NCBI GenBank assembly: GCA_002742765.1
Contig: DLUF01000114.1
Location: 1 to 36,630 of the forward strand
Direction of reading: 5' to 3'
DNA length: 36,630 nt
DNA from: Sulfurospirillum sp. UBA12182
GTDB lineage: Bacteria > Campylobacterota > Campylobacteria > Campylobacterales > Sulfurospirillaceae
Shown here: positions 1 to 36,630 of the stretch, piece by piece
Layout: each line of letters begins with the position of its first letter
Numbering within the stretch: position 1 is the stretch's first letter
Notes under the pieces: generated by a model
Seen by the model: the letters and a program-made list of their open reading frames with translations, nothing else
Told to the model about the DNA's origin: nothing
Databases searched by the model: none
Translations under genes and position numbers: made by a program

Positions 1-258
1 TCTAAATATTTAGTGGCATTATATTCTTTATAAACTCTCTTCTTGTGCTACTCTCTTTTTCCATATTTAGCCTTTAATGATTTGTTGTTTCGATTATATG
101 AGATTAGATAAAACGAGTGATAGAATAATTCTTCAAATCTATTGCCTATTTCTTTAAATTGTTTATTTTGGATAATTAGGCAATTAAAATGCAGTATTGT
201 TATATGAAGTAATATAAATATAATGTATAATAAATCTAGTTAAAAGAAAGGATTTATG
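1..258. other. AT-rich upstream region with promoter of the AraC-type regulator
   Basis: No gene is visible here. A TATAAT at 219-224 is a plausible -10 element for the regulator that follows. An 8-base inverted repeat, ATTGCCTA at 141-148 and TAGGCAAT at 177-184, lies just upstream and could be an operator. The left edge may hold the end of a neighbour outside the window, but no reading frame supports that. Confidence 0.4.
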
Positions 259-1164
259 ATGAATGAAAAGTTTAGAGAATATAAGCAAGAGATGGTTGAT
301 TTTCTTCAAAATAGATATCCTTCAGGTATTCAATCTCAAAGTAATATTCAAGCATTAGATTTTTATTTTGTTGATGAGCCAACTGAGTTTACAAGTGTTA
401 TGTATGAACCTTCTTTATGTTTGATTTTACAAGGAAGCAAATCTGTAGATTTTGGAGATAAACTCTATGAATACAATGATAAAGAGTACCTCTTAGCTTC
501 TACACACTTACCTGCAAAGGTAAAAGTTCTAAAAGCTACAAAACAGATTCCTTATATATCTTTACGCATCAAATTCTCTTTGGAAGAGATTTATGAAGTA
601 CTTAAAGAGAGAAAAGATAAACGTTATTCTCATGCAAAAACAGTAGAGAAAGGACTTTTCTTTGATGAGATGAATATGAAACTTTACTCTGCTATTAGAC
701 GTTTAGTAAAACTTTTAGATGAACCAAAAGAAGAGATGCAATTTATATCAAAACTTATCATCAAAGAGATTTTATATATACTTATCTCAAATGAAAAAAG
801 TGGTCACTTCTTACATAACTTTATCATGGAAGGATCAATTTCTAACAAAGTAGTAACTGCTATCACTGAAATCAAAAATAGCTTCAACCAAAAGCTAAAC
901 ATGAGAGAACTTGCAGATAAAATACATATGAGCGAATCCTCTTTTTATCAGTATTTTAAGACAATAACCTCTATGTCTCCTATACAGTTTCAAAAAAAAC
1001 TTCGTTTAGAAGAAGCTAAAAATATGCTTATAACTCAAAATGTAGAGGCAAATGAAGTAGCTTTTGCAGTGGGATATGAATCACCTTCGCAGTTTAGTAG
1101 AGAATACTCCCGCATGTATGGCATGTCGCCAAAAGCACATAGTGAGTATTTACGAAGTTTATAG
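259..1164 (+). CDS. AraC family transcriptional regulator
   Basis: A 301-residue regulator. The first ~160 residues look like the cupin-type AraC_N domain (PF06719), with the family's YEPSLCLILQGSK stretch around residue 50. The last ~100 residues are a double helix-turn-helix of the AraC/XylS type, with the typical VAFAVGYESPSQFSREY segment. Two ATG codons stand side by side at 256 and 259. The AAAGGA at 247-252 is 3 bases from the first and 6 from the second, so 259 is preferred. The lipoprotein gene starts only 23 bases downstream and is probably co-transcribed. The effector is unknown; AraC_N regulators often control an adjacent enzyme gene, which is inference here. Confidence 0.9.
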   Translation: MNEKFREYKQEMVDFLQNRYPSGIQSQSNIQALDFYFVDEPTEFTSVMYEPSLCLILQGSKSVDFGDKLYEYNDKEYLLASTHLPAKVKVLKATKQIPYISLRIKFSLEEIYEVLKERKDKRYSHAKTVEKGLFFDEMNMKLYSAIRRLVKLLDEPKEEMQFISKLIIKEILYILISNEKSGHFLHNFIMEGSISNKVVTAITEIKNSFNQKLNMRELADKIHMSESSFYQYFKTITSMSPIQFQKKLRLEEAKNMLITQNVEANEVAFAVGYESPSQFSREYSRMYGMSPKAHSEYLRSL

Positions 1165-1187
1165 AATTATGCAATGATTGGCAAAAT

Positions 1188-2255
1188 ATGAAGAAAGAAA
1201 ATCTCTTTTTTATAACGATAATTATATTAGGATTATGTTTGAGTGGATGTACAACAAAAGAAAATTTAAACCCAAGATTTAGTAAGTCATTTTATAAAGA
1301 TGGAAAATTCCAAAGCCAATTTGATAGTAAAGCAGGAACTACACTAGAATTTTTCTCAGCTATGTGGTCACTCTTTACTGATAACTCCATAAGCAAAGTC
1401 CCAAACAAAGGTACGGTTCCTATTATAAAATTAAGCACAAATGATATTGTAAATTTAAAAGATAACTCTGTTATTAGGCTAGGGCATTCTACTCTTCTTC
1501 TAAAGATAGATAATAGACTTATTTTAACTGACCCTGTTTTCTCTAAACGTGTTTCTCCTGTATCTTTTTTTGGTCCAAAAAGATTTCATGAGTCTCCGAT
1601 TTCTATAGAAGAGTTGCCTCATATAGATGCAGTAGTTATCTCTCATAATCATTATGACCACTTAGATAAAGATGCAATAAAAAAATTAAAAGATAAAGTA
1701 GATACTTTCTATACCACTTTGGGAATAAAAAATATATTAGTTACTTTTGGCGTGGAAAGTTCAAAAATCGTTGAACTTGATTGGTGGGAGAGTAAAGAGG
1801 ATAAAAGCCTTACTTTTGTTGCAACACCAGCACAACACTTCTCAGGAAGAGGATTGTTTGATAAAAACAGAACTCTTTGGTCATCTTGGGTGATTAAAGG
1901 TGAAAATACAAATATCTACTTTGGTGCAGATAGTGGCTACTTTGAAGGATTCAAGCAGATAGGACAAAAATATGGGCCATTTGATATGACATTCTTAGAA
2001 GCTGGCGCATACAATAGACTCTGGAAATCAATTCACATGATGCCAGAAGAAAGCGTGCAAGCTCACATAGACCTTCAAGGCAAGATAATGTTTCCAGTTC
2101 ATAATGGTACTTTTAAGCTTTCTATTCATGATTGGGATGAACCATATAAGAGAGTACTTAAAGCAGCAAAAGAAAAAAATATTCAAATAACGCATCCAAA
2201 GATGGGAGAAACTATCTCTATTGTAGATTTCCAGAAAACTGAAATTTGGTGGTAA
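1188..2255 (+). CDS. Metallo-beta-lactamase-fold lipoprotein (NAPE-PLD/UlaG-like hydrolase)
   Basis: A 355-residue protein with a lipoprotein signal: a hydrophobic run at residues 8-18 and lipobox LSGC with the modified Cys at 21. The mature part is a metallo-beta-lactamase fold of the Lactamase_B_2 type (as in NAPE-PLD and RomA-like proteins). It has GHSTLLLKID, a TDPVFSKR loop, the metal motif HNHYDH, a later AQHFSGRG His, GADSGY and a C-terminal PVHNGTF His. It should therefore be a membrane-anchored metal-dependent hydrolase; the substrate cannot be told. There is no clear Shine-Dalgarno, which suggests coupling to the AraC-type regulator 23 bases upstream. A strong terminator follows. 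Confidence 0.85.
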   Translation: MKKENLFFITIIILGLCLSGCTTKENLNPRFSKSFYKDGKFQSQFDSKAGTTLEFFSAMWSLFTDNSISKVPNKGTVPIIKLSTNDIVNLKDNSVIRLGHSTLLLKIDNRLILTDPVFSKRVSPVSFFGPKRFHESPISIEELPHIDAVVISHNHYDHLDKDAIKKLKDKVDTFYTTLGIKNILVTFGVESSKIVELDWWESKEDKSLTFVATPAQHFSGRGLFDKNRTLWSSWVIKGENTNIYFGADSGYFEGFKQIGQKYGPFDMTFLEAGAYNRLWKSIHMMPEESVQAHIDLQGKIMFPVHNGTFKLSIHDWDEPYKRVLKAAKEKNIQITHPKMGETISIVDFQKTEIWW

Positions 2256-2314
2256 GTGTTGTATATGGTTAAACTTACGTTGTTACTTATCCATTTCAAC
2301 AACTTCAATAAATC

Positions 2315-2324
2315 TTACATGTAA
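2315..2324. repeat. TTACATGTAA copy 1
   Basis: Exact copy between the lipoprotein gene and lon, just before the terminator stem; flanks CTTACATGTAAAGG. Confidence 0.9.
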
Positions 2325-2332
2325 AGGCTTTA

Positions 2333-2366
2333 GGGAGTGGTACTTTTTGTACCCTCCTCTTTTTTT
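2333..2366 (+). terminator. Rho-independent terminator after the lipoprotein gene
   Basis: GGGAG-t-GGTAC, loop TTTTT, GTACC-CTCC forms a stem of about 9-10 base pairs with one bulged T, followed by T7 at 2360-2366. The T run includes part of the stop codon of lon on the other strand. No T run follows on the minus side, so it acts mainly for the plus strand. Confidence 0.75.
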
Positions 2367-4785
2367 ATACTAAAGTATACTCAAGAACCTCTTCAATCCT
2401 TGAAACAGGAATGATTTGCATTTTTGATTTTACCTCTTCAGGTATATCCTTCAAATCTCTCTCAAAATTTTTCTTTGGAATCAAGGCAGTCGTGATTTTA
2501 GCTTTAAAGGCTGCGATAAGCTTTTCTTTCAAACCACCAATAGGTAAAACTTTACCAGTTAGTGTTAATTCCCCAGTCATAGCCACATCACTTCTAACTT
2601 TTTTCTCACTTAGTATCGAAGCGATGGCAGTCGCCATAGTGATACCTGCACTTGGTCCATCTTTTGGTGTTGCGCCCTCTGGTACGTGAAGATGCAAGTC
2701 ATATCGTCTATATATTTCACTTGTCTCTAAGTTTAAATCTTTCTCTTCACCCTCTTTTGCACTCAAAGGAATCAATTTTTTATCGATAAAAATCTTCTCA
2801 TTGTCTATAAGTACTTTCACAACACTGTATGCTATCTTAGCAGACTCCTTCATAACTTCACCAAGAGAACCTGTGATTTGCATAGCACCTTTTCCTTTGA
2901 TTTTTAGTGCTTCAACCTTTAACACATCTCCACCAACACTTGTCCATGCCAAGCCATTTACTTGACCTACAACATCTTTTCTATCCCTAACTTCTATCTC
3001 AAAAACTTTTTTCTCCAAATACTCTTCAAGATTGTTTTGGCTGATAGAAATTTTATTTACAGATGGATCAATCAAAAGTTGTTTTGCCACTTTTCGCAAA
3101 ACTTCAGCAACTCTACGTCTTAAGTTTCTCACTCCTGATTCCCTTGTATAATTCTCTATCATCATCTCTAAAGCGCTTTTCGTAAAAGAGACTTCCGCTG
3201 GTTTAAGTCCATGCTTTTTCAACTCTTGAGGAATGAGATATTTTTTAAGGATTTCATACTTTTCTTGTGGCGTATAAGAACTAAGAAAAATAAACTCCAT
3301 TCTATCTCTCAAAGGAGCGGGGATAGAACCTACATCATTTGCAGTTGCTATAAAAACCACTTTACTCAAATCAATATTGAAATTTAGATAATAATCTCTA
3401 AATTTATTATTTTGCTCAGGGTCTAAAACCTCAAGTAAAACAGCTGTTGGGTCTCCCCTAAAGCTTTTTGCTACTTTATCAATCTCATCTAAAACTACAA
3501 CTGGATTCATCTGTTTTGCTTCGATAAGCCCTTGCACGATACGACCTGGCATAGCTCCTATATAGGTTCTTCGATGTCCTCTTAGCTCATTGACATCTTC
3601 AAGCCCTCCAAGTGCTATACGAACAAGTTCTCTCTTTAAAGCTTTTGCGATAGAGTTTGCCAAAGAGGTTTTACCCACACCAGGAGGTCCTGCAAAACAG
3701 AGTATCGCTCCTTTACTTGACTTGTCCTTTATACCTCGTTTTGAAAGTAACTCACGTACTGCAAAATACTCCTCTATTCTCTCTTTTGGTTTTTCTAATG
3801 AATAATGGTCACGATCTAACTGTGCTTTTACATCTAAGATATCAAGTTGCTTTTTTGAATATGCATTAAAAGGGATATCTATAACCCAATCAAGGTAACT
3901 TTGAACCATATTTGCATCACTAGAGTCTGGGTGCATACGAGAGAGCTTATCTATCTGCTTTTTAATCTCCTTATATGCATCTTCTCCCATCCCATCTTTT
4001 TTTGCTTCAAGCTTTGTTCTATACTCTTCAATCTCTTCTTCACGTTGTGTATCAGTGCCCAATTCTTGTTGGATTTGCTTTAACTGTTCTTTTAAAAAAT
4101 ACTCTTTATTGACTTTTTCAATTCTTGAATGAACTTTTGTTTTTATCTCTTTTTGTAGTCTATTTGCCTCTATAGCTTCTATCAAAAACTCTATAAGCAT
4201 CAAAACTCTTGCTTCAGCATTTGGTTCGATAAAAAGTGAATAAGATTGGTCTTTTTTAAGTTTCATCGCACTAGAGACCAAATCACAAACTCTGCTTATC
4301 TCACTATTTTCTTCTATCGTTTTTAACAAATCTGGTGGAAAATAATTACTTACATGAGACAAGGCAGTTACTTTCTCTTTTAGCACTGACATAATCGCAT
4401 CTGTTTTAGGTGAATTTTCAACATCACTTGAAATCAACTCTATGGTGGCAACAAGAGGACTTAGAGACTTTTGAACAAGTATCTTTCCTTTCGCCATTCC
4501 TTGAAATAAAATCTTTACTCTGCCATCTGGTAAAGAGACTTTTCTCATGATAGAGCCTATAACTCCTGCATCATATATCGCTTCAAAATCTCTCTTTCCT
4601 TCTTCCCCTTTTTTCGCAGAACAAACCATAATAAGCGTGTTGTTCTGGATAGCTTTATTTACAGCTTCTATATTTTCATCATCATTTAAAAAAATAGGTG
4701 AAATCATAAAAGGATATAAGAACATCTCATCTTCAACAATGATTGGCAAATCTGTTGGAAAAGAGTCATAATCACTTAACTTCAT
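2365..4785 (-). CDS. lon: ATP-dependent protease Lon
   Basis: An 806-residue LonA-type protease, the normal length. The order is an N-terminal substrate-binding LAN domain (~1-200), a coiled helical segment (~200-270), and an AAA+ domain with Walker A GPPGVGKT at 366-373 and Walker B VVVLDEID at ~429-436. The C-terminal protease domain carries the catalytic Ser712 in DGPSAGIT and Lys755 in GGLKEKL, spaced 43 residues apart as in E. coli. It degrades misfolded and regulatory proteins in the cytoplasm. The start follows AAGGAAG with 4-5 bases spacing. It lies 79 bases downstream of bamD in the same direction; the bamD-lon pair next to divergent fliW is an order I recall from Campylobacter jejuni. 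Confidence 0.97.
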   Translation of the reverse strand: MKLSDYDSFPTDLPIIVEDEMFLYPFMISPIFLNDDENIEAVNKAIQNNTLIMVCSAKKGEEGKRDFEAIYDAGVIGSIMRKVSLPDGRVKILFQGMAKGKILVQKSLSPLVATIELISSDVENSPKTDAIMSVLKEKVTALSHVSNYFPPDLLKTIEENSEISRVCDLVSSAMKLKKDQSYSLFIEPNAEARVLMLIEFLIEAIEANRLQKEIKTKVHSRIEKVNKEYFLKEQLKQIQQELGTDTQREEEIEEYRTKLEAKKDGMGEDAYKEIKKQIDKLSRMHPDSSDANMVQSYLDWVIDIPFNAYSKKQLDILDVKAQLDRDHYSLEKPKERIEEYFAVRELLSKRGIKDKSSKGAILCFAGPPGVGKTSLANSIAKALKRELVRIALGGLEDVNELRGHRRTYIGAMPGRIVQGLIEAKQMNPVVVLDEIDKVAKSFRGDPTAVLLEVLDPEQNNKFRDYYLNFNIDLSKVVFIATANDVGSIPAPLRDRMEFIFLSSYTPQEKYEILKKYLIPQELKKHGLKPAEVSFTKSALEMMIENYTRESGVRNLRRRVAEVLRKVAKQLLIDPSVNKISISQNNLEEYLEKKVFEIEVRDRKDVVGQVNGLAWTSVGGDVLKVEALKIKGKGAMQITGSLGEVMKESAKIAYSVVKVLIDNEKIFIDKKLIPLSAKEGEEKDLNLETSEIYRRYDLHLHVPEGATPKDGPSAGITMATAIASILSEKKVRSDVAMTGELTLTGKVLPIGGLKEKLIAAFKAKITTALIPKKNFERDLKDIPEEVKSKMQIIPVSRIEEVLEYTLV

Positions 4786-4840
4786 ATCACTTCCTTATAA
4801 ATTTTTTGTAAACCAAGACAAATCCCCCTAAGACTTTGTC

Positions 4841-4850
4841 TTACATGTAA
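4841..4850. repeat. TTACATGTAA copy 2
   Basis: Exact copy in the 79-base bamD-lon spacer. Confidence 0.9.
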
Positions 4851-4864
4851 GAAAAAAAGTAAAA

Positions 4865-5509
4865 TTATTCGAAAATAGAACGATACCAAGGTACGTCAGG
4901 TTCTATCATCTTCGCATCTTTCAGAGTTGATGTTGCTAGTTTTTCCTCATAAACTTTTGCTGCTTCTGGTTTATCAATCCTATGATATAAAGAAGCTATA
5001 TTTTGATTAAGATAGTAGTTGCCCAATCTAACTTTTACAAGCATCGTCTCTACCATAGCTCTGTATTTTGAGTTTGGATATTTTCGGATAAAATCTTTTA
5101 TCTGAGTGATAGTATCTAGCATGAGCTGTTGGTTTCTGTTTGGTGAGGGGAAAGAATCAAAATTTGCCTTGATTTTCATAAACCTAGCATATTCGCTTTT
5201 CTCTTCATTTCCAAATCTTTTGATATACTCATCCAAATAGAAATTTGCAAGTAAGTACTCTTCTTCTTCCACATGAGCTTGTGCTAAGATAAGCATAGCT
5301 TCTGGCAACAAAGGAGAAGCAACATGTTCACTAGAAAGTGAAGTGTACATATCATCTGCTTTTTCCAAATCCGCATCTTTTATGCTTTTTACTATCTGCT
5401 CATACCAATATAAAGCAGGTTTGTTATAAATCGCTTTTTCAGATTTTGTCGAACAACCACTTAGGATAAATAACGCAAAAAATACTGCTACTAAGCTTGC
5501 TAGTCTCAT
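4865..5509 (-). CDS. bamD: Outer membrane assembly lipoprotein BamD
   Basis: A 214-residue lipoprotein with signal peptide and lipobox LSGC (modified Cys at about residue 19), then helical TPR-like repeats typical of BamD (YfiO). It acts in the BAM complex, inserting beta-barrel proteins into the outer membrane. The ORF opens with two consecutive ATGs; the second (ending at 5509) is better spaced from GAGGAAG than the first (5512). A TACAAT at 5543-5548 on the minus strand is a possible -10. lon follows. Length and position next to lon and fliW match campylobacterotal bamD. Confidence 0.9.
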   Translation of the reverse strand: MRLASLVAVFFALFILSGCSTKSEKAIYNKPALYWYEQIVKSIKDADLEKADDMYTSLSSEHVASPLLPEAMLILAQAHVEEEEYLLANFYLDEYIKRFGNEEKSEYARFMKIKANFDSFPSPNRNQQLMLDTITQIKDFIRKYPNSKYRAMVETMLVKVRLGNYYLNQNIASLYHRIDKPEAAKVYEEKLATSTLKDAKMIEPDVPWYRSIFE

Positions 5510-5512
5510 CAT

Positions 5513-5664
5513 ACTTCCTCTTGTATCATTTATAAAAGAGTTATTGTATCTCTTTTTTCGTTATTAAAAGATAAAAATTTATTTTTTTTCTTTTTTGTCG
5601 ATTTATTGAGGTGAAATTAAAATGAAAATGGTACAATGCGAAATTATTTTCTTAAAGGATGGGT
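5513..5664. promoter_or_regulatory. Divergent promoter region bamD / fliW
   Basis: The region holds the start signals of two divergent genes. TACAAT at 5543-5548 (minus) may be the -10 for bamD, and TACAAT at 5632-5637 (plus) the -10 for fliW. A 7-base inverted repeat AAAAGAG/CTCTTTT at 5534-5540 and 5550-5556 overlaps the bamD side. No clear sigma-28 or sigma-54 site is seen. Confidence 0.4.
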
Positions 5665-6048
5665 ATGGTATTTAGTGTAAGAAGTCCGATTCCTGGATTT
5701 GACCAAATCAAAACAGTAGAACTTGAACAGATAGATGAATTTTTCATGAGATTAGAATCTTGTGAAGACGATACAGTTTTTATGCTAGTAAATCCTTTTA
5801 TGTTAAGAGAATATGATTTTGAAGTTCCAGAGTATTTTAAGAATATTTTAGAACTTGAAGAAGGCTCAAACACTCTAGTTTATAACATCATGATAGTCTC
5901 TACTCCGATAGAAACTTCTGTGATAAATTTTATAGCTCCTTTGGTATTTAATGCTGATAAGAAGTTAGTTTCTCAGGTGCTACTGGACAATAACAAATAC
6001 AAAAACTTTGGCATAATGGAGAAAATCTCTGATTATTTAGGTGAATAG
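5665..6048 (+). CDS. fliW: Flagellar assembly factor FliW
   Basis: A 127-residue FliW. The family pattern is clear: an N-terminal beta strand FSVRSPIPGF, then LVNPFMLREYDFEVP in the middle and NFIAPLVFNADKK near the C-terminus. FliW binds flagellin and the translational regulator CsrA, so flagellin export and flagellin mRNA translation are kept in step. An upstream ATG at 5659 overlaps the AAAGGA ribosome site (5654-5659), so ATG 5665 with 5-6 bases spacing is the likely start; it also aligns best with the family N-terminus. It stands alone, divergent from bamD. Confidence 0.93.
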   Translation: MVFSVRSPIPGFDQIKTVELEQIDEFFMRLESCEDDTVFMLVNPFMLREYDFEVPEYFKNILELEEGSNTLVYNIMIVSTPIETSVINFIAPLVFNADKKLVSQVLLDNNKYKNFGIMEKISDYLGE

Positions 6049-6187
6049 GCTAAACAACACCTCTTTTGCAATGTGTTAAAACATAAACTTGAAAATTAAA
6101 ATAAAGTGCTAAAAAAGTATTAAGTTAAGTTTTATGAGGAAAGGGATAGAATGAGTAAAGCTTGTATATTACCAAGAGGAGCTTTGC
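6049..6187 (+). promoter_or_regulatory. Leader region of the MSHA-like pilin operon
   Basis: The 139 bases between fliW and the large secreted protein must hold the promoter of the four-gene operon, but no -10 stands out. A second possible reading start with its own GAGGAAAGGG lies at 6151 (listed separately). AACAC/GTGTT around 6055-6077 is a weak hairpin. Confidence 0.3.
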
Positions 6188-6258
6188 ATGTTGCATACCA
6201 ACAAAATAGTATTTTTATTTTTGATTATCTTAAACTCTGTTCTTATAGCGGACAGTGA
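6151..6258 (+). CDS. Possible 35-residue leader peptide overlapping the MshQ-like gene
   Basis: An ATG at 6151 preceded by a good purine-rich site (GAGGAAAGGG, 4 bases spacing) opens a 35-codon frame starting MSKACILPRG and running 71 bases into the large gene in another frame. The downstream gene has its own AGAGGA site, so this could be a translated leader that modulates access to it, or a chance frame. No homology is recognised. Confidence 0.25.
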   Translation: MSKACILPRGALHVAYQQNSIFIFDYLKLCSYSGQ

Positions 6259-9200
6259 GCCAAATAATAGCTGTGCACAAGTTGAAATAGTTTCTTCTCT
6301 CAATGGGGCAACTCCTACAATATCAAGAACTATAAATGGTACAGTTCATCAAACATCAGATCGATTTGACTATTATTCTTTTACTGTCAGCGCTTCAGGA
6401 ATATTAGATTTTAACTATACCGCAGACAAAACAAATGCTTCCTTTTTTATAGGATCGTCTTGTGGCGGTAGTCAATATTACTCTAATACTGATAACTCTG
6501 ATACTAAAAACCCTGCTCCTTTCTTTGTTTCCGCAGGTGATACTATTTATTTATTAATCGAACGACGTTATGATTCCTCTATGAACTATAGTATATCCGT
6601 AAACTACGCATCTCCAACTTTTTCAGGTAGTAATTTTAAAGACTTTTCTATTCTTTATTCTGAAAATCTACGTGGTGATATACGTATGATTGGTAACACT
6701 ATTATGGGACAAAGAAATTCGCAAGGAAATACTGTTTGTCCTAGCAACAATACAAATAATGCAGATGGTGATATTAGAACTCAACATTGGGATATAGATG
6801 GAGTTAGTTCAACATTTAATTCTTCCTCTGCAACTTTATCTATTCCAGAAGGAGCCATAATTCAAAAAGCTTATTTATATTGGCAAGGTAGAGTACTATC
6901 AAATCAATATAATAATGCAAAATCTATTAAGTTTCGACAGCCAGGAGCTCCAAATTATACAACTTTGACTGCTTCAGATAACAATATGCATTGGACTTCT
7001 TATGGATCATATTATCCTTATCAAGCTTCAGTAGAAGTCACTTCTCTTATAAATGGCTCGGGAATCTATACTGTTGCAGACCTTAACACATATGCAGGCA
7101 ACTATATAGATGGACTTGGAGCATATGGCGCATGGTCTTTAGTCGTTGTTTATAAAAAAGATGATGCACTTTTACAGAATATCACAATTTATGATGGATA
7201 TCAAACAATTGCATCCAATAGCTCTCAAAATTTTACTCTTTCTGGATTTCTTACCCCATCTAATGGAGATGTAAATTCTAAATTTCTTGTCTTTACAGGG
7301 AAAGGAGATGTCGACTTATTGCGTGATTATGTGAATATAAGTGGTACTAGACTTACCCGTTTTAACGACAACTCGATTGATAGTACCCAATTTAATACTT
7401 TTAATGCTTCTATTACTGAAAATAATTCTTATGTAACTTCTCGTAGTCCAAATTGTCAAAATAATTTAGGAATTGATATCCATACATACAATGTAGGTAC
7501 CTCTGGATTAGGCATTATAGGCAATAACCAAACAAATGCAACTCTTCAAATTGGAACTAATCAAGATGCATATTATTTATCTGTTTTTGCTTTTGCAACT
7601 GAACTTTATGAACCACGTGTCTGTTACTATATAGATACTATTAAACAAATCGATACAAATACGACTATCTTTGAAAATAAAAAGTTTATCGGAGAGATAG
7701 AAGCTGATACAGAATACACATTTGATATCTGGATTTCAAATATGAAAAAAAGCTCTTCTGATACTTTTATCGAAACAGCGAGATTAGTACAAGTATATAT
7801 GAATATGTATGATGTAGACTATTCTGAAAACTCAATGTCTATGCAAAACTTAGGAGAGGCTAGTAAACTATCTATAAGTGATGCTATTGATAACGATAAA
7901 GGAGAGTTTGCAAGTGATCAAAATAAATCTACATGGAGAGTTGGTATAGGTGCAGATCAAGATCAAGGTGGAACACTCGCTCCTGCTTCTAGTTTTAATG
8001 ATGACTCTAAAAAAGCATTTATATCTTATAAAGCAAAATTTCAAGTTGATGAGAATACAACAACGATAGACCTTGTAAATTTCTTTAAATTCAAAGCTTC
8101 TTTTCAAACTGATAGCATAACAATAGGCAGCGATAATGCTCAAGAAATAGAACAATGTCTTGATTTAAATACAACTGCAAGTGTAACACAACCACCAAAA
8201 GGTGCATTTAATGTTGTAAATGCTAACTTTTCTGGGGGTTCACTAAATAGTGATTCAGATACTGCTCTTTTTACTCAAGTAAGTAGTCAAAACTTTAGTG
8301 TAAAAGTTGTCGCTTTAAACAATGATTTTCAAACCCTTCAAAGCTATACTGGTGATGTTAATCTTTCTTTAATTTCATCTCCATCATATACAGGTGATGA
8401 ATCTAGCGACCAAGCTTTATGTGATAGTGCTACAAGTGTAGGCTCACCAATTACTATACAATTCAATAATGAAACTATTAAACCAATTTCTCTAGTTACA
8501 AATGATGCAATGAAAAGTGCTTCTTTTAAAATATCTTTTGAAAGTAATGGTGTCGTCAAACATGTATGCTCTACTGATAGTTTTGCAATCCGCCCTGCTA
8601 ACTATAGTTATAGTTTTACACCTTCAACATTAATTGGAGGAAAAGAACATACACTTACATCAAACGCTGGAACTTCTTTGTATGATGGTACTGCGTCTCA
8701 GACTATAAGTCTTATTATTCCACCTGGATGTGGACTTGGTGCTGATACAAACACAACATCTATAACTTTTTCAGGAGGCATTGATAGTTCTCTTGTACGA
8801 ACAGGAAACATAGGAGACTATAATATAACAGTTGTAGATAATACATGGACAGGGATAGACCAAGGAACTTCTCATGGTGATGATTGTATAGTAGGTAGTT
8901 TTGAAAATACTCCTTCGGGAGGGTTGGTAGGTTGTAACACGCAAACTTCACAAACGTTCACATTTAGTCCAAAAGATTTTTTAAATACTCTTGCTCTACA
9001 AAATTTTAATGCGAATAACTTTACTTATATCTCGAATGACAATAATATGAGTGCTACTGCAACTGCAACTATCACAGCAAGATTAGACAACAATACAACT
9101 GCATCTGCTTACTCTGCAAATTGTTATGCAAAAGACATCAATACCACTATCTCTTTGATAGATGAACCTTTAGCTTCAGAATGGCTTACAAATGATAGAA

Positions 9201-9955
9201 ATGCAACTGTTCGCATAATGTTTTTTGATACCAATACAACCAATTCAGAACTAAATGCCACTGGAAGTTCCACTCTTTCATCAGGTCAAAACAATTTTAA
9301 CAATGGTATAGCAAACATAACTATCAACTTTAACTTTGACAGGAACACCTCTATTCCTGATGAGCCTTTCCATATATCTAGAAATGATTTTAATATCTCT
9401 GTAATTGATACAAATGGTGTTACAGGTATTGATTTTAATAGAACAAATGATACAAATACAACTTTTTACTATGGTAGAGTTTATGCCCCAGATCAAACTT
9501 TTAATGGCAACAATGGGAATGCACAGTTTCATTATGAAGTTTATTGTGAAGACTGCAATCGAACCTCTTTAAACATAGCAGGAAATGAAAGTATAAACAA
9601 TATTAACTGGTATCAAAACACTTTACATGTAAATACTACTTTTGGTACATACAACAACCTTAACCCTTCTGCTTTAAATGGTACACTTATAGGAGGAACA
9701 ACACTCAATACCCTTGGTCTAACAGCCCCTAACTTACCTCATGTAGACAGGATAACCTATACACCGCACCCTTGGTTAGTCTTTAACCCAAGCAATCCAA
9801 ATGCGACAACAGGTGATTTTATGGTTGAATTTACAAGCAGAGGTGGTTGGGGTGGAGAAGGAACCGTTGATGGCTCTGATGATAATAACACTGGGCTATT
9901 TATCCACAGGCAAGATACTATCAACAATCAAATCCAAAAAAGAATGGACTGGTAA
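6188..9955 (+). CDS. Large secreted MshQ-like pilus-associated protein
   Basis: A 1255-residue protein with a signal peptide (hydrophobic residues ~7-21, cleavage near IADS). Residues ~25-135 resemble a bacterial pre-peptidase C-terminal domain (SEPNNSC, then YYSFTVSASG). Residues ~150-320 form a beta-rich module with GDIRMIGNT and AYLYWQGR. Around 794-806 CSTDSFAIRP matches the pattern I associate with MshQ/DUF6701 proteins of the MSHA pilus. The whole is rich in Asn, Thr and Ser and lacks a C-terminal anchor, ending KRMDW. Its stop overlaps the next ATG (TAATG), so it is coupled to three prepilin-like genes. It likely sits at the pilus tip or cell surface. In Vibrio mshQ comes last; here it is first. 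MshQ identity is by motif and context only. Confidence 0.75.
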   Translation: MLHTNKIVFLFLIILNSVLIADSEPNNSCAQVEIVSSLNGATPTISRTINGTVHQTSDRFDYYSFTVSASGILDFNYTADKTNASFFIGSSCGGSQYYSNTDNSDTKNPAPFFVSAGDTIYLLIERRYDSSMNYSISVNYASPTFSGSNFKDFSILYSENLRGDIRMIGNTIMGQRNSQGNTVCPSNNTNNADGDIRTQHWDIDGVSSTFNSSSATLSIPEGAIIQKAYLYWQGRVLSNQYNNAKSIKFRQPGAPNYTTLTASDNNMHWTSYGSYYPYQASVEVTSLINGSGIYTVADLNTYAGNYIDGLGAYGAWSLVVVYKKDDALLQNITIYDGYQTIASNSSQNFTLSGFLTPSNGDVNSKFLVFTGKGDVDLLRDYVNISGTRLTRFNDNSIDSTQFNTFNASITENNSYVTSRSPNCQNNLGIDIHTYNVGTSGLGIIGNNQTNATLQIGTNQDAYYLSVFAFATELYEPRVCYYIDTIKQIDTNTTIFENKKFIGEIEADTEYTFDIWISNMKKSSSDTFIETARLVQVYMNMYDVDYSENSMSMQNLGEASKLSISDAIDNDKGEFASDQNKSTWRVGIGADQDQGGTLAPASSFNDDSKKAFISYKAKFQVDENTTTIDLVNFFKFKASFQTDSITIGSDNAQEIEQCLDLNTTASVTQPPKGAFNVVNANFSGGSLNSDSDTALFTQVSSQNFSVKVVALNNDFQTLQSYTGDVNLSLISSPSYTGDESSDQALCDSATSVGSPITIQFNNETIKPISLVTNDAMKSASFKISFESNGVVKHVCSTDSFAIRPANYSYSFTPSTLIGGKEHTLTSNAGTSLYDGTASQTISLIIPPGCGLGADTNTTSITFSGGIDSSLVRTGNIGDYNITVVDNTWTGIDQGTSHGDDCIVGSFENTPSGGLVGCNTQTSQTFTFSPKDFLNTLALQNFNANNFTYISNDNNMSATATATITARLDNNTTASAYSANCYAKDINTTISLIDEPLASEWLTNDRNATVRIMFFDTNTTNSELNATGSSTLSSGQNNFNNGIANITINFNFDRNTSIPDEPFHISRNDFNISVIDTNGVTGIDFNRTNDTNTTFYYGRVYAPDQTFNGNNGNAQFHYEVYCEDCNRTSLNIAGNESINNINWYQNTLHVNTTFGTYNNLNPSALNGTLIGGTTLNTLGLTAPNLPHVDRITYTPHPWLVFNPSNPNATTGDFMVEFTSRGGWGGEGTVDGSDDNNTGLFIHRQDTINNQIQKRMDW
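9623..9632. repeat. TTACATGTAA copy 3
   Basis: Exact copy inside the MshQ-like gene; read as Leu-His-Val. Confidence 0.9.
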
Positions 9956-10668
9956 TGCGAAAAGCAGTTTCTCTTATAGAACTCATCATTGCCATTGTTG
10001 TTATGGGTATAGCAGTGATGAGTTTACCTCTTATTCTAACTCAAACACAAAGCAACAATGCTCTAGCCTTGCAACAAGAAGCTATCCTCTCAACAAAAGC
10101 AAAGATAGGTTTTATCTCTTCTTACCCATGGGATGAAAACTCTTGGGATGGCACAGGCAGTATCTTTCGTGTTTTAGACACTACAAATTCAGCCTCAGCA
10201 GATAATGCATTTGATATAAATATCACAACTGATATCAGAAGAATTGGTCATATCGAAGCGAGTCAAAGAAGAAGACTTTGGGATATAAGACACGCAAACA
10301 GGTTACCCAACTTACTCAACAATGAAATTAGTGCCGCTTCAACTGAAAATGATATCGATGATTTTCACAACCATAATGACGATATCAATATCACTGATCC
10401 AACCCAAATGGATTATATCTTTGCTTTAACAATGAATCCAGAAATTTTTTATTTAAGAGATTCTCTTAGTGCTGGTAACTATCTAAACTCAAACACTATA
10501 CAATTTGATTTTAATGCTACAAATATAGAGACAGACACTTCAAGACCTACGAACATTAAGATGATAGCTGTCAGAACTGTTTCACAAACTGGTAATGATA
10601 TAAATGTTTCACTTCGTAGCTTTGCATCAAACATCGGTCAAAGTAAAATTTTAAAAAGAGACTGGTAA
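9955..10668 (+). CDS. Prepilin-like protein, MshD-type
   Basis: A 237-residue protein with a class III prepilin N-terminus: short basic leader MRKA, then VSLIELIIAIVVMG with Glu at +5 after the predicted cleavage behind Ala4, and a hydrophobic helix to about residue 27. The remainder is a globular, Asn/Asp-rich domain with WDENSWDGTG, ending KRDW. It should be processed by a prepilin peptidase (not in this window) and act as a minor pilin. Translation is coupled at both ends by TAATG overlaps. MshD is proposed from order (Q-D-O-P) and type rather than from firm sequence identity. Confidence 0.75.
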   Translation: MRKAVSLIELIIAIVVMGIAVMSLPLILTQTQSNNALALQQEAILSTKAKIGFISSYPWDENSWDGTGSIFRVLDTTNSASADNAFDINITTDIRRIGHIEASQRRRLWDIRHANRLPNLLNNEISAASTENDIDDFHNHNDDINITDPTQMDYIFALTMNPEIFYLRDSLSAGNYLNSNTIQFDFNATNIETDTSRPTNIKMIAVRTVSQTGNDINVSLRSFASNIGQSKILKRDW

Positions 10669-11561
10669 TGAAAAAAGCTTTTACAATGTTAGAACTTGTC
10701 ATGGTTATCATCGTTCTTGGTATAGTTGCTTCTATTGGAGCAGATATTATAATCTCTTTGTATGATAATTATGTACGTACTAGAACGATAAATGCTTTGG
10801 AGTCTAAAACAGAAATCACTTTAGAACAGATAGCTAAAAGATTTCAATATCGTATTAAAAACAGTACTATTGCAAGACAGGCCGCTGGTAACTTCATCTC
10901 TGTTTCAAATCCACTTTTAGACAACAGCTATCCTATTATAGAGTGGATAGGATACTCAAATGAGAGTTTTCTAGGCACTCCTAGACCTGGTTGGAGTGGA
11001 TTTATCGATATGTTTCATAGTGATACAAATAGTACTTCTCAGACCTTTAGAACATCTGATAGTAATCTAACACTTGCTAGTAATGTTATATCAGCTTTAA
11101 CAAGTGGCGATATAGACCTAACCGCTGGCAATGAAGCTGCTCTTATTTTTAAAAAACCTTGGAATATCGGAGATTTTGGTTGGGGAACGGCAAACAATAC
11201 CGATGGAAATGCAACTGTTAAAGTAAGAATATTAAATGATGAAGTTTTAGTTCTTAGTAACGATACAAACCTCACAGAAATTTATGAGCAATACTACTTA
11301 GCACATACAGCATATGCCATAGTACCTGAGGGTGATATTGCAAATGAAGATTTCAATCTTACACTTTACTACAACTACCAACCTTGGATGGGAGAAGAAT
11401 ATAATAACAATGGAAGTAGATTTCCTCTTGTCGAACATGCAAATCTCTTTCATTTTAGGCAAGATCAAACTCTTTTACGTTTTAAACTCTGTATCCATGA
11501 CAACAATGAATCAGGAATTGGTGAGAGAGTTGTTGTATGCAAAGAAAAGGTGGTTTACTGA
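10668..11561 (+). CDS. Prepilin-like protein, MshO-type
   Basis: A 297-residue protein with prepilin start MKKAFTMLELVMVIIVLGI: cleavage after Ala4, Phe at +1, Glu at +5. The hydrophobic N-terminal helix is followed by a Leu/Lys-rich helix (TRTINALESKTEITLEQIAK, ~44-63) and a beta-rich C-terminal domain. MshO of the MSHA pilus has similar size and place, directly before MshP. It starts in a TAATG overlap with the preceding gene and ends in a TGATG overlap with the next. Likely a minor pilin that helps assembly; it has no recognised enzyme motif. Confidence 0.75.
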   Translation: MKKAFTMLELVMVIIVLGIVASIGADIIISLYDNYVRTRTINALESKTEITLEQIAKRFQYRIKNSTIARQAAGNFISVSNPLLDNSYPIIEWIGYSNESFLGTPRPGWSGFIDMFHSDTNSTSQTFRTSDSNLTLASNVISALTSGDIDLTAGNEAALIFKKPWNIGDFGWGTANNTDGNATVKVRILNDEVLVLSNDTNLTEIYEQYYLAHTAYAIVPEGDIANEDFNLTLYYNYQPWMGEEYNNNGSRFPLVEHANLFHFRQDQTLLRFKLCIHDNNESGIGERVVVCKEKVVY

Positions 11562-12013
11562 TGCGTAAAGGATTTAGCCTTATAACAGCTGTTTTATTTT
11601 TAGTTCTTGTTGCAACGCTTGGAGCATTAGCTCTTTCTCTCTCAACACAAAGTGCTAAACAAACAAGCGATGTATTTCTTAAAGAACAAGCTGAACTTCT
11701 TTTGCAAAGTGGTACAGAATACGCACTCTTAGCGCTCTCAGCTCATGACCACTCAGTAAATTGTTTAGAACAGATTAATGCAACTTACACTCCTGATGGT
11801 TCTACTGTTTTATTTGATATCAATGTCTCATTAAGATATTTTGGGATAGGGCTTCCAGCCAATTGTCCCACTCCTAGTGGTGTTATCAACCCAAACAATA
11901 TAAATACAAATGAATCAAATATTACTGTAATGATAGACACTGTTGTCTCTAGTAGAGCAGGCATATCAACGGAGCCTATCAGACTGCATCGACGAACCAT
12001 TCAGAAGCCTTGA
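11561..12013 (+). CDS. PilX/MshP-like minor pilin
   Basis: A 150-residue protein. The leader MRKG precedes FSLITAVLFLVLVATLGALA, with Phe at +1 but Thr in place of the usual Glu at +5, a pattern seen in MshP and PilX/GspK-type minor pilins. LLLQSGTEYALLAL (~47-60) also fits MshP. Such subunits cap or initiate the pilus, where Glu5 is not needed. The reading frame could start at 11537, but ATG 11561 overlaps the stop of the preceding gene (TGATG) and gives a proper leader, so it was chosen. Last gene of the cluster; no strong terminator is seen after it. Confidence 0.75.
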   Translation: MRKGFSLITAVLFLVLVATLGALALSLSTQSAKQTSDVFLKEQAELLLQSGTEYALLALSAHDHSVNCLEQINATYTPDGSTVLFDINVSLRYFGIGLPANCPTPSGVINPNNINTNESNITVMIDTVVSSRAGISTEPIRLHRRTIQKP

Positions 12014-12170
12014 TATAGTAGTTACTTTTTTGTTACTTTAACTTTTTGTTTTGATAAAAGTTTCACTTCAAATCAAATGCAAATTTTAAGTTTCATTTCG
12101 TTATACTTTTTTTAACTACCTTTATAAGTGTAGTATCAAACCCCTAATTTAGGGAAAAAAAGGAGACGAG
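12014..12170 (+). promoter_or_regulatory. Promoter region of hpf
   Basis: A TATAAG at 12123-12128 after a T-rich stretch is a plausible -10. The near-perfect palindrome CCCTAATTTAGGG at 12142-12154 sits between it and the AAGGAG ribosome site and may be an operator. Two GTTACTTT words stand close together at about 12021-12040. Confidence 0.35.
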
Positions 12171-12689
12171 ATGAACTTAAGTATCGTAGGAAAACAATTA
12201 GAACTAACAGATGCTCTCAAGTCATACGTAGAAAATGCAAAGGATTCTTTAACAAAATATAATCTAGATATTATTTCAACTAGATGTGTCCTTTCAGCTG
12301 ATGAAAAAAATGGTAAAAAAGGTTTCAGTGTTGAGTTTGCTATCAATTTAGCTCATAAAAATACAATCGTTATCAAACAAAAAGACAAAGATGTTTATGC
12401 GGCGATTGATTTGGCTATTGAGCGAGCAAAAAAAGTCCTTAGACGCCATCATGATAAAATCACAACTTACAACACTAAAGAAGAGATAGATGACACTCCT
12501 ATCTCAGCAGTAGCCGATGATGTGGAAGAGATTATCCCTATGAGACTTGATAGTTATAAACCTATCGAGATAGAAGAGGCTTTAAATGAACTCAAAGAGA
12601 GTTCAAAACAGTTTTTAGTTTTCATCGACATGGATGACAAGATGAGAATTATCTACAAAAGAAGTGACGACAAATACGGTCTTTACTAA
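12171..12689 (+). CDS. hpf: Ribosome hibernation promoting factor, long form
   Basis: A 172-residue protein. Residues 1-100 are the S30AE/HPF domain (MNLSIVGKQLELTDALKSY start, basic helix AIERAKKVLRRHHDK). A short linker is followed by the ~57-residue C-terminal dimerisation domain of long HPF (RLDSYKPIEIEEALNEL, then FLVFIDMDD). Long HPF pairs 70S ribosomes into inactive 100S dimers in slow growth. A strong AAGGAG precedes the ATG. It is a single gene with its own promoter region and converges on recG. Confidence 0.93.
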   Translation: MNLSIVGKQLELTDALKSYVENAKDSLTKYNLDIISTRCVLSADEKNGKKGFSVEFAINLAHKNTIVIKQKDKDVYAAIDLAIERAKKVLRRHHDKITTYNTKEEIDDTPISAVADDVEEIIPMRLDSYKPIEIEEALNELKESSKQFLVFIDMDDKMRIIYKRSDDKYGLY

Positions 12690-12694
12690 TCACA

Positions 12695-12711
12695 GGGAGC
12701 TTTATGCTCCC
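12695..12711. terminator. Hairpin between convergent hpf and recG
   Basis: GGGAGC, loop TTTAT, GCTCCC. The stop codon of recG lies in the loop and the hpf stop is 5 bases before the stem. T runs on either side are weak (AATCTTTCTTT on plus), so termination strength is uncertain. Confidence 0.5.
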
Positions 12712-14507
12712 AATCTTTCTTTAGCTTTTTTTAAAATCTCTTCTTCTAATTCATAGTACAAAAACTCTTCTCCACTTTGCTTTTCTCCTCCTAAGATATC
12801 ACCACTTTTGCGATAACGCAAGTCAAGTTCAGCTATCTCAAATCCATCTTTACAAGTGGAAAAATCTTCTAATCTTTTGGATTCTTTTAAATTTGTATAT
12901 AAGAAACAATACCCCTTTAGACCATTTCGACTCACTCTACCTCTTAGTTGGTGCAAAGTCGCTAGTCCCAACCTCTCGGCTCCAACTATCACTATAGTTG
13001 AGAGTTTAGGTAAAGAGATGCCAACTTCAACTACCGTTGTTGCGATGAGGATATTACCCTCTTTTGCAAACTCTTCTAAAATCTCATCTTTTCTTTTATC
13101 TGCTCCAAAAGTAACATAAACTCTCTCAAAACTTTTTTCCCAGTACCCTCTTCCCTCATCGATTGATTGGTACTCTATCACTTCACTCTGGTTTACAAGG
13201 GGATATATAACAAGTATCTGTCTGTTTTCTTCTATCTCTTTTTGTATATGCATTACCAGATTTTTAAAATCAGATTTATGTATGATTTTTGTATCAATGT
13301 CTTTTACAAAAGGGGTTTGTTTGATAAAAGAAAAATTGATAAGTTCTGATTGAATCATGCTCATAGTTCTAGGGATTGGTGTTGCTGAAAACTGTAAAAA
13401 ATGGGGATGTTTTTTCTCACAAACACCTAACTGGTTTATAAGCTCTCTTTGCTTGACACCAAAACGATGTTGTTCATCTATCATTACCAAATCAAAATCT
13501 GGCAAATACCTATATAACAGAGCATGTGTCCCGATGATAAAATCAAATTCTGCTAAATCTTCTTTTTTTGAAGTAGCATTTGTCACTAAAACACTCTTTA
13601 CATGTAAAGGTAAAAATCTCTTTGCTTCTGTAAAAATTTGATTGGCAAGTAGAGATGTAGGAGCCATGAGAACAGCTTTTTTAGGATAAGCTAGCATCAC
13701 GCAAGCTAGGATAACTATGGTTTTACCACTACCTACATCTCCCATAACAATTCTTCTTGCGGCTTTAGTATTTGCAAAATCTTTTTTAATTTCACAAATG
13801 GCATTTTCTTGGTCATGAGTGAGCTTAAAAGGTAAAGATTTTACAAAAGATGTTTCATCTCCAAGTAGTCTATTTTTTGCTTCAAAAAAAACCCTCTTTT
13901 TTTGTAGTTTTTTAAGATAATTATATATCTCTACAAACTTTACTAAATGAAAAATATTTTCATCCCAGCCATTCTCATAGTTTGAAGCTTGATTTGGAGT
14001 TGGTTTATGCAAAGAAAAAAGAAGCTGTGCCTCTTCTTCCCTTAACCCCTCTTCTTTTAACTTTTCGACATCTAAGTACTTTTGCATCAACAAAATCATA
14101 GTTTTGTTCTGTAAAATTGTTTTATATTTTGGTGTAATTTGATTTATCTGTGAAACAAGTGTTGGCTGTAAGATATTTAATCTTCCATTTTGCCACTCTA
14201 CTTTTCCGTTGATATAAAGTTCACTCCCCACTTGAAATAGTTTTCGATGGTATCCACTAGGACGAAAAACAACTCCGTTTATCTCTTCATCCCAGCCATG
14301 CACATACAATCTCAAACTCAATGCTTTGCCAAAATTTACTCTTAATATCTTTACATGTAGTGTATTTTTTTGATTTAAAAGAGGTGTTTGGTTTAAAAAA
14401 CTGTTTTCGTAGGATTTTGGGAGTATCAAAGCCAAATCAAGATAACTAGATACTCCTAATTTTTTAAATTTTTCTAAGTCGTTTTTATCAACTTTACTAT
14501 TTTTCAC
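12702..14507 (-). CDS. recG: ATP-dependent DNA helicase RecG
   Basis: A 601-residue RecG, about 90 residues shorter than the E. coli enzyme; the truncation is in the N-terminal wedge part, as is usual in Campylobacterota. An OB-type wedge domain (~45-115) precedes the helicase core: Walker A GDVGSGKT at 256-263, DEQH at 344-347, FSATPIPRT following, then VVEVGISLP and QLRGRVSRN of motifs V and VI. It remodels stalled replication forks and Holliday junctions. It starts inside the last 11 bases of the M16-like gene, so the two are translationally coupled. Confidence 0.95.
   Translation of the reverse strand: MKNSKVDKNDLEKFKKLGVSSYLDLALILPKSYENSFLNQTPLLNQKNTLHVKILRVNFGKALSLRLYVHGWDEEINGVVFRPSGYHRKLFQVGSELYINGKVEWQNGRLNILQPTLVSQINQITPKYKTILQNKTMILLMQKYLDVEKLKEEGLREEEAQLLFSLHKPTPNQASNYENGWDENIFHLVKFVEIYNYLKKLQKKRVFFEAKNRLLGDETSFVKSLPFKLTHDQENAICEIKKDFANTKAARRIVMGDVGSGKTIVILACVMLAYPKKAVLMAPTSLLANQIFTEAKRFLPLHVKSVLVTNATSKKEDLAEFDFIIGTHALLYRYLPDFDLVMIDEQHRFGVKQRELINQLGVCEKKHPHFLQFSATPIPRTMSMIQSELINFSFIKQTPFVKDIDTKIIHKSDFKNLVMHIQKEIEENRQILVIYPLVNQSEVIEYQSIDEGRGYWEKSFERVYVTFGADKRKDEILEEFAKEGNILIATTVVEVGISLPKLSTIVIVGAERLGLATLHQLRGRVSRNGLKGYCFLYTNLKESKRLEDFSTCKDGFEIAELDLRYRKSGDILGGEKQSGEEFLYYELEEEILKKAKERLGA
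13598..13607. repeat. TTACATGTAA copy 4
   Basis: Exact copy inside recG; read as Leu301-His-Val. A one-mismatch copy lies at 14351-14360 (also Leu-His-Val). Confidence 0.9.
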
Positions 14508-15792
14508 TGCGGTTTGTTACTACCGAAAAAGTAAGATTAGTAATCTCTTTATGCGCATTTATAAAAGCATTTAACTCTTCTAAACTTAGGCTTTCTATAA
14601 GCTCTAACTGTTTTTTAGAAAAACCAAGTTCATATCCACGATAATACTCACTAAAAGCTCTACTAAGTCTTTGTGATAACGTTTCATTGCGCAAAGGCTC
14701 ACTTCCAAGAAGAAACTTTTTAGCCTGTTCTAACTCCTCTTTTGTAACGCCAAAGTTTACAAAGCGTTCAATCTCCTCTTTAACTATCTTCTTAGCATCT
14801 TCTAAATTCTCATTTTTTGTTTGCAAGTAACCTGAAAAATAGGAATTAGACTTGTTTATATTCATCCTAGAGTACGCAGAATACGCCAAGCCTCTTTTCA
14901 CTCTTATCTCTTCCATCAATCTACTTCCAAATCCACTCTCACCAAGAATAAATCCAGCAACTTTTGATTTATATGTATCTTTATCTTCCGCTTTTACGTT
15001 ATACGGTGCTCCAAAGTAGATATAAGCTTGTTCACTCGGTTTTTCGACTTCTACATCTTGGGCATCTTTTGCTACTTCAAAATACGGAAGATTTCGTTCT
15101 TGATTTTTTCTAAATCCACTCAAAAGTGTTATAAGAGAGCTTTTTACCTCATCAAGCGCAACATCGCCACCAACAACAACTATCATATTTGAAAGGTCTA
15201 CATAGTTTTTGTAAAAATCTTCTATATCTTGTAATTTTAATTTTTCTATACTCTGTACTTCTCCACTAAAAGCATGACCGATAGGAGTGCCTTTAAAAAT
15301 CTCTTTTTTGAGATTTAAGTTTGCGATATAGTCAAAATCACTCTGCTTTGATGAGAGACTTCCTAGTGTTACTTGTTTGATTTTTTCAAAACTTTGTTCT
15401 GTAAAATTTGGATCATTTAAAAGTTCTTTTAACATTTGCAATGCAAAATCATACTGCTCTTTTAAAGCCGAAATCTCAAAAACAAAAGTTTCTGTTCCAC
15501 TATGAACAGAGAGGTTAATAGCATGAAACTCCAACTCTTGTGCAAATTTTATAGAACCTTTTTGTTTCGTTCCCTCCCCTAGCATATTGGCACTAAACTT
15601 TGCTAAACCTGCCAACTCTCCATCGTAGATACTTCCTGCACTTTTAACAACTAACTGAAAAGAAAATAGAGGCAAATGGCTGTTTTTTTCATAAATTATA
15701 GGAACTTCTATACCATCTATTTTAACTTTATCGATAACACTACTCACTAAAACTCCTTGAATTAACATCAACATAAATATAAGTTTTTTCAT
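14497..15792 (-). CDS. M16 family peptidase homologue without zinc motif (inactive subunit type)
   Basis: A 431-residue periplasmic or membrane-anchored protein (signal peptide ~1-18). The two-domain M16B fold is clear: GLAKFSANMLGEGT near residue 62, IVVVGGDV in the middle, and GLAYSAYS with the Arg/Tyr substrate region in the second half. The zinc motif HxxEH is replaced by KFSAN at 65-69, and the third-ligand Glu is not found in the expected place (~145). It is therefore probably the non-catalytic partner of a heterodimeric M16 protease whose active subunit lies elsewhere. It lies between mqnC and recG, 33 bases after mqnC and overlapping recG. Confidence 0.85.
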   Translation of the reverse strand: MKKLIFMLMLIQGVLVSSVIDKVKIDGIEVPIIYEKNSHLPLFSFQLVVKSAGSIYDGELAGLAKFSANMLGEGTKQKGSIKFAQELEFHAINLSVHSGTETFVFEISALKEQYDFALQMLKELLNDPNFTEQSFEKIKQVTLGSLSSKQSDFDYIANLNLKKEIFKGTPIGHAFSGEVQSIEKLKLQDIEDFYKNYVDLSNMIVVVGGDVALDEVKSSLITLLSGFRKNQERNLPYFEVAKDAQDVEVEKPSEQAYIYFGAPYNVKAEDKDTYKSKVAGFILGESGFGSRLMEEIRVKRGLAYSAYSRMNINKSNSYFSGYLQTKNENLEDAKKIVKEEIERFVNFGVTKEELEQAKKFLLGSEPLRNETLSQRLSRAFSEYYRGYELGFSKKQLELIESLSLEELNAFINAHKEITNLTFSVVTNRSEK

Positions 15793-15804
15793 CTTTTACA
15801 CCTT

Positions 15805-15814
15805 TTACATGTAA
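15805..15814. repeat. TTACATGTAA copy 5
   Basis: Exact copy in the 33-base spacer between mqnC and the M16 homologue. Confidence 0.9.
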
Positions 15815-15825
15815 AAACATTTTTA

Positions 15826-16872
15826 TTAAAATCTCTCTAAGATGTTATAAGCTGTATCCCTTTTTGCGGGGAACTCTCCAACATCTCGTATAAGACGTAT
15901 CATCTCTTCTTGGTTCATCTGATTTGTAACTCCAGCAGCAGCTACTACATTCTCTTCCATCATCGTACTTCCCAAGTCATTCGCACCAAACTGAAGTGCC
16001 AGCTGTCCGATATAACTTCCTTGCGTTACCCATGAGCTTTGGATATTTTGAAAATTATCAAGATAGAGTCTACTCACAGCAAGTAGCCTTAAATAACGAT
16101 TTGAAGACTGTTTTTTCAGATCAGGCAACTCTTGTTTGAGTTTCGTATGCTCACTTTGAAAACTCCACATGATAAAAGCTCTAAATCCACCTGTTTCATC
16201 TTGAAGTTGACGAATCTTATCCCAATGCTCGATAATCTCTTCATCACTCTCAACTGTTCCAAACATCATCGTTGCGGTTGATTTCATACCGATTTTATGT
16301 GCACTCCTATGCACTTCTAACCAATCCGCAACACTCAATTTTTTCGGTGCTATGATATCTCGAACTTGATCACTTAGTATCTCCGCTCCAGCTCCTGGAA
16401 TCGAAAAAAGCCCTTTTGCTTGAAGTCTTTGTAAAACTTCTTTATAACTTATCTTTGAGATACGAGCTATATAATCAATCTCAATAGCAGAAAATCCATG
16501 TATACTTACTGTTGGATACTTTGTGCTAATCCATGAAACCAAATCCTCGTACCATTCGATTTTGAGCTTCGGATGCACTCCCCCTTGAAAAAGGATTTGT
16601 GTCCCTCCGATAGCCAACAACTCTTCGATTTTTTTGCCAATCTCTTCAAAAGAGAGGATATAAGCATCTTCCTCTTTTGCATGGCGGTAAAAAGCGCAAA
16701 ATTTACAATCAACCCAACAAACATTTGTATAATTTATATTTCTATCGACTATAAAAGTTGTGATTTTTTCTGGGTGAAGTTCTCTTTTTCTCTCTAACGC
16801 TCTCTCGCCTAATTCATGTAATGGAGCATTTTGTATAAGGTGAAGTGCTTCGTCTTTTGTCATTCGCAACAT
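15826..16872 (-). CDS. mqnC: Dehypoxanthine futalosine cyclase MqnC (radical SAM)
   Basis: A 348-residue radical SAM enzyme. Cys52, Cys56 and Cys59 in NVCWVDCKFC form the CxxxCxxC site for the 4Fe-4S cluster, followed by FQGGVHP and a TIM-barrel body. MqnC cyclises dehypoxanthine futalosine in the alternative menaquinone route, which Campylobacterota use. The related MqnE is the main alternative, but NINYTNVC and the length favour MqnC. ATG 16872 has AGGAA 5 bases upstream; that site lies next to CCTAG/CTAGG (16880-16884 and 16896-16900), which could partly hide it in a hairpin. First gene of the mqnC-M16-recG run. Confidence 0.88.
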   Translation of the reverse strand: MLRMTKDEALHLIQNAPLHELGERALERKRELHPEKITTFIVDRNINYTNVCWVDCKFCAFYRHAKEEDAYILSFEEIGKKIEELLAIGGTQILFQGGVHPKLKIEWYEDLVSWISTKYPTVSIHGFSAIEIDYIARISKISYKEVLQRLQAKGLFSIPGAGAEILSDQVRDIIAPKKLSVADWLEVHRSAHKIGMKSTATMMFGTVESDEEIIEHWDKIRQLQDETGGFRAFIMWSFQSEHTKLKQELPDLKKQSSNRYLRLLAVSRLYLDNFQNIQSSWVTQGSYIGQLALQFGANDLGSTMMEENVVAAAGVTNQMNQEEMIRLIRDVGEFPAKRDTAYNILERF

Positions 16873-16983
16873 CTAAATTCCTAGTCTATTTATTACTAGG
16901 CGTATTATACAAGAAGTAAATTAAACAAAAGAAAAATATTTCAAATTGCGATATAATTACCCTTTTACATGTAAGGATATATT
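16873..16983. promoter_or_regulatory. Divergent promoter region mqnC / LysE-type exporter
   Basis: A 111-base divergent spacer. It holds the CCTAG/CTAGG repeat near the mqnC start and one copy of TTACATGTAA (16965-16974) whose end runs into the AAGGA ribosome site of the exporter gene. Confidence 0.35.
16965..16974. repeat. TTACATGTAA copy 6
   Basis: Exact copy before the LysE-type gene; its last AA begins the AAGGA ribosome site. Confidence 0.9.
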
Positions 16984-17610
16984 ATGATAGATTTTAACAC
17001 TTTAGTTCTCTTCATCTCAGCATCGCTGCTTTTGGCATTAGCCCCTGGGCCAGACAATATCTTTGTTCTCACCCAATCTATGCTCAAAGGTGCTAAATCA
17101 GGCGTTTTCATCACACTTGGACTTTGTAGTGGTCTTGTTTTCCATACACTTGCTGTAGCGCTTGGTGTTGCTGCTATATTTCAAACTTCTCTTTTGGCAT
17201 TTAATATCTTAAAATTTATCGGGGCTGCTTATCTTTTGTATCTAGCTTATCTCTCTTTTAAATCCTCTTCAAAATCATCTTTGCAAGCGGAGAAAAACAA
17301 TCTTACTCTTTTTCAACTTTATAAAAGAGGCATTATCATGAATGTAACAAATCCAAAAGTCTCAATCTTTTTCCTTGCTTTTTTGCCACAATTTACAAAT
17401 CCTCAAAACGGAAGTATTACACTTCAAATTTTTATCTTAGGTGCTCTTTTTATGCTCAGTGCACTTTTGGTTTTTAGCTCTATCGCTTTTATGTCTGGAA
17501 AACTTGGGAATTGGTTTAAACGCTCACATAACGCTGAAAATATTTTAAACAAGATTGCAGGAACTATCTTTGCAGCTCTTGCTTTGAAACTAGCTTTTGC
17601 GCAAAGATAA
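16984..17610 (+). CDS. LysE/RhtB family amino acid exporter
   Basis: A 208-residue inner membrane protein with about six hydrophobic segments. The family signature is clear: LALAPGPDNIFVLTQSM near residues 18-34 and the NVTNPKVSIFFLAFLPQF block at ~118-135. Members export amino acids such as lysine, homoserine, threonine or leucine; the substrate here is unknown. Length is typical. The ribosome site AAGGA lies 5-6 bases before the ATG, directly behind a TTACATGTAA palindrome. A possible 27-codon frame follows after one base. Confidence 0.92.
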   Translation: MIDFNTLVLFISASLLLALAPGPDNIFVLTQSMLKGAKSGVFITLGLCSGLVFHTLAVALGVAAIFQTSLLAFNILKFIGAAYLLYLAYLSFKSSSKSSLQAEKNNLTLFQLYKRGIIMNVTNPKVSIFFLAFLPQFTNPQNGSITLQIFILGALFMLSALLVFSSIAFMSGKLGNWFKRSHNAENILNKIAGTIFAALALKLAFAQR

Positions 17611-17611
17611 G

Positions 17612-17695
17612 ATGTTAAGATTTTTAGCGATTGTATGCTCACTCACTTTTGGAGTGTTACTCATAGAGTATATTTTAAATGCAACACTAGGTTAA
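17612..17695 (+). CDS. Possible 27-residue membrane peptide
   Basis: An ATG one base after the exporter's TAA opens a 27-codon frame, MLRFLAIVCSLTFGVLL onward, that would form one transmembrane helix with a charged start and an acidic residue after it. The ribosome site is weak (AAAGATAAG), so it would depend on coupling to the upstream gene. No family is recognised. Confidence 0.35.
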   Translation: MLRFLAIVCSLTFGVLLIEYILNATLG

Positions 17696-17768
17696 TCTAA
17701 AATATCATATCATTGTTATACTTTTTATCTAAAATAATTCTAAGTAAACAAATAGGAGAGATTTTAAA
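17696..17768 (+). promoter_or_regulatory. Spacer before lutABC
   Basis: A short AT-rich spacer with TATACT and TAAAAT words that may serve as a -10, and a good AGGAGA ribosome site near 17756. There is no hairpin to end the transcript of the exporter gene, so read-through is possible. Confidence 0.3.
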
Positions 17769-18515
17769 ATGAAAATTGGACTTTTTATACCCTGTTTTAT
17801 GAATGAACTCTACCCTGATGCATCTATGGATACACTTACTATCTTAGAAAATTTAGGACTTGATGTTGTCTATCCGATGGAGCAAACTTGCTGTGGGCAA
17901 GCACAAGCAAACACAGGCTGTTCGCATGAAGCAAGCGTACTGGCAAAAAGATTTTTAAAGATTTTTAAAGATTATGATTATGTTGTTGCACCAAGTGGAA
18001 GTTGTGTTGCTATGGTGCGAGAAAACTATGCTCAATGGCTCGAGGGTGAAGAGGGATTTGAACATCTCAAGAAAAACACCTATGAAATTACAGAGTTTTT
18101 ACACGATATCATCAAACCTGAAAATCTCAAGTTCAGCTTTTCATTTCCTCATAAAGTAAGTATACACAACTCTTGTCATGCGCACAGAGAACTTCATATG
18201 GCAAGTATGAGTGAAAAAAATGAACCAGAATTTTCTAAAATCAAAACGATTTTAAATCTGATTGAAGGTATAGAGTTATTAGAACCTAGTAGAAAAGATG
18301 AGTGCTGTGGCTTTGGCGGTACTTTTGCTGTTTCAGAAGAAGCAGTAAGTACAGCTATGGGAATTGATAAAGTAAATGACCATATAAATACTGGTGCAAA
18401 ATTTATCACAGGAGTTGACATGTCTTGTTTAATGCATATGCAAGGCTTAATTGATAGACAAAAACTTCCTATCAAAACACTCCATATAGTACAGATTTTA
18501 GCTGGAGGCAAGTAA
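17769..18515 (+). CDS. lutA: Lactate utilization protein LutA (Fe-S oxidoreductase subunit)
   Basis: A 248-residue protein with two CCG domains: CCGQAQANTG at 41-50 and CCGFGGTFAV at 179-188, plus SGSC and NSCHAHRE as further ligand sites. CCG proteins bind iron-sulfur or related redox centres. With LutB and LutC it forms the flavin-independent L-lactate dehydrogenase (lutABC, also lldEFG, as in Campylobacter Cj0075c-Cj0073c). AGGAG ribosome site upstream. The stop overlaps the lutB ATG (TAATG). No lactate permease is adjacent. Confidence 0.93.
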   Translation: MKIGLFIPCFMNELYPDASMDTLTILENLGLDVVYPMEQTCCGQAQANTGCSHEASVLAKRFLKIFKDYDYVVAPSGSCVAMVRENYAQWLEGEEGFEHLKKNTYEITEFLHDIIKPENLKFSFSFPHKVSIHNSCHAHRELHMASMSEKNEPEFSKIKTILNLIEGIELLEPSRKDECCGFGGTFAVSEEAVSTAMGIDKVNDHINTGAKFITGVDMSCLMHMQGLIDRQKLPIKTLHIVQILAGGK

Positions 18516-19879
18516 TGGGACATCCTGAGTTAGCCGAAAAATTTATCGCAAATGATGAGAGAATGCACTGGCATGATAAAGCTTTATGGTTTGTAAGAGC
18601 CAAAAGAGACAATGCCTCAAAAAGTGTAGATGAGTGGGAAAAGTTAAGAAAAGTCGCCAGTCAAATCAAAGCACATACCCTAGATAAGCTTGATTATTAC
18701 CTAGAAGAGTTTGAAAAAAATGCAACGGCCAAAGGTTTACATGTACACTGGGCAAAAGATGCAAAAGAGCATAATGAAATCGTTCTTCGCCTTCTTTTAA
18801 ACAATGGAGCAAAAAAACTTGTTAAAAGTAAATCCATGCTCACTGAAGAGTGTCATCTCAACCCTTACCTTGAAGAACATGGTATAGAAGTTGTCGATAC
18901 TGACCTTGGAGAGCGTATCGTACAACTCAGAAAAGAACCACCTTCACACATAGTTTTACCAGCTATTCACCTTAAAAAAGAAGATGTTGGAACAACGTTT
19001 GAAGAGTTTTTAGGAACCAAAAAAGGCAATAGTGACCCAACATACCTTACAAGGGCAGCTAGAGCACACTTGCGAGAAAAATTTCTAGGTGCTGATGCGG
19101 CTATGACAGGGGTAAATTTTGGTATCGCTGAAACTGGTGGTGTCGTTGTTTGTACAAATGAAGGAAATGCTGATTTGGGGGCTAGTTTACCAAAACTTCA
19201 TATAGCAAGTATGGGGATTGAAAAAATCATACCAAGACTTAAAGATTTAGCAGTCTTTACAAGACTCTTAGCTAGAAGTGCTACTGGACAACCTATCACT
19301 TCGTATACTTCCCATTTTCATGCACCTATCATAGATGGGCAGATGCATATCATCATCGTAGATAATGGTAGATCTGCTATCATAGGCAGTAAAGATTTTA
19401 AATCCTCACTTCAGTGTATCCGCTGTGGAGCTTGTATCAACACTTGTCCTATATATAGACGTAGTGGTGGGTATAGTTATGGATATACAATTCCAGGCCC
19501 AATAGGCTCAACTTTAGGTGCAAGTAAAGATTTAAGAGCAAACAAAACACTCCCTTTTGCTTGTAGCCTTTGCGCTTCTTGTTCAAATGTTTGTCCAGTA
19601 CAGATAAATTTACATCAACAACTTTATAAACATCGCCAAAGTGTTGTTGCGCAAAAACTCTTAGGTTTTCAAAAACATACGATTCTAAAAATCGCAACTT
19701 GGGTTATGAAGTATCCACTACTCATGGATATAAGTGGAAAATTAGCAAGAGCGATAGTTCCAAAGCTACCTCGAAGTATCGTTTATTCTAAAGTAAATCT
19801 TTGGGGTAAAAAACGAGAACTACCACCTTTTCCAAAGAATAGTTTTAAAGAGCTTTATAAGCAAAGAAAGGGAAAATAA
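18515..19879 (+). CDS. lutB: Lactate utilization protein LutB (iron-sulfur subunit)
   Basis: A 454-residue protein. The first ~290 residues are an LUD domain (NFGIAETGGVVVCTNEGN). Two 4Fe-4S motifs follow: Cys301, 304, 307, 311 in CIRCGACINTCP and Cys350, 353, 356, 360 in CSLCASCSNVCP. Residues ~372-390 form an amphipathic or hydrophobic stretch that may touch the membrane. It passes electrons from lactate oxidation towards the quinone pool. It is coupled to both neighbours by TAATG overlaps. Confidence 0.95.
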   Translation: MGHPELAEKFIANDERMHWHDKALWFVRAKRDNASKSVDEWEKLRKVASQIKAHTLDKLDYYLEEFEKNATAKGLHVHWAKDAKEHNEIVLRLLLNNGAKKLVKSKSMLTEECHLNPYLEEHGIEVVDTDLGERIVQLRKEPPSHIVLPAIHLKKEDVGTTFEEFLGTKKGNSDPTYLTRAARAHLREKFLGADAAMTGVNFGIAETGGVVVCTNEGNADLGASLPKLHIASMGIEKIIPRLKDLAVFTRLLARSATGQPITSYTSHFHAPIIDGQMHIIIVDNGRSAIIGSKDFKSSLQCIRCGACINTCPIYRRSGGYSYGYTIPGPIGSTLGASKDLRANKTLPFACSLCASCSNVCPVQINLHQQLYKHRQSVVAQKLLGFQKHTILKIATWVMKYPLLMDISGKLARAIVPKLPRSIVYSKVNLWGKKRELPPFPKNSFKELYKQRKGK

Positions 19880-20460
19880 TGAGTTCAAAAAAGACAATTT
19901 TAAACAGTATCAAAGCAAACAAATCACAAAATCCTATCGAGCTACCTGAAACAAATATCCCTCATATGCACTATGAAGATAAAAATGAAAAATTTGCCAC
20001 TATGCTAGCTAGCGTAGGTGGAAACGCTATATGGCTTGAAGATGGAGATATTAATGCTTTTGTAAAAGAACATTACAAAGATGTAACAGTCATCACAAGT
20101 ACCATCGAAAATCTTACATGTAAAACTAAAGAAGCCAATTTAGCGCAAACTCCACATGAATTAGAAGATGTTGAACTTGCTATCATAGAAGGAGAGTTTG
20201 GAGTTGCTGAGAATGGTGCTGTTTGGGTAAAAAACCCTAAAAACAAGTATAGAGCACTTTACTTTTTAGCAAAACAACTCCTTATCGTTGTAAAAAAAGA
20301 CGCCATTGTAGACACTATGCATGAAGCTTATGAAAGAGTTCGTTTTGATAAGGATGGATATGGTTTGTTCATCAGTGGACCATCTAAAACAGCTGATATC
20401 GAGCAATCCCTTGTCATCGGAGCACATGGCCCAACAGCTGCTTGTGTGCTATTTGTTTAG
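19879..20460 (+). CDS. lutC: Lactate utilization protein LutC
   Basis: A 193-residue LUD-domain protein (DUF162) with the family features VELAIIEGEFGVAENGAVWV (~100-119) and VIGAHGPTA near the end. It is the third subunit of the LutABC L-lactate oxidation complex. Its ATG overlaps the lutB stop. The next gene on the opposite strand ends with no spacing at all. A TTACATGTAA word lies inside at 20114-20123, here read in the L-T-C-K frame. Confidence 0.92.
   Translation: MSSKKTILNSIKANKSQNPIELPETNIPHMHYEDKNEKFATMLASVGGNAIWLEDGDINAFVKEHYKDVTVITSTIENLTCKTKEANLAQTPHELEDVELAIIEGEFGVAENGAVWVKNPKNKYRALYFLAKQLLIVVKKDAIVDTMHEAYERVRFDKDGYGLFISGPSKTADIEQSLVIGAHGPTAACVLFV
20114..20123. repeat. TTACATGTAA copy 7
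   Basis: Exact copy inside lutC; the only coding copy not read as Leu-His-Val (Leu-Thr-Cys-Lys). Confidence 0.9.
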
Positions 20461-20865
20461 TTACATCAGTTGAGAAAGTATCACCACTAACGCCATCACG
20501 AAGATAACAGCGTGATGGAAAAAGTGGTGAAACCAGTGTATATGGTCTGTTTTTTTAACAATCCAATCTGAGAGAAAAAAAGTTACGATAACTCCCAAAG
20601 CTAAAGCAACTTTAAGCCACATCAAAACTGCTATACTAGTAAAATCATACATAAATAACAATGCAAGCCCACTTAAAAATACGATAGGAACATTGATAAA
20701 CATAAGTTTTCTAGCTCTAGTGCTTATCTTTGGGGCAAAGAGTTTATACTCCTCTTTTGGGTTTTGATGCTTCAAAACATCTATAATATATGTTATAAAA
20801 AATATAGAACCAACAAAGAGGATAACACTGCTAAGATGGATAATTTTTAAAACTAAAAATAACAT
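20461..20865 (-). CDS. Four-helix membrane protein, CopD/DUF2269-like
   Basis: A 134-residue inner membrane protein with four hydrophobic segments (~3-25, 52-72, 76-96, 110-132). The start KIIHLSSVILFVGSIFF resembles the His-containing first helix of CopD, HemJ and DUF2269 proteins. A His-rich stretch (HIHWFHHFFHH, ~98-108) precedes the last helix. Heme or copper binding is possible but unproven. It starts directly after the stop of the LOG-family gene (TAG then ATG, no gap), making it the third gene of an EamA-LOG operon, and is convergent with lutC with no spacing. Confidence 0.6.
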   Translation of the reverse strand: MLFLVLKIIHLSSVILFVGSIFFITYIIDVLKHQNPKEEYKLFAPKISTRARKLMFINVPIVFLSGLALLFMYDFTSIAVLMWLKVALALGVIVTFFLSDWIVKKTDHIHWFHHFFHHAVIFVMALVVILSQLM

Positions 20866-21426
20866 CTATTTCCATTTTGGACTTGGTGGAATATAAGAGC
20901 TAAGTCTTTCTAGTAATTTTTCTTGATCACTCTCAAAGATAGCCATAGCCAAAAGATTTGGAGCAACAAAGCCCTCCTCTTTCATATGTTCTAAAAAGGA
21001 AAAAAGCTTAGTATAGTACCCATTTATATCCAAAAAAGCGATTGGTTTTTTGTGATATCCAAGTTGCGCCCATGTCCATGCTTCAAATATCTCTTCTAAA
21101 GTTCCAATACCACCAGGAAGTGCTACAAAAGCATCACAACTACTTGCCATCAAAGCTTTTCGCTCATGCATATCACGTACGACATGTAACTCTTGTACAC
21201 CCCTGTGGGCTAACTCTTTTTCTTCTAAAGAGCGAGGAATGACACCTAAAACGTCTCCTTGGTTTTGCAAAACACTATCAGCAATCGCACCCATAATCCC
21301 AACACTTCCTCCACCATATACAAGGCTATGACCAGATTTTACCAGCAAAGCACCAAAGTTTTTCGCCTCTTGTACATAGATATCCTCTTTTCCTGAAGAT
21401 GAGCCACAAAAAACCGTTATTTTCAA
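20866..21426 (-). CDS. LOG family phosphoribohydrolase (TIGR00730)
   Basis: A 186-residue protein of the LOG / 'lysine decarboxylase-like' family, with CGSSSG at the start, GGGSVGIMG at 38-46, the ERK site near 88-90 and the key motif PGGIGTLEE at 104-112. Members cleave nucleoside 5'-monophosphates to base and ribose 5-phosphate (cytokinin activation in plants); true lysine decarboxylase activity is not expected. The start codon is TTG (21424-21426), one base after the stop of the EamA gene, with AAGGAGA upstream as support. Confidence 0.92.
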   Translation of the reverse strand: MKITVFCGSSSGKEDIYVQEAKNFGALLVKSGHSLVYGGGSVGIMGAIADSVLQNQGDVLGVIPRSLEEKELAHRGVQELHVVRDMHERKALMASSCDAFVALPGGIGTLEEIFEAWTWAQLGYHKKPIAFLDINGYYTKLFSFLEHMKEEGFVAPNLLAMAIFESDQEKLLERLSSYIPPSPKWK

Positions 21427-21427
21427 A

Positions 21428-22342
21428 TTATCTCCTTCTTAATCTAATTTTTTTCAACTTTTGAGTTGGTAACTGGGAGATAAAAACCCCACTCAAAATG
21501 ATACCAGAAGCAACTAGTTGTTCAAAAGTAAGTCGCTCCCCAAGAAAGATAAAAGCTAAGATAACAGCAAAAACTGGGATAAGATTTATATAAACAGACG
21601 CTTTAGAAGCCTCTACACGGCTCAAAGCAAAATTAAACAAACCATATCCTCCTAAAGTTACAATCACACCCAGATATCCTACCCATAGTACTGATTCTAA
21701 AGTTATATTCATAGGAACGTTATAGTATTCCCAAATCGCAAAAGGTAAAAAGAAAACAGCCCCAACAAAAGATTGGATAGCGGTGAGAAAAATAGCAGAA
21801 AATTTCGCACTCAAATAGCGTATCGAGATAGCATAACCAGCACCGCAAATCATCGCCAAAAACTCTAAAGTATTTCCAAGCAAAGGGTTAGAAGCGTTTT
21901 CTTGGGCATCAGCTCCTAAGCTCAACCAAACAGCACCACTTACCGCCAAGAAAGAGCCTAAAAGCAATTTTCTTGTGATAACTTCTTTAAGAACTATCCC
22001 AGCACCAATAGCTGTTATAAGAGGCATCATCGAAGTAATCATTCCAGCTTGTCCAGCGGTGGTATATTGGAGTGCTTTTGCTTCAAAGATAAAGTACAAA
22101 CATGGTTCAAAAAGAACCATCAATCCTATATATTTGATATCTTGTTTTGTAAAATTTAAAGCAAGAAATCTTTTTATAAAGTAAAAAAAACAAAAACTTG
22201 CAATCAGCATACGCCCAAAGATAACACTCATAGGTCCGATTGGTCCGATGGCAGACTTTAATGCGATAAAAGAACTTGCCCATACTAGCATAGCCATACA
22301 CAAAACACCAACAGCGATAAAATCTATATTTGTTTTTTTCAC
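21428..22342 (-). CDS. EamA/DMT family transporter
   Basis: A 304-residue membrane protein with ten hydrophobic segments in two EamA repeats (~8-135 and ~155-290), as in RhaT/YdcZ-type drug/metabolite transporters. The second repeat ends VILAFIFLGERLTFEQLV, a common DMT pattern. Substrate unknown. The frame starts with GTG (22340-22342); the in-frame upstream codons contain a stop, and an out-of-frame ATG nearby is not used. First gene of an operon with the LOG enzyme and the CopD-like protein. Confidence 0.88.
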   Translation of the reverse strand: MKKTNIDFIAVGVLCMAMLVWASSFIALKSAIGPIGPMSVIFGRMLIASFCFFYFIKRFLALNFTKQDIKYIGLMVLFEPCLYFIFEAKALQYTTAGQAGMITSMMPLITAIGAGIVLKEVITRKLLLGSFLAVSGAVWLSLGADAQENASNPLLGNTLEFLAMICGAGYAISIRYLSAKFSAIFLTAIQSFVGAVFFLPFAIWEYYNVPMNITLESVLWVGYLGVIVTLGGYGLFNFALSRVEASKASVYINLIPVFAVILAFIFLGERLTFEQLVASGIILSGVFISQLPTQKLKKIRLRRR

Positions 22343-22409
22343 GTCCCATCTTTCTTATCAAAATTAAAAGAGCAAATTCTATCATAAATATCGAAAAAAT
22401 TTGATTTTA

Positions 22410-22439
22410 TTGACAACGCAATTATTAAAACTGTATGAT
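22410..22439 (+). promoter_or_regulatory. Sigma-70-type promoter of the dual-SBP diguanylate cyclase
   Basis: TTGACA at 22410-22415 and TATGAT at 22434-22439, 18 bases apart, give one of the best -35/-10 pairs in the window. Transcription would start about 60 bases before the ATG at 22507. Confidence 0.6.
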
Positions 22440-22506
22440 AGAGTGAGTAAGAGGTTTTTATATCTATATAATTTAACATATCTGAAACTTTATTAGGTAC
22501 AAGGTT

Positions 22507-24975
22507 ATGTTGCGAACTCTTATACTTTTTCTTCTCCTTAGCATTACTCTTTTTGCAAAAGAAACTACTATTTCCTTAAAACTTAGCTGGTTACATCAAT
22601 TTCAATTTGCAGGCTTTTACATAGCGAAAGAAAAAGGATTTTATAAAGATATTGGCTTAGAAGTAACCTTTGAAGAGTTAGATACAAAAGATTGTGTTGT
22701 TGATGAAGTATTAGAGGGCAAATACGATTTTGGTATAGGAAAATCCTCCTTGATTATTGACCAAGCACAAGGAAAAGACCTCGTAGCACTTTTAGGCATT
22801 TTCCAACACTCCCCTTCTGTTTTAATCACCACAAATCCCACACTCAAAACTGTAAAAGATTTGTACAAAAAAAGGGTAATGGTAACACCATCAGAGATTA
22901 ATTCAATCAGTGTTAAAGCAATGTTCAGCGCTGAGGGGATATCCCAAAAAGATATCACTATCCAGCCCCACTCTTTTAAACTTGAAGATTTGATTGAACA
23001 AAAAACAGATGCTATGGCATCTTACATCTCAAATGAACCTTTTATCTTAGATAATTTAGGTATAAAATATAATGTTATTGACCCAAGAGATTATGGTCTT
23101 GATTTTTATGGTGATATCCTTTTTACATCTCGCAAATTTTTAGAGAAAAATCCTACAATTTCACGCAAATTTTATGAAGCCACTAAAAGAGGTTGGGAAT
23201 ATGCATTTTCAAATATAAAAGAGAGTGTACAGATTGTTTTTGAAAAGTACAATACACAAAACAAATCCTTAGAACATTTAATCTATGAAGCAGAGGCTCT
23301 AAAAAAACTCGCTTACGATGAGAAAGGAGAATTTGGAACACTTTCACAAAAAAGATTTGATGAAATTTCAGATATTTACAAACTCTTTAAACTCATTCCT
23401 CCTCAATTTAATCCAAAAAAATTTATCGACCCATTAGGCTTTGCTAAAAAACAAGTTCAAGTTGGTATCCTAGCAAAAAGAGGTTTACATGTAACACTTC
23501 AAAGGTGGCAAAGAACGATTGATTATCTCAATGCTAATTTAGCAGAATTTTATTTTATCTTGCAGCCTTTAGATTTTTCTCAAGTTCCTCTAGCTATCGA
23601 GAAAAAGGAGATTGATTTTATTTTAATTAACCCACTACTTTATATCCAAATGGCACACAAATACAATATCTCAAGAATTGCTACCTTGCAAACTTGCTGT
23701 GATATAAAGACAAAACCTATCAAGTCTTTTGGTTCTGTTATCTTTACAAAAGTTGAGAGTCAAATCAACTCACTCGAAGAGTTAAAAGGGAAAAAAATTG
23801 CAGCAGTCGATAAAAACTCTTTTGGAGGTTGGATTCTTGGCTATGAAACACTATTTGATCATGGAATTAAGTTATCTGATATAGAGGTCTCTTTTTCTAA
23901 AACACACGATAATGTTGTCTTTGATGTTCTTTTAGGTAAAGTTCAAGCTGGTATCGTTAGAACCGATACCTTAGAGTCTATGGATAAAAACAAAGATATA
24001 GATATAAGAAATTTTAAAATTCTTAATCTCCAAACATATGAAAACTTTCCATTTTTTATAAGCACTAAGCTCTATCCAGAGTGGCCTTTTGCAAAACTAG
24101 ACCATACTGATGATAGTCTTTCTTATAAAGTTTTATCCACACTCATAGATATGAATGATGATTTGCATATAAAACAAAAAACAAATATCTATGGTTGGAG
24201 TATTCCGCAAGATTATTCTGTTGTCAATCAAGTGCTAAAGAAACTAAGAATTTTTCCCTTTGATAAACAAGAGATAACATATAAAGATGTCTTAATCAGC
24301 TATGAAAAAGAGTTCTTATTTGCTTTTGGAGTTTTTGGCTTAATTATGCTCACTCTTATCTATACAAAATTATCAAATAAAAACTTAAAAGAGTTCAATG
24401 AAAGATTAGAGATAATGGTAAAAAAAAGAACACAGGCTTTAAAAAGGATGAATCAAAAATTAAAAAACCTTGCCCAAACAGATGAATTAACACAAATAGA
24501 CAATAGACGCTCCTTTCTAAGAAAAACAACCATTTACATCAACCTTGCAAAAAGAAATCAAACACCTCTGTGTTTTCTCTCTTTAGATATAGATTTTTTT
24601 AAAAAAATTAATGACAATTATGGGCATCATATAGGGGATAAAGTTTTAAAACTTTTTGCATATACTGTTGCAAAAACACTCAGAAATGTTGATCTTTTTG
24701 GCAGAATTGGTGGTGAAGAGTTTGGAATTTGCCTTCAAAATACTTCTTTAGAAGATGCTATGAGTAAAGCAGAAGATATCAGAAAAAAAGTCTCTCTAGC
24801 ATACCTAAAAACCGATACCCAAGAGGAGATTTCTGTTACTGTAAGCATAGGTGTGGTAGAATTTAACGATTCATTGACACTCACTTCTCTCATGAAATTA
24901 GCAGATGAATCTATGTATAAAGCCAAAACAAATGGAAGAAATCAAATCTATGCGATTCAAAAAAAATGCAATTAA
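22507..24975 (+). CDS. Diguanylate cyclase with two periplasmic solute-binding domains
   Basis: An 822-residue sensor enzyme. A signal peptide (~1-17) is followed by an NMT1/THI5-like domain (~20-300, start LKLSWLHQFQFAGFYIAKEKG) and a second binding domain of the PhnD type (~315-585, with VPLAIEKKEIDFILINPLLY). One transmembrane helix (~603-622) and a short coiled coil lead to a GGDEF domain with active site GGEEF at 735-739 and inhibitory I-site RNVD at 726-729, five residues before it. It should make c-di-GMP in response to a periplasmic ligand, perhaps a thiamin-precursor-, sulfonate- or phosphonate-like molecule; the ligand is unknown. The next gene overlaps by 10 bases. Confidence 0.92.
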   Translation: MLRTLILFLLLSITLFAKETTISLKLSWLHQFQFAGFYIAKEKGFYKDIGLEVTFEELDTKDCVVDEVLEGKYDFGIGKSSLIIDQAQGKDLVALLGIFQHSPSVLITTNPTLKTVKDLYKKRVMVTPSEINSISVKAMFSAEGISQKDITIQPHSFKLEDLIEQKTDAMASYISNEPFILDNLGIKYNVIDPRDYGLDFYGDILFTSRKFLEKNPTISRKFYEATKRGWEYAFSNIKESVQIVFEKYNTQNKSLEHLIYEAEALKKLAYDEKGEFGTLSQKRFDEISDIYKLFKLIPPQFNPKKFIDPLGFAKKQVQVGILAKRGLHVTLQRWQRTIDYLNANLAEFYFILQPLDFSQVPLAIEKKEIDFILINPLLYIQMAHKYNISRIATLQTCCDIKTKPIKSFGSVIFTKVESQINSLEELKGKKIAAVDKNSFGGWILGYETLFDHGIKLSDIEVSFSKTHDNVVFDVLLGKVQAGIVRTDTLESMDKNKDIDIRNFKILNLQTYENFPFFISTKLYPEWPFAKLDHTDDSLSYKVLSTLIDMNDDLHIKQKTNIYGWSIPQDYSVVNQVLKKLRIFPFDKQEITYKDVLISYEKEFLFAFGVFGLIMLTLIYTKLSNKNLKEFNERLEIMVKKRTQALKRMNQKLKNLAQTDELTQIDNRRSFLRKTTIYINLAKRNQTPLCFLSLDIDFFKKINDNYGHHIGDKVLKLFAYTVAKTLRNVDLFGRIGGEEFGICLQNTSLEDAMSKAEDIRKKVSLAYLKTDTQEEISVTVSIGVVEFNDSLTLTSLMKLADESMYKAKTNGRNQIYAIQKKCN
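23485..23494. repeat. TTACATGTAA copy 8
   Basis: Exact copy in the dual-SBP diguanylate cyclase gene; read as Leu-His-Val in the second binding domain. Confidence 0.9.
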
Positions 24976-25604
24976 TTAACTTTAAAACTATTTTATTGGT
25001 TATTCTTGTCATTATTTTTATAGAATTTCAAAAAGAGAGTGACTACACAGAAGGATATGTTTTGCCTCCTCAAACAAAGATTTTAGCATTTGGCGATAGC
25101 ATCACTTATGGATATGGACTTGCACATGAAGAGTCTTACCCGTCCCAACTCTCAAATATGCTACAAACAACCGTTATAAACGAAGGGGTTAATGGTGAGC
25201 TTTCAGCGCAGGGCTTGCAACGTCTTGCTCTTGTCTTAGAAAAACATCAGCCAAATATCTTGATTTTATGCCATGGAGGAAATGATATACTTCGAAAGAA
25301 CAATCTTTCACAAACAAAAGAAAACATCATCAAAATGGTTCAATTAGCACAAAAACAGCAAATACATGTAATCCTTATTGGTGTACCGAAATTTGAAATT
25401 ATTTCACTCCAAACAGCTCCTTTGTACTATGAAATTGCCTCTGAACTCAATGTAGCTTTAGAGGATGAATCTTTGGAACAAATCTTAGAAAATCCAGATT
25501 TAAAGATAGATAATGTTCACCCAAATAAAAAAGCATATGAAATTTTAAGTAAAAAGCTCATGCAACTCATTGCCCAAACATATCTACCCTCTTACTCTCT
25601 CTAA
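24966..25604 (+). CDS. SGNH-family esterase/lysophospholipase (TesA-like)
   Basis: A 212-residue protein with an N-terminal hydrophobic helix (~7-20) acting as anchor or signal. Block I GDSITYGYG carries the nucleophile Ser45, block III GGND is at 104-107, and block V DNVHP gives Asp182 and His185. These are the catalytic residues of SGNH hydrolases such as TesA, which split fatty acyl esters or thioesters in the periplasm. The ATG lies in the last 10 bases of the diguanylate cyclase gene, so translation is coupled. Its 3' end overlaps by 21 bases the end of a small gene on the other strand. Confidence 0.9.
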   Translation: MQLINFKTILLVILVIIFIEFQKESDYTEGYVLPPQTKILAFGDSITYGYGLAHEESYPSQLSNMLQTTVINEGVNGELSAQGLQRLALVLEKHQPNILILCHGGNDILRKNNLSQTKENIIKMVQLAQKQQIHVILIGVPKFEIISLQTAPLYYEIASELNVALEDESLEQILENPDLKIDNVHPNKKAYEILSKKLMQLIAQTYLPSYSL

Positions 25605-25838
25605 AAGTTTTTTCCCATACTCTTCCACTAACTTTAGTAACTCATCTTGATTAAGAGTGATGAGTTTTTGCTTATCTGGAATATTATTTTGTAAAACAAC
25701 AAACTGTGTACACGTTTTAAACAACTCCTCAGCATCCATACCAATCATAAAATCTATTACTTCTTGAGGTAAGTTTTCTACATTTAGCTCATGTAAGTAT
25801 TTTATATTTGCAAGGAATTTCTCTATAACATTATTCAA
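25584..25838 (-). CDS. Hypothetical 84-residue cytosolic protein
   Basis: An 84-residue, mainly helical and acidic protein with no membrane segment or recognised family. The start is TTG (25836-25838) behind TAGGAG with 6-7 bases spacing, a good signal that makes the frame likely real. Its last 21 bases overlap the end of the SGNH hydrolase gene on the other strand. It stands alone; a helix-rich small regulator or chaperone-like protein would fit but cannot be shown. Confidence 0.6.
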   Translation of the reverse strand: MNNVIEKFLANIKYLHELNVENLPQEVIDFMIGMDAEELFKTCTQFVVLQNNIPDKQKLITLNQDELLKLVEEYGKKLLERVRG

Positions 25839-26173
25839 TCTATACTCCTAAAACTCTTTTTTTTGTGCAATTATGCCATAAAAGTAAAATAAGCAAAATG
25901 TTTATTTTCGTAACTTTTTAGGAAAGTACGGAAGTTAAAATTTTGCTTAATATAGTTATTTTTTATTTTTAAAATTATATTTGTTTAAAAAAGTTACTCG
26001 ATAGAGATATTAAAGAGAAAATATGTAACTTTTTTACTCATTTAAAATATTTTTTTTCTCTTTTAGAAACTTTTTTTTTATTTGCTACTATAATGCTACT
26101 TTGAACTCCTATGATTAAACTTGAAAATAGATGTTGGTTACTATCAACATAAAATTACCTATAAGGAGTCCCA
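25839..26173 (+). promoter_or_regulatory. Long upstream region of the symporter operon
   Basis: 335 bases without a gene. TATAAT at 26089-26094 is a strong -10, with transcription probably starting near 26101. Upstream lies the inverted pair AAAAAAGTTAC (25987-25997) and GTAACTTTTTT (26025-26035), and a further GTAACTTTTT at 25910-25919. In the leader, 26131-26150 can form an 8-pair hairpin (ATGTTGGT...ATCAACAT) 11 bases before the AAGGAG ribosome site. The length and repeats suggest a regulated promoter. Confidence 0.55.
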
Positions 26174-26428
26174 ATGAACAATGAGATTGCTCAAGCTTAT
26201 TAGAAAGAGAACATTTCTACAATTCTAAAATTGTTGATTGTTTGGTTTGTCGTTTCATATGGTTGTGGCATCATCTTCTTAGATGAACTCAACGCGATAG
26301 AGTTTGGAGGATTTAAACTCGGTTTTTGGTTTGCTCAACAGGGCTCAATATATGTATTCGTTGCTCTTATTTTCGTCTATGCAAAGATGATGGAGAGAAT
26401 CGAAGAAAAATATGACGTACACGAATAA
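26174..26428 (+). pseudogene. DUF4212 sodium/solute symporter small subunit, interrupted by amber codon
   Basis: The frame begins MNNEIAQAY behind AAGGAG (6 bases spacing), then meets TAG at 26201-26203 and continues in the same frame as KENISTILK... to KYDVHE. The family (DUF4212, TIGR03647, partner of VC_2705-type symporters) normally has Trp here in AYWKEN, so TGG has become TAG. After the stop, two transmembrane helices (IVWFVVSYGCGIIFL; FVALIFVYAKMM) and LGFWFAQQGSIYVF are intact. Without suppression the subunit would be nine residues long; re-start at TTG 26231 would lack the N-terminal part. Either a true nonsense mutation or a sequencing error. The large subunit follows after 14 bases. 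Confidence 0.8.
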
Positions 26429-26442
26429 ATAAGGGGTATCGT

Positions 26443-28335
26443 ATGGAATTACAAACATTAATTTATCTTTTTGTTGGTCTATCATTTGCCCTTTATATAG
26501 GGATTGCCATCTGGTCAAGAGCTGGTTCAACAAAAGAGTTTTACGTTGCTGGTGGTGGTGTTCACCCAGTATTAAATGGTATGGCAACAGGTGCAGACTG
26601 GATGAGTGCTGCTTCTTTTATCTCACTTGCAGGTATCGTATCTTTCTTGGGAAATGATGGTGGTGCTTACTTGATGGGATGGACTGGCGGTTATGTTTTA
26701 CTTGCTATGCTTTTAGCACCTTATTTGAGAAAGTTTGGTAAATTTACTGTTCCTGATTTCGTAGGTGATAGATACTATTCAGATATTGCTCGTACAGTTG
26801 CCGTAATATGTGTTATCTTCATCTCTTTTACTTACGTTGCTGGACAAATGAGAGGTGTTGGAATCGTTTTTTCAAGATTTTTACAAGTTGATATCAATAC
26901 AGGTGTTATCATCGGTATGGCTATCGTTTTTGTTTATGCGGTTCTTGGAGGAATGAAAGGTATCACCTATACACAAGTTGCTCAATATGTAGTTATGATT
27001 TTTGCTTTTACTATTCCAGCAATTTTCTTGTCACTACAAGTAACAGATACATTTTTACCACAAATTGGGCTTGGTTCAAGTATAGCATTTCAATTTGATG
27101 ATGGTGTAAGAATGATTGAAAAAGGAACATATCTTTTACATGCCCTAGACCAATCTATACAAGATTTAGGATTTAGTGCTTATACAGCAAGTGCAACTGG
27201 TTCTTTTAACGTTTTCATGCTTACAACAGCATTAATGCTTGGAACAGCTGGTTTACCACATGTTATCGTTAGATTTTTTACAACTCCAACAGTTAAAGGT
27301 GCTCGTATCTCAGCTGGTTGGGCTTTAGTTTTTATCGCTATTATGTATACTTCGATTCCAGCAGTTGCAGGATTTGCTCGTATCAATATGATAAAAAATT
27401 TACAAAATGTTGAATATGCAAAATTCGTTAATGGAGAAGCTACTCACCTAGATGGAACTATCAACAATGGAACATGGTTTAAAACTTGGGAAAGTTCAGG
27501 ATTACTTGCTTGGAATGATAGAAATGGTGATGGAAAAATCCAATACGCAAATGGTGCTGCTTTTGAAGGAAAACCTAAGTTTACTGGAGAAATAGGCGCT
27601 CATGGAGAAAGATTAACTTCAAATGGTGCTCCTGCTCATAAGCAAAGTGCTGAAGAGATGAGAGCTAGTGGTAAAGTTGTGAATGAGCTTTATGTTGATA
27701 GAGATATCATCGTTTTAGCAAATCCAGAAATCGCGGGTCTTCCAAACTGGGTTATCGCTTTCATCGCGGCTGGTGGTCTTGCAGCGGCACTTTCTACGGC
27801 TGCTGGATTGTTACTTGTTATCTCTACTTCTATCTCTCATGACCTTTTAGGTAATGTTTTGATGAAAGATAAAGAGACAGGCCGTTCAACTTTAAGTGAA
27901 AAAGCTGAACTTATGTGGGCAAGAGTAGCAGCAGTTGTTGCTATCTTAGTTGCAGGTTATTTAGGTATAAACCCTCCTGGTTTCGTTGCTCAGGTTGTGG
28001 CATTTGCTTTTGGTCTTGCAGCTGCTTCTTTCTTCCCTGCGATAATTTTGGGAATTTTTTATAAAAGAATGAACAAAGAAGGTGCGATAGCAGGTATGCT
28101 AGTTGGACTTTTCTTTACTTTTGGCTACATCGTATACTTTGTCTTTATGGGTGGTGATAAAGCTGATTACCTTTGGGGAATTGCTCCAACTGGAATAGGT
28201 ACGATAGGCATGATTTTACACTTTATTGTTGCAATCATCGTTAGCAACATCACACCTCCTCCTCCTGCTCATATCCAAGAGTTGGTGGAAAACATCAGAG
28301 TTCCAAGAGGTGCTGGAGCTGCTTCTAGCCACTAA
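26443..28335 (+). CDS. Sodium:solute symporter, VC_2705 subfamily (ActP-like)
   Basis: A 630-residue inner membrane transporter of the SSS family (TIGR03648). About 13 hydrophobic segments, with FYVAGGGVHPVLNGMATGADWMS-type start (~33-55) and LAAALSTAAGLLLVIS near 455. Related proteins take up acetate, lactate or other short carboxylates with Na+. A long hydrophilic loop (~320-430) holds an EF-hand-like DRNGDGKI at 359-366. AAGGGG ribosome site precedes the ATG. The small DUF4212 subunit lies 14 bases upstream and is broken here. A strong terminator follows; then come the DUF294 and exonuclease genes, a grouping known with VC_2705-type systems. Confidence 0.92.
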   Translation: MELQTLIYLFVGLSFALYIGIAIWSRAGSTKEFYVAGGGVHPVLNGMATGADWMSAASFISLAGIVSFLGNDGGAYLMGWTGGYVLLAMLLAPYLRKFGKFTVPDFVGDRYYSDIARTVAVICVIFISFTYVAGQMRGVGIVFSRFLQVDINTGVIIGMAIVFVYAVLGGMKGITYTQVAQYVVMIFAFTIPAIFLSLQVTDTFLPQIGLGSSIAFQFDDGVRMIEKGTYLLHALDQSIQDLGFSAYTASATGSFNVFMLTTALMLGTAGLPHVIVRFFTTPTVKGARISAGWALVFIAIMYTSIPAVAGFARINMIKNLQNVEYAKFVNGEATHLDGTINNGTWFKTWESSGLLAWNDRNGDGKIQYANGAAFEGKPKFTGEIGAHGERLTSNGAPAHKQSAEEMRASGKVVNELYVDRDIIVLANPEIAGLPNWVIAFIAAGGLAAALSTAAGLLLVISTSISHDLLGNVLMKDKETGRSTLSEKAELMWARVAAVVAILVAGYLGINPPGFVAQVVAFAFGLAAASFFPAIILGIFYKRMNKEGAIAGMLVGLFFTFGYIVYFVFMGGDKADYLWGIAPTGIGTIGMILHFIVAIIVSNITPPPPAHIQELVENIRVPRGAGAASSH

Positions 28336-28341
28336 TTACAC

Positions 28342-28378
28342 AAGCACACTGTTTTTACAGTGTGCTTCCTCTTTTTTT
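28342..28378 (+). terminator. Strong rho-independent terminator after the symporter gene
   Basis: AAGCACACTGT and ACAGTGTGCTT (28342-28352 and 28357-28367) form a perfect 11-pair stem with a TTTT loop, followed by a run of T from 28372. It should end or weaken transcription before the DUF294 gene. Confidence 0.92.
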
Positions 28379-28382
28379 TACT

Positions 28383-28417
28383 CTTTTCTTAAGTTATTTT
28401 AGATAGTTTAAGAAAAG
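28383..28417. repeat. 10-base inverted repeat upstream of the DUF294 gene
   Basis: CTTTTCTTAA at 28383-28392 and TTAAGAAAAG at 28408-28417, perfect, 15 bases apart, between the symporter terminator and the ribosome site of the next gene. There is no T run after it, so an operator is more likely than a second terminator. Confidence 0.5.
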
Positions 28418-28438
28418 ATTATTATACGAGGAATAACG

Positions 28439-30253
28439 ATGAGTCTACAAGATCAAGAAACCTTTTTAAAATCTATCCACCCTTTTGAACTTCTCACTCC
28501 AAAAGAACTTAGAAAAGCTGTTGAATCGATGAATATCGCATACTACAAAAAAGATACTGTTCTTATCTCTCCTAAAATCCCAGCCAAATTTCTCTATCTT
28601 ATTATCAAAGGAGAAGTAGGTGAGTATCATGAAGATGAGTTGGTTAAAGTTTATTCAAAATCAAACACTTTCGATGCAGATTCATTGTTATATGAAAAAA
28701 CAGAAGATACTTTTAGTGTCCTAGAAGAGTTAATCTGCTTTGAAATGTCAAAAGAGGATTTTAAATCGCTCCTTGATTCAAATACAAACTTTAAAAACTA
28801 CTATATCAATGACTTAGCAAATAAAATCCAATCAGCAAAACAAAAAGAGTATGAAACACAACTATCAGGATTTATGATAGCTCGTGTTTGTGATACATAT
28901 TTGCATAAACCTTGTATTGTAGAGGCCTCGACTCCCATCATGGAAGCTCTCAAAAAAATGGAGAGTTTAAAAACAAACTGTATCTTAGTCCAAGACAATG
29001 CCGACTTAGGTATAGTAACTGATAGTATACTGAGAAAACATATCTTATATGAAAATTATGACAAATACGCACCCATAGGCCCTATCGCTTTACATCCTAT
29101 CATTTGTATAGATTATGATGATTTTTTATTTAATGCACTTTTATCTTTTACTAAAAACTCTATCAAGCGTATTGTTGTTAAAAAAGGGGATGAAGTTATC
29201 GGTATTTTAGAGCAACTTGACTTACTAAGTTATTTTGCAAACCATACATATCTAGTCTCTGTCCAAATCAAAAAAGCTTCTTCTATACAAGAGCTTAAAG
29301 ATGCTAGTCATGACTTCATCAATATAATTAAGAAGTTACATGTAAAAGGAACAAAAGTCGAATATATATCAAAATTGGTTAGTGAGTTGAATGAAAAAAT
29401 CTATGAAAAACTTTACGAAATGATTCTTCCTGAAGCATTAAAAAAAGATGCCTGTCTTATCGTTATGGGAAGTGAAGGAAGAAAAGAACAGATGCTAAAA
29501 ACTGACCAAGACAATGCTCTAATCATTAAAAATGGCATTGATACTTCTATTTATACGCCCTATATGGAACAATTTACACAAACTCTTATAGATTTTGGCT
29601 TTCCTAAATGTGAAGGAAATATTATGGTTTCTAACCCTTATTGGATGAAAAATCAAGAAAGCTACAAACAAGAGATAAACAGATGGCTAGAAGCCCCTAG
29701 TGGAGATGACTATATGCATCTAGCTATATTTTTTGATTCTATTAGTGTTGCTGGGGATTCTAACCTGTTAGAAGAGTTAAAGGACATCATTTACACGAGA
29801 GTCAAAGGGAAAAGTGTTTTTATGGCGAATTTTTCAAAAACAGCATTGCTTTTTGAAACTCCTATTGGAATTTTCACAAATCTTATAGCAACAAATAACA
29901 AAATAGATGTTAAAAAAGGAGGTATTTTCCCTATCGTTCAAGGAATTAGAAGCCTCGCATTAGAAAATGGTATAGCAGAAACAACAACTGTTGGAAGAAT
30001 ACGTGAGTTAAAAAAAATCAATATTTTTGAGCAAGATTTTGCTGGGGCATTGATAGAAGCATTCGATACTCTTTTAAACCTTAGACTAAAAGAGAGGCTA
30101 AGAACATTACAAAGTAGCAAACAAGTACAAAATGAGATAGATATAGGCAATCTAAATCAACTAGAGTTAGAACTTTTAAAAGACAGTCTTAAAATTGTAA
30201 ACAAATTTAAAAGCTTTTTAACACATCATTTTAAACTCAATATGGTACAGTAA
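28439..30253 (+). CDS. cNMP-binding / CBS / DUF294 nucleotidyltransferase-like regulator
   Basis: A 604-residue soluble protein. Domains in order: cyclic-nucleotide-binding-like beta barrel (~15-130, FLYLIIKGEVGEYH), two CBS motifs (~155-270), DUF294 nucleotidyltransferase-like domain with GSEGR at 344-348 and metal ligands Asp356 and Asp358 (TDQDNA), and a DUF294 C-terminal helical domain (~460-600). The layout resembles the GlnD-like proteins that stand beside VC_2705-type symporters. It probably senses a nucleotide and modifies or controls transport, which is inference. AGGA lies 6-7 bases before the ATG. The exonuclease gene follows after one base. Confidence 0.9.
   Translation: MSLQDQETFLKSIHPFELLTPKELRKAVESMNIAYYKKDTVLISPKIPAKFLYLIIKGEVGEYHEDELVKVYSKSNTFDADSLLYEKTEDTFSVLEELICFEMSKEDFKSLLDSNTNFKNYYINDLANKIQSAKQKEYETQLSGFMIARVCDTYLHKPCIVEASTPIMEALKKMESLKTNCILVQDNADLGIVTDSILRKHILYENYDKYAPIGPIALHPIICIDYDDFLFNALLSFTKNSIKRIVVKKGDEVIGILEQLDLLSYFANHTYLVSVQIKKASSIQELKDASHDFINIIKKLHVKGTKVEYISKLVSELNEKIYEKLYEMILPEALKKDACLIVMGSEGRKEQMLKTDQDNALIIKNGIDTSIYTPYMEQFTQTLIDFGFPKCEGNIMVSNPYWMKNQESYKQEINRWLEAPSGDDYMHLAIFFDSISVAGDSNLLEELKDIIYTRVKGKSVFMANFSKTALLFETPIGIFTNLIATNNKIDVKKGGIFPIVQGIRSLALENGIAETTTVGRIRELKKINIFEQDFAGALIEAFDTLLNLRLKERLRTLQSSKQVQNEIDIGNLNQLELELLKDSLKIVNKFKSFLTHHFKLNMVQ
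29336..29345. repeat. TTACATGTAA copy 9
   Basis: Exact copy in the DUF294 gene; read as Leu300-His-Val. Confidence 0.9.
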
Positions 30254-30254
30254 A

Positions 30255-30866
30255 ATGTTTCATTCTTTGGCCAATAGTTTTTACAAGAAAAGACTTAAAG
30301 ATAGACGATTTGAATTCTTATTTGATACACCTTTAGAAGATGAATTTGTGGTTTTTGATACAGAAACAACAGGGTTAAATCCAAAAACTGATGAAATTCT
30401 TTCAATCGGTGCTTTGAAGATAAAAAATAATAAAATCATAACTTCACAAAAGTTTGAAATTTTTTTAAAACCTTCAAAAGACATCAACGAAGAGAGTATT
30501 AAGATACATCAAATAAGAAATATAGATTTACAAAATGGTTTTGAACCTCAAATCGCAATAGAAAATTTTCTTCATTTTATAGGTTCTCGAACACTTGTAG
30601 GGTACTATTTGGAATTTGACGTTGCGATGATAAACAAATACCTTAAGCCGCTACTTGGAATTAAACTACCAAACAGACAAATAGAAGTTTCTGGTATCTA
30701 TCATGATAAAAAAATAAAGCTCATTCCTGATGGAATTATTGATTTGAGATTTGATAGCATTATGAAAGACTTGGGTTTACCTATTTTTGGAAAACATGAT
30801 GCTATCAATGATGCGATTATGACGGCTATGATGTATGTAAAACTAAAAAATATTGTAAAATTATAA
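30255..30866 (+). CDS. DnaQ-like DEDDh 3'-5' exonuclease
   Basis: A 203-residue exonuclease of the DnaQ fold. ExoI motif FDTETTGL has Asp35 and Glu37, ExoII is near Asp122 (LEFDVAM), and ExoIII HDAINDAI has His181 and Asp186, giving a full DEDDh set. Family members trim DNA or RNA 3' ends. This type (PolC/epsilon-like, stand-alone) recurs next to DUF294 proteins and VC_2705 symporters, where its role is unknown. It starts one base after the preceding stop. Confidence 0.9.
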   Translation: MFHSLANSFYKKRLKDRRFEFLFDTPLEDEFVVFDTETTGLNPKTDEILSIGALKIKNNKIITSQKFEIFLKPSKDINEESIKIHQIRNIDLQNGFEPQIAIENFLHFIGSRTLVGYYLEFDVAMINKYLKPLLGIKLPNRQIEVSGIYHDKKIKLIPDGIIDLRFDSIMKDLGLPIFGKHDAINDAIMTAMMYVKLKNIVKL

Positions 30867-30868
30867 AC

Positions 30869-30878
30869 TTACATGTAA
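30869..30878. repeat. TTACATGTAA copy 10
   Basis: Exact copy three bases after the exonuclease stop; its end begins the AAAGGA ribosome site of the cupin gene. Confidence 0.9.
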
Positions 30879-30887
30879 AGGATAAAA

Positions 30888-31238
30888 ATGTATATAAAAA
30901 CAGTAAATGATATAGAAAGCTCACCACTTACAGCAGGCAACGGTGCTAGTATGCAAATGCTTATATCCCCCCAAATTGCCCCTCATTTTGCAATGCGAAA
31001 ATTTACTATTAAGACAGGTGGGTCTATGCCTTATCATACAAACTCCGTTGAACATGAACAGTATGTTTTAAGAGGAAGTGCAAAAGTTATCATAGATGGG
31101 AAAGAAAAGATTGCTAAAGCAGGAGATTGTATATTTATCCCAGCTGGAATCGCTCATTCATATGAAGTAATAGGAGATGAGAACTACGAGTTTTTATGTT
31201 TAGTACCTAACAAAGAAGATACGATTAAGATGGTTTAA
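30888..31238 (+). CDS. Small cupin-domain protein
   Basis: A 116-residue single-cupin protein. Cupin motif 1 reads PYHTNSVEHEQYVLRG (the second His of HxH is Asn) and motif 2 reads AGDCIFIPAGIAHSY, so a metal site with His, Glu and His ligands remains likely. Substrate unknown; many such proteins are small isomerases, dioxygenases or sugar-binding sensors. The ribosome site AAAGGA comes straight out of a TTACATGTAA palindrome (30869-30878). Its stop codon lies in the middle of the terminator hairpin shared with convergent cheR. Confidence 0.88.
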   Translation: MYIKTVNDIESSPLTAGNGASMQMLISPQIAPHFAMRKFTIKTGGSMPYHTNSVEHEQYVLRGSAKVIIDGKEKIAKAGDCIFIPAGIAHSYEVIGDENYEFLCLVPNKEDTIKMV

Positions 31239-31254
31239 AACCATCTTATTTTTT
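31226..31254 (+). terminator. Terminator palindrome holding two convergent stop codons
   Basis: A 23-base perfect palindrome (31226-31248: TAAGATGGTTT, one central A, AAACCATCTTA) is followed by T6 at 31249-31254. The cupin TAA (31236-31238) lies at its centre and the cheR stop (31246-31248) at its right end. T run only on the plus strand. Confidence 0.85.
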
Positions 31255-32082
31255 AGTATAATAACAACTACTTCCAAACCCATGTTTTTGAAGATATTCA
31301 TTTTCTGGTACTATGTCTGCATGTCCTAGATAAATCCTACCACCCTCTTTTAAAAGTTTAGAGAATTTTTGCATAGCTTTTATACGAAAATCTTCATCAA
31401 AATATATAAGCATATTCCTAGAAAAAATAATATCAAATTTTCCAAAAGAGAGAAATTTATCATCAAAAACATTAATTTGAGAAAAATCTACATGTAAAAA
31501 TTTTTCTTTTTTTATCTGATATTTATCACTTACTAATGTAAAGTACTTCTCTTTTAAATTATCACTCAATTTATGTAAAGACCGTGCATTGTAGATACCA
31601 TTTTTTGCTTTTTGAATCGCTTCAGAGTTGATATCTATCCCAATTATATTAAAACGTTTTCTAAAAGTATGGTCTTCTTCAAGCATCATCGAGATAGTGT
31701 AAACTTCTTCACCACTTGCACATGGAGCGCACAAGACATCAACTCCTTCTCTAGTTTTTGCAAACTCTATGGCTTCTTGAAGCTGAATTAACTCTCTATA
31801 AAAATATGTTTCATTAACCGTCAATAAATTAACTAAATCTTGTTTCATCTCTTTGTTATATTGAATTTCATCAAAAAGTTTTCTAAAACTATTGATATTT
31901 TTTTCTTCACAAAAGAGTCTTATTCTTGTTTCTATAATCGCTTTTTTAGGAAAGAGATCAACACCTATTTCCCTTTTGATAAAATGCAGTAAATCACTCA
32001 GCCCATAAGTATTGAAAGGTTCATTTATTACTTCAACTTCTTGATTTTCTATATCAATTTTTTTCTTTTTCCTAAAAAACAC
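31246..32082 (-). CDS. cheR: Chemotaxis protein methyltransferase CheR
   Basis: A 278-residue CheR. The N-terminal helical domain includes NETYFYRE near residue 95; the SAM-binding domain has APCASGEEVYT (~122-132), DINSEAI and FSRNMLIYFDE. It methylates glutamates of MCP receptors using S-adenosylmethionine. The start codon is GTG (32080-32082) inside a TAGTG overlap with the cheB stop. First ~20 residues are a basic extension (FFRKKKKIDIENQEVEV). Third gene of MCP-cheB-cheR. Confidence 0.95.
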   Translation of the reverse strand: MFFRKKKKIDIENQEVEVINEPFNTYGLSDLLHFIKREIGVDLFPKKAIIETRIRLFCEEKNINSFRKLFDEIQYNKEMKQDLVNLLTVNETYFYRELIQLQEAIEFAKTREGVDVLCAPCASGEEVYTISMMLEEDHTFRKRFNIIGIDINSEAIQKAKNGIYNARSLHKLSDNLKEKYFTLVSDKYQIKKEKFLHVDFSQINVFDDKFLSFGKFDIIFSRNMLIYFDEDFRIKAMQKFSKLLKEGGRIYLGHADIVPENEYLQKHGFGSSCYYTKK

Positions 32083-32651
32083 TACTTTTCCTCAAATATT
32101 TTAATTTGCTGTATAATCCCATCTAAATCTAATGCTAAAATATTTGGATTTAGCTCTAAAGCGCGTTTAGGCATTCCAAAGACAATGGCACTCTTTTCAC
32201 TCTCTGCGATACACTTTGCCCCTGCATTTTGTAAGTTTGACATAGCCTGAGCTCCATCATAACCTATACCAGTAAGAAGCACTGCTAAAATATCAAATCT
32301 ATTTACAAGTCCTACTGCTGAATTAAAAAGATGGTCAACACTTGGATTATATTGAGAATCAACTCCATCTACACAATTAACCTCTATACCAAAAGAACTC
32401 CCTAAAAGTTCACAATGTTTTGAGCAAATATATATATTTGATTCACAGACACTATGTCTACTATCTATCATAGAAACTTTCAAAGGTAACTCACTATCAA
32501 ACTGCTTTACAAAACTTTCTATGAAGTTTTTATTCATATGCTGCGCAATGATAATAGGAGTCTTAAACTCCTTTTTAAGGGAATTTAAGATTTTTTTCAA
32601 ATGTCCAGGGCCTCCAGTAGAAGCACCTATCAATATAAGTTTTTGCCTCAT
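32082..32651 (-). CDS. cheB: Chemotaxis methylesterase CheB without receiver domain
   Basis: A 189-residue protein made only of the CheB methylesterase domain: Ser11 in GASTGGPG, His38 in IAQHMN and Asp132 in GIGYDGA form the catalytic triad. It removes methyl groups from MCPs. The receiver domain that normally lets CheA control CheB is absent, as in Campylobacter CheB, so activity must be set otherwise. Its ATG directly follows the MCP stop with no gap. Confidence 0.95.
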   Translation of the reverse strand: MRQKLILIGASTGGPGHLKKILNSLKKEFKTPIIIAQHMNKNFIESFVKQFDSELPLKVSMIDSRHSVCESNIYICSKHCELLGSSFGIEVNCVDGVDSQYNPSVDHLFNSAVGLVNRFDILAVLLTGIGYDGAQAMSNLQNAGAKCIAESEKSAIVFGMPKRALELNPNILALDLDGIIQQIKIFEEK

Positions 32652-34343
32652 TTATGTTCTAAATTCAGCAAGCTTATTATTGAGTGTTTCTGTCATTTTA
32701 TTCAGATGCTCAGCAGCACTTGCAATCTCTTCAACACTTCTTGCATTTTGTGTTGAAATATTGTTTATTTTAGCAACGTTTTCTATCATATGCCCCATAT
32801 CATCACCTGTTTTTATGTAATTATTCACAGTATTATCAGCAACTTTTGTAGCTAAATTCATGATATCAAAAAGTTCGTGGATTTTTGTTTCTACACCATT
32901 GGCAGTAGAAGCCAATTCTTCAACTTTTTTAGAATTAACGCTCATTTGTTCACTTGAATCCATAATTGATTGGACTATAACATTAATTGTTGCATTGATT
33001 TCTACTAAAGATTTTTGTGTTCTCTCAGCCAACTTCCTTACTTCATCCGCAACAACAGCAAATCCACGACCATGTTCTCCTGCTCGTGCAGCTTCTATAG
33101 CAGCATTTAAAGCTAATAAATTTGTTTGCTCAGCAATATCACCAATAACATCTAAAATATTTTTTACTTGTTCTGCATCGGAACTTAACTGTTGAATTTT
33201 TTGAGCCAATTCAATCTCAGTTCGTGCACTATTTTGTATATCTTCTGTTAATTTTAAAACAACACTATTAGCTTCTTTCAAATGGTTATTTGCTTTTACC
33301 ATATCTTCTTTACTATGTTTTGCCTCTGTTATACTCTCTTTCATAGTAGATTTAACGATATCTGCATTTTTTGTCGTTGTATTAACGATATTTGTTGCTT
33401 CTTCTACCAATTTACCAACTTCTAAAGAAGTAGTTGAAAGTTCGTGGGAGATAGAAGAGTTTTCATTTGAAAGATTTTTTGCATCAGCAATAAGAACCCT
33501 TACTTTTTCTATAAATTTATTTATTCCTTCACTAGCATCAGCAATTTCATCATTACCTACAATTTCTAATTTCCTTGTTAAATCACCATCACCACTTGAG
33601 AGATTTTGTGTTCTTTCGATTAAATTATTTAAAGGATTTGTAATATAAATTTTAACAATGCCATAATTGGCAAGAATATTTAAGACAACCAAAATAAAGG
33701 CTACACTGATAAAGAAAAGTATTTCAATGGAAATTTCATTATTTGCTTCTTGCGTTAAAGCTATTAGTTCTTTTTCTACATTATCAACGTACACTCCTGT
33801 GCCTATCATCCATTTTAAAGGTTCAAATGCCATAGCATAACTAAATTTTTTCTCGGGATTACCATCAGCAGTTTTAGGCCAAAGGTATTCTACTATTCCC
33901 CCTCCATTTTGAGCAACTTTGATTAACTCTTTTATAACATAAACACCATTTTTATCTTTCATATTTTGAAGGCTTTTACCTTCAAGTTCAGGTTTTAAAG
34001 GGTGTAAAACTGTTGTAGCATCATATTCAAATACAAAAATATAGCCACTTTTATCGTCAAAAAATCTAATATCTCTTAACACTGCTTTAATAGCATTTAT
34101 AATCTCTTCCTTAGAAGCTCCTGTTTGTGTTTTACGATTATAAATACCTTCGATAATATCATAAATAATTTTTATCTCATTTTTTAACTCTTCTTTTCTT
34201 GCATTATAAGTATTAGCTTCAAAATGTGACAAAAAAACTGCCGATTCTTTTTTCATACTATTATAAGCTAAAGCAATAAGAGCTGTACCAACAACAACCA
34301 AAGAAACTGTTAAAGAAACAAGTATACGTTTTGATATTTTCAT
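32652..34343 (-). CDS. Methyl-accepting chemotaxis protein, sCache_2 type
   Basis: A 563-residue chemoreceptor. TM1 ~8-28; periplasmic single Cache domain (~30-195) with [16 protein letters not shown] and [14 protein letters not shown]2 ~205-227; HAMP ~228-282; then the MCP signalling hairpin with the conserved [20 protein letters not shown] and [13 protein letters not shown]. sCache_2 domains often bind small carboxylates, but the ligand is not known. No C-terminal CheR/CheB-tethering pentapeptide is seen. AAAGGG precedes ATG 34343. Co-transcribed with cheB and cheR. Confidence 0.95.
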
Positions 34344-34403
34344 CTATACCCTTTATGAAATTAAACTACCCAATTATATCTAAATTATTTCATAAAAACT
34401 CTG
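34344..34403 (-). promoter_or_regulatory. Promoter of MCP-cheB-cheR flanked by a 10-base inverted repeat
   Basis: TATAAT on the minus strand at 34373-34378 is a likely -10. It is enclosed by TTTATGAAAT at 34352-34361 and ATTTCATAAA at 34387-34396, a perfect inverted repeat with a 25-base centre. The arm near the gene touches the AAAGGG ribosome site. Confidence 0.5.
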
Positions 34404-35915
34404 CTATAAATCAATAGTTACTCTATTTTTCCCTTGTTGTTTCGATGTGTATAATGCATTATCAACCCTATCAAAAAGGGTATTAATATCTTCCCCTTCT
34501 CTTATCTGAGCAATTCCAAAACTTGCCGTTTTATGCCCAACAATTTTAAAGATATGATCTTCTATTGTATTTTTTAACTTTTGAGCAACTTTATGTGCAC
34601 CTTCTATATCACATTCAGGAAGTATGATTAAAAACTCTTCACCACCCCATCGACCTAAACTATCTGTATTTCGTTTATTCTTATTTAAAAGTTCAGCTAG
34701 TTCTACTAAAAAAGAATCCCCCACACTATGTCCAAATTTATCATTGATATCTTTAAAATCATCAATATCTAATAAAACAACACAAAAAGGTCTATAATAA
34801 CGCTGAAAATTTTTCTTTTCATACTCTAATATTTCGTCAAGTTTTAATCTATTATAAACTTTTGTTAAGCTATCAGTTGTGGAAAGTTTTTGTAATTGTT
34901 CATTATATTTTTTAAGTTGGCTTTGTCTATATAGTAACAATAAAAATACAACACCTAAAAAGCCTAAAATTTTCAATAAAAAGCTATAATCTGAAGGTTT
35001 TTCAAAGTTAACAGATATCCATTTATTTAAAATTTCTTGATGTTTTTCGGGCTCAATTGCATCAATCGCTTTTTCAAAAATAGACACTAAAAGTGGTTCA
35101 TCATTTCTTGTTCCAATTCCTAAGCTCCATTTTTCTTCAAACTTACCTGTAATTTTTAATTGTCCTATATAACTTTTTTGTATATGATATCCAGCAGTAG
35201 CAAGAGTTCCTATAAATCCAAATAATTCATTTTTTTCAACTTTATTAAGCCCTTCTTTTAGACTATTAACCTCAATTAAATTAAGTGTTGGATATTTTAC
35301 TTGTAAAATCTCCCCATAAGCATAACCTTTCACAATACCTATTTTTTTATTTTTTATCAATGCTACATCAGAATAAAATATCTCATCATTTCTTGTTACC
35401 AAAACAAGTGGTATTTGCAGATAGGGTTTTGTAAAATCCATATAAAGTTTTCTCTCAGGAGTTGGCATCACTAAAGAGTATATATCACATTTTCTTTGCT
35501 TCGCATACTCAATTGATTCTAACCAAGTTTTTGTATCTACCATTTCAATTGGAATATTTATCTTTTCTTGAAGTAGCTTAATATAATCGCTACTCATACC
35601 AATATGTTTTCCATTTTCATTTTTTTCTAAAGGCATCCAGTCAGGATCAATACACATAGTGATTTTTTGTTTATTTTCTAAATACTTCTTCTCTTCATAA
35701 CTTAAAACAATGTTTTTGCTTTTTCCAATTTGGACATTTCGATTCCATTTTGATTTGATAGCAAAAATTTTTTGTTTATCCATATTTTCAAGAACTTTAT
35801 TGAGTATAGAAATTAATTTTTTTTCATTAGACATCATATAAAGATCTTCTGGAGTAAAATCTAAAAAAAAATTAGAATTTACATGTAAGTTAGAAAGCAT
35901 ATTATCATTAATCAT
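34404..35915 (-). CDS. C-terminal fragment: SBP_bac_3 domain plus GGDEF
   Basis: An open frame of 503 codons from the first ATG after the frameshift. It holds the tail of the first binding domain (~1-70), a complete second SBP_bac_3 domain (~85-295), a transmembrane helix (~308-327) and a GGDEF domain with GGEEF at 424-428 and I-site RNTD five residues before it. Enzyme residues are intact. Without the signal peptide the binding domain would not reach the periplasm, so on its own the product would probably be misplaced. No convincing ribosome site was found before this ATG. Confidence 0.7.
   Translation of the reverse strand: MINDNMLSNLHVNSNFFLDFTPEDLYMMSNEKKLISILNKVLENMDKQKIFAIKSKWNRNVQIGKSKNIVLSYEEKKYLENKQKITMCIDPDWMPLEKNENGKHIGMSSDYIKLLQEKINIPIEMVDTKTWLESIEYAKQRKCDIYSLVMPTPERKLYMDFTKPYLQIPLVLVTRNDEIFYSDVALIKNKKIGIVKGYAYGEILQVKYPTLNLIEVNSLKEGLNKVEKNELFGFIGTLATAGYHIQKSYIGQLKITGKFEEKWSLGIGTRNDEPLLVSIFEKAIDAIEPEKHQEILNKWISVNFEKPSDYSFLLKILGFLGVVFLLLLYRQSQLKKYNEQLQKLSTTDSLTKVYNRLKLDEILEYEKKNFQRYYRPFCVVLLDIDDFKDINDKFGHSVGDSFLVELAELLNKNKRNTDSLGRWGGEEFLIILPECDIEGAHKVAQKLKNTIEDHIFKIVGHKTASFGIAQIREGEDINTLFDRVDNALYTSKQQGKNRVTIDL
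35879..35888. repeat. TTACATGTAA copy 11
   Basis: Exact copy in the split diguanylate cyclase gene; read as Leu-His-Val. Confidence 0.9.
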
Positions 35916-36019
35916 TACAGTAGCAGCATAATAGTCATCAATTGTGGCATCAGCTAAATCAAAAGCGACAGCTTCTAAAGCTTCTAAAGGTGTATTAAAC
36001 TCTATAATTTTTATATCTT

Positions 36020-36499
36020 TTATGTTTCTTTTATTAACTTTGAACTTTTACGTCCTTTCACTAAGGCTAATCGCTTATCTTTTAGCATTTCTAATGAGAT
36101 AATATTTTTATCTTTTATTTTTGTTATTAAAGCGTACTTAATATCTAAAACTTTATGGCTATAAAAATTCTCCAGTTTATAGTTTTTTTCCATTGCTATT
36201 GGTAAAATCAAATCTAGTTCAGATTTTTCAAATTTTGAAAGTAAATTTGGCCATGAATCAGTTATAAATACTACTTCTAATCCTGCATAATTTGAAAGTA
36301 ATTGTATGTAATCAACTAAAAATCCTTCGGAAACACCATTACGATTAAAAGCATAAGGATACCAATTGACTTGATTTGATACAGTAATAGATTTTTTTGT
36401 TTCTATCCAAGAGAGTTCTTCAGAAGAAAAATTAAAGTCATTAGAAAATAAAAAAGTAGTAGAAAACAAAAAAGCTAATAAATATATACGAATCAACAT
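36020..36499 (-). CDS. N-terminal fragment: signal peptide and part of SBP_bac_3 domain
   Basis: A 159-residue fragment: signal peptide MLIRIYLLAFLFSTTFLFS, then an SBP_bac_3 half-domain (VSNQVNWYPYAFNRNG; GFLVDYIQLLS; SELDLILPIAM; KDKRLALVKG) ending where the frame breaks. The frame can be extended upstream to a TTG at 36541, but ATG 36499 gives a proper signal peptide and an AAGGA 8 bases before it. Confidence 0.7.
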   Translation of the reverse strand: MLIRIYLLAFLFSTTFLFSNDFNFSSEELSWIETKKSITVSNQVNWYPYAFNRNGVSEGFLVDYIQLLSNYAGLEVVFITDSWPNLLSKFEKSELDLILPIAMEKNYKLENFYSHKVLDIKYALITKIKDKNIISLEMLKDKRLALVKGRKSSKLIKET

Positions 36500-36532
36500 C
36501 AAAAAAATCCTTATAGGGCATATATGAAGTAG

Positions 36533-36538
36533 ATTATA
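36533..36538 (-). promoter_or_regulatory. -10 element before the split diguanylate cyclase gene
   Basis: Minus-strand TGTATAAT places a perfect TATAAT about 34 bases before ATG 36499. No clear -35, as is common in Campylobacterota. Confidence 0.5.
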
Positions 36539-36603
36539 CAATAAAAAGAGAGTAAAAGTATTTATGGATGGGGATCGTAAAGGTTAGATAAGGGTGTAAA
36601 AAA

Positions 36604-36630
36604 CGCGAAACCGGCGGCGACCTACATTTC
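36604..36630 (-). rRNA. 3' end of 5S ribosomal RNA (partial)
   Basis: Read on the minus strand, the last bases run GAAATGTAGGTCGCCGCCGG then TTTCGCG and T6 (36598-36603). GTAGGTCGCCGCC is the typical 3' end of 5S rRNA in this group. Only the 3' end is in the window; 23S and 16S genes should lie to the right. The T6 may be part of the operon terminator. Confidence 0.75.

Follow-up and report, generated by a model that had tools for sequence, protein, structure and literature searches.

CdgH of Vibrio cholerae is described as having amino-acid-binding periplasmic domains in tandem, placed before a cytoplasmic GGDEF domain (PMC5431781). A gene with the same architecture, that is, two tandem PBPb/SBP_bac_3 domains before GGDEF, was found in the DNA analysed here, the likeness being judged by architecture. 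This DNA (referred to below as the window, 36,630 bases) is the entire contig C42 of a draft assembly (G000) of 2.25 Mb in 120 contigs. Unlike CdgH, the window gene is broken, and its first solute-binding domain (SBP1) has a tyrosine where arginine 107 is expected. By analogy, the intact relatives of the window gene should work like CdgH.

BvgS is a histidine kinase, not a cyclase. Its periplasmic tandem Venus-flytrap region (PDB 4q0c) is the best PDB sequence match to one of the intact orthologues of the window gene (L005), with a value of 7.3e-37 over the binding domains. As regards the broken state, the window gene resembles dgcE, dgcQ and dgcN of Shigella flexneri, in which the sensor part is interrupted and the GGDEF motifs are kept downstream (PMC11327459). 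For the Shigella genes, the published account reports measured activity and internal methionine codons close to the stops (PMC11327459), whereas in the window gene the nearest ATG lies 105 nt from the stop and has no ribosome-binding site before it.

Frames and domains of the interrupted gene

The first fragment of the gene is an ORF of 159 residues (36020..36499, minus strand), which was recognized from the ORF list, its translation and Pfam, and which comprises a signal-peptide-like start (judged by eye) and most of SBP1. Its start is either ATG 36499 or TTG 36541 (minus strand). The SBP_bac_3 match in this fragment covers positions 1-96 of 132 of the Pfam family and residues 38-132 of the ORF (about 36388-36104, minus strand). 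The frame is closed by a TAA (36020..36022, minus strand), so the single uninterrupted frame that defines a tandem-SBP diguanylate cyclase is lacking here. The sequence continues in another open frame of 547 codons (34404..36047, minus strand; ORFs and alignment), which encodes the remainder of SBP1, the second binding domain (SBP2), a membrane segment and the GGDEF domain. The first ATG of this frame, at 35915, gives 503 amino acids up to the stop at 34404. Chance would not account for an ORF of 503 codons that is 48-55% identical to six full-length orthologues.

The two frames share only 28 bases (36047 to 36020) and, because they overlap nowhere else, the register change must fall within this interval, which includes a run of four adenines (A4; 36029..36032, minus strand; sequence and alignment). 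In an alignment with seven intact orthologues and the sister species, the residues match the orthologues on either side of the break. The first-pass annotation had described a minus-strand frame that stops at 36020 and a continuation in another frame down to the GGDEF end, and this was confirmed by the ORFs, Pfam and the orthologue alignment; the A4 run, too, lies exactly where it had been placed, inside the register-change interval. The two ORFs should be annotated as one interrupted gene, and not as a small secreted binding protein and a separate cyclase.

Pfam searches with both fragments placed two SBP_bac_3 domains before the membrane segment, and the break divides the first of them and leaves the second (35016..35663, minus strand; SBP_bac_3 positions 1-130 of 132, supported by orthologue comparison) whole. 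The GGDEF domain (34422..34880, minus strand; PF00990, Pfam positions 2-161, 4e-42) contains a GGEEF motif (34632-34646, minus strand) and an RxxD motif in the form RNTD (34662-34673, minus strand), both located in the sequence and by alignment. The GGEEF motif, of the GG[D/E]EF active-site type, is invariant in all nine rows of the alignment.

The gene in other genomes

The 503-residue fragment used as a query gave matches in all of the 41 genomes searched, because GGDEF domains occur everywhere. Orthologues were defined as matches outside the genus that extend from query residue 1 or 2 to about 500 with at least 48% identity, and seven genomes of the 41-genome search carry one (G009, G019, G003, G006, G012, G022 and G004). 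Remoter matches beginning at the first residues (e.g. G025, G032, L062, L070 and L109) were left out. An eighth record, L053 of Sulfurospirillum sp. UBA2217, came from a second scan and encodes 944 residues in a single frame. The gene is unbroken and in one frame in 7 of the 7 orthologues inspected outside the genus; G003 was counted from its match row only, in which the scores equal those of G019. One TAA was flagged in the matches of G019, G003, G004 and G002, and for G019, G004 and G002 it was read as the terminal stop.

The full-length orthologues, found in Sulfurospirillaceae and relatives (e.g. L005, L008, L009 and L053), have the same domain order as the broken gene but are uninterrupted, and those of G009, G019, G006 and G012 are 52-55% identical to it over SBP2, the membrane segment and GGDEF. 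Two binding domains are present in the proteins of G009 (712 residues), G006 (713) and G012 (707), in agreement with the full length of about 700 residues that had been expected for the rejoined product. Three are present in those of G019 (949 residues), G022 (954) and G004 (948), and across all such records the length is 944-954 residues; the third domain, where present, is N-terminal. Orthologues with the same break had been named in advance as the finding that would overturn the reading, and none of the eight full-length records outside the genus is split (seven inspected, G003 by row). In the one readable congener (G002), both the site and the kind of break differ.

Within the genus, the gene was present in 3 of 3 genomes examined (G000, G001 and G002), and none of the copies was shown to be intact. 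The copy of the sister species (G002) has lost about 260 nt, from the end of SBP1 to the middle of SBP2, and changes frame there (break site at L012 2565-2600, contig G002:C23, minus strand; comparison with orthologues). Its first frame, of 263 amino acids, reaches the end of SBP1 and the remainder lies in another frame. The copy in G001 is cut by a contig end inside the gene, with 247 codons left. Neither broken copy (G000 or G002) has lost the catalytic GGEEF or RxxD motif. The breaks in these two readable copies are independent of each other, and two different breaks of one sensor gene in two species suggest that its input is dispensable in the genus.

The three domains differ in their conservation. 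In SBP2 of G000, all 55 residues that are invariant in the seven orthologues are kept (0/55 departures). In SBP1, departures were counted at 9 (G000) and 13 (G002) of the 40 columns invariant in the seven orthologues, and this domain thus appears loosely conserved in the genus. The GGDEF domain of G000 also departs at 12 of 67 invariant columns, so a part of the SBP1 divergence reflects a long branch. Before the break, SBP1 departs at 5 of 22 columns, and the others, taken together, at 9 of 128; the excess is weak (Fisher p 0.035, without correction) and the numbers are small. The replacements in SBP1 of G000 include an invariant tryptophan at position 150, which is arginine. In the SBP fold, an arginine in the region of position 107 commonly holds the carboxylate of the ligand. 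Ligand binding by SBP1 is doubtful, since this arginine, invariant in the seven orthologues, is tyrosine in G000.

The continuing frame contains no additional stop across its 547 codons. Neutral drift would have to reach 0.031-0.046 substitutions per site before the probability of finding no stop drops to 0.05. No further decay was found downstream of the break over the 547 codons and SBP2, which is compatible only with a recent break. The pristine downstream part would mean that the break is very recent, or that it is an error, or that the downstream frame is still under selection.

Origin and consequences of the break

We consider it probable that the break is a genuine mutation of recent date, which inactivated a sensor gene that is being lost by the genus. 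The gene codes for a membrane-bound diguanylate cyclase with a periplasmic sensor built of two tandem amino-acid-type solute-binding domains, and in the sequence as given it is interrupted by a net one-base register change in the first of these domains. The first frame would then yield a secreted, truncated binding domain ending after 159 residues, and the remainder would be untranslated or, if started internally, would lack the signal peptide that the periplasmic binding domain needs. Started at any internal ATG, the second frame has no signal peptide (by eye), and no Shine-Dalgarno-like motif stands before the 11 in-frame ATGs of its first 1200 nt. Loss of function is the simplest outcome. 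We infer that the living cell carries this mutation and has thereby lost ligand-controlled synthesis of c-di-GMP. The locus looks like an ordinary broken sensor gene, i.e. a case of gene decay and not of a new mechanism.

A mutation is favoured because frameshifts are few in the part of the assembly that was sampled, because the sister species has a break of its own and because a paralogue carries a nonsense codon; it is further supported by the loose conservation of SBP1 in the genus and by the records outside the genus, 8 of 8 of which are full-length in one frame (G003 by row only). Three observations count against it: a consensus error would look the same, with one base changed at a short run of A; the pristine downstream part fits either a very recent mutation or none; and the departures in SBP1 are small in number, in a lineage with a long branch.

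The frameshift rate was estimated by comparing a sample of G000 (910,606 bases in 61 stretches, i.e. 0.91 of 2.25 Mb) with a sample of G002 (1,110,632 bases in 60 stretches). Genes were compared when a counterpart with at least 38% identity existed, overlapping ORFs were removed and similarity was demanded on both sides of a break. Seven of the 272 G002 genes compared with G000 were flagged; five of the flags were stops within the first 33 query residues, which were dropped, without case-by-case inspection, as over-long starts or poor N-terminal alignments, and two were internal frameshifts. Internal frameshifts were thus seen in 2 of 272 genes of the G000 sample, the window gene and a DUF3373 protein gene, the sample having been chosen to contain the window, so that the count of the window gene is not independent. 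The scan is blind to any gene for which the G002 sample contains no counterpart, and the broken paralogue (G000:C119) came to light separately. The assembly is not frameshift-ridden, because only these 2 of the 272 compared genes show an internal frameshift.

A base-calling or consensus error, in which the gene of the cell is intact and the draft has miscounted one base, is a possible but rather unlikely cause. The assembly is a draft of 120 contigs, the change fits the A4 run, and the 547 codons that follow are free of other damage, with every invariant residue of SBP2 kept; moreover, re-sequencing of Vibrio fischeri is reported to have corrected a frameshift in a GGDEF protein (PMC2330054). 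An error is made less probable by the rarity of frameshifts in the sampled assembly (2/272 genes), even though the window gene alone contains 51 runs of 4-8 A and 35 runs of 4-9 T, and by the other two broken genes seen in G000 (C57 and C119), neither of which is a homopolymer slip. The copy of the sister species is broken as well.

It is improbable that the locus is split and yet useful, with an internal start giving rise to a sensor-less membrane GGDEF protein that makes c-di-GMP constitutively, so that the break rewires the gene. The catalytic motifs survive in the two broken copies of the genus, the frame is open, and dgcE, dgcQ and dgcN of S. flexneri, which have nonsense mutations before GGDEF, are reported still to raise c-di-GMP (PMC11327459). 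In the window gene, however, the first in-frame ATG lies 105 nt beyond the stop, and over the initial 1200 nt of this frame 0 of the 11 in-frame ATGs are preceded by a Shine-Dalgarno-like motif. Residual activity of a sensor-less cyclase made from an internal start is possible, and if the cyclase part is still made, the gene would offer a naturally occurring example of a sensor severed from its enzyme, as reported for Shigella. A wider form of this idea, that tandem-SBP cyclases of the genus repeatedly lose the sensing part and keep a catalytically complete GGDEF frame, bound to the membrane and made from internal starts, so that c-di-GMP becomes uncoupled from the signal, seems to us just as hard to credit. 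Sensor cyclase genes in the genus are interrupted by a frameshift (G000), a deletion (G002) and a nonsense codon (the paralogue), but the sensor part makes up about three quarters of the gene and breaks in it are therefore expected from size alone.

Returning to mutation or error as the origin of the break, both had been preferred in the first-pass annotation to programmed frameshifting, and this preference is borne out by the unconserved break and by ordinary folding of the RNA. Programmed frameshifting or slippage giving the full-length protein is very improbable: the A4 run might let a single lysine tRNA shift by one base, as judged from the sequence, but the break is not conserved (one frame in all seven intact orthologues inspected outside the genus), a canonical slippery heptamer is absent in frame at the break, as had been stated, and the 84 nt downstream of the A4 run fold no better than shuffled sequences (z -0.40), so this explanation was rejected. 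Phase variation by inversion is reported for a c-di-GMP phosphodiesterase (PMC9286219). Homopolymeric phase variation was rejected for the window gene: the run at the break, as had been argued, is only A4 and too short, and longer runs (T9 at 35871 and A8 at 35824) lie elsewhere, downstream of the break and in frame. Scans of the gene for repeats, promoters and terminators gave nothing above chance at the break, and no programmed frameshifting or homopolymer switching was reported for such a gene in the titles and abstract beginnings covered by a literature search.

Other broken genes and the gene neighbourhood

The DUF3373 protein gene of G000 (L145 568-2108, plus strand; contig C57) has its frameshift near position 1520, not at a homopolymer, and its counterpart in G002 is a single frame of 547 residues. 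The paralogue (L002 492-3113, minus strand; contig C119, about 20381-23002) has the architecture NMT1-SBP-PAS-GGDEF. Its codon 470 is an in-frame TAA, at a position occupied by K or E in three intact homologues, and it is a second broken sensor cyclase in G000. In the reverse comparison, 1 of 268 G002 genes was flagged (L231, about 8891-9554, contig G002:C20); the corresponding G000 protein (L241 18971-19624) matches it in two frames, which may point to a frameshift in G002. Earlier rounds of the scan had flagged 8 of 65 G000 genes, mostly antisense or over-long ORFs, and after filtering 6 of 127. An error-ridden assembly as a general cause is unsupported, as most of these early flags were antisense or over-long ORFs. 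Reassignment of the genetic code was also considered and dropped: the stops were mostly in antisense ORFs, and all three stop codons stood opposite many residues.

Upstream of the broken gene, the contig stops within a 5S rRNA gene, of which it contains the 3' end (36610..36630, minus strand), as indicated by similarity to C57:1-63 and to the 5S ends of G002 and G003. This identity rests on the contig-end similarity, since Rfam gave no match to any family in the window; RF00001 was detected in G003 and in none of the three assemblies of the genus. The 3' end of 5S rRNA stands at contig ends in both G000 and G002 (window 36610-36630; L012 3391-3424; L164 1-50), and the three assemblies of the genus seem to lack rRNA operons.

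The downstream neighbours of the broken gene, identified as ORFs and by domain search, are all on the minus strand and encode (i) a Cache-HAMP-MCP chemoreceptor (32652..34343), (ii) a CheB methylesterase domain protein (32082..32651) and (iii) a CheR methyltransferase (31246..32082). In G002, the intervening MCP gene of the window is absent, and CheB (L012 935-1501) and CheR come directly after the broken cyclase gene. An MCP gene also follows the cyclase gene in G001, G006 and G012.
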